Positions 1-57,431 of a stretch of 57,431 nucleotides of DNA are shown in pieces. Every line of letters starts with the position of its first letter. The first letter of the stretch is position 1. The DNA is from an uncultured Sphingomonas sp. (GTDB lineage Bacteria; Pseudomonadota; Alphaproteobacteria; Sphingomonadales; Sphingomonadaceae), in assembly GCF_937871615.1 (NCBI RefSeq), contig NZ_CALMPA010000001.1:1-57431 (forward strand), read 5' to 3'. Both the position numbers and the translations under genes were made by a program. The notes beneath the pieces were generated by a model, which made no database searches, was not told the origin of the DNA, and saw only the letters and a program-made list of their open reading frames with translations.

Positions 1-895
1 ATTTGGGGCAGCCGGCGCGCTCCATCTTCTCGATCAGCAGCGGCAGCGCGCTTTCGGACGAGGAGGTGCCGAGCACCAGCAGAAGCTCCGCCTTCAGATA
101 GGCGATCAGCCGCAGGATCGAAAAGCCGCACACCCGCGCCACCGCGCCCAGCACCAGCAGCACGAACAATAATGAGGTGAGATAGAAAGTGCCGACCAGT
201 GCCGCGAGATTGGCGAGCGTGCCGACGCCATATTTGCCGATCGTGAACGCCATCGCCCCGAACGCGCCGACCGGCGCCGCCTTCATCAGGATCGCCACCA
301 CGCGGAACACCGCCGCCGACACATCCTCCAGCAGCGCCAGCACCCGCTCGCCCCGCGCGCCGATCGTGGCGAGGCCGATGCCGAACAGGATCGCGACGAA
401 CAACGTCTGGAGGATATTGCCTTCGGTCAGCGCCGACAGGAAGCTTTCCGGGATGATCGCCAGCAGGAAGCCGGTGATGCTCGTCTCATGCGCCTTGGCG
501 GCGTAATCGGCGACCTTGCCCGCATCGAGCGTGGCGGGATCAATATGCAGCCCCGCCCCCGGCCGCACGACATTGGCGACGATCAGCCCGACGATCAGCG
601 CGAAGGTGGAAAAGGTGAGGAAATAAGCGAACGCCTTGCCCGCGACCCGCCCCACGCTGCGCAGATCGCGCATCCCGGCGATGCCGGTGACGATGGTGAG
701 GAAGATCACCGGGGCGATAATCATCTTCACCAGCTTGATGAAACCATCGCCGATCGGCTTCATCGCCTCGCCCGTGGCGGGCCAGAAATGCCCGAGCGTC
801 ACCCCGAGCGCGATCGCGATCAGCACCTGCAGATAGAGATGGGCATAAAATGGCCGTCGCGCGGGCGGCGACGCATCCTGCGGCATTGCGACCAT
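1..895 (-). CDS. dctA: C4-dicarboxylate:cation symporter, DctA type (C-terminus off window)
   Basis: Inner-membrane transporter of the dicarboxylate/amino acid:cation symporter (SDF) family, expected to import succinate, fumarate and malate. About 298 codons are visible; the C-terminal third lies beyond the left edge. The N-terminal part reads [16 protein letters not shown], then [21 protein letters not shown], which is typical of DctA, and the serine-rich signature [12 protein letters not shown] of the substrate-binding hairpin sits at the edge. The ATG at 895 has a strong GGAAGGGG ribosome site, and an in-frame ATG at 886 is possible. A short basic/Pro-rich N-terminal extension precedes the first membrane segment. 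It is the last visible gene of this minus-strand run. Confidence 0.9.
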
Positions 896-962
896 TGCAT
901 CCCCTTCCCGGACCCGATGCGCGCTTCTTATGCGCAAGCGGCGGCGGGCGGAATCCCCATCT

Positions 963-1391
963 TCACCCGATCGGCGCGACGCCCAGCCGGGGAATCTCGA
1001 TCGCGGGGCAGCGATCCATCACCACCTTCAGCCCGGCGGCCTCGGCGCGCGCGGCGGCTGCATCGTCGATCACGCCAAGCTGCATCCACACCGATCGCGC
1101 GCCGCACGCGATCGCCTCGTCCACCGCGACGCCCGCCGCATCGGATCGGCGGAAGATATCGACCATGTCGATCGGCTCGCCGATCTGCGCCAGATCGTGG
1201 AACACATATTCGCCGTGGAGATGCTCCCCGGTGATCTGCGGATTGACCGGGATGACGCGATAGCCATGCCGCTGAAGCATCGCCATCACGCGATACGAAG
1301 CGCGATCGGGCCGATCGGACGCGCCGATCATCGCGATCGTGCGGGTTTCCTCCAGCAGCGCCTTGATCGCGGCGGGTTCAGTCAGCGGCAC
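963..1391 (-). CDS. CoA-binding domain protein (YccU-like)
   Basis: A 142-residue single-domain Rossmann protein of the CoA_binding family. The nucleotide-binding start [18 protein letters not shown] (about residues 17-34) and [11 protein letters not shown] match YccU-type proteins, and the length is typical. The biochemical role of this family is unsettled, so only CoA or nucleotide binding is inferred. The start is GTG at 1391 with AAAGG about 8 bases upstream; an ATG at 1398 is out of frame. It lies 80 bases downstream of the Mrp gene on the same strand and may be co-transcribed with it. Confidence 0.85.
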
Positions 1392-1420
1392 CGATCATAC
1401 CTTTGTAAATCTGGTCCGCT

Positions 1421-1450
1421 CGTGCCGGCTGCATCACGCACACCGGCACG
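1421..1450 (-). terminator. Possible weak hairpin between the Mrp and CoA-binding genes
   Basis: CGTGCCGG (1421-1428) and CCGGCACG (1443-1450) form a perfect 8-base stem with a 14-base loop, just past the Mrp stop codon. There is no T tract, so it may be an attenuator or chance. Confidence 0.3.
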
Positions 1451-1471
1451 ATCGGTAACAGACCAACTCCC

Positions 1472-2422
1472 CTAGCGCGCTTCGGTTTCCAGCCAGTGGA
1501 TGACGCGTTCCGCAATGGGACGGAAGGTACGGTCGGCGGGGTCGGCGGCGGGCGGCTCGCCCGCGTCGGACGCGCGGCGGATCGCGATATCGAGCGGCAC
1601 GCGGCCAAGGAACGGCACGCCATGCGCCTTCGCCGCGGCTTCCGCCCCGCCGCTGCCGAACGGATCGGATATTTCGCCGCAATGCGGGCAGGCATAGCCC
1701 GCCATATTCTCCACCACGCCGATGATCGGCACGCCCGCCTGCCCGAACAGATCGATCGCGCGCACCGCGTCGATCAGCGCGAGATCCTGCGGGGTGCACA
1801 CGATCACCGCGCCCGCCGGGCGATGCTTCTGGATCATGGTTAGCTGCACATCGCCCGTGCCCGGCGGCAGATCGACCACCAATGTATCAGCCACGCCCCA
1901 TTCGGCATCCATCAACTGGCCGAGCGCCCCCGCCGTCATCGGCCCGCGCCACGCGATCGCCTTGCCCGGCGCGACGAGCTGCCCCATCGACAGGAACGGC
2001 ACGCCATATGGCGTCTGGACCGGGAGCAGCACCTTGTCCTTCGCCTCGGGGCGCGTGCCCTCGGCGCCGAGCAGGCGGGGCTGCGACGGGCCGTAGATAT
2101 CGGCATCGACCATGCCCACGCGCCGCCCGAGCCGGGAAAGCGCGATGGCGAGATTGGCCGAAACGGTCGACTTGCCCACCCCGCCCTTGCCGCTCGCCAC
2201 CGCGATCACGCGACGGCGCGGGCGTTCGGCGGTGACGACCACGCGCACCTCGCGCCCCGGCGCGGCGGCGGCCATCTTCACCGTCGCCTCCAGCGCATCG
2301 CGCGCCTTCGCATCCAGCCCGGTCGCGTCGAGCACCACGCCGACGCGCGCGCCATCCACCTTCACCGTGGCGCGCGCGCCGGCCACCGCGGCCACCGCCG
2401 CCTTCAGTTCATTATCGTCCAT
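1472..2422 (-). CDS. mrp: Mrp/ApbC-type iron-sulfur carrier P-loop ATPase
   Basis: A 316-residue Mrp/NBP35 ATPase that in characterised relatives binds and delivers Fe-S clusters in the cytoplasm. An N-terminal MIP18-like (DUF59-type) segment of about 80 residues is followed by the deviant Walker A motif SGKGGVGKSTVSANLA, the switch motif DADIYGPSQPRLLG, VDLPPGTGDVQLT, and the cluster-binding CPHC in GYACPHCGE. The ATG at 2422 is chosen because the reading frame fits the family from there. A GTG 12 codons upstream (2458) has no ribosome site. It is transcribed divergently from hflK across about 70 bases. Confidence 0.92.
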   Translation of the reverse strand: MDDNELKAAVAAVAGARATVKVDGARVGVVLDATGLDAKARDALEATVKMAAAAPGREVRVVVTAERPRRRVIAVASGKGGVGKSTVSANLAIALSRLGRRVGMVDADIYGPSQPRLLGAEGTRPEAKDKVLLPVQTPYGVPFLSMGQLVAPGKAIAWRGPMTAGALGQLMDAEWGVADTLVVDLPPGTGDVQLTMIQKHRPAGAVIVCTPQDLALIDAVRAIDLFGQAGVPIIGVVENMAGYACPHCGEISDPFGSGGAEAAAKAHGVPFLGRVPLDIAIRRASDAGEPPAADPADRTFRPIAERVIHWLETEAR

Positions 2423-2492
2423 AACCGCCGCGATACGATTGATCTGCACGCTTGGCACTGTTTTTCGCGGATTCGCTTCTTATAAGGGGAGC

Positions 2493-3605
2493 ATGATGAA
2501 ATTGCCGCGCTGGTTCGGGCGCCCCGCCATCCTGATGACCGAAGCTCCCAAAGGCCCATGGGGCCAGGGCGACGACGACGGCAAAAGCGGCCCGCGCAAT
2601 CCGTGGGCGGTGCCCCCCGGCGGGCGCAAGAGCGGCGCGAAGCCCACCGCGCTCGACGAATTCCTGCGCCGCGCGCGCAGCGGAAACGGCGGCGGCCCGC
2701 ATCTTCCGCCGGGCGTGAACGCGCGCAACCTGTGGCTGATCGGCACGGCGATCGTCGTCGCGATCTGGCTCGTCTTCACCTCCGTCCACCAGATCGGGCC
2801 GCAGCAGCGCGGCGTCGTCACCTATTTCGGGCGCTATTCGGGGATATTGCAGCCGGGCATCCGCCTCACCCTCCCCGCGCCGATCGTCGATGTCGAGAAG
2901 GTCGATGTCGAACAGGTGCGCAACGACGATTTCCCCCGCGACGGCGGCGAGAACGTGCTGACCGGCGATCGCAACATCATCGACCTGGCCTATACGGTGC
3001 GCTGGCGGGTGGAAAACCCGCGCGATTTCGTGTTCGAGATCAAGGATCCGGAGGAAACCGTTCGCGCCACCGCCGAAAGCGCGATGCGCGCGGTGGTCGC
3101 CACCACCACGCTGAACGAGGCGATCGGCGCCGGGCGCACCACGATCGAGGCGCGCGTGGCGCGCGCGATGCAGGAAATCCTCGACGATTATCAGGCCGGC
3201 GTGCGCGTGCAGGGTGTGTCGATCAAACAGGCATCGGCCCCGGCCAGCCTGATCGACGATTTCAACGCCGTCACCGCGAAACAGCAGGAAGCGGTCGCCA
3301 ATCTCAACAACGCGCGCTCCTATTCGCAACAGGTGATCGCGCAGGCCGAGGGCGAGGCCGCGACCTTCGACAAGATGTACGAAGAATATAAGCTCGCCCC
3401 GGAAGTGACCCGCCGACGCATGTATTATGAAACGATGGAAGCCGTGCTGCGCCGGACCGACAAGGTGATCGTCGAGACGCCGGGCGTCGCCCCATGGGTG
3501 CCGATCGACAAGCTGCGCAAGCTGCCCGACAATGCCGAAGTGCAGGTGCAGGCCCAGCCGGCCCAACCGGCCCAGCCCGCGCAGCAGCAGGGGGCGCAAC
3601 GATGA
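2493..3605 (+). CDS. hflK: FtsH protease modulator HflK
   Basis: A 370-residue membrane-anchored SPFH/band 7 protein that forms the HflKC cage around FtsH. The N-terminus is glycine-rich (GPWGQGDDDGKSGPRNPWA), then one membrane segment LWLIGTAIVVAIWLVF near residues 79-94. The band 7 domain begins IGPQQRGVVTYFGRY. The C-terminus has a Gln/Ala/Pro repeat rich in QPAQPAQP. The start is ATG ATG at 2493/2496 behind AAGGGGA. The stop overlaps the hflC start (ATGA), indicating translational coupling. Confidence 0.95.
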   Translation: MMKLPRWFGRPAILMTEAPKGPWGQGDDDGKSGPRNPWAVPPGGRKSGAKPTALDEFLRRARSGNGGGPHLPPGVNARNLWLIGTAIVVAIWLVFTSVHQIGPQQRGVVTYFGRYSGILQPGIRLTLPAPIVDVEKVDVEQVRNDDFPRDGGENVLTGDRNIIDLAYTVRWRVENPRDFVFEIKDPEETVRATAESAMRAVVATTTLNEAIGAGRTTIEARVARAMQEILDDYQAGVRVQGVSIKQASAPASLIDDFNAVTAKQQEAVANLNNARSYSQQVIAQAEGEAATFDKMYEEYKLAPEVTRRRMYYETMEAVLRRTDKVIVETPGVAPWVPIDKLRKLPDNAEVQVQAQPAQPAQPAQQQGAQR

Positions 3606-4477
3606 GCATCATGCGCAACCCCGTCGCGATCGGATTCGCCGCCTTGGGCGTGGTGATCGTCGGCGCCGCCACCTTCGCGATCGTGCCGGAAACCAAGCAG
3701 GCGGTGATCCTGCGGTTCGAAAATCCGGTGACGACGATCAACCAGTGGCAGCCCGGCCAGGTGATCGGCGTGAACACCGGCGCGGGCCTGATCGCGCGCA
3801 TCCCGTTCATCGACAAGATCGTGTGGGTGGACAAGCGCGTGCTCGACGCCGATCTCGACGACACATTGGTGCTCTCCACCGATCAGCTCAGGCTCAACGT
3901 CGATGCCTTCGCGCGCTTCCGCATCACCGATCCGCTGAAGGCGGTGACCTCGACCGGATCGACCTCCGCCACCGAGGAACGCGTCGCCGACCAGCTTCGC
4001 CCGCTGCTCGGCACCGCATTGCGCAACGAACTGGGCAAGGTGCCCTTCGCGGTACTGCTCAGCCCCGAACGCGGCAAGGTGATGGACGCGATCCAAAGCT
4101 CGCTCCAGCGCAACGCACGGCAATATGGCGTGCAGATCGTGGACGTGCGCATCAAGCACGCCGAACTGCCCGAGGGCAGCCCGCTGGAAAGCGCGCTGCA
4201 ATCAATGCGCACCGCGCGCCAGCAGGAAGCCAATACGATCCGCGCGCAGGGCCAGAAACAGGCGCAGATCGTCCGCGCCGAGGCCGATGCCACCGCCGCG
4301 AAAATCTATGCCGACGCGTTCGGCAAGGATCCTGATTTCTACAATTTCTATCGCGCGATGCAGTCCTACCGCCGCACCTTCGGCGCGGATGGCGGGCCGG
4401 CGCCGGAAGGATCGACGACGATCCTGATGTCGCGCGACAATGCCTATCTGAAGGAATTCGAAGGTCGCGGAAAATGA
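3602..4477 (+). CDS. hflC: FtsH protease modulator HflC
   Basis: A 291-residue partner of HflK, with an N-terminal membrane segment (VAIGFAALGVVIVGAATFAIV) and a periplasmic SPFH domain (ETKQAVILRFENPV onwards). The helical part AEADATAAKIYADAFGKDPDFYNFYRAMQ is split by short charged stretches, as is typical of HflC. The start ATGA overlaps the hflK stop. A strong hairpin follows the stop codon, so the hflKC unit probably ends here, although the protease gene downstream is functionally related to envelope quality control. Confidence 0.95.
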   Translation: MSIMRNPVAIGFAALGVVIVGAATFAIVPETKQAVILRFENPVTTINQWQPGQVIGVNTGAGLIARIPFIDKIVWVDKRVLDADLDDTLVLSTDQLRLNVDAFARFRITDPLKAVTSTGSTSATEERVADQLRPLLGTALRNELGKVPFAVLLSPERGKVMDAIQSSLQRNARQYGVQIVDVRIKHAELPEGSPLESALQSMRTARQQEANTIRAQGQKQAQIVRAEADATAAKIYADAFGKDPDFYNFYRAMQSYRRTFGADGGPAPEGSTTILMSRDNAYLKEFEGRGK

Positions 4478-4480
4478 TCG

Positions 4481-4508
4481 CATGGGCCGGGGACACGCCC
4501 GGCCCATG
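4481..4508 (+). terminator. Perfect 11-base hairpin after hflC
   Basis: CATGGGCCGGG (4481-4491) pairs exactly with CCCGGCCCATG (4498-4508) around a 6-base loop, starting a few bases after the hflC stop. No strong T run follows, so termination may be partial. It could act on either strand. Confidence 0.6.
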
Positions 4509-4588
4509 GATCGTTCACATTCAATCGTCGTTCATCGGCGGAAGCCCACTGAAACGCATCCGATAGTGATCGGGTGATTGAGAGGAAC

Positions 4589-6139
4589 ATGAAGACCGTG
4601 CGCTACGCCTATGCCCTCACTGGCGCCCTCCTCCTCGGCGGTGCCGCCGCCTCGCTGACGCTGCAACACCCCGCCAGCGCGGCGCAGGTCGCGCAGAACG
4701 AACCCGGCACGATCAACGCCACCGCGCCGCGCGCGGGCGCGCCGATGAGCTTTGCCGACATGGTGGCGAAGCTCCAGCCGGCGGTGGTCAACATCTCCAC
4801 CGATCAGAAAGTGACGGTGCAGCAGCCCGCGAACCCGTTCGCCGGCACGCCGTTCGGCGATCTGTTCGGCCAGTTCGGCGGCAATCGCGGCGGCGCGCCG
4901 GTGACGCGTGAGGCGCAGTCGCTCGGCTCCGGCTTCATCATCTCGCCCGATGGCTATATCGTCACCAACAACCATGTCGTCGCCGCCGGGATGCGCGGCG
5001 CGGTGGTCACCTCGATCCGCGTCACGCTGCCGGATCGCCAGGAATATGTCGCCAAGCTCGTCGGGCGCGATGCCGCATCCGATCTCGCGCTGCTCAAGAT
5101 CAACGCGCCCAAGCCGCTGCCTTATGTGAAATGGGGCGATTCGGCCCATGCCCGCGTCGGCGACTGGGTGATCGCGATCGGCAACCCGTTCGGCCTGGGC
5201 GGCACGGTTACCGCCGGCATCATCTCCGCCGTCCACCGCGTCACCGGCGCGGGCGGCGCGAACGATCGCTTCATCCAGACCGACGCGTCGATCAACCAGG
5301 GCAATTCCGGCGGCCCGATGTTCGACATGAACGGCAATGTGATCGGCATCAATTCGCAGATCTTCTCGCAATCGGGCGGCAATATCGGCATCGGCTTCGC
5401 GATTCCGGCAGAAGAAGCGCGCCCGATCATCGACACGCTGATGAAGGGCGGCAGCGTGAAGCGCGGCTATCTCGGCATCGGCATCCAGCCGATGACCGAC
5501 GATATCGCCGCCGCGCTCGGCCTGCCCAAGAACGCGGGCGAGATCATCGGCCGCGTCGAGCCGAACGGCCCGGCGGCGAAAGCGGGGCTGCGCGCGGGCG
5601 ACGTGGTGATGAAGGTGAACGGCACCGCCGTGACCCCCGATACCACCCTGTCCTATCTGATCGCCAATGTGAGCCCCGGCTCCACGGTAAGGCTCGACGT
5701 GGTTCGCGAAGGCAAGCCCGTGTCGATCACCGCCAATGTCGCCACCCGCCCGCCGGAGGATCAGCTTGCCGCGACGACCGGCAGCGGCGACGATTTCTCG
5801 GGCGACGACAACAGCGATCAGGCGGGCGAGCAGGCCACCCAGCCGACCAATGCGATCGGCATCACCGTCCAGCCGCTGACCCCGGCGATCGCGCGGCAGG
5901 TGGGCGTCGATTCGACGGTGCAGGGCGTCGTCATCAACCAGGTCGATCCGTCGAGCGACGCGGGGCAGAAGCTGCGGCGCGGCGACGTGATCTCCGCGAT
6001 CAACGGCACGCCGGTGCGCACCGCCGCCGATCTTTCGCGCGGGGTGGCCGCCGCGAAATCGGCCGGGCGCCCGCAGGTGCTGCTGATGATTAACCGCGCG
6101 CGCGGGCAGAGCGGCTTCGTCGCGGTGAAGATCAAGTAA
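4589..6139 (+). CDS. Do/HtrA-like periplasmic serine protease with two PDZ domains
   Basis: A 516-residue S1C protease/chaperone for misfolded envelope proteins. A cleavable signal ([17 protein letters not shown], cleavage likely after PASAAQ) leads to the protease domain. The catalytic triad is visible: His129 in TNNHVVA, Asp165 in SDLALLKI and Ser240 in NQGNSGGP. Two PDZ domains follow, starting [15 protein letters not shown] and [15 protein letters not shown], separated by an acidic linker. The ATG at 4589 has AGAGGA upstream; the earlier GTG at 4574 would put extra residues before the signal. It is preceded by hflKC and followed by a strong terminator. It corresponds to DegP/DegQ/MucD, which cannot be separated by sequence alone. 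Confidence 0.94.
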
Positions 6140-6161
6140 GGCTCGCCTCTCTCGCGAAACG

Positions 6162-6197
6162 GGGCGTCGCGCGATCATCCGCGCGGCGCCCTTTTCG
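6162..6197 (+). terminator. Rho-independent terminator of the Do-like protease gene
   Basis: GGGCGTCGCGCG (6162-6173) pairs with CGCGCGGCGCCC (6180-6191), giving a 12-base stem with one U-G pair and a 6-base loop. TTTTCG follows directly. It is the best-formed terminator on the plus strand in this part of the window. Confidence 0.8.
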
Positions 6198-6257
6198 TGC
6201 CCGCCGCACGCCGCTAGGCTTGTGCCGCAACGAAAATTCTTCCGGGGGACTTGGGGC

Positions 6258-7847
6258 ATGACCGACAGCATCATGATCGGCGCGGGCAGCGGCGGCGCCA
6301 ACCCGCAGACCCTGCAACTAAAGCGCGCCAACCGCCACGGGCTGATCGCGGGCGCGACCGGCACGGGCAAGACGGTGACGATCCAGGGGATCATCGAGGG
6401 GCTGTCCGCCGCCGGCGTCCCGTGTTTCGTGGCCGATGTGAAGGGCGATCTTTCCGGCATCGCCATGGCCGGATCGCCCGCCGCCAAAACGCATGAGGCA
6501 TTCGCCCAGCGCGCCGCCGAAATCGGGCTGGCCGACTGGCATTATGCCGACAATCCGGTGCAATTCTGGGATCTCTACGGCGAACAGGGCCATCCGATCC
6601 GCACCACGATCAGCGAGATGGGGCCGCTGCTGCTCGCGCGGCTGATGGACTTGAACGACGTGCAGGAAGGCGTGCTGACCATCGCCTTCCACGTCGCGGA
6701 TACCGAAGGGCTGCTGCTGCTCGATCTCGACGATCTGCAATCCATGCTCGCCAATTGCGCCGAGCGCGCCGACGAGCTGACCAGCACCTACGGCAATGTT
6801 TCCAAACAGTCGATCGGCGCGATCCAGCGTTCGCTGCTCCAGCTCCGTTCGCAGGGCGCTGAGCATTTCTTCGGCGAACCCGCGCTGGAGATGGATGATT
6901 TCATCCGCACCGACGACAAGGGGCGCGGCATCATCAACGTGCTCGCCGCCGATAAATTGATGGCGAGCCCCAAGCTCTATTCCACCTTCCTGCTGTGGCT
7001 GATGAGCGAATTGTTCGAGCATCTTCCCGAGGTGGGCGATCCCGACAAGCCGAAATTGTGCTTCTTCTTCGACGAAGCGCATCTGCTGTTCGACGAGGCG
7101 CCCAAGGCGCTGCTGGAGAAGATCGAACAGGTCGTGCGGCTGATCCGATCCAAGGGCGTCGGCGTCTATTTCATCACGCAGAACCCGATCGACGTGCCCG
7201 ATACGATCGCGGGGCAATTGGGCAATCGCGTGCAGCACGCGCTGCGCGCCTTCACCCCGCGCGATCAGGCGGCGGTGAAGGCGGCGGCGCAGACGTTTCG
7301 CGCCAATCCCGGCGTGGACGTCACCACCGCGATCACCGAACTGAAAGTGGGTGAGGCGCTGGTGTCGCTGCTGCAAGCCGATGGCGCGCCCTCACCCGTG
7401 GAACGCACGCTGATCCGCCCGCCATCGAGCCGCGTCGGGCCGGTCACCCCGGTCGAACGCGGCGTGCTGATCCAGACCGATGCGATCGGCGCGAAATACG
7501 ATACGCCGGTCAATCGCGAATCGGCGCACGAACTGCTCGCCGCCAAGACGGCAGCGGCAGCCGCCGCCGCTTCCGCCGCACGCGCGCAGGATGACGCGAA
7601 CAAGGCGGCGGCACTTCAGGAGAAACAGGAGGCGCGCGCGGCGAAGGAAGCCGAGCGCGAGGCGGCCAATTCACCGTGGAACAAGGCGATCACCTCCGCC
7701 ACACGCGCTGCCGGCTCGTCGATCGGGCGGCAGGTGGCGAACGAGATCGGCAAGCAGGTGTTCGGCACGTCAAGCCGGCGCTCATCCTCCGGCGGGCTGC
7801 TTGGCAGCGTGGTGCGCAGCGTGCTCGGCGGGCTGCTCCGGCGGTAG
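6258..7847 (+). CDS. HerA/YjgR-type P-loop ATPase (DUF853)
   Basis: A 529-residue cytoplasmic ATPase of the HerA-helicase-like DUF853 family (E. coli YjgR). Walker A is GATGTGKT (residues 32-39), and Walker B lies in [12 protein letters not shown] (about residue 270). The sensor-like [18 protein letters not shown] and arginine-rich [10 protein letters not shown] follow. After the ATPase comes an Ala/Lys/Glu-rich coiled-coil stretch (about residues 425-480), then a Ser/Gly-rich tail ending SVLGGLLRR. The exact role in DNA handling is unknown for this family. Start ATG 6258 is preceded by TTGGGGC. It appears to be a single-gene unit. Confidence 0.9.
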
Positions 7848-7870
7848 GATCGTATCCCCCAGGCCGCGCG

Positions 7871-8314
7871 CTACGCCACCCGATCGGGCTGCGCGGCGAG
7901 CAATGCCTCCAGGAACTGCCGCACCTCGCCCTCGATCGGGATCGGCTTGCCGGTCGGCAGGTGGACGTTGACGCTCACCATCTCCACCTCGGTGCACAGT
8001 TCGCCGCGCTGATTGGCCAGCTCGAATTTCTTGGTGATGCTCGACGTGCCGAGCCGCTCGATCCGCACCGATGCCACGATCGTATCGCCCCACACCAGCG
8101 GGCGGAGATAATCGACCGAGCAGCGGCGAACGTGGAATTCGGTTTCCAGCCACGCCTTGCCCAGCACCTCGGCGATGCCGGTCCATTCCCAATATTCGGT
8201 GTCCGCCACATCGGCATATTCAAGGTAGCGCGAGTTGAACACCACGCGCTGCCCGTCGATCTCAGCATAACGGACCTTGAAGCGGGTGGAGAAAGCGAAG
8301 CCGGGCCGGGTCAT
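7871..8314 (-). CDS. Acyl-CoA thioesterase, 4HBT hot-dog fold
   Basis: A 147-residue hot-dog protein. The signature RYAEIDGQRVVFNSRYLEY (about residues 14-32) with the conserved acidic residue, the VRIERLGTSSITKKFEL strand and the ending EGEVRQFL match the YbgC/FadM 4-hydroxybenzoyl-CoA thioesterase family. It should hydrolyse an acyl- or aryl-CoA, but the substrate cannot be told. It is convergent with the HerA-like gene (23 bases between stops) and divergent from the acetyltransferase at 8432. Confidence 0.88.
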   Translation of the reverse strand: MTRPGFAFSTRFKVRYAEIDGQRVVFNSRYLEYADVADTEYWEWTGIAEVLGKAWLETEFHVRRCSVDYLRPLVWGDTIVASVRIERLGTSSITKKFELANQRGELCTEVEMVSVNVHLPTGKPIPIEGEVRQFLEALLAAQPDRVA

Positions 8315-8431
8315 GCATTACCGATGCGGTGATGCGATGCGCGCGTCAACCGGCGGGGCGCGCGATGCGCGGGAGAAAGGCGGGTTTCGCCCCAGTAGCT
8401 GACAGAGGCGGCTTGTCGTAAGTTATCGGGT

Positions 8432-8914
8432 ATGTTGATCCGAAAAGCCGAGCCTGCGGATGCACAGGCCATCGCTGCCATCATAATGCCAACCATCAGG
8501 GAGGGAGCCACCTACTCGCTCGACCCGTCCATGAGCGAGGCCGAAGCTCTGGCCTACTGGATGGGTTCCGACAAAGAGGTCTTCGTCGCCGTGGATAGCG
8601 GCGAGATCGTGGGCACCTACTACATGCGCCCGAACCAAGGTGGCGGCGGGAGCCATGTGTGCAACTGCGGCTATATGACCAGCGCCGCTGCTGTGGGACG
8701 TGGGATCGCCAGCAAAATGTGTGAACACTCGTTCGATCATGCTCGGCAGCAAGGATACCGGGCTATACAGTTCAACTTTGTTGTCAGCACGAACGAGGGA
8801 GCAATCCGCCTTTGGCAACGCAAAGGCTTTGAGGTTGTTGGTCGTCTGCCGCAAGCATTTCAGCATCCGACGCTGGGCTTCGTTGATGCATTGGTCATGT
8901 TCCAGACGCTCTGA
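8432..8914 (+). CDS. GNAT-family N-acetyltransferase, probably acquired
   Basis: A 160-residue GNAT enzyme: N-terminal MLIRKAEPADAQAIAAII, the acetyl-CoA loop region AAVGRGIASKMCEHSFDHA (a Q/RxxGxG/A-type motif), and the terminal FNFVVSTNEGAIRLWQRKGFEVVG. The pattern resembles small amino-acid or phosphinothricin-type acetyltransferases, but the substrate is unknown. Codon use is visibly less GC-biased than that of its neighbours (many A/T third positions, e.g. around 8740-8900), which suggests horizontal transfer. It stands alone between two minus-strand genes. Confidence 0.88.
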   Translation: MLIRKAEPADAQAIAAIIMPTIREGATYSLDPSMSEAEALAYWMGSDKEVFVAVDSGEIVGTYYMRPNQGGGGSHVCNCGYMTSAAAVGRGIASKMCEHSFDHARQQGYRAIQFNFVVSTNEGAIRLWQRKGFEVVGRLPQAFQHPTLGFVDALVMFQTL

Positions 8915-8956
8915 GCAGTGGTGGCTAACCACGCCATATCCGCCGCCCGCCGCCCC

Positions 8957-9130
8957 TCACCGGCGATCGCGTAGCCACATCGCGACCGAGGCCGCGATCG
9001 CCAGCGTGAGGCCGATCAGCAGGCCGATCGTCGGCTGGCCGAGGACGAAGCCGATGATCGCGCCGCCGAGCACGCCGATCGCGATCAGGAAACCGCCGGC
9101 GGCGGTGGGGCGGGAAGACTTGTCAGGCAT
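8957..9130 (-). CDS. Small two-segment membrane protein, unknown function
   Basis: A 57-residue protein beginning MPDKSSRPTAAGG, with two hydrophobic segments (FLIAIGVLGGAIIGFVLG and TIGLLIGLTLAIAASVAMWL) joined by a short QP turn and ending in a basic LRDRR. I do not recognise a family. A longer in-frame reading upstream to 9202 is not favoured because its N-terminal part is Arg/Trp-rich and lacks a ribosome site. It is divergent from the small gene at 9249. Confidence 0.65.
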   Translation of the reverse strand: MPDKSSRPTAAGGFLIAIGVLGGAIIGFVLGQPTIGLLIGLTLAIAASVAMWLRDRR

Positions 9131-9248
9131 CGCGCGCGCCTTGCCACGCCACGCGGCCGGACGCCAGCGCGGCGTGCGCGCGGAAACCCTTTGGAAAGGC
9201 ATTTTCCGAACGGACTTTTAGGCAGGCCGCGCGCAATAGGGGCGCCGC

Positions 9249-9461
9249 ATGGACCATTTCCCCTATGTCGCCGATCGCGCCACGCTGGCTGACGCCGAGA
9301 CCCTGCTCCTCGCCTTTGGCGCGGCGGCGGCGGACGAAGCCGCGGCGCGCGCCGATCGCAGCCGCGATATCGGCAACCACATCCATTTCTGCCACTGGCG
9401 CCAGATCGAGCGATTGCTCGAACTGCTCTCCGCCGATCACGCGCCGGGCACGGTTCACTAG
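9249..9461 (+). CDS. Small conserved-looking protein upstream of tamA, unknown
   Basis: A 70-residue soluble protein rich in Ala and acidic residues, with the striking ending NHIHFCHWRQIERLLELL (His/Cys/Trp cluster, about residues 43-60). Its sequence resembles hypothetical proteins I associate with sphingomonads. It may bind a metal through the H-x-H-x-C-H cluster, but that is speculation. It is 53 bases upstream of tamA on the same strand and is probably co-transcribed with it. Confidence 0.6.
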   Translation: MDHFPYVADRATLADAETLLLAFGAAAADEAAARADRSRDIGNHIHFCHWRQIERLLELLSADHAPGTVH

Positions 9462-9514
9462 CGCCACCCGCGATAGAGTTGCCGCCCGGCGCCGTCCCGC
9501 GCTATCAGCACCAG

Positions 9515-11464
9515 ATGGTCCGGCGAGGCGCCGCATTACTGGTCGCGATCCTCGCCGTGCCCCCCGCCGTGGCACAGCAACAGCCAACCGCGCCCGCGAC
9601 AACCGTGCGAGCGACAACGGCGCCGGACGAGATGCTCGATCCCAACGCCCCGCTCGCGCCGATGCCCGATATCGGCGTGGCCTGGCCCGATCTCGCCAAG
9701 GCCCCGGCGGAGCCCGATGCGGGGCAAGCCGGCGCCACCAGCGAAACCCGCTACGGCTATCGCATCGAGGGGCTGGACGCGGTGGCATCGCCGCTGTTGC
9801 GCCAGCGGTTCGCCGAACTTTCGGTGCTGGATCAGCATGATGGCGAGCCGGCCAATGCCGCGCAGCTCGATCGCCGCGCGCGCGAGGATGCCGAACTGCT
9901 CGTCACCCTGCTGCGCGCCGAGGGCTATTATGACGCGCGCGTCCAGACGAGCGTGGATGCGAGCGGCGGCAAGCCGATGGTGGTGCTCGCCGCCGAACCG
10001 GGGCAACTCTATCGCCTGAAAGCCGTGACGATCGACGGAGTCGCGGCGGCGGGGGACAAGGCGAAGGCGCTGACCGATGCGTTCGGGGTGAAGCCCGACG
10101 ATCCGGTAAACGCCGATGCGATCGTCGCCGGGCAGGCGCGGCTGACCGAACAGGCCGGCAAGCAGGGCTTTCCCTTCGCCACGATCGGCGAGCCGGAAGT
10201 GACGGTGGATCGCGCCGCGCGCACCGCGACGCTGGACCTTGCGGTCGATCCGGGCCGCGCGCGCAAATTCGGCCGCATCCGCGTCAACGCTGACAACCAT
10301 GTGTTCGACGCCAAACACGTGCAGGAAATCGCGCGGTTCGAGCCGGGCAAGCCATATTACGCCCCCAATCTGGAGGATCTGAAGCGCGCGCTGATCCAGA
10401 CCGGGCTGGTCTCCAGCGCCGAGGTGAAGCCCGTGCCGGGCGCGACGCCCGATACGGTGGACGTTGACGTAACGCTCCGGCCAGCGCCGCCGCGCACGAT
10501 CGCGGGCGAGCTTGGCTATGGCACCGGCGAAGGCGCGCGCGCCGAAGTGAACTGGACGCACCGCAACTTCTTCCCGCCGGAGGGCGCGATCATCCTGCGC
10601 GGGGTGCTCGGCACGCAGGAGCAGCTTGCCCAGATCACCTTCCGCCGCAACAATTTCGAAGGCCGCGATCGCGTGCTGACCGCGCAAGCCTCCGCCTCGC
10701 ATACCGAGCGGCTGGCCTATATCGCCGACACCTTCTCGCTCTCCGGCTCGCTTGAACGGCAGACCAACATCTTCTTCCAGAAGGCATGGGTGTGGTCGCT
10801 GGGCGGCGAACTGGTCAGTTCCGACGAGCGCGACGTGATCGCCGCCACCGGCCAGCCGCGCCGGCGGACCTATTATATCGCGGCCCTGCCCTTGAGCCTC
10901 ACCTATGACGGATCGAACGATCTGCTCAATCCGACAAAGGGCTTCCGGCTCGGCGGGCGGCTCAGCCCGGAACTGTCGCTGCTGGGGCAGGCGTTCGGTT
11001 ATGCCCGCACGCAGATCGACGCCAGCGCCTATACGCCGCTCAGCGACAGGATCGTGCTGGCCGGGCGCATCCGGCTCGGCACGATCCTTGGCGCGCCGCG
11101 TGACGCGATCGCGCCGTCGCGGCGCTTCTATGCCGGCGGCGGGGCATCGGTGCGCGGCTATGGCTATCAGGCGATCGGGCCGCGCGATCCCAACAACGAT
11201 CCGATCGGCGGGCGCAGCCTGACCGAATTCTCGATCGAGACGCGGGTGAAGCTCGGCAATTTCGGCGTGGTGCCGTTCCTTGACGCGGGCAATATCTATA
11301 CCTCGCCGCTGCCGCAATTCACCGCGCTGCGTTACGGCGCGGGGCTTGGGTTACGTTACTATTCCAATTTCGGGCCGATCCGCCTCGATATCGGCACGCC
11401 GCTCAATCCGCAGAAGGGCGATTCGCGCATCGCCGTCTATGTCTCGCTGGGGCAGGCGTTTTGA
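9515..11464 (+). CDS. tamA: Outer-membrane assembly factor TamA (BamA/Omp85 family)
   Basis: A 649-residue Omp85 protein of the translocation and assembly module. The signal peptide is MVRRGAALLVAILAVPPAVAQ, followed by a Pro/Thr-rich linker. POTRA-like domains cover roughly residues 70-330. The C-terminal 16-strand barrel (bacterial surface antigen domain) carries the diagnostic loop-6 region RRFYAGGGASVRGYGYQ and ends in aromatic F. The ATG at 9515 is chosen over the TTG at 9479 because the signal peptide begins there. Its stop overlaps the tamB start, so the two are coupled and act together across the envelope. Confidence 0.93.
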   Translation: MVRRGAALLVAILAVPPAVAQQQPTAPATTVRATTAPDEMLDPNAPLAPMPDIGVAWPDLAKAPAEPDAGQAGATSETRYGYRIEGLDAVASPLLRQRFAELSVLDQHDGEPANAAQLDRRAREDAELLVTLLRAEGYYDARVQTSVDASGGKPMVVLAAEPGQLYRLKAVTIDGVAAAGDKAKALTDAFGVKPDDPVNADAIVAGQARLTEQAGKQGFPFATIGEPEVTVDRAARTATLDLAVDPGRARKFGRIRVNADNHVFDAKHVQEIARFEPGKPYYAPNLEDLKRALIQTGLVSSAEVKPVPGATPDTVDVDVTLRPAPPRTIAGELGYGTGEGARAEVNWTHRNFFPPEGAIILRGVLGTQEQLAQITFRRNNFEGRDRVLTAQASASHTERLAYIADTFSLSGSLERQTNIFFQKAWVWSLGGELVSSDERDVIAATGQPRRRTYYIAALPLSLTYDGSNDLLNPTKGFRLGGRLSPELSLLGQAFGYARTQIDASAYTPLSDRIVLAGRIRLGTILGAPRDAIAPSRRFYAGGGASVRGYGYQAIGPRDPNNDPIGGRSLTEFSIETRVKLGNFGVVPFLDAGNIYTSPLPQFTALRYGAGLGLRYYSNFGPIRLDIGTPLNPQKGDSRIAVYVSLGQAF

Positions 11465-14400
11465 GGCGCGCGGCCAGATGGATCGCGGGGCTGGCGACGG
11501 CGGCGCTCGCGATCCTCGGCGCGGCGGTGCTGATCGTCGATACCGATGTCGGCCATCGCTGGGTGGCGGATCGCATCGCGGCGGCGCGCACGCCAAGCGG
11601 GCTGCGCTTCACGATCGGGCGGATCGACGGATCGCTTTACGGGCGCGCGGTGCTGCGCGACGTGCGCGTCTATGATCTAGACGGGCTGGTGCTCGCCGCG
11701 CCCGTCGCGCGGCTGGACTGGGCGCCGTTCCGCTGGCTTGCCAACCGGCTCGACATAAATTCGCTCGACGTGCCGGTGGCGACCTTCGCCAAATGGCCGC
11801 GCACCCGGCCAGCCGCGAAACAAGGGCCGTTGCTGCCCGATTTCGATATCCATATCGGGCGGCTCGCGGTCGATCGGCTGATCGTCGCCAAAAGCATCAC
11901 CGGGGTGGCGCGTTACGGCCGCATCCGCGGGCGCGCGGACATTCGCGCGGGCCGCGCACTGGTCGATCTCGCGGCGGTGGTGGAAGGAAGCGACGCGCTG
12001 CGGCTGAAGATCGACGCGGAGCCGGCGCGCGACAAATTCGATATCGCCGCGCACGCCAGCGGGGCGAAGAACGGCGTGCTCGCGCGGCTCACCGGGATCG
12101 GAAAGCCATTACGGCTGGCGGTCGATGGCGCAGGAAGCTGGGCGCGGTGGGACGGGCGCGCGCGTGCCATCGCCGGGGGCGGACGGGTGATCGACCTTAC
12201 GCTCGGCAACCGGGCGGGCGATTACACGCTGAGCGGCGATCTCGTCCCCCCGCTCGTCACGGGCGGCAAGATCCAGCGGCTCACCGGCCCGCGCATCACG
12301 GTGAACGGCGGCGCGACGCTCGCCAGGCGGCGGCTGGCGGGCAATCTCGCGCTGCGCTCCGCCGCGCTGGCGGTGGATACCAGCGGGACGATCGACCTCG
12401 GCGCGAACGCGTTCCGCAACGTCCGCATCCGCGCGCGGCTGCTCCGCCCCGCTGCCCTGTTCCCGAACATGACCGGGCGCGACGTGGAGTTGCGCGCCGT
12501 GCTCGACGGCGCCTTCGCCACCGCCGGCTTCGATTACCGGCTGACCGCCACCCGCTTCGCGTTCGACGATACCGGGTTCGAGCAGGCCCGCGCGGCGGGC
12601 AAGGGGCGGCTTTCGAAAGCACCGATCAGCGTGCCGGTGCGCTTCACCGCCGCGCGGGTGACCGGGGTGGGCGATGTCGCGGGCGGCATCCTGCGCAATC
12701 TTTCGGTGGACGGCGTGCTGCGCGTTACCAGCCGGATCGTCACCGGCGATGATCTGCGCGTGAAATCGGACAAGCTCACCGGGCGGATCAACCTGCTGCT
12801 CGATCTGGCGAGCGGGCAATATCAGGTGGGCGTAAACGGCGCGCTCGGCCGCTATCTGATCCCCGGCCTTGGCGTGGTGGACCTCACCTCCACGCTGCGC
12901 GTCGTGCCGGGGCCGGGCGGGCATGGCACCCGCGTGATCGGGCATGGCGAGGCGCGGATGGTGCGGCTCGACAACGCCTTCTTCCGCAGCCTCGCGGGCG
13001 GTCTGCCGCGCATCGCCACCGCGCTGGAGCGGACGCCCGACGGGGTGCTGCACTTCACCAACCTTGTGCTGACCGCGCCCGCGCTGCGCCTTGCCGGCAC
13101 GGGGCTGCGCCGCCGCGACGGGACATTCCATTTCGAAGGGCGCGGCACGCAGGCGAGCTACGGCCCCCTCACCCTGAGGCTCGACGGCCAGATCGACCAT
13201 CCGACGATCGACCTGCTGCTCGCCGCCCCCAATGCGGCGATGGGGCTGTCACAGGTGCGCGCGCATCTCGATCCCACGCCGCGCGGCTTCGCCTTCACCG
13301 CCGCCGGCGGTTCGCGCGTCGGCCCGTTCGAGGCGGCGGGCGAGATATTGCTGCCGCCGCGCGGCACGGGACAGATCGCCTTCGCGCGGATCGACGCCAG
13401 CGGCACCCGCGCGACCGGCACGCTCGATATCGTGCCCGGCGGCTTCACCGGCGCGCTGGCGCTTTCCGGCGGCGGGCTTTCGGGCGAGCTGCTGTTCCGC
13501 CCGGTGGGCGAGGTGCAGCGCGTCGAGGCGCATATCGACGCGCGCCGCGCCCGGATCGGCGGCAGCGCGACGGTGGCGCGCGCGCATCTCGATCTGGTCG
13601 CGCTGCTCGATCCGGCGGGCGCGTCGATCGAAGCGAGCGCCAGCGGCGGCGGGCTGCGGCGCGGCAAGCTTTCGATCGGGCGGTTTTCCGGCAGCGCGAA
13701 GCTGCGCGGTGGCGTGGGCGAGATTCGCGCGCAGATCGCCGCCCAGCGCGGGCGCGCCTTCGATATCCGGAGCGTGATCGCCGTTGCACCCGACAGCTAT
13801 CGCGTCACCGCTGAAGGGACGGTCGATCGCCGCGCCCTGAAGCTGGTGGAGCCGGCGGTGGTGACGCGCGATGGCGATGGCTGGCACCTCGCACCAGCGC
13901 GGCTGACCTTCGCGGGCGGCGAGGCGACGCTATCGGGCCGGTTCGCCGACAATTCGACCACGCTCGAAGCGACGCTGGCGCGGATGCCGCTGTCGTTGCT
14001 CGATATCGGTTATCCGGGGCTGGCGCTGGGCGGCAGTGCTTCGGGCAATATCAGCTATGCGATGCGCGACGGCGCGGCACCGACGGGCCGCATCGACATG
14101 ACGGTGCGCGGGCTGACCCGTTCGGGGCTGTTCGCCTCCTCCGCGCCGATCGACATCGGCATCGCGGGCGTGCTTTCCGCCGATCGCGCCGGGGTGCGCG
14201 CGGTGATGGCATCGGGCGGGCAGACGATCGGGCGGGCGCAGGCGCAGCTCTCCCCGCTCGGGCAAGGCGATATCGCCGAGCGGCTGATGGGCGCCGGCCT
14301 CACCGCGCAACTGCGCTATAACGGCCCGGCGGACACCTTGTGGCGGCTGAGCGGGCTGGAGATGCTGGCGATTTCCGGGCCGGTGGCGATCGGCGCGGAC

Positions 14401-15579
14401 GTGACGGGGCGGGTTTCCGATCCCTCGATCCGTGGCATGTTGCGCGCGAACGGCGCCCGGATCGAAAGCGCCACCACCGGCACATTGCTGACCAACGTTG
14501 AGGCGGCGGGCACGTTTCAGGGGTCGCGGCTCCAGATCCGGCAATTCGCCGCCGATGCGGGAAAAGGCGGGCGCGTCACCGGCACGGGGCAGTTCGATTT
14601 CTCCGCCGAGGCGGGGATCGGGCTGGACCTGTCGCTAGACGCCGCCCGCGCCGTGCTCATCAATCGCGACGATATCGGCGCGACCGTCACCGGGCCGCTG
14701 CGCATCCGCTCCAGCGGCGCGGGCGGGGTGGTTTCCGGCGAGGTGACGCTCGATCGCAGCCGCTATCGGCTGGGGCAGGCGAGCGCCGCCACCGCCGTGC
14801 CGCAACTCAAGGTGCATGAGATCAACCTGCCCGGCGGCGGCGAGGAGGAGGAGGCGCGCGCCACGCCATGGCGGCTCGATATCCACGCCCGCGCGCCGAA
14901 TCAGCTGATGGTCAGCGGGCTTGGCCTGTCGAGCGAATGGTCGGCGGACCTGAAGATCGCGGGCACGCCGGATAATCCCGCGATCACGGGCCGCGCCGAT
15001 CTGGTGCGCGGCAATTACGAGTTCGCGGGCCGCGAATTCCAGCTTTCGCGCGGGGTGATCCGCTTCGCGGGCGAGGTGCCCGCCAACCCCGCGCTCGATA
15101 TCGAGGCGAATGCGGATTCGACCGGGCTGAACGCCGCGATCCGCGTCACCGGGGTGGCGCAAAAGCCGGAGATCGCCTTCACCAGCACGCCCGCCCTGCC
15201 GCAGGACGAATTGCTCTCGCGATTGCTGTTCGGCACCTCGATCACCAATCTTTCCGCCCCCGAGGCGTTGCAACTCGCAGCGGCGGTGGCGGCGCTGAAG
15301 GACGGCAGCGGCGGACTGAACCCGATCAACGCGGTGCGCCGCGCCGCCGGGCTCGATCGGCTGCGCATCCTGCCGGCGGACGTGCAGACCGGCCAGCAGA
15401 CCGCGATCGCGGCGGGCAAATATGTGACCCGCAAACTCTATGCGGAGATCATCACCGACGGGCAGGGCTATTCCGCGACGCGGATCGAATATCAGGTGAC
15501 GCGCTGGCTATCGCTCTTGTCGAGCATATCCACCCTTGGGCGGCAGAGCGCCAACGTGCGGGTGTCGAAGGATTATTGA
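11461..15579 (+). CDS. tamB: Translocation/assembly module subunit TamB (AsmA-like, DUF490)
   Basis: A 1372-residue inner-membrane-anchored periplasmic bridge protein, partner of TamA. In characterised bacteria this family moves phospholipids to, and helps insert proteins in, the outer membrane. It has one N-terminal membrane segment (WIAGLATAALAILGAAVLIV), then a long beta-rich AsmA/TamB repeat body. The C-terminal DUF490 domain includes ITGRADLVRGNYEFAGREF, RGVIRFAGEVPANPALDIEA and QDELLSRLLFGTS. It starts at TTG 11461 in a TTGA overlap with the tamA stop; no nearby in-frame ATG exists. It is followed by a strong bidirectional hairpin. Confidence 0.93.
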   Translation: MRRAARWIAGLATAALAILGAAVLIVDTDVGHRWVADRIAAARTPSGLRFTIGRIDGSLYGRAVLRDVRVYDLDGLVLAAPVARLDWAPFRWLANRLDINSLDVPVATFAKWPRTRPAAKQGPLLPDFDIHIGRLAVDRLIVAKSITGVARYGRIRGRADIRAGRALVDLAAVVEGSDALRLKIDAEPARDKFDIAAHASGAKNGVLARLTGIGKPLRLAVDGAGSWARWDGRARAIAGGGRVIDLTLGNRAGDYTLSGDLVPPLVTGGKIQRLTGPRITVNGGATLARRRLAGNLALRSAALAVDTSGTIDLGANAFRNVRIRARLLRPAALFPNMTGRDVELRAVLDGAFATAGFDYRLTATRFAFDDTGFEQARAAGKGRLSKAPISVPVRFTAARVTGVGDVAGGILRNLSVDGVLRVTSRIVTGDDLRVKSDKLTGRINLLLDLASGQYQVGVNGALGRYLIPGLGVVDLTSTLRVVPGPGGHGTRVIGHGEARMVRLDNAFFRSLAGGLPRIATALERTPDGVLHFTNLVLTAPALRLAGTGLRRRDGTFHFEGRGTQASYGPLTLRLDGQIDHPTIDLLLAAPNAAMGLSQVRAHLDPTPRGFAFTAAGGSRVGPFEAAGEILLPPRGTGQIAFARIDASGTRATGTLDIVPGGFTGALALSGGGLSGELLFRPVGEVQRVEAHIDARRARIGGSATVARAHLDLVALLDPAGASIEASASGGGLRRGKLSIGRFSGSAKLRGGVGEIRAQIAAQRGRAFDIRSVIAVAPDSYRVTAEGTVDRRALKLVEPAVVTRDGDGWHLAPARLTFAGGEATLSGRFADNSTTLEATLARMPLSLLDIGYPGLALGGSASGNISYAMRDGAAPTGRIDMTVRGLTRSGLFASSAPIDIGIAGVLSADRAGVRAVMASGGQTIGRAQAQLSPLGQGDIAERLMGAGLTAQLRYNGPADTLWRLSGLEMLAISGPVAIGADVTGRVSDPSIRGMLRANGARIESATTGTLLTNVEAAGTFQGSRLQIRQFAADAGKGGRVTGTGQFDFSAEAGIGLDLSLDAARAVLINRDDIGATVTGPLRIRSSGAGGVVSGEVTLDRSRYRLGQASAATAVPQLKVHEINLPGGGEEEEARATPWRLDIHARAPNQLMVSGLGLSSEWSADLKIAGTPDNPAITGRADLVRGNYEFAGREFQLSRGVIRFAGEVPANPALDIEANADSTGLNAAIRVTGVAQKPEIAFTSTPALPQDELLSRLLFGTSITNLSAPEALQLAAAVAALKDGSGGLNPINAVRRAAGLDRLRILPADVQTGQQTAIAAGKYVTRKLYAEIITDGQGYSATRIEYQVTRWLSLLSSISTLGRQSANVRVSKDY

Positions 15580-15586
15580 GAGAAGG

Positions 15587-15618
15587 CGGCACGGGCGCGA
15601 TTTGCCGCGCCCGTGCCG
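15587..15618. terminator. Bidirectional terminator between tamB and the EthD gene
   Basis: CGGCACGGGCGCG (15587-15599) pairs perfectly with CGCGCCCGTGCCG (15606-15618) around a 6-base loop. It lies between convergent genes, and TT follows on the plus side. Confidence 0.75.
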
Positions 15619-15636
15619 TTCGTCAACGCGCCCGCG

Positions 15637-15936
15637 TCAGCCGAGCTTTCGACCGATCATCACCTGCGGCACGATATCGGTGAAATTGGCGATATCCGCC
15701 TGAAGCTCGCCACGGCGCGGGTTGGCCATCGCCGCGCCGAGCGCTTCCGGCGAGGCGAAATGAAATTGCGCGATCAGCGCGAAGGGCGGCGGCGCATCGC
15801 CCATCGGCACCCCCTCGACCAGCTCGACGCGATCCGGGCTCCAGATTTCCGCCGCGAGTTTGGCATGGTGATCGCGATAATATGCGCTGTCGAAACGCGC
15901 GCCTTCGCGATTGGGATAGATAACCGAAACGATCAT
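15637..15936 (-). CDS. EthD-family small protein
   Basis: A 99-residue dimeric alpha-beta barrel protein. The start MIVSVIYPNREGARFDSAYYRDHH has the F-x-x-x-Y-Y-x-x-H-H pattern of EthD-type proteins, and the domain continues through FALIAQFHFASPEALGAAM. Members accompany catabolic oxidases, but no reaction is proven. Start ATG 15936 has GGAGAG upstream. It is downstream of the aldehyde dehydrogenase on the same strand, but an apparent terminator lies between them, so coexpression may be partial. Confidence 0.85.
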   Translation of the reverse strand: MIVSVIYPNREGARFDSAYYRDHHAKLAAEIWSPDRVELVEGVPMGDAPPPFALIAQFHFASPEALGAAMANPRRGELQADIANFTDIVPQVMIGRKLG

Positions 15937-15957
15937 TCGATGCTCTCCATTAGGGGC

Positions 15958-15991
15958 AAAAAGAAGGGCGCCACCAATCGAAGCGACGCCC
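15958..15991 (-). terminator. Minus-strand terminator after the aldehyde dehydrogenase gene
   Basis: Read on the minus strand, GGGCGTCGC (15991-15983) pairs with GTGGCGCCC (15974-15966) with two G-U pairs and an 8-base loop. The T-rich run TTCTTTTT follows at 15965-15958. It should limit read-through into the EthD gene. Confidence 0.75.
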
Positions 15992-16007
15992 CAGGGGAGG
16001 ATAAGGT

Positions 16008-17432
16008 TCAGGCGGGCTCGCCGACGATCGTTTTCACTTCCATGAAATCGGTGAGGCCGTATTTGCCGCCCTCGCGCCCGTTGCCCGATTGCTTGTAGCC
16101 GCCGAACGCGGTGCCCGGCGTCGGCCCCCAGGAATTGATCGTCACCAGGCCGGCGCGCAGCTTGCCCGCGATCTTGGCCGCCTCCGCCGGATCGCCCGAG
16201 ATCGTGGCGGACAGGCCATATTCGGTGTCGTTCGCCATCTCCACCGCCTGATCGCGATCGTCATAGGTGGTGATCGTCGCGACGGGGCCGAAGGTTTCCT
16301 CGCGATAGATGCGCATTTCCGGCGTCACGTCCGCCAGCACGGTGGGCTTGACGAAATAGCCCGCGTTGCGCCCGTCGGGCCGCCCGGTGCCGCCGGTGAC
16401 GAGCCGCGCGCCTTCATCGAGCGCGGACTGGATCAGCGCCTGGATTTTCTCGAACTGCGCCTTGTTGACGACCGGGCCGATATGCGCGCCCTGATCCTCC
16501 GGATTGCCGACCTGCGTGGCATCCATCATCGCCTTCACCACCTCGGTCGCGGCGGCGGCCTGGCTCTTGTGGACGAGCAGGCGCGTGGGCGCGATGCAGC
16601 TTTGCCCGGTGTTGGCGATCACCCCGGCGAGCGTCGGGGGCAACACCTCCTCCAGCTTCGCGCCTTCGAGCACGAGGTTCGGCGCCTTGCCGCCCAGTTC
16701 CTGATGGACGCGCTTCACCGTCGCGGCGGCGGCGGTGGCGACCGCCACGCCCGCGCGGGTCGATCCGGTGAAGCTCACCATATCGACGCCCTTATGCGCC
16801 GACAGCGCCGCGCCGACGCCCGGCCCATCGCCGTTGACGAGATTGAACACGCCCGCCGGCACGCCCGCTTCATGCAGGATTTCGGCGAAGATCATCGCGT
16901 TGGTCGGCGCTTCCTCCGATGGCTTCAGGATCATGGTGTTGCCGGCGGCAAGCGCGGGCGCGACCTTGGCGCAAATCTGGTTGAGCGGCCAGTTCCACGG
17001 CGTAATCATCGCGACGACGCCAACCGGCTCATGCACCACGCGCGATCCGCCGACCTGTTCGGAGAACTGGAATTCGCGCAGCGCGGCGAGCGTGCCGATG
17101 AAATGCCCGAGCCCAGCGGGCGCCTGTGCCATGCTGGCGAACGAGATCGGCGCGCCCATTTCGCGGCTGGTGGCGGCGGCGAGATCGGGGATGCGCGCCT
17201 TGTAGCCCGCGATGATCCGTTCGAGGATCGCGGCGCGCTCCTCCACGCTGGTCTGCGACCAGGTGGTGAAAGCCTTGCGCGCGGCGGCGACCGCCTTGTC
17301 CGCATCGGCGGCGGTGCCGAGCGTGATTTCGGTGCAGGGCTGTTCGGTCGCGGGGTCGATCACCTCATGGCGTTTGCCGCCATCGCTCTCCACCCATGCA
17401 CCGTCGATATAGTGTTTCAGGTAGCTTTGCAT
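16008..17432 (-). CDS. NAD(P)-dependent aldehyde dehydrogenase
   Basis: A 474-residue aldehyde dehydrogenase oxidising an aldehyde to its acid. The usual signatures are present: cofactor site PWNWPLNQICAKVAPALAAGN, FTGSTRAGV, catalytic Glu in HQELGGKAPNLV, nucleophile Cys in NTGQSCIAPTRL, the TYREETFGP-like element IYREETFGPV, and the C-terminal GFGGYKQSG-like FGGYKQSGNGREGG. The ATG at 17432 has GGAGAG about 8 bases away; the GTG at 17447 lies upstream of that site. It is divergent from the beta-helix gene at 17628. The substrate is unknown; a role with the nearby alcohol oxidoreductase is an inference. Confidence 0.93.
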   Translation of the reverse strand: MQSYLKHYIDGAWVESDGGKRHEVIDPATEQPCTEITLGTAADADKAVAAARKAFTTWSQTSVEERAAILERIIAGYKARIPDLAAATSREMGAPISFASMAQAPAGLGHFIGTLAALREFQFSEQVGGSRVVHEPVGVVAMITPWNWPLNQICAKVAPALAAGNTMILKPSEEAPTNAMIFAEILHEAGVPAGVFNLVNGDGPGVGAALSAHKGVDMVSFTGSTRAGVAVATAAAATVKRVHQELGGKAPNLVLEGAKLEEVLPPTLAGVIANTGQSCIAPTRLLVHKSQAAAATEVVKAMMDATQVGNPEDQGAHIGPVVNKAQFEKIQALIQSALDEGARLVTGGTGRPDGRNAGYFVKPTVLADVTPEMRIYREETFGPVATITTYDDRDQAVEMANDTEYGLSATISGDPAEAAKIAGKLRAGLVTINSWGPTPGTAFGGYKQSGNGREGGKYGLTDFMEVKTIVGEPA

Positions 17433-17627
17433 CGCAAGACTCTCCACTGGCGTTTTTGGGGTTTGGGTATGGTCATGCGACCTTGCGGATTAGGTTGCAA
17501 CAGGAAACGCGACGCCCGCAAACCGTGCCACGACGGGACGCGCGGCACGCCAACCCGCGAAAGCCCCTTTGCTCTTGCGGCATACCGCGCCCAGGAAAGA
17601 GCGGTACGACGAAAGGAATCCTAAGCG

Positions 17628-18575
17628 ATGCGCCGTCTGGCAATCATTGCCGCCCTTCCGCTCGCCGCGCCGGCAGCAAGCGCCCCTGCCCCTGCTCACG
17701 CCCCCGCCCCGTTCACGATCGCCGAATCGGGCGAAGGCTTCGCGCATCTTCAGGACGCGCTGATGGCGCGGCGCGGGCGGGATTTCACCGTGCTGATCGC
17801 GCCGGGCGTCTATCGCGAATGCGCGATCCAGCAGGCGGGCCGCGTCACCTTCAAGGCCGCCGAGCCGGGCACCGCGATCTTCGAGGGCGCGTGCGAGGGC
17901 AAGGCGGCGCTGGTGCTGCGCGGCAAGGGATCGACGATCGACGGCCTCGTCTTCCGCAACATCCGCGTGCCCGACGGCAATGGCGCCGGCATCCGCATCG
18001 AGATCGGCGACCTGACGGTGCGCAACGCGATGTTTCTCGACAGCCAGGAGGGCATCCTCGGCGCGACCGGCGACGCGACCCGCATCCTCATAGACCATTC
18101 GACCTTCTCCGGCCTTGGCCAGTGCGACGAGACGCCCGATTGCGCGCATTCGGTTTATCTCGCCAATACGGGCGAGATCACGGTGACCAATTCGCGGTTC
18201 GAGCGCGGGCGCGGCGGGCATTACGTGAAGCTGCGCAGCCCCCATGTGCGGATCGACGACAACAGCTTCGACGACAGCGCGGGGCGCAAGACCAATTACG
18301 CGATCGACCTGCCCGAAGGCGGCACCGGGGAAATCCTGCGCAACACCTTCGTGCAAGGGCCGAACAAGGAAAACTGGACCGGCTTCATCGTCATCTCCGC
18401 CGAGGCGCGCAAATATTCCGCCGCCGGGCTGCGGGTGGACGGCAATGCCGCCACCCTCGCACCGGGGCAGAGCAAGAGCCCCGCGTTCGTCGCCAATGTC
18501 AGCGGCGAGCGGCTGGCGCTGGGCGCCAACCGGCTCGGGCCGGGGGTGCGCGCCTATGAGGAGCGGCGGCCCTGA
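17628..18575 (+). CDS. Secreted right-handed parallel beta-helix protein
   Basis: A 315-residue protein with a signal peptide (MRRLAIIAALPLAAPAASA) and an extracytoplasmic beta-helix: repeated short turns such as VTFKAAEPGTAIFEG, STIDGLVFRNIRV, LTVRNAMFLDSQEGIL and ITVTNSRFERG. This fold occurs in polysaccharide lyases and surface-binding proteins. No lyase active-site motif is obvious, so enzymatic activity is uncertain. Start ATG 17628 has AAAGGAATCC upstream. It stands alone, followed by a GC-rich repeat pair. Confidence 0.82.
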   Translation: MRRLAIIAALPLAAPAASAPAPAHAPAPFTIAESGEGFAHLQDALMARRGRDFTVLIAPGVYRECAIQQAGRVTFKAAEPGTAIFEGACEGKAALVLRGKGSTIDGLVFRNIRVPDGNGAGIRIEIGDLTVRNAMFLDSQEGILGATGDATRILIDHSTFSGLGQCDETPDCAHSVYLANTGEITVTNSRFERGRGGHYVKLRSPHVRIDDNSFDDSAGRKTNYAIDLPEGGTGEILRNTFVQGPNKENWTGFIVISAEARKYSAAGLRVDGNAATLAPGQSKSPAFVANVSGERLALGANRLGPGVRAYEERRP

Positions 18576-18585
18576 ACGCAGGCAT

Positions 18586-18670
18586 CCCCCCTTCAGAGGG
18601 AGGGGTTAGTGGCGGCGCGTTGACCCCGCTGATCCGGTCCGAGGCTTCCCCCTCCCCTGAAGGGGAGGGG
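18586..18670. repeat. Inverted pair of GC-rich intergenic repeat hairpins
   Basis: A short element at 18586-18605 (core CCCCTTCAGAGGGAGGGG) is repeated in inverted orientation at 18649-18670, where CCCCTCCCC (18649-18657) pairs exactly with GGGGAGGGG (18662-18670) over a TGAA loop. Similar GC-rich elements occur at 46776-46922. The second hairpin may also terminate transcription between the two convergent genes here. Confidence 0.7.
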
Positions 18671-18726
18671 CTTTAGGCGCGGCAACCTCGCTCAATGCGG
18701 GCTGATTGCCCCGATCCCTTGGGGCT

Positions 18727-20340
18727 TTACGCGGGCGCCATCGCCCTTTCCCGGATCATGTCGGCGGCTTTTTCCGCGATCATGATCGTCGGCGCATTGG
18801 TGTTCGACCCCACCAAGGTCGGCATCACCGACGCATCGACGACGCGCAGGCCTTCCAGCCCGCGCACCTTGAGCCGCGCATCGACCACCGCCATGCGATC
18901 CCCGTCCGTCCCCATCTTGCAGGTGCCGACCGGGTGATAGATCGTCTCCGCGGTGCGGCGCACCCAGGCGTCGATCTCCGCATCGCTGCGCACGTCGCCG
19001 CCGGGTGACAGTTCATCGTCGCGATACGGATCGAGCGCCGCCTGCGCCGCCACGTCGCGCCCGATCTTCACGCATTCGCGCATCACGCGGATGTCTTCCT
19101 GCTGGCTCAGATAATTGGCGAAGATCAGCGGATCGGCCAGCGGGTCGGCGGACGCGACCGTCACGCGGCCACGGCTTTCGGGGCGAAGCTGGCACAGATG
19201 GAAGGAGAAGCCATCCTGCTTCACCTGCTGCTTGCCGTGATCCTTCATGATCGCGAGCACCGCGTGAATCTGCACGTCGGGCCGGACGAGGCCGGGGCGC
19301 GAGCAGACGAACGCGCCGGATTCGAGGAACTGCTGCCGGCCATAGCCGGTGCCACGCAACATATATTCCAGCCCGACCTTTAGCTGGCGCAGCCCCTTGG
19401 TCGCGGAATAGGCCGTGGTCAGCCCGTGGCAGCGCCAGTGCATGATGATATCGAGATGGTCCTGCAGATTCTCGCCCACGCCGGGCAGATCGTGGATCGC
19501 GCGGACGCCGGCATCCTTCAGGCGCGCCGGATCGCCGATGCCCGAAAGCTGCAATATCTGCGGGCTCTGCACCGCCCCGGCGCACAGCAGGGCCTCGCCC
19601 GCCACCTCGACCCGCGCGGGCTTGTTGCCGACGATATATTCCACCGCCACGGCGCGCCCGCCCTCCACCACGATCCGCGTGGTGCGCGCGCCGGTGATGA
19701 CCGTCAGGTTGGGCCGCGCCTGCACCGGGCGGAGATAGGCTTCGGCGGTCGACCAGCGTTGGCCGTTGGCGATGGTCAGATCATAACGGCCAAAGCCCTC
19801 CATCACCGCGCCGTTGAAATCGCTGGTGACCGGATAGCCCGCCTGCTCCCCGGCGGCGATCAGCGCGTCGTGGAACGGGCTGTCGTTCTCGCCGCCCGAA
19901 ACGGTGAGCGGGCCGTTCGTGCCGTGCAGCCCGCCGCTTTCGCCGCGATGATGCCCTTCGAGCCGGCGGAAATAGGGCAGCACATCATCCCACGACCAGC
20001 CGGCAAGCCCGGTCTGGCGCCATTCGTCATAATCCTGCGGGTGGCCGCGCATATAGATCATGCCGTTGATCGCGGACGATCCGCCCAGCCCCTTGCCGCG
20101 CGGCCACCACAAGCGGCGGTTGTCGAGATGCGGTTCCGGCTCGGTCCAGAAGCCCCAATTGTGTTTGTTCTTCGATTTAATCAGGCTGCCGACGCCGGCG
20201 GGCATCCGCACCAGCATATCCTTGTTGGCGCCCCCCGCTTCGAGCAGGCAGACGGTGGCCGCCGGGTCTTCCGAAAGCCGTGCCGCCAGCGTGCATCCCG
20301 CCGATCCTCCACCGATGACGACGTAATCATAGCCTGCCAC
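18727..20340 (-). CDS. GMC-family FAD-dependent oxidoreductase (choline/alcohol dehydrogenase type)
   Basis: A 537-residue glucose-methanol-choline oxidoreductase. The FAD-binding start is GYDYVVIGGGSAGCTLAARL. GMC signature 1 is in WWPRGKGLGGSSAINGMIY, signature 2 in EALLCAGAVQSPQILQLSGIG, and the C-terminal catalytic His-containing HPVGTCKMGTDGDRMAVVD is present. It should oxidise an alcohol to an aldehyde or ketone; choline is not supported by context since no bet genes are present. The GTG at 20340 is chosen because AGGAGAG lies about 7 bases upstream and the family begins here. It follows the quinone oxidoreductase at 32 bases, in the TetR-led operon. Confidence 0.92.
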   Translation of the reverse strand: MAGYDYVVIGGGSAGCTLAARLSEDPAATVCLLEAGGANKDMLVRMPAGVGSLIKSKNKHNWGFWTEPEPHLDNRRLWWPRGKGLGGSSAINGMIYMRGHPQDYDEWRQTGLAGWSWDDVLPYFRRLEGHHRGESGGLHGTNGPLTVSGGENDSPFHDALIAAGEQAGYPVTSDFNGAVMEGFGRYDLTIANGQRWSTAEAYLRPVQARPNLTVITGARTTRIVVEGGRAVAVEYIVGNKPARVEVAGEALLCAGAVQSPQILQLSGIGDPARLKDAGVRAIHDLPGVGENLQDHLDIIMHWRCHGLTTAYSATKGLRQLKVGLEYMLRGTGYGRQQFLESGAFVCSRPGLVRPDVQIHAVLAIMKDHGKQQVKQDGFSFHLCQLRPESRGRVTVASADPLADPLIFANYLSQQEDIRVMRECVKIGRDVAAQAALDPYRDDELSPGGDVRSDAEIDAWVRRTAETIYHPVGTCKMGTDGDRMAVVDARLKVRGLEGLRVVDASVMPTLVGSNTNAPTIMIAEKAADMIRERAMAPA

Positions 20341-20372
20341 CTGATCTCTCCTGCTTCTTATGTTGTCATTGT

Positions 20373-21332
20373 TTATGGCACTATGACGAGCTTCCCCACC
20401 ATCGTGCTGTCTCGCATCGCCTCGAACGCCGCGCGCCACTCGGCCAGCGGATATTCGGCGTGGACGCGCGGGCGGATGCGCCCTTCCGCCGCCAGCCGCC
20501 AGATCGCATCGAGATTCTCGCGCCCCTTCTCCGGGAACTGCCGCCCATATTCCCCGGCGCGCACCCCGACGACCGAGAAGCCCTTGATGAGCGGCATATT
20601 GGTGGAGACGCTGGCGATACGGCCAGAGGTGAAGCCCACCACCAGCAGGCGGCCCCCGAAGGCGATGCAGCGGGTCGATTCGTCGAACACGTCGCCGCCG
20701 ACCGGATCGTAGATCAGATCGGCCCCGCCGCCGGTGATCTCCTTCACCATCTCGCGAAAGCCCGGCGCGGGAACGGTCGCTTCCGGGGCATAATCGCGCG
20801 CGACCAGCGCCAGCTTCTCCGGCGAGCGTGACGAGGCGATCACCCGGCAGCCGAGCGTCTTCGCCAGATCGACCGCCGCCAGCCCGACGCCGCCGGTCGC
20901 GCCATGGATCAGCGCCCATTCGCCCGCCTGCGCCATGCCCAGCCGGACGAGCGCGACATAAGCGGTGAGATAGGCGGTGCCGACGCTCGCCGCCTCGCCG
21001 AAGGACAGGTGCGCCGGTTTCCGCCGCACGCCGGCGGCATCGGCGGCAACGATCTCCGCAAAGCCGCCGAGCCGCGCGCCGCACACCACCGCCTCGCCGG
21101 GCGCGAAGCCGTCACCCGCGATCACCTCGCCCGCCACCTCCATGCCCGGCGTGAAGGGGAGCGGCGGCTTGAGCTGATATTCGCCGCGCGTCATCAGCAG
21201 ATCGGGATAGTTGAGCGACGCCGCCCTCACCCGCACCAGCACCTTGCCGGGCGCGGGCACCGGCTCCGGCACATCGGCCAGCGCGACACCGGAGAGGTCC
21301 GGCGACAAAGCGGAGACAACCAGCGCCTTCAT
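20373..21332 (-). CDS. Zinc-free NADPH:quinone oxidoreductase-like MDR protein
   Basis: A 319-residue medium-chain dehydrogenase/reductase of the quinone oxidoreductase branch. It lacks the zinc-binding cysteines of alcohol dehydrogenases. The N-terminal GroES-like fold includes SLNYPDLLMTRGEYQLKPPL and MEVAGEVIA; the NADPH site is HGATGGVGLAAVDLAKTLG, and LIYDPVGGDVFDES follows. The start ATGA overlaps the TetR stop, indicating coupling. It probably reduces an enone, enoyl-CoA or quinone; the substrate is unknown. Confidence 0.9.
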   Translation of the reverse strand: MKALVVSALSPDLSGVALADVPEPVPAPGKVLVRVRAASLNYPDLLMTRGEYQLKPPLPFTPGMEVAGEVIAGDGFAPGEAVVCGARLGGFAEIVAADAAGVRRKPAHLSFGEAASVGTAYLTAYVALVRLGMAQAGEWALIHGATGGVGLAAVDLAKTLGCRVIASSRSPEKLALVARDYAPEATVPAPGFREMVKEITGGGADLIYDPVGGDVFDESTRCIAFGGRLLVVGFTSGRIASVSTNMPLIKGFSVVGVRAGEYGRQFPEKGRENLDAIWRLAAEGRIRPRVHAEYPLAEWRAAFEAMRDSTMVGKLVIVP

Positions 21333-21922
21333 TGCTCGGCGGGACGCGCGACCATGATGTCGAGCAGCGAATCGAACAGGGTGTTCATATCGAGTTGCGG
21401 CGCGTGAATCTTGCCCAGCCCCAGCGTAATCAGGCCGTAAGCGCGGATTTCCGCCTCATGCCGGGTAAAACCATGCACGGCGAGGTTACGCGCGAGGAAA
21501 TCGAGCAGCAACGTATCATGCCGCTCCACCGCGGCGCGCGCGCGCGGATCGCTCTCCGCCCAGGCGCGCATCGCGATCGCCATCCGCGATGCGCCGCGCC
21601 GCCGCACCGTCTGCCCCAGCAGGCGGATGCGGGCGATGGGATCGGGCGTGGCGCGTTCCAGCGCGTCGATCAGATCGCCGACCTGGGTTTCGGCGAAATA
21701 ATGCGCCAATTGCCCCTGATATTCGTCGAAATCCCTGAAGTGATGATAGAAGCTGCCCGTCGAGACGCGCAATTCGTCCGCGAGCGGGCGCAGCTTGAGC
21801 GCGCGCAAGCCCCCACGCCGCAACAGGGACTGACCGGCCTCCAGCCAGTCTCGCGGCGTGAGATCGGATGACCGCGCATTGGTCTGAATTGCTGGCGACA
21901 CGCTTGACATCCCCTCTACCAT
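21329..21922 (-). CDS. TetR-family transcriptional regulator of the acyl-CoA/alcohol cluster
   Basis: A 197-residue regulator. The N-terminal helix-turn-helix covers about residues 22-66 (LRRGGLRALKLRPLADELRVSTGSFYHHF split around the turn), with the classic recognition-helix end STGSFYHHFRDF. The C-terminal ligand domain is divergent, as usual. The ATG at 21922 is inside a perfect palindrome (21920-21935), which suggests autorepression; an ATG at 21910 preceded by GAGGGG is an alternative. It heads the minus-strand operon with the two oxidoreductases and faces the thiolase gene, so it likely controls both directions. Confidence 0.9.
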   Translation of the reverse strand: MVEGMSSVSPAIQTNARSSDLTPRDWLEAGQSLLRRGGLRALKLRPLADELRVSTGSFYHHFRDFDEYQGQLAHYFAETQVGDLIDALERATPDPIARIRLLGQTVRRRGASRMAIAMRAWAESDPRARAAVERHDTLLLDFLARNLAVHGFTRHEAEIRAYGLITLGLGKIHAPQLDMNTLFDSLLDIMVARPAEQ

Positions 21923-21935
21923 AACGAAGGTTATG
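21920..21935. promoter_or_regulatory. Palindromic operator, probably for the adjacent TetR regulator
   Basis: CATAAC GAAG GTTATG is a perfect 6+6 inverted repeat with a 4-base centre. It overlaps the upstream candidate start codon of the TetR gene and lies 57 bases before the thiolase start. The position between divergent units and the symmetry fit a TetR dimer site. Confidence 0.65.
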
Positions 21936-21992
21936 CTGGAAATCGGCGTCGGTAAAGAGCCGACTCCGCCACCTGGTATGGAGTGATTTTCA

Positions 21993-23252
21993 ATGCCTGA
22001 CGCCTATATCATCGACGCCGTCCGCACCCCGCGCGGGATCGGCAAGCAGGGGAAGGGCGCGCTCGCCGACATGCACCCGCAGCATCTCGCCGCGACGGTG
22101 CTGAAAGCGATCAAGGAGCGCAACAATCTCGACACCGCCGAGGTGGACGACATCATCTGGTCCACCTCCTCGCAGCGCGGCAAGCAGGGCGGCGATCTGG
22201 GGCGGATGGCGGCGCTCGACGCGGGTTATGACGTGAAGGCATCGGGCACGACGCTCGATCGCTTCTGCGGCGGCGGCATCACCGCGGTGAATTTCGCGGC
22301 GGCGCAGATCATGTCCGGCATGGAGGATCTCGTCATCGCCGGCGGCACCGAGATGATGAGCCTCACCGCCGCGATGGCGCAGGAGGATATGGAAGCGGGC
22401 AAGCCGATGCTCGGCATGGGATCGGGCAACCCGCGCCTCAACCTGTCGCATCCGCAGAGCCATCAGGGCATTTGCGGCGACGCGATCGCCAGCATGGAGG
22501 GGATCAGCCGCGAGGCGCTCGACGCGCTCGGCCTCGAAAGCCAGCGCAAGGCGGCGGTGGCGATCGCCGAGGGGCGGTTCGACAAGTCGATCGTGCCCGT
22601 CGTCGACGATGCGGGCAATGTCGTGCTGGCGAAGGACGAATATCCCCGCCCGCAGACCACGGCGGAGGGGCTCGCCAGCCTCAAGCCCTCGTTCGTGGCG
22701 ATGGCCGACATGCCCTACAACAAGCAGGGCGACACCTTCCGCAAGCAGATCAACCGCAAATATCCCGATCTGAAGATCGAGCATTTTCACCATGCGGGCA
22801 ATTCATCCGGCGTGGTCGATGGCGCGGCGGCGGTGCTGCTCGCATCCAAGGCCTATGCCGAGAAGCACGGGCTGAAGCCGCGCGCGCGGATCGTGGCGAT
22901 GGCGAATATCGGTGACGATCCCACGCTGATGCTGAACGCCCCGGTTCCGGCGGCGAAGAAGGTGCTGGCCAAGGCCGGCCTCTCCAAGGACGATATCGAC
23001 CTGTGGGAGATCAACGAAGCGTTCGCGGTGGTGGCCGAAAAGTTCATCCGCGATCTCGATCTCGATCGCAGCAAGGTGAACGTCAACGGCGGCTCGATCG
23101 CGCTCGGCCATCCGATCGGCGCGACCGGCGCGATCCTGATCGGCACCGTGGTGGACGAGCTGGAGCGGCAGAACAAACGCTACGGCCTCGTCACGATGTG
23201 CGCGGCAGGCGGCATGGCGCCGGCGATCATCGTCGAGCGCGTCGAAGGATAA
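21993..23252 (+). CDS. Acetyl-CoA C-acyltransferase (thiolase)
   Basis: A 419-residue thiolase that cleaves or forms beta-ketoacyl-CoA. The nucleophile is Cys92 in TLDRFCGGGITAVN; other catalytic elements are NEAFAVVAEKF, GGSIALGHPIGATGA (His) and MCAAGGMAPA (second Cys). Start ATG 21993 has GGAGTG upstream. It heads a plus-strand run with two acyl-CoA synthetases and faces the TetR regulator. With these neighbours it likely completes beta-oxidation-type degradation of an imported acid. Confidence 0.94.
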   Translation: MPDAYIIDAVRTPRGIGKQGKGALADMHPQHLAATVLKAIKERNNLDTAEVDDIIWSTSSQRGKQGGDLGRMAALDAGYDVKASGTTLDRFCGGGITAVNFAAAQIMSGMEDLVIAGGTEMMSLTAAMAQEDMEAGKPMLGMGSGNPRLNLSHPQSHQGICGDAIASMEGISREALDALGLESQRKAAVAIAEGRFDKSIVPVVDDAGNVVLAKDEYPRPQTTAEGLASLKPSFVAMADMPYNKQGDTFRKQINRKYPDLKIEHFHHAGNSSGVVDGAAAVLLASKAYAEKHGLKPRARIVAMANIGDDPTLMLNAPVPAAKKVLAKAGLSKDDIDLWEINEAFAVVAEKFIRDLDLDRSKVNVNGGSIALGHPIGATGAILIGTVVDELERQNKRYGLVTMCAAGGMAPAIIVERVEG

Positions 23253-23262
23253 AAAGGATGAC

Positions 23263-23296
23263 GGCGTGAGCGGCGCATAAACGACGCCGCCACGCC
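23263..23296 (+). terminator. Hairpin between thiolase and acyl-CoA synthetase
   Basis: GGCGTG and GCGGCG (23263-23268, 23270-23275) pair with CGCCGC and CACGCC (23285-23296), a 12-base stem with one bulged A and a 9-base loop. No T run follows; it may reduce read-through or protect the upstream message. Confidence 0.45.
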
Positions 23297-23316
23297 CTCA
23301 TATGGAGAGTGAGATA

Positions 23317-24879
23317 ATGCAGCATCCGGTCGCTCATGCGCGGGCGACGCCCGACAAGGCCGCCTATATCATGGCCGCCACGGGCGAAGTGGTGACTTAT
23401 GGCGAGCTTGATCGCCGCGCCGATCAGGGCGCGCAACTGATCCGCACGCTCGGCCTGAAACGCGGCGACGCCATCGCCGTGATGATGGACAATAACGCGC
23501 GCTATCTTGAGATCATGTGGGCGGCGGAGCGAACCGGGGTGTATGTCACCTGCCTTTCCTCGAAGCTGCTGGTCGACGAGGTGGAATATATCCTGCGTGA
23601 CGGCGATTGCCGCGCGGTGATCGTATCGCGGGCGACCGCCGCCTGCGCCGCCCAGATATTGCCGCGCATCGGCGATCTGCGGCGCTTCATGGTCGGCGGC
23701 ACGGCGGAGGGCTATGAAAGCTATGAGGCGGCGCGCGATGCGCAGCCGGCCACGCCGATCGCCGATCCCTCGCCGGGGCAGATCATGCTCTATTCCTCCG
23801 GCACCACGGGCAAGCCCAAGGGCGTGCGCTTCCCCTTGCCGGAAGAAGATTTCGGGATGAACCCGTCCGCGCTCGTCGGCCTCGGGCAGGTGCTGTACGG
23901 CTGGACGCCCGATATCGTCTATCTTTGCCCCGCGCCGCTATACCATGCCGCGCCGCTGCGTTGGTCGATGGCGGTGAACCAGATCGGCGGCACCGTCGTC
24001 GTCATGGATCGCTTCGACGCCGAAAAGGCGCTGGAATATATCGAACGCTACAGGATTTCGCAGGCGCAATGGGTGCCGACGCATTTCGTGCGGATGCTGA
24101 AGCTGCCGGCGGAAGTGCGCGCGAAATACGACATGTCGTCGCTCAAGGCCGTGTGGCACGCCGCCGCGCCCTGCCCGGTGCCGGTGAAACAGGCGATGAT
24201 CGACTGGTGGGGGCCGATCGTCGGCGAATATTATGCCGGCACCGAGAGCAACGGCTTCCACGCGATCCAGGCGGCGGAGTGGCTGACGCACAAGGGCTCG
24301 GTGGGGCGCAACCTTACCACCATCACCCATATCTGCGACGATGCTGGAAACGAGGTGCCAGCGCGCACCGAGGGCACGATCTATTTCGAGGCCCCGCCCG
24401 GCGGCCCGACCTTCTCCTATCACAATGATCCGCAGAAGACGGCGGATTCCACCGACCGCCACGGCTGGACGACGCTGGGCGATGTGGGCTGGATGGACGA
24501 GGAAGGCTATCTCTACCTCACCGATCGCAAGAGCTTCATGATTATCTCCGGGGGCGTGAACATCTATCCGGCGGAGATCGAGAATCTGCTCGTCACCCAT
24601 CCGAAGGTGGCGGATGTCGCGGTGATCGGCGCGCCGCATGAGGAAATGGGCGAGGAGGTCGTCGCGGTCGTCCAGCCGCGCGACATGGCGGAGGCCGGCG
24701 ACGCGCTGGCGGCGGAACTGACCGCCTTCGTCCGCGAGCATCTCAGCCATGTGAAAACGCCGCGCCGCATTGATTTCCGTGCCGAACTGCCGCGCCACGA
24801 TACGGGCAAACTCTACAAGCGGCTGTTGCGCGACGAATATTGGGGCAAGAAGCCGCTGGTCGAAGGCGTCAGCGCGTGA
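23317..24879 (+). CDS. Fatty/organic acid-CoA ligase, AMP-forming
   Basis: A 520-residue ANL-superfamily acyl-CoA synthetase. Motif A3 is MLYSSGTTGKPKGVRFP, A5 lies around GEYYAGTESNGFH, A7-A8 is TLGDVGWMDEEGYLYLTDRKS with IISGGVNIYPAEIE, and the catalytic C-terminal Lys is in DTGKLYKR. The ATG at 23317 (MQHPVAHARATPDKAAYI) fits the ribosome site GGAGAGTGAG; the ATG at 23302 overlaps that site. It shares a GTGA overlap with the next synthetase. The acid activated is unknown. Confidence 0.92.
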   Translation: MQHPVAHARATPDKAAYIMAATGEVVTYGELDRRADQGAQLIRTLGLKRGDAIAVMMDNNARYLEIMWAAERTGVYVTCLSSKLLVDEVEYILRDGDCRAVIVSRATAACAAQILPRIGDLRRFMVGGTAEGYESYEAARDAQPATPIADPSPGQIMLYSSGTTGKPKGVRFPLPEEDFGMNPSALVGLGQVLYGWTPDIVYLCPAPLYHAAPLRWSMAVNQIGGTVVVMDRFDAEKALEYIERYRISQAQWVPTHFVRMLKLPAEVRAKYDMSSLKAVWHAAAPCPVPVKQAMIDWWGPIVGEYYAGTESNGFHAIQAAEWLTHKGSVGRNLTTITHICDDAGNEVPARTEGTIYFEAPPGGPTFSYHNDPQKTADSTDRHGWTTLGDVGWMDEEGYLYLTDRKSFMIISGGVNIYPAEIENLLVTHPKVADVAVIGAPHEEMGEEVVAVVQPRDMAEAGDALAAELTAFVREHLSHVKTPRRIDFRAELPRHDTGKLYKRLLRDEYWGKKPLVEGVSA

Positions 24880-26471
24880 GCTTCAACTTCGGCGACCTGA
24901 TCGAGGCGATCGAGCGGAAAATCCCCGCCGATCGCGTTGCGCTGGCGCATGGCGACGAGGTGGTCAACTGGGGCGAGCTTCGCCACCGCTCGAACAATCT
25001 GGCGCGCGCGCTGATCGAGCGCGGGCTGCGCCCCGGCGAACGCGTTGCCTTCTACGCCTATAACAGCGCCGATTACATGGTGGCGCTGATGGCGTGCTGG
25101 AAGGCGCGCGGCACCCACGTCAACGTCAACTATCGCTATGTCGCCGACGAACTGGCCTATATCCTGGCCGACAGCGACGCGACCGTGCTGTTCTATGACG
25201 CGCGGCTGCGCGACGCGGTGGCGGCGGTGGCGGATCGCTCGCCGCTCGTCCGCACATGGGTGGAATGGGGCGAGGCGCCGGGCGACACGCCCGCCTTCGC
25301 CGAGCGGCTGGAGGCGCTGGACGCGGGCGATGGCGCGCCACTCGATCTCGCGCGCGATCCGGCGGACCGCTTCTTCATCTACACCGGCGGCACGACCGGG
25401 ATGCCGAAGGGCGTGGTGTGGACCCATGCCGATCTCAACGCGATCGGCCTCGCGGTCGCGGCGGCGCAGGGGCTGCCGATCCCCGAGGATGTCGAACAGG
25501 CCGCAAGCTTTGCCGCCGCGAACCCGGATTATCCCAAAACGGTGATCGGGCCGCCGATCATGCACGGCACCGGGCTGCTTTCCGCTTATGGCGCGCTGCT
25601 TGGCGGGGGCATGGTCGCCACGCTGCCGAGCCGCAGCTTCCGCGCGGAGGAAGCGCTCGACGCGATCGACCGCTGGCGGGCCAACCGGCTGGTGGTGGTG
25701 GGCGATGCCTTCGCTCGCCCGATCGCCGAGGCGCTGGACGCGGAACCCGCGCGCTGGAACGTGGCCTCGATGCGGGTCATCATCTCGTCGGGCGTGATGT
25801 GGACGCAGGGCGTGAAGGACCGGCTGATCCACCATATGCCCGAGGCGATGTGCCAGGATAATTTCAGCTCGTCCGAAGCGATCGGCATGGGCGTGTCGAT
25901 CACCACGCGTGACGGCACGGTGGAGACCGCGAAGTTCATGGTCGGCCCGCGCTGCCGCGTGCTCGACGAGCATGATCGCGATGTCGTGCCGGGATCGGGG
26001 GTGCGCGGGATCGTCGCGCTCGGACCGCCCAATCCGGTGGAATATCACAAGGATTCCGAAAAGACCGCGCGCACCTTCCGCACGATCGACGGGGTGCGCT
26101 ATTCGATCCCCGGCGATTATGCCGAGGTGCTGGCGGATGGCACCCTGGTGCTGCTCGGGCGCGGCTCCGCGTGCATCAACTCCGCCGGCGAGAAGATCTT
26201 CCCCGAGGAGGTGGAGGAGGCGCTGAAACTGTGCCCCGGCGTGGCCGACGCGCTGGTGTTCGGCGTTCCCGATCCGAAATGGGGGCAGGCGGTGGCGGCG
26301 GTGGTGCAGGCGGCGGACGGCTATGCCGAAGGCGCGGCGCGCGATCACCTGCGCGCGCATCTCGCCGGCTACAAGCTGCCCAAATTGCTCGTCGCGACCG
26401 ATCAATCGCTGCGCGCGCCGAACGGCAAGGCGGATTACGCCAAGGCGAAGGGGCTGGCCGGCGTCGCGTGA
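24876..26471 (+). CDS. Second acyl-CoA synthetase, AMP-forming
   Basis: A 531-residue ANL-superfamily enzyme translationally coupled to the preceding one (GTG start inside GTGA). It begins with SFNFGDLIEAIERKIPADR. It carries FIYTGGTTGMPKGVVW, FSSSEAIGMGVS, RGSACINSAGEKIFPEEVEE and the C-terminal Lys region NGKADYAKAK. It differs clearly from its neighbour, so the pair is unlikely to be a recent duplication and probably activates different acids. It is convergent with murA, 16 bases from its stop codon. Confidence 0.92.
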   Translation: MSFNFGDLIEAIERKIPADRVALAHGDEVVNWGELRHRSNNLARALIERGLRPGERVAFYAYNSADYMVALMACWKARGTHVNVNYRYVADELAYILADSDATVLFYDARLRDAVAAVADRSPLVRTWVEWGEAPGDTPAFAERLEALDAGDGAPLDLARDPADRFFIYTGGTTGMPKGVVWTHADLNAIGLAVAAAQGLPIPEDVEQAASFAAANPDYPKTVIGPPIMHGTGLLSAYGALLGGGMVATLPSRSFRAEEALDAIDRWRANRLVVVGDAFARPIAEALDAEPARWNVASMRVIISSGVMWTQGVKDRLIHHMPEAMCQDNFSSSEAIGMGVSITTRDGTVETAKFMVGPRCRVLDEHDRDVVPGSGVRGIVALGPPNPVEYHKDSEKTARTFRTIDGVRYSIPGDYAEVLADGTLVLLGRGSACINSAGEKIFPEEVEEALKLCPGVADALVFGVPDPKWGQAVAAVVQAADGYAEGAARDHLRAHLAGYKLPKLLVATDQSLRAPNGKADYAKAKGLAGVA

Positions 26472-26487
26472 CGGCGCAGACGGCGAC

Positions 26488-27771
26488 TCAGCCGTCGCTG
26501 GCGCGCTCGATATCCGCGCCGACCGCGCTCAGTTTCTCCTCCAGCCGCTCATAGCCGCGATCGAGGTGATAGACGCGGCTGACCGCGGTTTCGCCCTCTG
26601 CCGCCAGCCCCGCGAGGATCAGACTCATCGAGGCGCGCAGATCGGTCGCCATCACCGGCGCGCCGACCAGCCGATCGACCCCGCGCACCACCGCCGTGCG
26701 CCCGCGCACCTGAATGTCCGCGCCCATCCGCGCGAGTTCGGGCACGTGCATATAGCGGTTTTCGAAGATCGTCTCGGTCAGCACGCTCGCGCCATCCGCC
26801 TTGCACAGCATCGCCATGAACTGCGCCTGCATGTCGGTGGCGAAGCCGGGGAACGGCGCGGTGGAAAGCGTGAGCGGGCCGAGCTTGCCATCGGCGGAAA
26901 CGCGCACCGAACGCTTGCCCGCGACGACCTTCACGCCCGCATCGCGCAGCGCATCGAGCGTCGCGCCCATATCGTCCGCATCGACATTGGTGAGCGTGAT
27001 ATCGCCGCCGGTGATCGCGGCGGCACAGGCATAGCTGCCCGCCTCGATCCGATCGGGCATCACGGCATAGGTGGCGCCGTGGAGCCGATCGACGCCCTCG
27101 ATCTCCAGCGTTTCGGTGCCGATGCCCTCGATCTGCGCGCCCATCGCGACGAGGCAGCGGCACAGATCGACGATCTCGGGCTCGCGCGCGGCATTGTCGA
27201 TCCGGCTCGCGCCCTTCGCGGTGACGGCGGCCATCACGACATTCTCGGTCGCGCCGACCGACACGACCGGAAAGGCATAGCGCCCGCCCGAAAGCCGCCC
27301 GCCCGGCGCGCGCGCGGTGACATAGCCCGCCGACATCTCAAGCTCCGCGCCGATCGCCTCCAGCGCCTTCAGGTGCAGGTCGATCGGGCGGTTGCCGATC
27401 GCGCAACCGCCGGGGAGCGACACCCGCGCCTCGCCCGCGCGCGCCAGGATCGGGCCGAGCACGAGGATCGAGGCGCGCATCTTGCGCACGATATCGTAGG
27501 GCGCCTCGGTCGAGGTGAGCTGGCCGGCGCGGATCGTCATCACCCGCCCGAAATCCTCCGGTCGCGAGCCTTCGATCGCGGTGGATGCACCCAACTGGTT
27601 GAGCAGATGGCCGAAGCTGTCGACATCCGCGAGCCGCGGCAGGTTGCGCAGCGTCAGCGGCTCATCGGTGAGCAGCGCGCACGGCAGCAGCGTCAGCGCG
27701 GCGTTCTTGGCGCCGGAGATCGGGAGAGTGCCGGAAAGGCGATTGCCGCCACGGATGAGGATACGGTCCAT
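26488..27771 (-). CDS. murA: UDP-N-acetylglucosamine 1-carboxyvinyltransferase MurA
   Basis: A 427-residue EPSP-synthase-fold enzyme for the first committed step of peptidoglycan synthesis (adds enolpyruvate to UDP-GlcNAc). It starts [20 protein letters not shown] and has the Lys-Asn element SGAKNAAL. The active-site Cys123 is in [16 protein letters not shown] (equivalent to E. coli Cys115, the fosfomycin target, so this enzyme is of the sensitive Cys type). Longer in-frame readings upstream are Arg/Pro-rich and are not used. Confidence 0.96.
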
Positions 27772-28288
27772 ACGCCCGCGTCTATCGAACCGCGGGCACG
27801 CCGCAAAGGGGGTGGGCAAAGGGGGTGGAGCAAAGTTCGCACGAGCGCACGCTGATTCGCGGCCAGGCCCGCCTCCGTCCAGGGCGGCGCGAGAGGCATT
27901 ATACGCGCACCATCCGGCGATCATGCCACGGGCTTGGCCGCGATACCGATCCTTGCTATCAGCCCGTGCTGAGGCGCGGGCATCGCATCGCTGGGCTCAT
28001 AACCCGGAATCGTGCTGGACGTAGATGCGGGGGCGCGCCCACCGAGAAGCGACGGATCACCCCCGATCGCGATCACCGTCATTTCGGTTGTGGAGGCGCA
28101 GGCATCGTGCGCACGAGCACGCTGCAAAGGGGGTAGGGCCCGAATTGCCCGTCATTCCCGCGCAGGCGGGAATCCATATGCGTTATCGTTTCGGCTCCAT
28201 CGGCGAGCAGCTGGGGGAATGGATTCCCGCCTGCGCGGGAATGACGTAAAGGGGAGCGTGCCGTGCCTTCAGCGGGAACGGGTTGCCC
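27772..28288. other. 517-base gene-free stretch with short repeats
   Basis: No supported gene lies between murA and clpS. The stretch holds a perfect tandem GCAAAGGGGGTGG at 27803-27815 and 27816-27828, followed by CGCACGAGCGCACGCTG (27838-27854). A near copy of both pieces occurs in swapped order at 28110-28134. It also contains the perfect 28-base inverted repeat at 28150-28246 and an anticodon-stem-like GGGCTCATAACCC near 27997 without the rest of a tRNA. The murA promoter should also lie in the first part. Confidence 0.6.
28150..28246. repeat. Perfect 28-base inverted repeat (REP/BIME-like)
   Basis: The arm at 28150-28177 is the exact reverse complement of 28219-28246, around a 41-base spacer. 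Each arm holds its own palindrome TTCCCGC GCAG GCGGGAA, so each can form a small hairpin, and together they can form a long cruciform. The core GTCATTCCCGCG...GGCGGGAATCC resembles a dispersed repeat seen in many proteobacteria. It sits just downstream of clpS, so it may also serve in 3-prime end formation. Confidence 0.85.
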
Positions 28289-28654
28289 TTACGCCTTTTC
28301 CAGCGTGCATTGCAGCGGATGCTGGTTCTGCCTGGCGAAGTCGATCACCTGCCCCACCTTGGTTTCCGCCACTTCATAGCTGAACACGCCGCACACCCCG
28401 ACGCCCTTCTGGTGGACATGGAGCATCACGCGCGTCGCCTCCTCCACGTTCATGCGGAAGAACCGCTGGAGGCACAGGACGACGAATTCCATCGGCGTGT
28501 AATCATCGTTGAGCATCAGCACGCGATAGGGCGTGGGCTGCTTGGTGCGGGTCCGCGTGCGGGTGGCGACGCCGATGCCGGTTCCGCCGTCGGCATCGTC
28601 ATCACGGCGCTCCGCCATCACGATCGGCGCAAGGGTTGAAGGCTGGCACTGCAT
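28289..28654 (-). CDS. clpS: ATP-dependent Clp protease adaptor ClpS
   Basis: A ClpS N-end-rule adaptor that feeds substrates to ClpA(P). The conserved domain starts [20 protein letters not shown]; the helical part [20 protein letters not shown] and [24 protein letters not shown] complete it. The unstructured N-terminal tail is rich in TRTRTRTK. The start is uncertain: ATG 28654 (121 residues) or ATG 28618 (109 residues); neither has a strong ribosome site. No clpA follows in the window; the next minus-strand feature is the inverted repeat. Confidence 0.93.
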
Positions 28655-28744
28655 GGTTCGCCGCAAAATATGGCATTGATCGCGGCGAGAGCAAGAGCAA
28701 GCGAACGCGCGCGCCGCGAAACATGCGCACAGGGGCCACGAAAA

Positions 28745-28776
28745 AGGGGCGACCGCGCGGTTGCGCGATCACCCCT
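28745..28776 (-). terminator. Strong rho-independent terminator of the phasin gene
   Basis: On the minus strand, AGGGGTGATCGCGC (28776-28763) pairs over a 4-base loop with GCGCGGTCGCCCCT (28758-28745), a 14-base stem with two G-U pairs. TTTTT follows at 28745-28741. The pairing is better on the minus strand, which matches the phasin orientation. Confidence 0.85.
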
Positions 28777-28829
28777 CATTTCCATCCGGCTGCGCATCGG
28801 CGGACTTGAATCCGCCCGTGCGCACAGGC

Positions 28830-29498
28830 TCAGGCCGCGGCCTTCACCTTCTCCGCGGCAAGCGCGAAGCGGTTCGAGATCGGCTGGGCGATCTCTCCGG
28901 CCAGCTTCAGCGCGGCTTCGGTCGAGCGCGAGGTTTCGGCGACGAACGCATCGAACGAGGAGCGGAAGAAATCGCTCTGCAGCTTGAACAGATCGGTCGG
29001 CGACTTGACGGTCGACATCGCCTTGAAGGCTTCGTTGGCCTTTTCATACGAGGTCTTGGCGTAGGCGGCGGCGTCCTGACCGATCTTCTCGGCGGCCTTC
29101 ACCGCGATCTTCGACGATTCGACGATCGCCTCGATATTGCCCTTGTGGAAGGCATTGGCTTCCTCGATCGCCTTCACGCCCTTTTCCATCGCGCTTTTCG
29201 CGCGCTCATTGGCATCGGCGAAATAGGCCTGGGTCTTGTCGGTCACGTTCTTGAACGTATCGGCCATGTTGGTTTCCTTTGCAGCGTTGGTCACCGGCTG
29301 AACGGCCGGGCGTTTGGGCGAGGCTGCGGCCTTCGCCCGTGTTGCCGGCTTCCTGGCGACCGGCTTGACGGCGGGACGGCGCGCCGCCCGCGTCTGTTTC
29401 GTGATGACGATATCGGCGGACGGGACGGACGCGGCGACAGCAGCGGGCGCCACCGTGGCGACGGGCTGCGGCTCGGGCTTGGCGTTCGTGTCGGTCAT
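28830..29498 (-). CDS. phaP: Phasin with basic histone-like N-terminal tail
   Basis: A 222-residue polyhydroxyalkanoate granule protein (phasin family, TIGR01841-like). The phasin domain is the C-terminal two thirds: MADTFKNVTDKTQAYFADAN, an amphipathic helix bundle, then SPTDLFKLQSDFFRSSFDA and LKLAGEIAQPISNRF. The first 77 residues are Ala/Pro/Lys/Arg-rich (AARRPAVKPVARKPATRAK), like histone H1/AlgP tails. A second ATG at 29267, at the domain boundary, has a strong AAAGGA site at 29275-29280, so a short 145-residue phasin could also be made. Upstream lie PhaR-like boxes and phaC. Confidence 0.92.
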   Translation of the reverse strand: MTDTNAKPEPQPVATVAPAAVAASVPSADIVITKQTRAARRPAVKPVARKPATRAKAAASPKRPAVQPVTNAAKETNMADTFKNVTDKTQAYFADANERAKSAMEKGVKAIEEANAFHKGNIEAIVESSKIAVKAAEKIGQDAAAYAKTSYEKANEAFKAMSTVKSPTDLFKLQSDFFRSSFDAFVAETSRSTEAALKLAGEIAQPISNRFALAAEKVKAAA

Positions 29499-29516
29499 CC
29501 ACGCGACTCCTTCATG

Positions 29517-29571
29517 CTGCGACGCAACATAATAGGGCCGGAGCGGTTCCGCAAGCTTTTTGTGCAGCGCA
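29517..29571. promoter_or_regulatory. Two PhaR-like TGC-N3-GCA boxes upstream of the phasin gene
   Basis: CTGCGACGCAA at 29517-29527 (core TGC-GAC-GCA, 29518-29526) and TTGTGCAGCGCAACAA with core TGC-AGC-GCA at 29563-29571 match the TGC-N3-GCA pattern described for the polyhydroxyalkanoate regulator PhaR. They lie 20 to 73 bases before the phasin start, where repression of the phasin promoter would act. No phaR gene is in the window. Confidence 0.5.
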
Positions 29572-29614
29572 ACAATGCGTCGCGCCGTAGCACTATAATG
29601 CTGTAACGCCTAGA

Positions 29615-31354
29615 TTACTTAGCTTTCACATAACTTCCCGGCGCATCCTCGATCGCCGCCAGACTGCCCTCGCCCGGCACGCGCCCACGTTGCGGTGCAA
29701 CCTCGTTTGCGTCGATCGCGTGGAGCCAGCCGAGCCAGTCCGGCCACCAGCTTCCCTTGGTCTCGCTCGCCCCGGCGATGAATTCATCGAGCGTCTCGGC
29801 TGGCGCGGGATTGGTCCAATATTGATATTTGTGCTGCGCGGGCGGATTGACCACGCCCGCGATATGCCCCGAGCCGGCGAGCACGAATTTCATCGGCCCG
29901 GAAAGGATCCGCGTCATCTTCCACACGCTTTCGGCAGGCGCAATATGATCCTCGCGCCCGGCTTGAATATAGCTCGGCGTCTTGATCCTGGTGAGATCGA
30001 GTGGGGTGCCGCCGATCGAAAGCGCGCCCGGCTGCACCAGCAGATTATCGCGATACAGATCGGCCAGATAGCTCAGATGCCATTTCGCGGGCAGATTGGT
30101 GGTATCGCCGTTCCAGTGGAGCAGATCGAACGGCGCATAATCATTGCCGAGCAGATAATTGTTGGTGACGTAATTCCAGATCAGATCGCGCCCGCGCAGC
30201 AGATTGAACGTCATCGCCATATAGCGCCCGTCGAGAAAACCCTGCGGCGAAAGCTGGCGGATCACCGCGAACTGATCGTCATCGACGAAATTGAGCAGAT
30301 CGCCGGCGCGCGTGAAATCGACTTGCGCGGTGAAGAAGGTGGCGCTCGCTACCTTGTGTGCCTCATCGCGCGCGGCGAGCAGCGCCAGCGTCGCGGCAAG
30401 GGTGGTGCCGGCAACGCAATAGCCGATGGTGTGGACGGCGGGCACCTCCAGCACATCACGCACGGTGTCGATCGCGTCGATCTGCGCGGCGACATAATCG
30501 TCCCACATGATATCAGCGAGCGAGGCGTCAGCCGATTTCCATGACACGACGAACACCGTGATGCCCTGATCGACGCACCAGCGGATGAAGCTTTTTTCCG
30601 GCGTCAGATCGAGGATGTAATAGCGATTGATCCACGGCGGAAAGATCACCAGCGGGATGCCGAGCACCTTTTCGGTCGTCGGCGTATATTGGATCAGTTC
30701 GTAGAGCGGGGTGCGCTTCACCACCTTGCCGGGAGTGACGGCGAGGTTGCGCCCCACTTCGAACGCCTCGCTGTCGGTATGGGTGAGCTGGCCGCGCGCC
30801 ATATCGGCCAGCATGTGGCGTAGGCCCTTGAGCAGATTCTCGCCGCCGGTCTCGATCGTCTTTTCGATCACCTCGGGGTTGGTCAGCGCGAAATTGCTCG
30901 GGCTCATCGCATCGACGAAGCCCTGGGCGGCGAAGCGCAGTTGCTCTTTCTGCGCCGGCTCGATTCCCTCCATCGCGTCGACGCTTTTCAGCAGATGATC
31001 CGCGATCAGCACATAGCTTTCGCGAATCCATGCGAACAGCGGATTGGCGCGCCAGGCTTCCGCCTTGAACCGCTTGTCCGCGGGCCGCGCGGGCGCATCG
31101 GACGCCTTCGATCCGGAGGCAGGATCGAGGAAACGCTGCCACAGATTGAGGCTTTCACGCCAGAAATCGCCGGCGCGCTCCAGCGCCGCGGAATCGGTGA
31201 GGCCGGGGATCGCCGGCATCCCCGGCGCGCCCGCCGCATCGCCGCCGGGCTTCATCGCCGCCAGCCCCTGTTCCAGCATCATCTGCTGCGCCCGCCCGAG
31301 CACCCAGGTCCAGCGCTGAAGATCGGCGAGCGTGGGAGACTGGAACTCGGTCAT
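29615..31354 (-). CDS. phaC: Class I poly(3-hydroxyalkanoate) synthase
   Basis: A 579-residue PHA polymerase that builds polyester from (R)-3-hydroxyacyl-CoA at the granule surface. The N-terminal PhaC domain includes RFKAEAWRANPLFAWIRESY and VTPGKVVKRTPLYELIQY. The catalytic Cys is in the lipase-like box GYCVAGTT (near residue 310), and the acid and base lie in the Asp region AGREDHIAP and in GSGHIAGVVNPP. The ATG at 31354 has AGGAGAGG upstream; a TTG directly before it is not needed. It is about 116 bases upstream of the phasin gene on the same strand. Confidence 0.95.
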   Translation of the reverse strand: MTEFQSPTLADLQRWTWVLGRAQQMMLEQGLAAMKPGGDAAGAPGMPAIPGLTDSAALERAGDFWRESLNLWQRFLDPASGSKASDAPARPADKRFKAEAWRANPLFAWIRESYVLIADHLLKSVDAMEGIEPAQKEQLRFAAQGFVDAMSPSNFALTNPEVIEKTIETGGENLLKGLRHMLADMARGQLTHTDSEAFEVGRNLAVTPGKVVKRTPLYELIQYTPTTEKVLGIPLVIFPPWINRYYILDLTPEKSFIRWCVDQGITVFVVSWKSADASLADIMWDDYVAAQIDAIDTVRDVLEVPAVHTIGYCVAGTTLAATLALLAARDEAHKVASATFFTAQVDFTRAGDLLNFVDDDQFAVIRQLSPQGFLDGRYMAMTFNLLRGRDLIWNYVTNNYLLGNDYAPFDLLHWNGDTTNLPAKWHLSYLADLYRDNLLVQPGALSIGGTPLDLTRIKTPSYIQAGREDHIAPAESVWKMTRILSGPMKFVLAGSGHIAGVVNPPAQHKYQYWTNPAPAETLDEFIAGASETKGSWWPDWLGWLHAIDANEVAPQRGRVPGEGSLAAIEDAPGSYVKAK

Positions 31355-31511
31355 CAACCTCTCCTGGGCATATTCACTGCCGTTCGGGTGATCTGCTTAC
31401 AGCCTAGCAGTGTTACAAGGATGAGATAGCGGGTTTTTGCGATCACGGCGCACTTGGCACCTGTCGCCCGCGCGGCGGACGCGATATGATGCGGATGCGA
31501 AAGGAGTACCA

Positions 31512-32720
31512 ATGTCCGACGAATTCTACCGCATGAAGCGCTTGCCGCCCTACGTTATCGCCGAGGTCAACGCGATGCGGGCACAGGCGCGAGCGGCGGG
31601 AGAGGACATTATCGACCTTGGCATGGGCAATCCCGATCTGCCGCCCCCGGCGCATGTGATCGAAAAGCTGTGCGAAGTCGCGCAGAAGCCGGGCGCGCAC
31701 GGCTATTCCCAGTCGAAGGGGATTCCGGGGCTGCGCCGCGCACAGGCCAATTATTACGGGCGCCGCTTCGGCGTAGAGGTCGATCCCGAAACCGAAGTGG
31801 TCGTCACCATGGGATCGAAGGAGGGGCTGGCGAGCCTCGCCACCGCGATCACCGCGCCGGGCGATGTGGTGCTGGCGCCCAACCCGTCCTATCCGATCCA
31901 CACCTTCGGCTTCATCATCGCCGGCGCCACGATCCGCGCCGTGCCGACCACACCCGACGAGCATTATTTCGAAAGCCTCGATCGCGCGATGGCCTATACC
32001 GTGCCGCGCCCCTCGGTGCTGGTGGTCAATTACCCGTCGAACCCGACCGCGGAGACGGTGGACCTCGCCTTCTACGAGCGGCTGGTGGCATGGGCACGCG
32101 AGAACAAAGTGTGGATCCTGTCCGACCTCGCTTATTCGGAACTGTATTACGACGGCAATCCGACGCCCTCGATCCTGCAGGTGAAGGGCGCGAAGGACGT
32201 GGCGATCGAGTTCACCTCGCTCTCCAAGACCTATTCGATGGCCGGCTGGCGGATCGGCTTCGCGGTGGGCAACAAGAAGCTGATCGCGGCGATGACGCGC
32301 GTTAAATCATATCTCGATTACGGCGCCTTCACCCCGATCCAGGCGGCGGCGTGCGCCGCACTCAACGGACCGCAGGACATCGTGGAGCAGAACCGCCGGC
32401 TCTATCACAAGCGCCGCGACGTGATGGTGGAAAGCTTCGGGCGCGCCGGGTGGGAAATCCCCTCCCCGCGCGCCTCGATGTTCGCCTGGGCACCGCTGCC
32501 GCCCGCGCTGGCGCACCTAGGTAGCCTTGAGTTCTCCAAACAATTGCTGACTCACGCCAAGGTCGCCGTTGCGCCAGGGGTGGGATATGGTGAGAACGGC
32601 GAGGGTTACGTGCGCATCGCAATGGTCGAGAACGAGCAACGATTGCGCCAGGCGGCGCGCAACGTGAAGCGTTACCTCCAGATGATGGGCGTGAACACGC
32701 CTGCGCGTAACGCGGGGTGA
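31512..32720 (+). CDS. PLP-dependent class I/II aminotransferase (AlaC/DapL-like)
   Basis: A 402-residue fold-type I aminotransferase. Early elements are DIIDLGMGNPDLPPPAHV and HGYSQSKGIPGLRRAQ; VVNYPSNPTAETVD gives the Asn/Pro cofactor region; the PLP Lys is in SLSKTYSMAGWRIGF; and the tail has YVRIAMVENEQRL. The combination is typical of alanine/glutamate-pyruvate type (AlaC) or LL-diaminopimelate-like enzymes, and specificity cannot be settled by eye. The ATG at 31512 has AAGGAG at 31501-31506; the in-frame start at 31437 is Arg-rich and unlikely. Confidence 0.9.
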   Translation: MSDEFYRMKRLPPYVIAEVNAMRAQARAAGEDIIDLGMGNPDLPPPAHVIEKLCEVAQKPGAHGYSQSKGIPGLRRAQANYYGRRFGVEVDPETEVVVTMGSKEGLASLATAITAPGDVVLAPNPSYPIHTFGFIIAGATIRAVPTTPDEHYFESLDRAMAYTVPRPSVLVVNYPSNPTAETVDLAFYERLVAWARENKVWILSDLAYSELYYDGNPTPSILQVKGAKDVAIEFTSLSKTYSMAGWRIGFAVGNKKLIAAMTRVKSYLDYGAFTPIQAAACAALNGPQDIVEQNRRLYHKRRDVMVESFGRAGWEIPSPRASMFAWAPLPPALAHLGSLEFSKQLLTHAKVAVAPGVGYGENGEGYVRIAMVENEQRLRQAARNVKRYLQMMGVNTPARNAG

Positions 32721-32751
32721 CGGCCATTTTCGCTGACGGTCGCCCGGCCGC

Positions 32752-32775
32752 CCGCCCGCTCGGATAAGCGGGCGG
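32752..32775 (+). terminator. Hairpin between the aminotransferase and exporter genes
   Basis: CCGCCCGCT (32752-32760) pairs exactly with AGCGGGCGG (32767-32775) over a 6-base loop. It ends 6 bases before the exporter GTG start, so it could terminate the first gene or mask the second ribosome site. Confidence 0.5.
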
Positions 32776-32781
32776 CGGATC

Positions 32782-33564
32782 GTGTCGATCGTCTATAACC
32801 CCTTTTATTCGCTTGCCGGCGTGCTGGTCGGCCTGCTCGTCGGGCTGACCGGCGTTGGCGGCGGATCGCTGATGACGCCGCTGCTGGTGCTCGTGTTCGG
32901 CTTCCATCCCGTGACGGCGGTGGGGACGGACCTGCTCTACGCCTCCGCCACCAAGACGGTCGGCACCATCGTCCACGGCTGGCGCGGCACGGTGGACTGG
33001 CGGGTGGTGCGCCGGCTCGCGACGGGCAGCCTGCCGGCCACGATCGCGACATTGTTCGTGCTCGACATCATCATGCACCGATCGGGCGATTCGGGGCATC
33101 TGCTTTCCACCATCCTTGGCGGCGCGCTGCTGCTGACGGCGGTGGCGATCCTGTTTCGCGAGCGGATCGTGGGGCGGCTCGCGCCGCACTTCGTCGCGGT
33201 GAACGAGCGCCGGATCGCCTGGCTGACGATCCTGCTGGGCGGCGTGCTGGGCGTGCTCGTCTCGCTCACCTCGGTCGGCGCTGGCGCGCTCGGGATGACG
33301 GCGCTCTTGGTGCTCTATCCCCGGCTGGAGGTGAAGCGGCTGGTCGGTTCGGATATCGCCCATGCCGTGCCGCTCACGCTGATCGCGGGGCTGGGGCATC
33401 TGTCGCTGGGCGCGGTCGATCTCTCGCTGCTCGTCTCGCTGCTGGCGGGATCGGTGCCGGGGATCGTGATCGGCAGCCTCGTCGCGGCGCGCGTATCGGA
33501 CAAGGTGCTGGTCCCGATCCTCGCGGTGACGCTTGCGCTGGTCGGCGCGAAGCTGCTGTTCTGA
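32782..33564 (+). CDS. TauE/SafE-family membrane exporter
   Basis: A 260-residue integral membrane protein with about eight hydrophobic segments and the two-fold repeat typical of TauE/SafE: FYSLAGVLVGLLVGLTGVGGGSLMTP in the first half (glycine-rich G-x-G-G-G) and LLGGVLGVLVSLTSVGAGALG in the second. Family members export sulfite, sulfoacetate or related anions; substrate unknown. Start GTG 32782 has a weak GGCGG site, which the hairpin just upstream may occlude. It follows the aminotransferase at 61 bases. Confidence 0.9.
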   Translation: MSIVYNPFYSLAGVLVGLLVGLTGVGGGSLMTPLLVLVFGFHPVTAVGTDLLYASATKTVGTIVHGWRGTVDWRVVRRLATGSLPATIATLFVLDIIMHRSGDSGHLLSTILGGALLLTAVAILFRERIVGRLAPHFVAVNERRIAWLTILLGGVLGVLVSLTSVGAGALGMTALLVLYPRLEVKRLVGSDIAHAVPLTLIAGLGHLSLGAVDLSLLVSLLAGSVPGIVIGSLVAARVSDKVLVPILAVTLALVGAKLLF

Positions 33565-33652
33565 GCGGGGCGCGATTCGGGCGACAAGGTGTAGGGCAGC
33601 CCTCATTGCGGCGCATGAACCAGGCTGTCATCATCGTTCCGATGCATGAGGC

Positions 33653-34186
33653 ATGAAGATGTTTGAGTTGCAGCAATGGGCGGAAATGCACTGGAATGGC
33701 TTCGCGGAGATGCAAAGCGATCCCGATGTAATGGCTGATCTCGGCGGCCCGTTTACGAGGGATGCCAGCAGAGAGAAATTCGATCTATATCGCAACGCCT
33801 GGAAAACCGACGGCGTGTCACGATGGGCGGTAGTCGATTCCGCCGGAGCCTTTCTTGGCTATGCCGGGATAATGGCCCGCCACGACCGCGATCACCCGCT
33901 CGGCGTCCATCATGAAATCGGATGGAGATTCCGTCGTGATGCGTGGGGCAAGGGCTTGGCGACCGAAAGCGCGCGGCAGGCGCTGCATCACGCCTGGTCG
34001 ATCCTCGATGTACCCGAAATCGTCTCGTACACCGCCATGGATAACTTGCGGTCGCAGAATGTGATGCGTCGCCTGGACCTGAGAAGGGATCCGCGTCGTG
34101 ATTTTACTGCGCGCTATCCAAGAGGCGACTGGAGCGGTCTTGTCTGGGTTGCGGAGCGGCCGGTTGCGGGAGCAAACGCGCAGTAG
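33653..34186 (+). CDS. GNAT acetyltransferase of the RimJ/RimL type, probably acquired
   Basis: A 177-residue acetyltransferase (Acetyltransf_3). It begins FELQQWAEMHWNGFAEMQ; the acetyl-CoA motif is EIGWRFRRDAWGKGLATES; and SYTAMDNLRSQNVMRRLDL matches the usual N-x-x-S-x-x-v-x-x-x-L-G region, although the final Gly is replaced by Asp. Substrates in this family are ribosomal proteins, amino acids or drugs. GC bias at third positions is lower than in neighbours, as for the other GNAT gene at 8432. Confidence 0.85.
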   Translation: MKMFELQQWAEMHWNGFAEMQSDPDVMADLGGPFTRDASREKFDLYRNAWKTDGVSRWAVVDSAGAFLGYAGIMARHDRDHPLGVHHEIGWRFRRDAWGKGLATESARQALHHAWSILDVPEIVSYTAMDNLRSQNVMRRLDLRRDPRRDFTARYPRGDWSGLVWVAERPVAGANAQ

Positions 34187-34216
34187 CGAAAAAATGGCCT
34201 GCCCCCCCATCCGCGC

Positions 34217-34840
34217 CTACCCCATCCCGCGCAGCAGCAACTTCACCCGCCCGATCACATCGACCTCCGACGCCGGCACGGTGAGCGTCGCATAAGCGGA
34301 ATTGTCGCTGGCGATCGTCACGTCGTCGCCCGATCGCGCGGCGCGCTTGACGAGCAGATCGCCGTCGCGGCGCAGCACGACGATCGCGCCGGCGCGATCC
34401 AGCCGGCGATCGCCGCAATCGACCACCAGCCGGTCCCCGTCGAGAATCGTCGGCATCATGGAGTCTCCGCGCGCCGTGATGATCGAGGCGGTGCGCGCCG
34501 CGATCCCCGCCGCCGCCAGCGTTTCCGGGGCGAATCGCTGGGGGCGAAGGCGGTGCTCGCTCGCGGCATCGGCGCCCGCCCCCGCCGCCGCCTCCACCGC
34601 CAGCCACGGCACCTCGATCAATGTTTCGCGTGAGGCCGTTCCGCCGAGCAGCTTCTCATCCACGCCAAAGAAGGCCGCGAGCATCCGCCGATCGTCCTCC
34701 GCGAGCCGCCTGGGCGAGCCACGCCCGACATATTGCTGGAGATAGGCAAGGTTGCGCCCGAGCATCGCGGAGAGCGCCGCAAGGCTCGTGCCGCGCGCTT
34801 CGGCCAGCCGCTTCAGAGCCTCGCGAGGGGTCTCGGACAT
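34217..34840 (-). CDS. S24-family repressor with helix-turn-helix (LexA/CI-like)
   Basis: A 207-residue regulator. The N-terminal HTH (residues 4-62) includes LAALSAMLGRNLAYLQQYV. The C-terminal S24 peptidase domain has catalytic Ser in TARGDSMMPTI and Lys in DLLVKRAARSG. A candidate Ala-Gly cleavage site lies in AVEAAAGAGADAA. It should bind DNA and be inactivated by RecA-stimulated or spontaneous self-cleavage. A near-ideal promoter at 34847-34875 would start transcription at or near the ATG (leaderless), and a palindrome fills its spacer, implying autorepression. It is divergent from two small genes. It is not canonical LexA, which lacks this HTH type. Confidence 0.9.
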   Translation of the reverse strand: MSETPREALKRLAEARGTSLAALSAMLGRNLAYLQQYVGRGSPRRLAEDDRRMLAAFFGVDEKLLGGTASRETLIEVPWLAVEAAAGAGADAASEHRLRPQRFAPETLAAAGIAARTASIITARGDSMMPTILDGDRLVVDCGDRRLDRAGAIVVLRRDGDLLVKRAARSGDDVTIASDNSAYATLTVPASEVDVIGRVKLLLRGMG

Positions 34841-34846
34841 GGCCCT

Positions 34847-34875
34847 ATTCTACGCGCAGGAAATTTCCTGGACAA
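34847..34875 (-). promoter_or_regulatory. S24 gene promoter with palindromic operator in its spacer
   Basis: On the minus strand TTGTCC (34875-34870) and TAGAAT (34852-34847) are separated by exactly 17 bases. The perfect 14-base palindrome CAGGAAATTTCCTG occupies 34857-34870, inside the spacer. TAGAAT is followed by only 6 bases before the ATG, so the message may be leaderless, as for the lambda CI maintenance transcript. Confidence 0.65.
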
Positions 34876-34891
34876 GTTGGATTTATTGCGA

Positions 34892-34906
34892 GAACAAATG
34901 AAGAAC
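34892..34906 (+). promoter_or_regulatory. LexA-type box GAAC-N7-GAAC
   Basis: GAAC AAATGAA GAAC (34892-34906) reads GTTC-N7-GTTC on the other strand, the direct-repeat LexA box reported for alphaproteobacteria. It lies 26 bases before the small gene at 34932, a position from which LexA could repress it. Confidence 0.55.
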
Positions 34907-34931
34907 AAAAGGAATCGGGAGTCGAACCGGC

Positions 34932-35105
34932 ATGTCTCTGCTGACCAGGATTGATCGCTATCTTCGCCGCACCGGGATGCCGCCCACCACCTTCGGGCGC
35001 CGCGCCGTGAACGATCCCCGGCTGGTGGGCGACATGCGGCTCGGGCGCGTGCCCCGCCCCCGGCTTTGCGCGCGGGTCGAGGCCTTTATCGCGGAGGCGG
35101 AATGA
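34932..35105 (+). CDS. 57-residue Cro-like small protein, LexA-box operon
   Basis: Encodes 57 residues beginning MSLLTRIDRYLRRTG, with an HTH-like centre (PPTTFGRRAVNDPRLVGDM, residues 17-35) whose A-x-x-D-P-x-x-V pattern resembles small phage-type DNA-binding proteins. I associate near relatives with sphingomonads. The ATG at 34932 has GGGAG about 11 bases upstream. The stop overlaps the next start. Divergent placement opposite the S24 repressor recalls a CI/Cro pair. Function unproven. Confidence 0.65.
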   Translation: MSLLTRIDRYLRRTGMPPTTFGRRAVNDPRLVGDMRLGRVPRPRLCARVEAFIAEAE

Positions 35106-35416
35106 TGCGCGGGCCGGGCGTGGCGGCGCTGCTCGAACGCCGGCTGATCGCGGCGGCGCAGGCGGCGGGGACGGGAATCGCGATCACCGAAAGCCGCGCG
35201 ACCGAATGGCACAGCGCGACCTTTTCGGGGATGCGGCACGAGATCATGGCGGAGGCACCGCCCTGCCCCAGGCTCGATCGCTGGCTGGCCGAACTGGCCG
35301 AGGCGGATCTTCCGGTGGCGGGGCATCTCGTCGCGGATATCGCCGTTGCGGCGATAGAGCGCGATGCGGCGCGCACCCGCTTCCGGCTGGAGGCGCTGAC
35401 GGTCGCGAACGGGTGA
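35102..35416 (+). CDS. 104-residue unknown protein coupled to the small HTH gene
   Basis: Starts MMRGPGVAALLERRLIAAAQ at an ATGATG overlapping the previous stop. It is a soluble alpha-helical protein with a central element ESRATEWHSATFSGMRHE and a Leu/Ala-rich C-terminal half (LAELAEADLPVAGHLVADIAV). No catalytic motif or membrane segment is visible, and I do not recognise the family. Being translationally coupled behind a LexA-type box, it may act in DNA-damage response or be a relic of a phage lysogeny module. The stop is 10 bases from the convergent CinA-like gene. Confidence 0.6.
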   Translation: MMRGPGVAALLERRLIAAAQAAGTGIAITESRATEWHSATFSGMRHEIMAEAPPCPRLDRWLAELAEADLPVAGHLVADIAVAAIERDAARTRFRLEALTVANG

Positions 35417-35426
35417 GCGCGGGTTG

Positions 35427-36185
35427 TCAAATCCCGCCGGAGACGGTGGGATGCCCGGCGTCCGCCAGCGCCGCCGCGAGATCGGCGACGCAGCGATCGA
35501 CCTGCTCCGCATCGGGCGAGCGGACGACGAAATTGGCGCCGGTGCGCCCTTCGCGAAAGAAGGGATAGCTGCCGATCGCGACGCCGGCATGGGCGCGCTC
35601 CATCCCGCCGAGCAGATCGGCCACCTCGCTCTCCGCCACCCAGCAGCCAAGCGTGCCGCTGACCACCGGGCGACCGCCCTCCAGCGTGCCGGTGAGCGCG
35701 TCGAGCATACCCGCCGTGATATGCGGCACGCCGGCCATGATGAACACATTGCCGATGCGAATGCCCGGCGCGCCGGACATGCGATTTTCGATCAGATCGG
35801 CGCCTTCGGGCACGCGCGCCATGCGCCGCCGTGCCTCGGTCAGCCCGCCGCGCGTGGTGTAATAACGCTCAAGCACCGCCACCGCCTTGGGATGGTGGAC
35901 CACGCCTACACCAAGCGCGGCGGCGATCGCATCGACCGTGATGTCGTCATGCGTGGGGCCGATGCCGCCGGTGGTGAAAAGATAATCGTTACGCGCGCGC
36001 AAGGTGTTCACGGCCTCCACGATCGCTTCCTCGCGATCGGGAACCACGCGCACCTCGGCCAGCCTGATGCCCTGCACGTTGAGCCACAGCGCGATCTGCG
36101 CGACATTCTTGTCCTGCGTGCGACCGGAAAGAATCTCATCGCCGATGACGACGAGCGCGGCGGTCCAGATACGTTCCTCAACCAT
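35427..36185 (-). CDS. Molybdopterin-binding/CinA-N-terminal domain protein
   Basis: A 252-residue protein of the competence/damage-inducible protein A (CinA N-terminal, MoaB/MogA fold) family, without the C-terminal deamidase domain. The molybdopterin-binding-like fold starts TAALVVIGDEILSGRTQDKN and has the hallmark FTTGGIGPTHDDITVDAIA. The later part has GCWVAESEVADLLGGMERAH. Related stand-alone proteins are thought to be pyrophosphatases, but activity is unproven here. ATG 36185 is chosen because homology begins there. It is divergent from map by 54 bases. Confidence 0.88.
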   Translation of the reverse strand: MVEERIWTAALVVIGDEILSGRTQDKNVAQIALWLNVQGIRLAEVRVVPDREEAIVEAVNTLRARNDYLFTTGGIGPTHDDITVDAIAAALGVGVVHHPKAVAVLERYYTTRGGLTEARRRMARVPEGADLIENRMSGAPGIRIGNVFIMAGVPHITAGMLDALTGTLEGGRPVVSGTLGCWVAESEVADLLGGMERAHAGVAIGSYPFFREGRTGANFVVRSPDAEQVDRCVADLAAALADAGHPTVSGGI

Positions 36186-36239
36186 GCGTTGCCGGTCATA
36201 GCCTCGCCAATCCGTGTTCGTCACGCTATATCGGGGGGC

Positions 36240-37067
36240 ATGACCGAATACGTTACCGTAACCAGCGATGCGCCGCTCGGGCGCGACGGCGCGATCAAGC
36301 TCCACGGGCGCGATGCGTTCGACGGGATGCACAAGGCCGGGCGGCTCGCCGCCGAAACGCTCGACATGATCGTGCCGCACATGGTGCCCGGCGTCACCAC
36401 CGGCGAGATCGACCGGATGATCCACGATTTCATCCTGAGCAAGGGCGGCGTGCCCGCGACGCTCGGCTATCGCGGCTATACGCATAGCTCGTGCATCTCG
36501 ATCAATCATGTTGTGTGCCACGGCATCCCCGGTGACAAGGCGCTGAAATCTGGCGATATCGTCAATGTGGACGTGACGCCGATCCTCGATGGCTGGCACG
36601 GCGATTCGAGCCGCATGTACCTGATCGGCGATGTGCCGCTGAAGGCGAAGCGGCTGGTCGACGTGACCTATGAATGCCTGATGCTCGGGATCGAGCAGGC
36701 GCGCCCCGGCAACCACCTGGGCGACGTGGCGAACGCGATCCAGCGCCATGCCGAAGGGCATCGTTACGGCGTGGTGCGCGATTTCTGCGGCCATGGGCTG
36801 GGCCGGCTGTTCCATGACGCGCCGGAGGTGATCCACGTCGGCCGCCCCGGCACCGGGCCGGAATTGCGCCCCGGCATGATCTTCACGATCGAACCGATGA
36901 TTAACATCGGCCGCCCCGACGTGAAGCTGCTCGATGACGGCTGGACCGCGGTGACGCGCGATCGCTCGCTTTCGGCGCAGTTCGAACATTCGATCGGCAT
37001 CACCGAAGACGGGTGCGAGATATTCACGCTGTCGCCCGCGGGGCTGGATCGTCCGCCTTACGCTTGA
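36240..37067 (+). CDS. map: Type I methionine aminopeptidase
   Basis: A 275-residue metalloprotease that removes initiator methionine in the cytoplasm. The dinuclear metal ligands are visible: Asp in DIVNVDVTPILDGWHGDSS (two Asp), His in FCGHGLGRLFHDAP, Glu in MIFTIEPMINIG, and Glu in SAQFEHSIGITEDG. The substrate His lies in GYTHSSCISINHVVCHGIP. The short N-terminal extension is typical of alphaproteobacterial type Ia forms. ATG 36240 is preceded by GGGGGG. Confidence 0.95.
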   Translation: MTEYVTVTSDAPLGRDGAIKLHGRDAFDGMHKAGRLAAETLDMIVPHMVPGVTTGEIDRMIHDFILSKGGVPATLGYRGYTHSSCISINHVVCHGIPGDKALKSGDIVNVDVTPILDGWHGDSSRMYLIGDVPLKAKRLVDVTYECLMLGIEQARPGNHLGDVANAIQRHAEGHRYGVVRDFCGHGLGRLFHDAPEVIHVGRPGTGPELRPGMIFTIEPMINIGRPDVKLLDDGWTAVTRDRSLSAQFEHSIGITEDGCEIFTLSPAGLDRPPYA

Positions 37068-37088
37068 TGGCGGCGCGGCGCCGTCCGC

Positions 37089-37826
37089 TCAGCACCCTGC
37101 CCCATCAAGCCGATAGACGTGGATCATCCCGTCGGTGAAATATCTGTCCCCGCCACCGTTGCGATGCCAGCCGGGCGGGATGCGTGAGGGGAATGCGCCC
37201 GCCAGTTGCGCGCCGCTCGCCCGCAGCAGCGCGCCGGCGGCGTCGCGTTCGTCGTCCACCTGCGGGCCGATGTGGTGGGTGATCTGGAGCGTGAACAGGC
37301 TGAGGCCGACGCCGCGATCGAATGTCGCCGCCGCCATCCAGTCACGCGGGGCCACGCGCCAGAAGCGGATATGGTGGCGCTTGTCGGCGCTTTTCCCCGC
37401 ATCGCGCTGGAACGCGAATTCCTGCGGCGCGTCGGCGAAATAGAGCGGGCTGACCGGCGCCTGCGGATAGGGACGCGCGAACAGCACGCTCGCCGCGATG
37501 CCGAGGCCGGAGCGCAGATCGACCGGATCGGCGAGCGACCAGCCGGCGCGGCGGAACGCGCATTCGATCGCGCCACGCTCCCCGCGCAGACGCAGGTTGA
37601 TCGGATCGCCGGGGATATCCTGCGCGGTATAGGAGATGATCTGATCGCGCCGGCCGATCAATTTGTGTTCGTGATGGCTCCACAGCCGCGGCAACCCGCC
37701 ATAAGCAAGCGCGATCCACAACGCCGGCAACCCGACAAGCACGAACGCGGCGATCGTCGCCCAATGCCAGCGGCGTAACCGGCGCGCGCGGCGCGGTCGC
37801 ATCGGTTCGGCTGGAGCGCGGTGCAT
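37089..37826 (-). CDS. Membrane-anchored LssY C-terminal domain protein
   Basis: A 245-residue protein. It has a very basic N-terminus, one membrane segment (WATIAAFVLVGLPALWIALAY, about residues 22-42), then an extracytoplasmic LssY-C domain: GDPINLRLRGERGAIECAF, DLRSGLGIAASVLF and HHIRFWR, then TFDRGVGLSLFTLQITHHI and VDDERDAAGALL. The domain is widespread, often fused to PAP2 phosphatases, but its function is unknown. It is convergent with map. Confidence 0.85.
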   Translation of the reverse strand: MHRAPAEPMRPRRARRLRRWHWATIAAFVLVGLPALWIALAYGGLPRLWSHHEHKLIGRRDQIISYTAQDIPGDPINLRLRGERGAIECAFRRAGWSLADPVDLRSGLGIAASVLFARPYPQAPVSPLYFADAPQEFAFQRDAGKSADKRHHIRFWRVAPRDWMAAATFDRGVGLSLFTLQITHHIGPQVDDERDAAGALLRASGAQLAGAFPSRIPPGWHRNGGGDRYFTDGMIHVYRLDGAGC

Positions 37827-37985
37827 CGCTGGAAGCTGGCGCGGTTTGCGCGCGACGGCAATGACCTTGCGCCAATCGGGGCGCGATTAAACGACGCGAC
37901 TTAAATCCCTTTCCTTCGCCTTCGTCCTGCGCCACCATCCCCGCCGACGACTCCGGACAAAACCATGGAGCGGGGGGAGAGGCTT

Positions 37986-40160
37986 ATGCGGAACGGTTTC
38001 GCGCTGGCGGCGATCGCGGCGCTGCTCGCATCGTGCGGCGGCAACAACCAGCCGGCGAAAAGCGGCGCATCGGGGGTCGGCAAGGTCGACGGGGCGCTGC
38101 TCACCACCGGCGGCGACGGCAGCGACTGGGCGATGACCGGGTTCAATTATTCGGAAACGCGCTTCTCCCCGCTCACCCAGATCAATGCGGATAATGTCGG
38201 CAAGCTCGGCGTCGCATGGTTCGCCGACATGCCGGACGCGCGCGGGCAGGAAGCCACGCCGATCGTGATCGACGGCAAATTGTTCGTCACCGGCCCATGG
38301 TCAAAAGTGTTCGCCTATGACGCGGTGACCGGCAAGCCGCTGTGGACCTATGATCCCAAGGTCGATCCGCAAAAGGGCGTGCAGGCGTGTTGCGATGTGG
38401 TGAATCGCGGCGTGGCGGCGTGGAAGGGGCGGCTCTATCTCGGCACGCTCGACGGGCGGCTGATCGCGCTCGACGCGGCGACGGGCAAGGAGGACTGGTC
38501 GGTCCAGACCACCGACAAGGCCAAGCCCTATACGATCACCGGCGCGCCGCGCGTGGTGAAGGATATGGTGCTGATCGGCAATGGCGGCGCGGAATTCGGC
38601 GTGCGCGGCTATGTGACGGCTTATGATGCCGCGACGGGCGCGAAGAAATGGCGCTTCTACACCGTCCCCAATCCCACCGGCGCGAAGGACAATGAGGCAT
38701 CCGACGCGGCGATGGCGAAAGCGGCGCCCACCTGGTCCGCCAACGGCCAGTGGAAGCAATCCGGCGGCGGCGGCACGGTGTGGGATTCGATCGTCTATGA
38801 TCCCGAACTGGATCAACTCTATCTCGGCGTGGGCAACGGCTCGCCCTGGAACCACGGCCTCAGATCAGAGGGCAAGGGCGACAATCTGTTCCTGTCCTCG
38901 ATCGTCGCGCTGAAGCCGGAGACGGGCGAATATCTGTGGCATTATCAGGAAACGCCCGCCGAAAGCTGGGATTTCACCGCGACCCAGCCGATCAACCTCG
39001 CCACGCTCACGATCGGCGGCAAGCAGCGCAAGGTGCTGATGCAGGCGCCGAAGAACGGCTTCTTCTACGTTATCGACCGCACCAACGGCACGCTCATCAA
39101 CGCCGGCCAGTTCATCCCCGGCGTCAACTGGGCGAGCGGGTATGACATGAAGACCGGGCGGCCGATCGAGAATCCGGCGGCGCGTTATTACAAGACGGGC
39201 AAGCCGTTCCTCGCCGTGCCGTCAGCGATCGCCGCGCATAACTGGCAGCCGATGAGCTTCAATCCCAAGGCCGGCCTCGCCTATATCCCGGCGCAGATCG
39301 TCGGCGCGGGCTATATGGCGAGCAGCGATCCGCTCGATCAGGCCAAGCCGATCGGGTTCAACGTCGGCGAGAATCTCGGCGCGCTGATGTATCCGCGCGA
39401 CGCCGCGACGATCAAGGCGGCGACGGCGGGCGCCACGGGCCTGCTGGTGGCGTGGGATCCGGTGGCGAACAAGCCGAGATGGACGGTGAAATATCCCGCG
39501 CCATGGAACGGCGGCACGATGACCACGGCGGGCAATCTCGTCTTCCAGGGCACCGCGCTGGGCGAGTTCCGCGCTTATGCCGCCGATACGGGGAAGCAAT
39601 TGCTCGCCTATCCGGTCGGCACCGGGATCATGGCGGGGGCGGCGACCTATATGGCCGGGGGCACGCAATATGTCGCGGTGCTCGCCGGGCGCGGCGGCGC
39701 GCTGCCGCTGTCGATCGGCTATGCCATCGGCAAGGCGGCGGAGGTGCCCAACCATCCACGCCTCATCGTGTTCAAGCTGGGCGGCACGGTGGCGCTCCCC
39801 GCCACCACCGCGCCCGACAGCGCGGCGGTGCCGCTGCCGGCGGCGAGCGGCACGCCCGAGCAGGTGGCGCAGGGCCGCGCGCTGTTCGGTCGATACTGCC
39901 AGGTGTGCCATGGCGCGTCGGCAGCCGGCGGCGGGGGCGTGCTGCCCAACCTGCAACGCTCCGGCACGCTTGGCAATGCGGATGGGTGGAAGTCTATTGT
40001 GATCGACGGCGCGCTCAAGGATCGGGGCATGGTCAGCTTCGCCAAGGTGCTGACGCCCGATCAGGCGCAATTGATCCGCCTCTATGTGATCGACGAGGCG
40101 CATTGGGCACGAAAAAACCTGAGCACCAGCGGGGCGGCCCCGGTCGCCCCCGCCAGGTGA
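37986..40160 (+). CDS. PQQ-dependent quinohemoprotein alcohol dehydrogenase, lipoprotein form
   Basis: A 724-residue periplasmic dehydrogenase. The N-terminus MRNGFALAAIAALLASCGG has a lipobox (LASC). An eight-bladed PQQ propeller follows, with the adjacent-cysteine element GVQACCDVVNRG (vicinal disulfide of quinoprotein alcohol dehydrogenases), ALDAATGKEDW-type W-motifs, and the active-site Asp in ESWDFTATQP. The residue two after that Asp is Thr, not the Asp of lanthanide XoxF enzymes, so calcium is expected. The C-terminal domain carries the heme site CQVCHG and is typical of type II enzymes. The ATG at 37986 has GGGGGGAGAGG upstream. No PQQ synthesis genes are in the window. Confidence 0.93.
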   Translation: MRNGFALAAIAALLASCGGNNQPAKSGASGVGKVDGALLTTGGDGSDWAMTGFNYSETRFSPLTQINADNVGKLGVAWFADMPDARGQEATPIVIDGKLFVTGPWSKVFAYDAVTGKPLWTYDPKVDPQKGVQACCDVVNRGVAAWKGRLYLGTLDGRLIALDAATGKEDWSVQTTDKAKPYTITGAPRVVKDMVLIGNGGAEFGVRGYVTAYDAATGAKKWRFYTVPNPTGAKDNEASDAAMAKAAPTWSANGQWKQSGGGGTVWDSIVYDPELDQLYLGVGNGSPWNHGLRSEGKGDNLFLSSIVALKPETGEYLWHYQETPAESWDFTATQPINLATLTIGGKQRKVLMQAPKNGFFYVIDRTNGTLINAGQFIPGVNWASGYDMKTGRPIENPAARYYKTGKPFLAVPSAIAAHNWQPMSFNPKAGLAYIPAQIVGAGYMASSDPLDQAKPIGFNVGENLGALMYPRDAATIKAATAGATGLLVAWDPVANKPRWTVKYPAPWNGGTMTTAGNLVFQGTALGEFRAYAADTGKQLLAYPVGTGIMAGAATYMAGGTQYVAVLAGRGGALPLSIGYAIGKAAEVPNHPRLIVFKLGGTVALPATTAPDSAAVPLPAASGTPEQVAQGRALFGRYCQVCHGASAAGGGGVLPNLQRSGTLGNADGWKSIVIDGALKDRGMVSFAKVLTPDQAQLIRLYVIDEAHWARKNLSTSGAAPVAPAR

Positions 40161-40161
40161 C

Positions 40162-40207
40162 CGGAGGCGGCGGCGCGCTCCCCCTCCTCTGCGCGCCGCT
40201 GCCTCCG
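40162..40207 (+). terminator. Long hairpin right after the PQQ dehydrogenase
   Basis: CGGAGGCGGCGGCGCG (40162-40177) pairs with CGCGCCGCTGCCTCCG (40192-40207), a 16-base stem with one G-U pair and a 14-base loop, starting one base after the stop codon. There is no T tract; it probably insulates glnB from read-through. Confidence 0.65.
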
Positions 40208-40225
40208 AAACCGGCAGCCACTGCC

Positions 40226-40707
<482 letters not shown>

Positions 40708-40781
40708 TCCGCCGCATCATATTGTGAACCTCCGCCGGCACGCCAGCGCCGGCGCAATTTACTGACGAAGGGCATTCTATC

Positions 40782-42194
40782 ATGGCAACTACGGCCAGCG
40801 ACGTTCTGAAGCGCATCAAGGATGAGGAGATCGAATGGGTCGATCTTCGCTTCACCGATCCCAAGGGCAAGTGGCAGCACCTGACGATGTGCGCCGGCGT
40901 GCTGGGCGAGGATGAACTGACCGACGGCCTGATGTTCGACGGCTCGTCGATCGCCGGGTGGAAGGCGATCAACGAATCCGACATGACGCTGAAGCCCGAT
41001 CTCGACGCGATCTACACCGATCCCTTCTCGGCCACGCCGATGCTGATCCTGATCTGCGATATCGTGGAGCCGGCGACCGGCGAGCTTTATTCGCGCGATC
41101 CGCGCTCCACCGCGAAGCGCGCCGAATCCTATCTGAAGACGCTCGGCATCGGGGACACCGTCTATGTCGGCCCCGAAGCCGAATTCTTCATGTTCGACGA
41201 CGTGCGCTTCGAGAACAGCTATTCGACGAGCTATTACAAGATCGACGATATCGAGCTGCCGGGCAACACCGGCCGCGAATATGAGGGCGGCAACCTCGGC
41301 CACCGCCCGCGCGCCAAGGGCGGCTATTTCCCCGTCGCGCCGGTCGATTCGGCGGTCGACATCCGTGGCGAGATGGTCTCCACCATGCTCGAAATGGGCC
41401 TGCCGTGCGACAAGCACCACCATGAGGTGGCCGCCGCGCAGCACGAACTGGGCCTGATGTATGGCACGCTGACCACCACGGCGGACCGGATGCAGATCTA
41501 CAAATATGTCGTGCATCAGGTCGCCCATGCTTACGGCAAGTCGGCGACGTTCATGCCCAAGCCGATCAAGGAAGATAACGGCTCGGGGATGCACACGCAC
41601 TTCTCGATCTGGCAGGGCAGCAACCCGCTGTTCGCGGGCAACGGCTATGCCGGCCTTTCCGACATGTGCCTCTATTTCATCGGCGGCATCATCAAGCACG
41701 CCAAGGCGCTGAACGCCTTCACCAACCCGTCGACCAACAGCTACAAGCGGCTGGTGCCGGGTTATGAAGCGCCAGTGCTGCTCGCTTATTCGAGCCGCAA
41801 CCGTTCGGCCTCGTGCCGCATCCCTTATGGCGCGGGCGCCAAGGCGAAGCGCGTCGAGGTGCGTTTCCCGGACGCGCTGGCGAACCCGTATCTCGCTTAC
41901 GCGGCGCTGATGATGGCCGGGCTCGACGGCATCCAGAACAAGATCCATCCCGGCGACGCGATGGACAAGAACCTCTACGATCTGCCGCCCGCCGAACTGG
42001 CGCAGGTGCCGACGGTCTGCGCGTCGCTGCGCGAGGCGCTGGATTCGCTGACGGCGGATCATGAATTCCTGCTCAAGGGCGATGTCTTCTGCAAGGAGCA
42101 GATCGAATCCTATATCGAGCTGAAGTGGGAGGAAGTCGCCCGCTGGGAAATGACCCCGAGCCCGGTGGAATATGATATGTATTACAGCGGGTAA
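40782..42194 (+). CDS. glnA: Type I glutamine synthetase
   Basis: A 470-residue dodecameric enzyme making glutamine from glutamate, ammonia and ATP. The conserved features are [34 protein letters not shown] (metal), [19 protein letters not shown] (latch/ATP), [10 protein letters not shown] and the adenylylation Tyr in [11 protein letters not shown]. This means GlnE-type covalent control through PII is possible. The ATG at 40782 has AAGGG upstream. A strong terminator follows the stop. Confidence 0.98.
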
Positions 42195-42267
42195 GGCGCG
42201 ACCGCGCTCGCGCCGGTCCGCGCAGCGGAGACCCGCTGACGGCCGGCGTCGCGCCTAGCGACGACCG

Positions 42268-42298
42268 ACGGCGCGGCTTTGCCGCGCCGTTTGCGTTT
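42268..42298 (+). terminator. Rho-independent terminator of glnBA
   Basis: ACGGCGCGGC (42268-42277) pairs exactly with GCCGCGCCGT (42281-42290) over a TTT loop, followed by TTGCGTTT. It is a compact 10-base stem 73 bases after the glnA stop. Confidence 0.85.
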
Positions 42299-42397
42299 GG
42301 GAAAACCGCTCCCCCGATCGCACCGAACGGAACCCACCCCGTTCGGCACGATACAAAACAAACCGGCGCGCCCGCTCCCCGGCCCTACCCCGCCCTA

Positions 42398-42847
42398 TCA
42401 GTACCGCGCCGGATCGGGCGTCGGCGCATTGCACGCCGCGGTGTTGCCATGGTCACACGCAGCGACCTGCCGCCGCCAATCGGTCATCGCATCGGCATAA
42501 GCGCGCTCCTGCCGGGCATAACGCGCATCGTTGCGCGCGATCTGGCGATGACGCGCGCGCCGCGCCTGACGATAGACCTGGATATCGGCGGCATATTGCG
42601 CCGCATCCACCTGTTGCACCGCCGTCTGCGCCGAACTCTCGGCGAGCGCGGCGCGGTTGGCGGCCACGACGCCGGGGCGACCGGCGGCGTCGATCGCCTC
42701 GGTGCGTGCGCTATCCTTGTCATAGCCGCGATCATAGGGCAGCGGCGTATGCGGCGCGTCGAGATCGGGCGCGGGCATGTTCTGGGCGATCGTCGGCGCG
42801 GCGACGGCGAGTGTCGTCCCCGCGATCAGCAGCGGAAGAATGCGCAT
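42398..42847 (-). CDS. Secreted protein of unknown function with Ala/Arg coiled region
   Basis: A 149-residue protein with a clear signal peptide (MRILPLLIAGTTLAVAAPTIAQ). The mature part has an Ala/Gln/Arg-rich helical section (residues 70-125, e.g. QVYRQARRARHRQIARND) and two cysteines in VAACDHGNTAACNAP near the C-terminus that could form a disulfide. I do not recognise the family. It is convergent with glnA. Confidence 0.75.
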   Translation of the reverse strand: MRILPLLIAGTTLAVAAPTIAQNMPAPDLDAPHTPLPYDRGYDKDSARTEAIDAAGRPGVVAANRAALAESSAQTAVQQVDAAQYAADIQVYRQARRARHRQIARNDARYARQERAYADAMTDWRRQVAACDHGNTAACNAPTPDPARY

Positions 42848-42918
42848 CGCAAAAAACCTCCTGACGAGATGCGATTCAACCGCGCGCGCGGACGAGAGGT
42901 TCCCGCCGCACCGCCCCT

Positions 42919-43656
42919 TCAGAACGAGAAGCTGGCGCGCGCCGTCAGGCGGTCTCCGCTGTTGCGCGCATCGGCATAGGGCGACGGCATCGCCCGCCGC
43001 ACATCGGTGCCCGAATAATCCAGCCCGAGCGTCAGCGGGCCGGTGATGCGGCGCACGCCGATCAGCCAGTCGCTGTAATTGCCGCCGGGCCGCAGCCGCG
43101 CCGCGCGCAGCGGATCATCGACCGAGCCGGACGAATGGCCGATGCTGGCGTTGAAGGTATAGGGCGTCGCCGGCAGCCCGAATTGCGCGCGCGCGGAAAC
43201 GTATAGATTGTCGCCGCCGATCGCGCTTTGTGACGGGGCGTAGCGCGCATCCGCGCCGATCTGCGCCGGGCCGAGCTGATAACTCAACCCCAGCCCGCCT
43301 TCGACATAATCCATGCCCCCGCGCGCGCCGGTGAACAGATGCGCCACCACGAAGCCCTCGCCGCGAAAGCCCATGCCGAGATCCATGCCATAGCCGAGCG
43401 ATCCGTCGATCACCGCATCCGCCCCGCCGGCGCGCGGGCTTTCGCGCAGGCCCGTGACGCGCGCGCCGATATCGAAGCCCGACGGGAGTTGGAGCGACAG
43501 CGAGGCCGATGGCGCGAGCTTCCCCTCGCTCCAGCTTATGCCGCGACGCCGCTCGTCCGTCGCGACATCGACCGAGCCGCCGACCGACACCTGCGCGGCG
43601 GCGGGCAGCGCGGCGCAGGCGAAAAGCGCGGCGGCAAGGCATTCGGCGTGGCGCAT
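42919..43656 (-). CDS. TorF-family putative outer-membrane porin
   Basis: A 245-residue beta-barrel-like protein with a signal peptide (CLAAALFACAALPAAAQ). The mature start VSVGGSVDVATDERRRGISW resembles the SDYRFRGIS motif of the TorF/TIGR02001 porin family. Alternating strands continue to the C-terminal aromatic LTARASFSF, a typical outer-membrane insertion end. ATG 43656 starts 1 base after the stop of the upstream gene, so the two are probably co-translated. Confidence 0.78.
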   Translation of the reverse strand: MRHAECLAAALFACAALPAAAQVSVGGSVDVATDERRRGISWSEGKLAPSASLSLQLPSGFDIGARVTGLRESPRAGGADAVIDGSLGYGMDLGMGFRGEGFVVAHLFTGARGGMDYVEGGLGLSYQLGPAQIGADARYAPSQSAIGGDNLYVSARAQFGLPATPYTFNASIGHSSGSVDDPLRAARLRPGGNYSDWLIGVRRITGPLTLGLDYSGTDVRRAMPSPYADARNSGDRLTARASFSF

Positions 43657-43657
43657 G

Positions 43658-44095
43658 TCAGTCCCCGATATCGCCGTTGGCGTCGTTGAGTTCGGCGGCC
43701 AGAGTCTCGCGGTCCCGCGCCGCTGCGTCAATCATATGCGCGCGCAGCCGATCGGCCCGGCGCGCCACTTCACCCTTGATCGCTCTGCCCGCGCCTTCGC
43801 ACCAGCCGGCGTAACGGCCACGCAGCGGGGCTTCATCCACCGCGATATCGCGCGCCAGCATATGCCCGGCGGGATGCAGCGCCTCGCGCCGGACGCTGAT
43901 CCGTGCCGTCCAGTCGCAACGCAGCGTATTCGCCCGGCCGGGCGCGCCCGCCGTGCCCGCCTGCCGCCGCTCCACCTCGATCGTGCCGCGATAGATCGCA
44001 TCCACCGTGCCGCCGCGATGATCGACGCTCGCGCGATGCAGCTCGATCACCTCGCTTCCGCCGAGCAACAGCCCGGCCACGAGCAACCACGTCAT
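43658..44095 (-). CDS. Unknown secreted protein coupled to the porin
   Basis: A 145-residue protein beginning with a hydrophobic segment MTWLLVAGLLLGGSEVIEL, a short signal peptide or anchor. The mature part is charged, with two cysteines (NTLRCDW and YAGWCEG) and an Arg/Ala-rich helical C-terminus. I do not recognise it. The stop is one base before the porin ATG, so the pair forms a small envelope operon. Confidence 0.65.
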   Translation of the reverse strand: MTWLLVAGLLLGGSEVIELHRASVDHRGGTVDAIYRGTIEVERRQAGTAGAPGRANTLRCDWTARISVRREALHPAGHMLARDIAVDEAPLRGRYAGWCEGAGRAIKGEVARRADRLRAHMIDAAARDRETLAAELNDANGDIGD

Positions 44096-44280
44096 TCCCA
44101 GTCTCCGTTTCCGCGTTTCGCAGCGCCGAAGTGGCCGCGCCGGGTGGCGCGTTCAACCGATAGCGCGGCGGGGCAACAATTCCTCACAGGCGGGCCATGT
44201 TGGCGATCGTGCCGCGTGGCGATCGACAAAGCCGCCGCCACGCGGCACGATCGCGCGCGACACATTCGGGGGTTCGCCAC

Positions 44281-45594
44281 ATGATTATCCGTTCCGCGCT
44301 TGCCACGCTCGCGCTGTTGCTCGCCACCGCCGCGACGAGCCCCGCCGAACAGAAGATGCGCGCATCGGTAACGGTGGACGCAGCCCGCAACGAGGCGCTG
44401 CTCGAACGGCTGGTGAAGCAGAATTCGGGCACGCTCAATCTGCCGGGGGTGACGGCGGTGGGCGAGATGATGCGCGGCGAGCTTGCCGCGCTGGGCTTTG
44501 ACGTGAAATGGATCGACATGCGCGCGACGGGCCGCGCCGGGCATATCGTCGCGACGCACATCGGCAACGGGCGCGGCAGGCGCATCCTGCTGATCGGCCA
44601 CCTCGATACGGTGTTCGAGCCATCCAGCCCCTTCACCGGCTTCAGGCGCGAGGGCAGCCGCGCGATCGGGCCGGGCGTGGGCGACGACAAGGGCGGGCTG
44701 GTCGTGATCGTCGCCGCGCTGCGCGCGATGAAGGCGGCGGGCACGCTGAAGGATGCCGATATCAAGGTGGTGCTGACCGGCGACGAGGAACGCGCCGGCA
44801 CGCCACAGGATGCCGCGCGACGCGATCTGATCGAGGCGGGCAAATGGGCCGATGTCGCGCTGGAATATGAAAATGTCGCGACCGAGAACGGCACGGATTA
44901 CGCCACCGTCGCGCGGCGCGGATCGCTGACGTGGGAAATAGTCGCAAATGGCAAAACAGGCCATTCGAGCGGGGTGTTCGGCAGCACGCTCGGCTATGGC
45001 GCGATCTACGAACTGGCGCGCATCCTCGATACGTTCCGCCGCGAGCTGCCCGAAAAGAACCTCACCTATAACGTCGGCGTGATGGCCGGCGGCACCCCGG
45101 CGGCGATGGACGCGGCGGGCCTTGTCGCGACGGGCACCGGCAAGCCGAATATCGTCGCATCCGATGCGGTGGCACGCGGCGATCTGCGCGCGCTCACCCC
45201 CGAGCAGGAGGCGCGGATACGCGGGCGGATGCAGGAAATCGTGGGCCAGCATCTGCCGGGAACCCAGGCGACGATCGCCTTTTTCGAAGGCTATCCGACG
45301 ATGCCGCCGACCAACGCCAATCGCGCGCTGCTGGGCGAGCTTAACCGCGTCAACCGCGATCTGGGGCTCCCGGAAATGCCGGAATATGATCCCTCGCGCC
45401 GGGGCGCCGCGGATTCGAGCTTCGTCGCGGCGGACGCGGTGACGATGGGCGGCCTGGGCGCGTCGGGCGGCAATTCGCACGCCGATGGCGAGTGGGTCGA
45501 TCTCGCCAGCCTGCCGCGACAGGCGTTGCGCAGCGCCGCGCTGATAAGCCGGCTCGCCGCCCGCCCGCGCACCGTTCAATCCCTGAAGCGATAG
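44281..45594 (+). CDS. Secreted M20-family zinc metallopeptidase (carboxypeptidase G2-like)
   Basis: A 437-residue M20 peptidase with a signal peptide (IIRSALATLALLLATAATSPAEQ). The metal and catalytic elements are GHLDTVFEPSSPF (His-x-Asp), GPGVGDDKGGLVV (bridging Asp), TGDEERAGTPQDAARRD (Glu-Glu), and GKTGHSSGVFG (substrate His). It resembles periplasmic glutamate carboxypeptidases; a substrate such as an N-acyl-amino acid or peptide is an inference. ATG 44281 is taken because the signal peptide starts there, with GGGGG upstream. Its 3-prime end overlaps the antisense small gene by 19 bases. Confidence 0.9.
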   Translation: MIIRSALATLALLLATAATSPAEQKMRASVTVDAARNEALLERLVKQNSGTLNLPGVTAVGEMMRGELAALGFDVKWIDMRATGRAGHIVATHIGNGRGRRILLIGHLDTVFEPSSPFTGFRREGSRAIGPGVGDDKGGLVVIVAALRAMKAAGTLKDADIKVVLTGDEERAGTPQDAARRDLIEAGKWADVALEYENVATENGTDYATVARRGSLTWEIVANGKTGHSSGVFGSTLGYGAIYELARILDTFRRELPEKNLTYNVGVMAGGTPAAMDAAGLVATGTGKPNIVASDAVARGDLRALTPEQEARIRGRMQEIVGQHLPGTQATIAFFEGYPTMPPTNANRALLGELNRVNRDLGLPEMPEYDPSRRGAADSSFVAADAVTMGGLGASGGNSHADGEWVDLASLPRQALRSAALISRLAARPRTVQSLKR

Positions 45595-45728
45595 CCGATG
45601 ACGACACCGCACGCGAACGCGACGAGCAGCGCGAGGCTCACCCGCCCGTGCGGATCCTCCCAGCCGAAATAATCCGCGCCGAATGCGAACAGCGCGATGA
45701 ACAAAGCCGTGGCGATACCTGAGATCAT
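45576..45728 (-). CDS. 50-residue two-segment membrane protein, unknown
   Basis: Small protein MISGIATALFIALFAFGADYF, then VSLALLVAFACGVVIGYRF: two hydrophobic stretches around a WEDPHGR turn. ATG 45728 has GAGGA upstream. It lies antisense to, and overlaps by 19 bases, the end of the M20 peptidase gene. No recognisable family. Confidence 0.55.
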   Translation of the reverse strand: MISGIATALFIALFAFGADYFGWEDPHGRVSLALLVAFACGVVIGYRFRD

Positions 45729-45862
45729 ACTACGATCCTCACTCCCACGCGCGCGATCATCGCAGAACATGGTTGATTTTGAGTAACCGCGTATCCGGCG
45801 ACGCGATCAGGTTCGGCAGCGCGAGGTTGCGGCGCGGCGCGCGCTACGGCATAGGCGCGGGC

Positions 45863-46101
45863 ATGAAGCTCCGCATCCATGTGACGCTCAAGCCCGGCGT
45901 GCTCGATCCGCAGGGCAAGGCGATCGAACACGCCCTTGCCGGCCTTGGCTTTTCCGGGATCAACGACGCCCGCGTCGGCAAGCTGATCGAGCTGGACGTC
46001 GCCGATTCGACCGACGATTCGGCGATCGACGCGATGTGCCGCCAGCTCCTCGCCAACACGGTGATCGAAAATTATCGCATCGAGCATCTGGAGCCGGCAA
46101 A

Positions 46102-46105
<4 letters not shown>
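45863..46105 (+). CDS. purS: Phosphoribosylformylglycinamidine synthase subunit PurS
   Basis: An 80-residue small subunit of the three-part FGAM synthase (PurL/PurQ/PurS). Start [20 protein letters not shown] and the later [19 protein letters not shown] are typical of PurS. ATG 45863 is chosen because the family starts there; the in-frame reading upstream is Arg-rich. It overlaps purQ by ATGA. purL is not in the window. Confidence 0.93.
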
Positions 46106-46767
<662 letters not shown>

Positions 46768-46775
46768 CAGCCTCC

Positions 46776-46922
46776 CTGTAAAGCCCCTCCCCTCATCTTC
46801 TTCTCCTCTCCCTTGAACAAGGGAAGGGTCGGGGGTGGGTTGGCCCGCGGGAATACCGGCGCACCTGCCTCATACCCACCCGCCCCCAGCCCCTCCCTTC
46901 ATCAGGGAGGGGAGCCAAGGGA
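46776..46922. repeat. Composite GC-rich repeat with two hairpins between purQ and nadA
   Basis: The hairpin TCCCTT GAAC AAGGGA (46809-46824) and the hairpin CCCCTCCCT TCATC AGGGAGGGG (46890-46912) flank imperfectly inverted G-rich and C-rich tracts (46825-46840 and 46876-46893). The CCCCTCCC/GGGAGGGG core resembles the pair at 18586-18670, so it is probably a dispersed genomic repeat. It may also act as a terminator for both convergent genes. Confidence 0.7.
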
Positions 46923-46942
46923 AAGTAGGCGGTTACCGGCGG

Positions 46943-47929
46943 TTACCGCTTCGGGCCGAGATCGCCCAGCCCCACCGTGCCGCTCGCCATCGCCAGCATC
47001 GCATCGAGGCTCTTTTTCGCGCCGAGCCGTAATTCCTCGTCCATCTCGATGCGCGGCGCCAGATCGCGCAGCGCGACGTAGAGCTTCTCCATCGTGTTGA
47101 GCGCCATATACGGGCAGATATTGCAATTGCAGTTGCCGTCCGCGCCGGGCGCGCCGATGAACTTCTTGCCCGGCAGCGCCTTTTCCATCTGGTGGATGAT
47201 ATGCGGCTCGGTCGCGACGATCAGCGTGTCGCCCGCGAACGACCGGGCATATTCGAGGATGCCGCTGGTCGAGCCGACATAATCGGCATGATCGAGGATC
47301 ACCGCCGGGCATTCGGGATGCGCGGCGATCGGCGCGGCGGGATGCTCGGCGCGCAGCTTGAGCAACTCGGTTTCGCTGAACGCCTCATGGACGATGCACA
47401 CGCCCGGCCACAGGATCAGATCGCGCCCCGTCTTGCGCGCGAGATAGCCGCCAAGGTTGCGATCGGGGCCGAAGATCACCTTCTGATCCTTGGGGATCTG
47501 CGCCAGAATCTTTTCCGCCGAAGACGAGGTGACGATCACGTCGGACAGCGCCTTCACCGCCGCCGAGCAGTTGATATAGGTCAGTGCGATCGCATCCGGG
47601 TGCTGCGCGCGGAACGCGGCGAACTGATCGGGCGGGCAGCTATCCTCAAGGCTGCACCCGGCATCCATATCGGGCAGCACGACGATCTTGTCCGGCGACA
47701 GGATCTTCGCCGTTTCCGCCATGAAGCGCACCCCGCAAAAGGCGATGACATCGGCGTCCGTCGCCTGCGCCTTGCGGCTCAAATCAAGGCTGTCGCCGAC
47801 AAAATCGGCGAGATCCTGAATCTCCGGCTTCTGATAATAATGCGCGAGGATGACGGCGTTGCGCTCCTTGCGGAGGCGTTCGATCTCGGCGCGCAAATCC
47901 AGGCCGCGCAAATTGGTGGGCTGTTCCAT
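46943..47929 (-). CDS. nadA: Quinolinate synthase NadA
   Basis: A 328-residue [4Fe-4S] enzyme making quinolinate from iminoaspartate and dihydroxyacetone phosphate for NAD synthesis. The three cluster Cys are seen in LTYINCSAAVKALSD, AHPECPAVIL and CNCNICPYMALNTMEK. HYYQKPEIQDLADFVGDS gives the conserved N-terminal motif, and FGPDRNLGGYLAR and MDEELRLGAKKSLDAML are present. No nadB or nadC is adjacent. It follows a membrane-protein gene on the same strand with a 32-base gap. Confidence 0.96.
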   Translation of the reverse strand: MEQPTNLRGLDLRAEIERLRKERNAVILAHYYQKPEIQDLADFVGDSLDLSRKAQATDADVIAFCGVRFMAETAKILSPDKIVVLPDMDAGCSLEDSCPPDQFAAFRAQHPDAIALTYINCSAAVKALSDVIVTSSSAEKILAQIPKDQKVIFGPDRNLGGYLARKTGRDLILWPGVCIVHEAFSETELLKLRAEHPAAPIAAHPECPAVILDHADYVGSTSGILEYARSFAGDTLIVATEPHIIHQMEKALPGKKFIGAPGADGNCNCNICPYMALNTMEKLYVALRDLAPRIEMDEELRLGAKKSLDAMLAMASGTVGLGDLGPKR

Positions 47930-47961
47930 GCCCTGTCAGATGGACCGCCCGGCCCTCGCAA

Positions 47962-48726
47962 TCAAGGGAATGGCGGATATGCCAGCGGCGGAATTTGCGC
48001 CCCGACCGTGCCCTCGACCAGCGCGCCATAGAGCGACAGCGCCATCGCCGAGGTGGCAGCGACCTCCATCAGCAACTGGTTGGCGAGAAGCACGCCCATC
48101 CCCCACCACCACGCCGGATGAACGCGCCCGGCGCTGCGCTGATCGTGGATCGCCCCGGCGAGCGGGAACAGCATCACCCCCGCGAAAACCGCCCATGCCG
48201 CCCATGGGATCAGCAGCGGACCGGGCAGCAGCCGCCCGAACGCCGGCGCGGTCAGCCCCGCCATCGCGCACGCCATCAGCCGGCGATGCCAGTCACTCTG
48301 GCGGCGCATCGCCAACCCCGCGGCGAACAGCCCCGCGAAGCAGAGGACGGTGAGCGAATCCATCACCACGAAATAGAGCGGGCGGAAGAACGGCGGCACG
48401 CGCCCCTCGCGCACCAGCCGCAGCGTGACGGTGATGCCCAGCACCACCATCACCGATGCCCAGCCGACCCCGATCCAGCCGATCCGGCGATGCAGCGCGA
48501 CATTGCCGGTGAACACCAGCGTGTTTTGCAGCAGATAGAAGAACGTCCAGCCGAAGAAGACGAAGGCATGGGCATGGATGATGAGCGGCGCGGCAAAGGT
48601 CGATCGCACCATCGCGAACTGCATCACGAATCCCGCGATGAGCGTCACCGTCATCGCCACCGCAAGAAAGAAGAAGAACCGCCGATCCCCGGCGATATCG
48701 AAACGGACCGAAGCGCTCGTCGCCAC
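47962..48726 (-). CDS. Seven-segment membrane protein, possibly heme-related, unknown
   Basis: A 254-residue integral membrane protein with about seven hydrophobic helices. Conserved-looking His residues lie in PLIIHAHAFVFFGWTFFYLL, VALHRRIGWIGVGWASVMV and SDWHRRLMACAMAGL, a spacing reminiscent of DUF2306-like membrane proteins. Heme binding is a guess. Start GTG 48726 has GGGGGAGG upstream. It precedes nadA but no functional link is clear. Confidence 0.75.
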   Translation of the reverse strand: MATSASVRFDIAGDRRFFFFLAVAMTVTLIAGFVMQFAMVRSTFAAPLIIHAHAFVFFGWTFFYLLQNTLVFTGNVALHRRIGWIGVGWASVMVVLGITVTLRLVREGRVPPFFRPLYFVVMDSLTVLCFAGLFAAGLAMRRQSDWHRRLMACAMAGLTAPAFGRLLPGPLLIPWAAWAVFAGVMLFPLAGAIHDQRSAGRVHPAWWWGMGVLLANQLLMEVAATSAMALSLYGALVEGTVGAQIPPLAYPPFP

Positions 48727-48812
48727 CGCTTGCCTCCCCCAAGAAGCCGATAGACTGCGCGACCGTTTTTTTTATCTTGTACGTGGGCTTATATCTCAGT
48801 CGCGCAGCGCGC

Positions 48813-49511
48813 TCAACGCCTGTTGCTGAGCACCTCCTCCAGGCTGCGGCTGACATCCCAATGTTCGTCGCTGCGGATCGGATCGTCCGCGAAGCGCACG
48901 TTCACGGTAGCGTCGATCCCGGCGGCCCTGAGCGGCATGGCGAAGCTGCGCTCCACCGCGCGACGGGTGGCGTCCTTCGCCATGTTCATCATCGGGGCGG
49001 CGCGCGCCTGGCGCAGCAATTCGGCCTGCCCCGCGTTCCGGTTCGCCGCATCCAGCGTCTCGCGCGCCGGAGTGAGCGCCATCAGCACGCCGCCCGAGCC
49101 ATAACTGCGGATCGCATCGAGGTCGATCGCCGGCGCGGTCACCTCCACGGCGGGCAGGCGCACCGACAGCGTCTTCGTGGCCGCGTCCCACGCCACGTCG
49201 CGCTGCGAGAGGCGACCGAGATCGACCTCGTAGCGCACCATGCCGGGCATGATCGTCGTGCGTTCCGCGCTCAACCCGAATTGCGATTGCTTCGAGGTGA
49301 CGACCGCGACGAACCGCGCCGCGAAAGCCGAAAGCCTGTTCTGCTCGCGCAACCCCGCCAAACTCCCGCTGGCGATTGTCGTCGGATCGGGCGTGAGGCG
49401 CGCGGCGACATAGCGTTGCGCGAGCCACCAGCCGCCGCCCGCGAGCAGCAGCAGGATCGCCAGCGCCGCGAGAAAATCGACCGCGAACGGCCTTACGCGA
49501 CGTTCCGCCAT
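48813..49511 (-). CDS. DUF4230 membrane-anchored protein
   Basis: A 232-residue protein with one N-terminal membrane segment (FLAALAILLLLAGGGWWLAQRY) and a periplasmic DUF4230 domain: ARFVAVVTSKQSQFGLSAERT, MVRYEVDLGRLSQRDVAWD and LSVRLPAVEVTAPAIDLDAI. The helical C-terminus includes LRQARAAPMMNMAKDATRRA. Function of the family is unknown. Its 5-prime end overlaps the MBL-fold gene by 19 bases, indicating a tight operon. Confidence 0.85.
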   Translation of the reverse strand: MAERRVRPFAVDFLAALAILLLLAGGGWWLAQRYVAARLTPDPTTIASGSLAGLREQNRLSAFAARFVAVVTSKQSQFGLSAERTTIMPGMVRYEVDLGRLSQRDVAWDAATKTLSVRLPAVEVTAPAIDLDAIRSYGSGGVLMALTPARETLDAANRNAGQAELLRQARAAPMMNMAKDATRRAVERSFAMPLRAAGIDATVNVRFADDPIRSDEHWDVSRSLEEVLSNRR

Positions 49512-50350
49512 ATCCCTGCTTCCGACGCGATGACGCCGCGCCGCTCAAGATCGACGAGATGCGCCAGCACCGATTGCTCCGCCGCGCCAACCAGGCGCCG
49601 GTCGATCCCGACATACATTTTCTCGACCATCGCCGGCACCGCGCCCGTACCCTCGCCGATCAGCCGCAGGATCTGCCCCTCGCGCTGCTTGCGATGGCCG
49701 AGCAGCCCGCGCACCAGCCGCTGCGGCTTTTCCACCGCCTCGCCATGGCCGGGATAATAGACCCGATCGTCCCGCTTCATCAGCTTTTCGAGGCTCGCCA
49801 TATAGGCGCTCATGTCCCCATCCGGGGGCGAGACAACGCTGGTCGACCAGCCCATCACATGATCGCCGGAAAACAACGCCCTGGTTTCCAGCAGCGCGAA
49901 GGCGAGATGGTTGGATGTGTGGCCCGGCGTCGCGATCGTCTCCAGCGTCCAGCCTTCACCCGTGACGCGATCGCCCTCCGCCAGCACGCGATCGGGGGCG
50001 TAATCCGCGTCGAACGCCGCATCGGCGCGGGGAACGTCGCTCGACACATGGAAGGGCGCCGCCCCGACGATCGGCGCGCCCGTTTCCGCCTTCAGCCGGA
50101 TCGCCGCGGGCGAATGATCGCGGTGATGGTGGGTGATGACGATCGCGCAGACCGGACGCCCCGCGATCGCCGCAAGCAACGCCGCGTGATGCGCCGCGTC
50201 CGCCGGGCCGGGGTCTATCACCGCGAGATCGCGGGCGCCGACGATATGCGTCTGCGTGCCGGTGAAGGTATAGGGCGACGGATTGGGCGCAAGAACCCGC
50301 GTAACGAGCGGTTCGAGCGCGATCGCGATGCCGGTCGGTGGCTCGTCCAT
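49493..50350 (-). CDS. MBL-fold metallo-hydrolase (LACTB2-like)
   Basis: A 285-residue metallo-beta-lactamase-fold hydrolase. The metal motif is THHHRDHSPAA, followed by GHTSNHLAF, FSGDHVMGW and the terminal His YYPGHGEAV. A winged-helix-like C-terminus (EQSVLAHLVDLERRGVIA) matches LACTB2-type proteins. It should hydrolyse an ester, thioester or phosphodiester; no evidence makes it an antibiotic resistance enzyme. ATG 50350 (MDEPPTGIAI) is chosen; starts at 50380 and 50398 would add a basic extension. Confidence 0.88.
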   Translation of the reverse strand: MDEPPTGIAIALEPLVTRVLAPNPSPYTFTGTQTHIVGARDLAVIDPGPADAAHHAALLAAIAGRPVCAIVITHHHRDHSPAAIRLKAETGAPIVGAAPFHVSSDVPRADAAFDADYAPDRVLAEGDRVTGEGWTLETIATPGHTSNHLAFALLETRALFSGDHVMGWSTSVVSPPDGDMSAYMASLEKLMKRDDRVYYPGHGEAVEKPQRLVRGLLGHRKQREGQILRLIGEGTGAVPAMVEKMYVGIDRRLVGAAEQSVLAHLVDLERRGVIASEAGIWRNVA

Positions 50351-50459
50351 CCGCGCGAGATGGCGGCTGAACGCCCGCATGGCAAGGGAAAGCGGCACAA
50401 AACGGCCGGCCCCACCTTATGCGGTGATGACCGGCCGACCGGCTCCTCCCCCGGTGCGA

Positions 50460-52055
50460 TCAATCCTTGCCCGGCTCGTCCCGCGCCATTTCGGCGATGT
50501 GCCGATCGAACTCGGCAAGCGTTTCGCGGCGCGCGTCTTCGGGCATGTTGCGGTTCGCCGCGATCGAGGCGCGGGCGGCGCGCAACCCGGCGATCGCGCC
50601 GGCCATCGCCTGATGCCTGATCGCCACCGTATCGACCGCCGCCATCCGCGCGTCGATCCTCGCGCGCCGCTCCCCCTCCGCGTCCGCGCGGGGAATACGG
50701 TCCGTGCAGATCACCACGGTGGGATGGCCGTTCTCGCTGCCGCGCATCGTCATCCGCGCATCGCCGCCACCGTCTCCGCAATCACGTGACACCACCGACG
50801 GCGCGGCGGCCAGGGCGCGCGAGACGCGGCGATCAATCTCCGCGCGTGACGGCGGCGCGGGTGGTGCGGGTGGCGCCCGCATCATGTCAGGTGTCGGCGG
50901 GATCGGGGGCTGCGGCGGGATCGGGGCGGGATGGTCCGCGATATAGGCGTCTGCGTCCGCGCCTTCATAAACCTGCGTTTCGCCATCGCGATGGATCACC
51001 ACGCGGTGCGCGCGCTCGCCCGGCGCGGCAGGCACGGGCACCGGCAATGGCGGCGGGGGACGCAGCAGGTCGGCCGGCCGGATCGCGTCGATATCCACCC
51101 CGGTGGCGCGCACCACGCCAGCGCGCATCTTCGCGGCGGTGGCGGTGCCCGTGGCGGTGATGCCGAGCGCGGCGGCGCCCAGCGCGGCGATGCTCACCGT
51201 GCCGGCAAGGATGCGGGCGCGGGTGGCGGGTGTCGAAAGCATCCGCAACCTCCCCTTCAAATCATCGACATTGTGCAGATGGCAGGCGGCGGCAATCGCC
51301 CCGCCATGCGCCGCCTTGACGATGGCGCAAGCGTAAGCGTGCCGCTCGGCGGCGCTGCGCCCGGCGAGCACGCGCGCGTCGTTCGCCATCTCCTGATCGG
51401 CGCGATAGGCGCGGAAGGCGAACCAGGCGAGCGGGTTGAACCAATGCAGCGCGAGCACCGCCAGCGCGATCCAATTGGCGATCAGATCGCCGCGCGCATG
51501 GTGGCCGAGTTCATGCGCCAGCGCCAGTTCGCGCTCGCTTTCGTCATAGCGGCCAGCGAAATCGCGCGGGAAGGCGACGAAACGCCGCACGATCCCGAAG
51601 GCAAGCGGACCAGCCGCCGCCGGGCTGGAGACGATCGTGACGCCGCCGAGCGTATCGAGCGGGGTCGCGGCGGCCAGCAGCCGGCGGCGGAAACGGACAT
51701 AAGCGGCGCATTGCCAGGCGATGAAGCCAAACGCCCCCACCCCCCAGGCGATCACCGCCGCGCCGCCGATCAGCGCGGCGAAATCGCGCCCGGCGGGCAG
51801 ATCGACGCCAGCGGCGGGCAGGATCATCCACGACACCTGCCGCCCCATATCGCCAAGCGGCGCGGCGATCGGCGGCACCATCCCGTCCCGCAACGTCGCG
51901 GGGAGCGGCGGCAACACCAGCCGCAGCACCGGCAGCAGCCACAGCGCATAAGCCACCGGCGCGCCGAACGCGCGGCGCACGGGAATGCGGATCGCCAGCA
52001 CCAGCGCGATCAGCACGGCCGAAGCGATCAACGCTTCCACCGCCCAGCCGATCAT
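50460..52055 (-). CDS. M56 (BlaR1-type) membrane metalloprotease without a penicillin-binding domain
   Basis: A 531-residue integral membrane zinc peptidase. Membrane segments flank the HEXXH motif in ALAHELGHHARGDL (about residue 190), followed by LHWFNPLAWFAFRAYRADQEM. After a further hydrophobic segment (GTVSIAALGAAALGITATG) comes a Pro-rich periplasmic region (PPQPPIPP and PAPPAPPSR) and an alpha-helical tail. The C-terminal penicillin-sensor domain of classical BlaR1 is missing. It is translationally coupled to the BlaI-like repressor by an ATGA overlap, and probably cleaves it or a protein relieving it. Confidence 0.9.
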   Translation of the reverse strand: MIGWAVEALIASAVLIALVLAIRIPVRRAFGAPVAYALWLLPVLRLVLPPLPATLRDGMVPPIAAPLGDMGRQVSWMILPAAGVDLPAGRDFAALIGGAAVIAWGVGAFGFIAWQCAAYVRFRRRLLAAATPLDTLGGVTIVSSPAAAGPLAFGIVRRFVAFPRDFAGRYDESERELALAHELGHHARGDLIANWIALAVLALHWFNPLAWFAFRAYRADQEMANDARVLAGRSAAERHAYACAIVKAAHGGAIAAACHLHNVDDLKGRLRMLSTPATRARILAGTVSIAALGAAALGITATGTATAAKMRAGVVRATGVDIDAIRPADLLRPPPPLPVPVPAAPGERAHRVVIHRDGETQVYEGADADAYIADHPAPIPPQPPIPPTPDMMRAPPAPPAPPSRAEIDRRVSRALAAAPSVVSRDCGDGGGDARMTMRGSENGHPTVVICTDRIPRADAEGERRARIDARMAAVDTVAIRHQAMAGAIAGLRAARASIAANRNMPEDARRETLAEFDRHIAEMARDEPGKD

Positions 52056-52420
52056 TGCTTCAGCGCCTTCAGCAGCGCCTCGATCTCGGCGATGTCCTGT
52101 GCGGAAAGTTCATCACGCTCGGCGAGATGCGCGACCAGCGGGGTGAGCTTGCCACCGAACAGCCGGTCGATCAGCCGGCGCGATTCACCGGAAACATAAT
52201 CGCCGCGCTGGACGGCGGGGCGATAAAGATAACGCCGGCCATCCTCCTCATGCGAGACCGCGCTCTTGGCGAGCAGCCGGCCAAGCAGGGTCTTGACGGT
52301 GTTGACGCTCCAGCCGCGATCGGGGCCGACGCGCTCGGCCACCTCCTGCGCGGTGAGCGGGGATTCATCCCACAGCACCTCCATCACGGCATGTTCGGCA
52401 TCGCTGATCCGCTCGGCCAC
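52052..52420 (-). CDS. BlaI/MecI/CopY-family repressor
   Basis: A 122-residue winged-helix repressor: ISDAEHAVMEVLWDESPLTAQEVAE, then WSVNTVKTLLGRLLAKSAVSHEEDGRRYLYRP is the typical BlaI wing region, and the C-terminal helices mediate dimerisation. The GTG at 52420 has AGAGGA about 9 bases upstream; GTG 52438 would move the start into the operator. It overlaps the M56 gene start. An extended palindrome at 52439-52477 is the likely autoregulatory operator. Confidence 0.92.
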   Translation of the reverse strand: MAERISDAEHAVMEVLWDESPLTAQEVAERVGPDRGWSVNTVKTLLGRLLAKSAVSHEEDGRRYLYRPAVQRGDYVSGESRRLIDRLFGGKLTPLVAHLAERDELSAQDIAEIEALLKALKQ

Positions 52421-52438
52421 GATTCGGCATCCTCTCAC

Positions 52439-52477
52439 TGACTACGCATGTGATTGCACCGATTACACTTGTGGTCA
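52439..52477. promoter_or_regulatory. Extended palindromic operator before the BlaI-like gene
   Basis: A 39-base imperfect palindrome with 12 of 19 matched positions, starting TGACTAC and ending GTGGTCA, with inner TGT and ACA elements as in BlaI/MecI operators. It abuts the repressor start and may overlap its promoter. Confidence 0.5.
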
Positions 52478-52654
52478 ATAGCGCGGTCAAATGAAGCGAA
52501 AAGTGTCGGGGAAATTTACAGCCGGCAATCAATGCGAAATCGCGTTAACCATTGCGCAGCCCGATTTTGCTACGATTCATTGCGGCTGGCACGCGCGCTG
52601 CATCGTGATTGGGGCACCGAGCGTTAAAGTCCAAAACGCTTCAGCAGGGTGGGT

Positions 52655-52681
52655 GCGTCGCTTCTTTCGATCTCGCGACGC
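52655..52681 (-). terminator. Hairpin downstream of grxD
   Basis: GCGTCGC (52655-52661) and GCGACGC (52675-52681) form a 7-base stem, 16 bases beyond the grxD stop, with a 13-base loop. There is no clear T run. The rest of 52478-52654 shows no gene and is AT-richer than the surroundings. Confidence 0.45.
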
Positions 52682-52696
52682 CCCGCCCTCACCCGG

Positions 52697-53023
52697 TCAT
52701 TCAGCCTTGGCCGAGCCTTCGAACAATTCAGCCAGTTCGCCCGACTCGTACATTTCCATCATGATGTCCGAGCCGCCGACGAATTCGCCGCCGACATAGA
52801 GCTGCGGGATGGTCGGCCAGTCCGAATAGGCCTTGATCCCCTGGCGGATGCCCTGATCCTGCAACACGTCGACGCTTTCGAATTCGACATTGAGATGCTG
52901 GAGGATCGCCACCGCGCGGCTGGAAAAGCCGCATTGCGGGAAAAGCGGGCTGCCCTTCATGAACAGCACCACGGGATTGTTCTTCACCACCGCATCGATG
53001 CGGGCCTGCACGTCTTCGCTCAT
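52697..53023 (-). CDS. grxD: Monothiol glutaredoxin Grx4/GrxD
   Basis: A 108-residue CGFS glutaredoxin that carries [2Fe-2S] clusters with BolA. The active motif is QCGFSSRAV (Cys31), with VLFMKGSPLFPQ before it, WPTIPQLYVGGEFVGGSDI as the glutathione and cis-Pro region, and ELAELFEGS at the end. It lies directly downstream of a bolA gene, the usual partner arrangement, and the two proteins probably form a cluster-binding complex. Confidence 0.95.
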   Translation of the reverse strand: MSEDVQARIDAVVKNNPVVLFMKGSPLFPQCGFSSRAVAILQHLNVEFESVDVLQDQGIRQGIKAYSDWPTIPQLYVGGEFVGGSDIMMEMYESGELAELFEGSAKAE

Positions 53024-53051
53024 CGCCGGTTCCTCAATAAATCGCTCGCCG

Positions 53052-53285
53052 TTATTTCGGAACGGCGGTGGTAAGCTGCAAGGCGTGGAGGACGCCGCCC
53101 ATGCGGTCGCCGAGAGCCGTATAGACCGCCTGATGCTGCTTCACGCGCGACAGCCCCGTGAACGACGCGCTGACGACGCGCGCCGCATAATGATCGCCAT
53201 CGCCGGCGAGATCGGTGATCTCCACCTCCGCATCGGGAATCCCCGCCCGGATCAGTTGGGCGATGTCGTCAGCCGCCATCGGCAT
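53052..53285 (-). CDS. bolA: BolA-family iron-sulfur partner
   Basis: A 77-residue BolA/IbaG-like protein. The conserved core is DGDHYAARVVSASFTGLSRVKQHQAVYTALGDRM, including the helix-turn-like VKQHQAVY and the cluster-ligand His candidates. ATG 53285 is one base after the stop of the DUF1476 gene (coupled); ATG 53279 is also possible. It lies 28 bases before grxD. Confidence 0.92.
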   Translation of the reverse strand: MPMAADDIAQLIRAGIPDAEVEITDLAGDGDHYAARVVSASFTGLSRVKQHQAVYTALGDRMGGVLHALQLTTAVPK

Positions 53286-53286
53286 G

Positions 53287-53610
53287 TTATTGCGCTTCCA
53301 TCAACTGGCGGCGCGCCTCGACCGATTGCTCCTCAAGCGCGCGGCGCACGGCGGCTTCGTCGATATCGACCCCCGCGGCGGTGAGATCGCCGAGCAGCTT
53401 GCGCACCACATCATCGTCGCCCGCTTCTTCCAGATCGGCGTGGATAACCGTCTTGCCATAGGAATCCGCTTCCGCCGGCGTCAGTTTCATCAAATTCGCC
53501 GCCCACTGGCCGACAAGGCGATTGCGCCGCGCGACAACACGAAAGGCCATTTCCTCGTCGCGCGCGAACTTGGACTCGAAAGCGCGCTCGCGATCGTTGA
53601 AGGTGGTCAT
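53287..53610 (-). CDS. ATP synthase zeta-type inhibitor (DUF1476)
   Basis: A 107-residue protein of the DUF1476 family, the zeta subunit that inhibits F1-ATPase in alphaproteobacteria such as Paracoccus. Start TTFNDRERAFESKFARDEE, with the F-A-R-D-E element typical of the inhibitory N-terminal helix, and KTVIHADLEEAGDDDVVRK. ATG 53610 has GGGAGCAG upstream. It precedes bolA by one base, in a three-gene unit with grxD. Confidence 0.9.
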   Translation of the reverse strand: MTTFNDRERAFESKFARDEEMAFRVVARRNRLVGQWAANLMKLTPAEADSYGKTVIHADLEEAGDDDVVRKLLGDLTAAGVDIDEAAVRRALEEQSVEARRQLMEAQ

Positions 53611-53737
53611 GTCTGCTCCCAATAATTCCGAGCCATCGAGATAGAGAGGGAGCAGCCCATAAGCAACGCCGGGGGAAAGCCGCGCCGGAAATGCGCCGGC
53701 AAGCGCATTTCACGACATCAGCCCCCCGGTCGAAGGC

Positions 53738-54739
53738 TCAATCGGCGACGCGCACCACCAGCTTGCCGATCGCCTGCCGCCCGCCAAGCCGCGCGATCGC
53801 CTCGCCGCCCTTTTCCAGCGGAAAGACCTCGGTGATCTTCGGCGCGATCTTGCCCGCCGCCCACAGATCGAACAACTGCCCGATATTGGCGCGGTTGCGC
53901 GCCGGCTCGCGCGCCGCGAACGCGCCCCAGAACACGCCGCAGATGTCGCAGCTCTTGAGCAGGGTCAGGTTGAGCGGCAGCTTGGGGATACCGGCGGGGA
54001 AGCCGATCACCAGATAGCGCCCCTCCCATGCCATCGCGCGCACCGCCGGCTCGGCATAATCGCCGCCGACCGCATCATAGACGAGATCAAAGCCGTTCGG
54101 CCCCGCCTTCGCCTTGAACGCATCGGCAAGCGCCTTGGATTCGTCCTTGGAGAATGGCGCGCGGCCATAGACGATCACGTCGTCCGCCCCCGCCGCGCGC
54201 ACCGCCTGCGCCTTTTCCTCCGACGAAACCGCGCCGACGACGCGCGCGCCGAACGCCTTGCCCAGTTCCACCGCAGCCAGCCCGACGCCCCCGGCGGCAC
54301 CGAGCACGAGCAAGGTCTCGCCCGGCTTGATATGCCCGCGATCAATCAGCGCGTGGATCGTCGTGCCATAAGTGAGCAGCATCGAGGCGCCCTCCTCGAA
54401 GCTGCGCGCCGCCGGCAGCGCATAGAGCCCCGCTTCGCGGATCACGACCTTCTCGCTCAGGCCGCCCATGCCGGTATTGCCCATCACGCGATCGCCGGGC
54501 CTGAACGTGGTCACGCCCTCGCCAACCGCTTCGACCACGCCCGAAATCTCGCCACCCGGCGCGAACGGGCGCGGCGGCTTGAACTGATATTTGTCCTCGA
54601 TCACGAGCACATCGGGGAAGTTGATCGCGCACGCCTTCACCGCGACCAGCACTTCGCCCGGCCCAGGCATGGGATCGGGCAGTTCGCCGATCGTCAGAGT
54701 TTCCGGTCCGCCGATCGCGGTCGACAATAATGCGCGCAT
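53738..54739 (-). CDS. NADPH:quinone oxidoreductase-like MDR protein (second copy type)
   Basis: A 333-residue zinc-free medium-chain reductase. The NADPH motif is LGAAGGVGLAAVELGKAFG, the N-terminal half includes CAINFPDVLVIEDKYQFKPP and GGEISGVVEAVGEGV, and later FDLVYDAVGGDYAEPAVRAM. Only moderately alike to the MDR gene at 20373, so not a recent duplicate. ATG 54739 has AAGGAG upstream. It is a single gene between the leu genes and the DUF1476 unit; substrate unknown. Confidence 0.9.
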   Translation of the reverse strand: MRALLSTAIGGPETLTIGELPDPMPGPGEVLVAVKACAINFPDVLVIEDKYQFKPPRPFAPGGEISGVVEAVGEGVTTFRPGDRVMGNTGMGGLSEKVVIREAGLYALPAARSFEEGASMLLTYGTTIHALIDRGHIKPGETLLVLGAAGGVGLAAVELGKAFGARVVGAVSSEEKAQAVRAAGADDVIVYGRAPFSKDESKALADAFKAKAGPNGFDLVYDAVGGDYAEPAVRAMAWEGRYLVIGFPAGIPKLPLNLTLLKSCDICGVFWGAFAAREPARNRANIGQLFDLWAAGKIAPKITEVFPLEKGGEAIARLGGRQAIGKLVVRVAD

Positions 54740-54852
54740 TTCCGCTCCTTCTCTCCGCACGAACGCGCCCCCTCACGAGGTCACGCGGACGTTTTCGAAT
54801 TGACGGTATCGTCTTGGAGCGTACGGCGCGGCGCGTCCAGAGGGTTTGCGCG

Positions 54853-55446
54853 CTATGCCGCGCGGCGGCTCACCCAGCCACGCGCCGCGTCGATTTCCGT
54901 TTCATAGCGGGAGATCGCGGCATCGCGCTCCATCGTCAGGCCGATCTCGTCCAGCCCGTGCATCAGGCATTCGCGACGAAACGGATCGAGCGAGAATGCG
55001 AACCGATCCTGATAAGGCGTCGTCACCGTCATGCTTTCGAGGTCAACCGTGATCGGATCGGTCTTCGCCGCCTCCAACAGCCGGTCGATCGCTTCCTGCG
55101 GCAACACCACCGTGACGATGCCGTTCTTGAACGCATTGCCGGAGAAGATGTCGGAAAAGCTCGGCGCGATCACCGCCTTGATGCCCAAATCATTGAGCGC
55201 CCAGGCGGCATGTTCGCGGCTGGAGCCGCAGCCGAAATTGTCGCCCGCGATCAGGATCGGGGCGCCAGTATAGGCCGGATCGTCGAACACATTGCCCGGC
55301 ACCGCGCGCACCGTTTCAAACGCGCCACGGCCAAGCCCGGCGCGGGTGATCGTCTTCAGCCAGTGCGCCGGAATAATCACATCGGTATCGACGTTCTTCT
55401 GGCCCCATGGATAGGCGCGGCCGGAAACGCTCGTCACGGCTTCCAT
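54853..55446 (-). CDS. leuD: 3-isopropylmalate dehydratase small subunit
   Basis: A 197-residue subunit of isopropylmalate isomerase. [20 protein letters not shown], the swivel-domain signature [14 protein letters not shown], and [19 protein letters not shown] are typical. Start ATG 55446 has GAGGAG close upstream. It lies downstream of leuC with a 36-residue gene between. Confidence 0.95.
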
Positions 55447-55470
55447 CTTGTCACTCCTCGCACGCGCGGA

Positions 55471-55581
55471 TCAGCGCGCCATCTTATTCTTCGCCACAAC
55501 CGGGGGCTTTCCGATCGCGGCATAGGCCGCGACCCCGGCAAACAACGATCCGGCGATCAGCAGCAGCAGCACCTTCTTCAT
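55471..55581 (-). CDS. 36-residue hydrophobic peptide gene between leuC and leuD
   Basis: Encodes 36 residues: MKKVLLLLIAGSLFAGVAAY, then a short Lys/Pro/Val-rich tail (GKPPVVAKN). It looks like a signal anchor or small secreted peptide. The ATG at 55581 has a clear GAGAGG ribosome site, 21 bases past the leuC stop. It would be missed by length cut-offs. Confidence 0.6.
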   Translation of the reverse strand: MKKVLLLLIAGSLFAGVAAYAAIGKPPVVAKNKMAR

Positions 55582-55602
55582 CGCCTCTCCCCTCCCTTCC
55601 GA

Positions 55603-57033
55603 TTATCGCATCAGTTCGCGCACGTCGGTGAGCCGGCCCTTGACCGCCGCCGCCGCCGCCATCGCGGGCGAGACGAGATGGGTGCGCGCACCCGGCCCCT
55701 GCCGCCCGACGAAATTGCGGTTGCTGGTGGAGGCGCAACGCTCGCCCGGCGGCACCTTGTCCGGGTTCATCGCCAGGCACATCGAGCACCCCGGCTCACG
55801 CCATTCGAACCCGGCAGCGGCGAAGATACGATCGAGCCCCTCGGCCTCCGCCTGCCGCTTGACCAGGCCCGAGCCGGGGACGACCATCGCGCGCACGCCA
55901 TCGGCAACACGCCGCCCGTCGGCGACCGCCGCTGCCGCGCGCAGATCCTCGATCCGGCTGTTGGTGCAGCTACCGATGAAGACGTGCTGGATCGCCACAT
56001 CCTCCATCCGCGTGCCGGGGGTGAGCCCCATGTAATCGAGCGACTTGCGCGCCGCCGCCTGTTTGGAAGGGTCCGCGAAACTCTCCGGATCCGGGACGAT
56101 GCCGGTGATCGGCACCACGTCTTCCGGGCTGGTGCCCCATGTCAGGCCCGGCGCGATATCGCTCGCCGCCAGCACGACGCGCCTGTCGTAACTCGCCCCC
56201 GCATCGGTGGCGAGCGAGCGCCACCAGGCGACCGCCTTGTCCCATTCCGCGCCCGCCGGGGCCATCGGGCGCCCCTTCAGATAGGCGAAGGTGGCATCGT
56301 CGGGCGCGATCATCCCGGCGCGCGCGCCGCCCTCGATCGACATATTGGCGATCGTCAGCCGCCCTTCCAGCGACATGGCGCGGATCACGTCGCCGGTATA
56401 TTCGATGACATGGCCGGTGCCGCCCGCCGCGCCGATCCTGCCGATGATCGCGAGGATCACGTCCTTCGGGCTGACGCCGAAGCCGAGCGTGCCATCGACG
56501 CGCACTTCCATCGTTTTCGATTGCGACAGCAGCAGCGTCTGTGTGGCGAGCACATGCTCCACCTCGCTGGTGCCGATGCCGAACGCCAGCGCGCCCAGCG
56601 CGCCGTGCGCCGAGGTGTGGCTGTCTCCGCACACCACCGTGGTTCCCGGCAGGGTGAAGCCCTGTTCAGGCCCGACGACATGGACGATGCCCTGTTCGGC
56701 GGCCAGCGCGTCGATATAGGGCACACCGAATTCCGCGACATTGTGGCGCAGCGCGGAAAGCTGCGTTGCGCTTTCGGGATCGGCGATCGGCAGTTCGTTG
56801 CCCGCCGCATCGACGCGCGGCGTGGTCGGCAGGTTGTGATCGGGCACCGCCAGCGTCAGATCGGGGCGACGCACCTTGCGCCCGGCGGCGCGAAGCCCCT
56901 CGAACGCCTGTGGGCTGGTGACCTCATGGACGAGGTGGCGATCAATATAGATCAGGCAGGTGCCGTCATCGCGCCGTTCGACGACATGCGCGTTCCAGAC
57001 CTTTTCGTAGAGCGTGAGCGGGCGACTTAACAT
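55603..57033 (-). CDS. leuC: 3-isopropylmalate dehydratase large subunit
   Basis: A 476-residue [4Fe-4S] aconitase-family enzyme of leucine synthesis. The cluster Cys are in [16 protein letters not shown] and [15 protein letters not shown], with [22 protein letters not shown] and [19 protein letters not shown] as the active-site Ser/Arg region. The start at 57033 has no strong ribosome site. It is the first gene of the leuC-small peptide-leuD run. Confidence 0.96.
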
Positions 57034-57050
57034 GATAGCTATGCATTAAC

Positions 57051-57083
57051 CGCAAACGGGGCCTGCACGAAACCCCGTTTGCG
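57051..57083 (-). terminator. Perfect hairpin between the CoA-transferase gene and leuC
   Basis: CGCAAACGGGG (57051-57061) and CCCCGTTTGCG (57073-57083) form a perfect 11-base stem with an 11-base loop, 36 bases past the CoA-transferase stop. GTTAA follows on the minus strand; it should separate the two units. Confidence 0.7.
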
Positions 57084-57119
57084 GGCGTTTATCGCAAAGA
57101 AATTGCCCGTGCCCCCGGC

Positions 57120-57431
57120 TCAGCCCTCCAGCGCCACCTCATAATGCGCCGTCGTCTTGGCCGCGACCTCATCGGCGGTGACGCCCGGCGCCAGCTCGAT
57201 CAACCGGAACGGCGAATTGTGATCGTGGCGCTGGAACACCGCAAGATCGGTGACGATCATATCGACCACGTTCCGCCCGGTGAGCGGCAGCGTGCAGGCG
57301 GGGATGAACTTCGGATCGCCGTTCTTGCTGCTATGCTCCATCACGACGATGATCTTCTTGACGCCCGCGACGAGATCCATCGCGCCGCCCATGCCCTTGA
57401 TCATCTTGCCGGGGATCATCCAGTTGGCGAT
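57120..57431 (-). CDS. 3-oxoacid CoA-transferase subunit B, C-terminal part (start off window)
   Basis: About 103 residues of the subunit B C-terminus are visible, running off the right edge. [37 protein letters not shown] and [18 protein letters not shown] are typical of ScoB/PcaJ-type CoA transferases. The catalytic Glu lies beyond the edge. It probably transfers CoA from succinyl-CoA to acetoacetate or a related 3-oxoacid; the subunit A gene should follow to the right. Confidence 0.88.

Follow-up and report, generated by a model that had tools for sequence, protein, structure and literature searches.

The window, meaning the whole 57,431-nucleotide stretch of Sphingomonas DNA analysed here, carries a divergent trio of genes. 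An S24 (LexA/CI-type) repressor gene of 207 codons on the reverse strand (34217..34840) faces two small genes on the forward strand. The first of these, sm57 (34932..35105), encodes a 57-aa Cro-like helix-turn-helix protein, and the second, p104 (35102..35416), encodes a 104-aa protein that is a shortened homologue of phage and GTA tail terminators. The start of p104 overlaps the stop of sm57, the two ORFs sharing four bases (ATGA). The same trio is found in the Sphingomonas parapaucimobilis record NZ_CP155750, where it is annotated as 'S24 family peptidase' and two 'hypothetical protein' entries. Using Pfam on the nine flanking ORFs, we obtained metabolic or housekeeping families for eight (acetyltransferase, MoCF/CinA-like, M24 peptidase, LssY_C, PQQ dehydrogenase, aminotransferase, glutamine synthetase and PhaC) and no match for the ninth; no phage genes were found among these nine by Pfam. 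The end of the acetyltransferase gene (window 34100-34201) recurs at 85% identity in another part of the genome (G000:C45:34894-34992).

The repressor matched Peptidase_S24 (PF00717) with 68 bits against a cut-off of 23.3 (E 7e-19), and its residues 7-201 matched phage repressors (PHROG 4, E 7e-27). Ser127, Lys165, Ala86 and Gly87 were invariant in 88 of 88 aligned copies, the window copy included, in agreement with the preliminary description of an S24 repressor with a Ser/Lys pair and an Ala-Gly cleavage site (Ala86-Gly87). Judged from its sequence, the protein thus has all the residues for LexA/CI-type self-cleavage, and cleavage itself is predicted. Two proteins of the window's own genome exceeded the Pfam cut-off, the locus repressor and LexA. 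Identity of the locus repressor with LexA was rejected, as it reached 32.2 bits with TIGR00498 against an equivalog cut-off of 110.95 and the genome has a separate lexA gene. Against phage records the protein gave 69 matches, none covering more than 80% of its length; in the best 20 of these 69, the alignment began at residue 126 or later.

The predicted promoter of the S24 gene consists of a -35 element, TTGTCC (34870..34875, reverse strand), a 17-base spacer and a -10 element, TAGAAT (34847..34852, reverse strand), which lies 6 bases before the ATG. This geometry, as first read from the window, was exact. We then measured the gap between the -10 and the start codon in the 57 genus loci with p104, of which 53 had a scorable -35. 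The start codon lay 5-7 bases past the -10 in 42 of the 53 and exactly 6 bases past it in 27; the -10 was the best match among three spacings, a choice that slightly favours it. Because this gap is kept at 5-7 bases, the promoter sequence fits a leaderless S24 message. The lambda repressor mRNA is leaderless.

The spacer contains the palindrome AGGAAATTTCCT (34858-34869). With a flanking C and G, one base on each side, it extends to CAGGAAATTTCCTG (34857..34870), a predicted S24 operator. Its conservation was examined in 63 genus loci, comprising 57 with p104 and 6 second copies; L011, L072 and L073 (no sm57 match) and the duplicates L074-L077 were left out. The AGGA/TCCT palindrome, the type reported inside the repressor-promoter spacer, was present in 59 of the 63, and the four loci missing it were all second copies without p104. 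With up to 2 mismatches, the form TAGGAAATTTCCTA occurred in the window's own genome at the locus and at one other site, which by reading lies inside a plasmid replication gene; there was no other intergenic site. Judged by this palindrome, a wide S24 regulon was therefore unsupported, the single further site being intragenic.

Adjoining the spacer palindrome is the best conserved promoter DNA element of the family, which the preliminary description had overlooked. Its family form, TCCTAGACAAGTAGGA, is a 16-bp inverted repeat, TCCTA-N6-TAGGA, lying across the repressor -35. The window copy, TCCTGGACAAGTTGGA (34866..34881), overlaps the S24 -35, has two mismatches to the family form and is the predicted main operator. 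To the genus set we added 69 further loci, one of them from the same genus. From these we excluded L094, L097, L106, L108, L157, L177 and L180 (S24 and/or sm57 missing in the fetched stretch, some through contig-end cuts), L161 (mis-paired) and L100 (same genus), which left 60 loci from 48 other genera. The element was exact in 51 of the 60, had one mismatch in 3 and had five or more in 6.

A LexA-type box, GAAC-N7-GAAC (34892..34906, forward strand), lies upstream of sm57, where it had been placed by the preliminary description. Of the 63 genus loci, 55 had it in exact form, and the window's own lexA gene is preceded by the same repeat in tandem. Since the palindrome is found in 59 of 63 loci and the box in 55 (shuffled expectation 0.17), the two motifs are not chance features. 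The box form agrees with GTTC-N7-GTTC, given as the alphaproteobacterial LexA motif in PMC12700426 and PMC7987155, and this motif, the test of membership in the alphaproteobacterial LexA regulon, is in the locus promoter. In other genera, however, the box was exact in just 19 of 60 loci (shuffled expectation 0.12). The LexA input, usual only in the window's genus, is therefore no central part of the switch. By reading, several other-genus loci have a further AGGA/TCCT-like repeat in place of the LexA box.

Between this box and sm57 lie two CcrM-type GANTC sites, GAATC (34912..34916) and GAGTC (34919..34923), which had also gone unremarked. Of the 63 genus loci, 60 had a GANTC site downstream of the core repeat, as did 51 of the 60 other-genus loci. 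Shuffled segments gave means of 8.7 and 12.1 loci, respectively (maxima 16 and 23 of 500), and 26 of 187 control regions of 65 bases upstream of other genes contained the site. In the genus, sites were first counted beyond the LexA box and so are not part of it, and the sites of the switch loci show all four bases at N. The longer form YGAKTCG, reported in PMC7987155 for GcrA-activated promoters, occurred in 43 of 60 other-genus and 34 of 63 genus loci against 4 of 187 controls, a contrast somewhat inflated by the greater length of the switch segments. The own genome gave a partial GcrA match (positions 93-152 of 155). Over the window as a whole (1-57431), there are 83 GANTC sites against 177 predicted by base composition, about half; such scarcity would fit selection on the site genome-wide.

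These frequencies, far above the controls, speak against reading the locus as an ordinary two-input stress regulator, in which GANTC is incidental and p104 keeps its fold only, having taken up a new, unrelated job such as binding a host protein. We still regard that reading as a serious alternative, with somewhat less than even chances. It gains from the variable distance between GANTC and the sm57 start (6-42 bases in the genus loci) and from the more distant loci of the order described below, where 6 of the 12 stretches, each of 270 bases, contained GANTC, close to the estimated chance level. In addition, PMC7987155 notes that GANTC sites close to the LexA motifs of SOS genes are conserved with no apparent regulatory effect, and this weakens a regulatory step based on the site.

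We next turned to the distribution of the genes. Among 61 genomes of the window's genus, 57 carried S24, sm57 and p104 as a trio. The S24 protein was matched in all 61 (E<=0.001), weakly and partially in G030 and G037. A profile search found p104 in two more genomes, G012 and G030, and among the 61 genomes it was absent from G007 (84% complete) and G037; in G030, neither an S24 nor an sm57 match was found within the 2.5 kb fetched. The gene order was kept among the fetched genus loci, though the cinA-like flank adjoins the trio in only the two closest relatives. In the family sample, p104 was present in 226 of 249 Sphingomonadaceae genomes and 89 of 96 genera, and it was single-copy in all but three carrier genomes. 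It was missing in four listed genomes of a genus of about 2 Mb, g299 (G466, G548, G609 and G655), and also in some very large genomes (G454 and G498); these absences are possibly losses.

In the one pair for which it was computed, the window's genome and its close relative G049, dN/dS was about 0.14 for p104, 0.13 for sm57 and 0.18 for the S24 gene, showing purifying selection on all three genes in that pair. The trio is a core and probably vertically kept unit of Sphingomonadaceae, more conserved than a single sequence could reveal. Of the features that the preliminary description had proposed to align across sphingomonads, gene order and palindrome were kept in the genus, and GAAC-N7-GAAC was usual there only. 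The ordinary flanking ORFs, the near-universal presence in the family and the dN/dS of about 0.13-0.18 in that pair together support a resident chromosomal unit and not a prophage, as had been suggested from the lack of phage structural genes nearby. The p104 gene matched one large Sphingomonas plasmid record; by this result and the S24 search of phage records, residence of the locus on plasmids or phages was unsupported.

Outside the family, p104 is rare. In a class sample it was found in 6 of 385 genomes, five of them from Sphingomonadaceae, and the sixth match is doubtful (E 1e-4, internal stops); this search scored the best 12 or fewer candidates per genome, so weak relatives beyond the family may escape it. 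Elsewhere in the class, 15 of 190 genomes had sm57. In loci L123 and L127 (also L118 and L119), from other alphaproteobacterial lineages, the neighbours of the S24-sm57 pair resemble genes for conjugation or phage functions, which suggests that the pair is an older mobile-element switch. Some pairs in these lineages have tandem sm57 copies. Within the genus, six genomes that also carry the full trio have a second S24-sm57 pair without p104 (L041, L042, L045, L059, L063 and L064); the downstream genes differ and in L059 form an ORF pair reading like a regulator and a helicase.

The structural model of sm57 is a four-helix helix-turn-helix protein (pLDDT 94.6). Its fold matches were 434 repressor and Cro entries with TM 0.65-0.72, at E 0.4 or worse for this short protein. 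The model is thus of the 434-Cro type, in line with the Cro-like protein of 57 residues first described, and scans with Pfam, PHROG, NCBIfam and PADLOC gave no usable match for it. A convincing -10 for the sm57 promoter was not found (mean match 2.7/6, versus 2.3/6 in shuffled sequence).

The p104 protein, modelled as helix-two strands-helix-two strands (pLDDT 93.9), had a single PDB match below E 0.001 in a fold search, chain 6tba_4A of the native RcGTA particle (E 6e-4, TM 0.47). Next came tail-end proteins such as the monocin cap and lambda gpU, interspersed with collagenase domains, and many matches in a viral structure library were tail completion proteins. By sequence, p104 had no Pfam match at the cut-off, chance-level PHROG matches and no usable match with NCBIfam or PADLOC, and none of 45 p104 homologues exceeded the gathering score of PF11367. 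Aligned with a profile of 18 GTA tail terminators, the p104 profile received an hhalign probability of 10.5%, a score that none of 300 column shuffles reached. As sole proof this direct match was too weak, and descent was settled by intermediates from the order.

Searching the order, we obtained p104-like matches from three other families (12 genomes, E 1e-5 to 1e-7), and a divergent S24 homologue (E<=5e-35) accompanied all 12. All five of these p104-like proteins that we scanned were PF11367 members above the cut-off (E 1e-7 to 4.5e-25), and four of the five also matched PHROG 176, 'tail terminator'. One intermediate, searched against PDB sequences, matched 6tba_4A (Rcc01690) at E 1e-5, which was also the leading chain in the fold search with p104. 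The p104 profile aligned with this intermediate at an hhalign probability of 97.1% (E 7e-11, 30% identity), and the set of intermediates aligned with the p104 set at 98.2%. In the shuffle control of the intermediates, the observed score of 73.8 compared with 130.9, 19.0, 18.0, 17.0 and 16.6 for the best five of 300 shuffles; the outlier was taken as an untraced artefact of shuffled gap columns, and because of it we rest the descent on the Pfam and PDB sequence matches. Sequence comparison thus places p104, through these intermediates, as a remote and shortened descendant of the PF11367 tail-terminator family. By reading, it seems to lack the stretch that tail terminators carry between helix 1 and strand 1. 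The 104-residue protein had been described as coupled and unknown; the coupling stands (ATGA overlap), but the protein is a remote tail-terminator homologue. That part of the tail-terminator sequence has been lost also speaks for the new p104 job assumed in the two-input reading above.

The order-level loci share some parts of the switch and not others. Their S24 proteins kept Ser in 12 of 12, Lys in 11 and Ala-Gly in 9, and an AGGA-N4-TCCT operator was readable in 8 of the 12 promoters. Neither an sm57 match nor a LexA box was found in any of the 12. In six (L259, L262:1030-1467, L265, L266, L268:964-1497 and L269:985-1371), by reading, a different ORF of 129-178 aa lies between the S24 gene and the tail-terminator homologue; these ORFs have a common C-terminal pattern, an acidic-basic run followed by GW-R--L or F, and the three that were scanned matched nothing in PHROG and nothing in Pfam below E 0.04. 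In the simplest history, an ancestor within the order would have had a captured tail-terminator gene under S24 control, and this gene would have been shortened in Sphingomonadaceae, where the Cro-like, LexA and GANTC parts were added.

Because p104 belongs to the tail-terminator lineage, the locus looks phage-derived, though no phage genes were found nearby. Its repressor, Cro-like gene and tail-terminator homologue are all phage-type, and several of the S24-sm57 pairs elsewhere in the class have surroundings that read like prophages or conjugative elements, so the locus could be a decayed prophage immunity region whose leftover tail gene was retained by chance. This explanation is already disfavoured and we consider it very improbable, given p104 in 89 of 96 genera, the invariant catalytic residues, the low dN/dS of all three genes in the one pair and a 16-bp promoter element that 51 of 60 loci carry in exact form.

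The GTA connection deserves separate consideration, as the GTA member of the p104 family is Rcc01690 and the own genome has a DUF2460 GTA gene. In Caulobacter, PMC9632790 and PMC11150451 describe RogA, an alphaproteobacterial HTH-S24 repressor that acts on the GTA activators gafYZ and so silences a phage-derived function. The S24 protein might then be the sphingomonad counterpart of RogA, and p104 an extra or altered GTA tail terminator produced on GTA induction, with the locus serving as a GTA control or accessory unit. The distribution of the genes makes this unlikely. DUF2460 was found in 166 of 249 family genomes against 226 of 249 for p104, and strict GTA dependence of p104 was rejected on this distribution; at least 60 genomes have p104 without DUF2460, and DUF2460 was present in 7 of the 20 listed among the 23 p104-less genomes. 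With up to 2 mismatches allowed, a second intergenic copy of the predicted operator was not found in the own genome, and the own GTA contig carries its own PF11367 gene. Furthermore, RogA is reported in PMC9632790 to be without the cleavage residues that are invariant in the locus S24 protein (88/88), and its target gafYZ (PMC9632790 and PMC11150451) differs from a divergent operon of a Cro-like and a tail-terminator gene. Compared with PF11367 tail terminators such as Rcc01690 (6TBA chain 4A), which it resembles in predicted fold and, via the intermediates, in sequence descent, p104 is shorter, lies outside any tail cluster, adjoins its own repressor and is single-copy nearly everywhere.

Taken together, the locus is probably a domesticated temperate-phage-type SOS immunity switch, core in Sphingomonadaceae, whose output is a shortened tail-terminator homologue. 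For its binding, cleavage, induction and effector steps we infer the following model. Produced from a leaderless message, the S24 protein of an undamaged cell would bind the inverted repeat across its own -35 and repress both its own gene and the divergent sm57-p104 operon. In this genus and some other genera, LexA would act as a second block on the operon. When DNA is damaged, RecA filaments would trigger Ala-Gly cleavage of S24 and LexA, and the operon would come on. Acting as a Cro, sm57 would keep the repressor gene off, and p104 would be the effector. Through GANTC, the replication-linked methylation state (CcrM/GcrA) may tune the operon. The role of p104 might be interference with prophage or GTA tails, a part in GTA, or a new job. 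A more specific proposal, that p104 is a damage-induced, cell-cycle-gated effector capping or mis-joining prophage or GTA tails, is speculative and probably wrong; if true, damage that wakes prophages or GTAs would also release p104, and the host would thereby limit particle release or set which cells release.

Lambda and 434 CI-Cro have a divergent pair of a self-cleaving repressor and a Cro-type protein with common operators. The locus resembles them in this layout and in the 434 fold of the sm57 model, but no prophage was found around it, its cargo is a single tail-terminator homologue, it has extra LexA and GANTC sites, and it has become fixed across a bacterial family. Among working systems, UmuDAb-DdrR of Acinetobacter comes nearest; it is described in the available part of PMC7273328 as a chromosomal LexA/UmuD-type repressor with a divergent small gene, damage-induced, kept genus-wide and not beyond, and with a palindrome overlapping the -35 of both promoters. 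The chromosomal repressor, divergent small gene, lineage-wide retention and palindrome over the -35 are common to both systems. In contrast, the same part of that paper portrays Acinetobacter as having no LexA and DdrR as a co-repressor, which by description sets it apart from sm57, and mentions no tail-terminator gene, LexA box or GANTC for UmuDAb-DdrR. We found no description of such a switch in sphingomonads among open-access full texts, judged by titles and abstract openings. As far as we found, the type of switch is known, while its output, wiring and family-wide fixation are undescribed.

These results provide a near-universal candidate damage switch for a whole, ecologically important bacterial family, and a hypothesis for three core genes recorded publicly as 'S24 family peptidase' or 'hypothetical protein'. 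They also trace a domestication trail, in which related families pair a like repressor and operator with full-length tail-terminator proteins, and at the Sphingomonadaceae end the terminator is shortened, a Cro-like gene lies in between, and LexA and GANTC sites have been added. Host use of captured virion parts and the rewiring of a phage switch into host circuits thereby become directly testable. An old piece of virus seems to have been turned into a permanent bacterial control circuit, apparently linked to DNA damage and perhaps also to the cell cycle.
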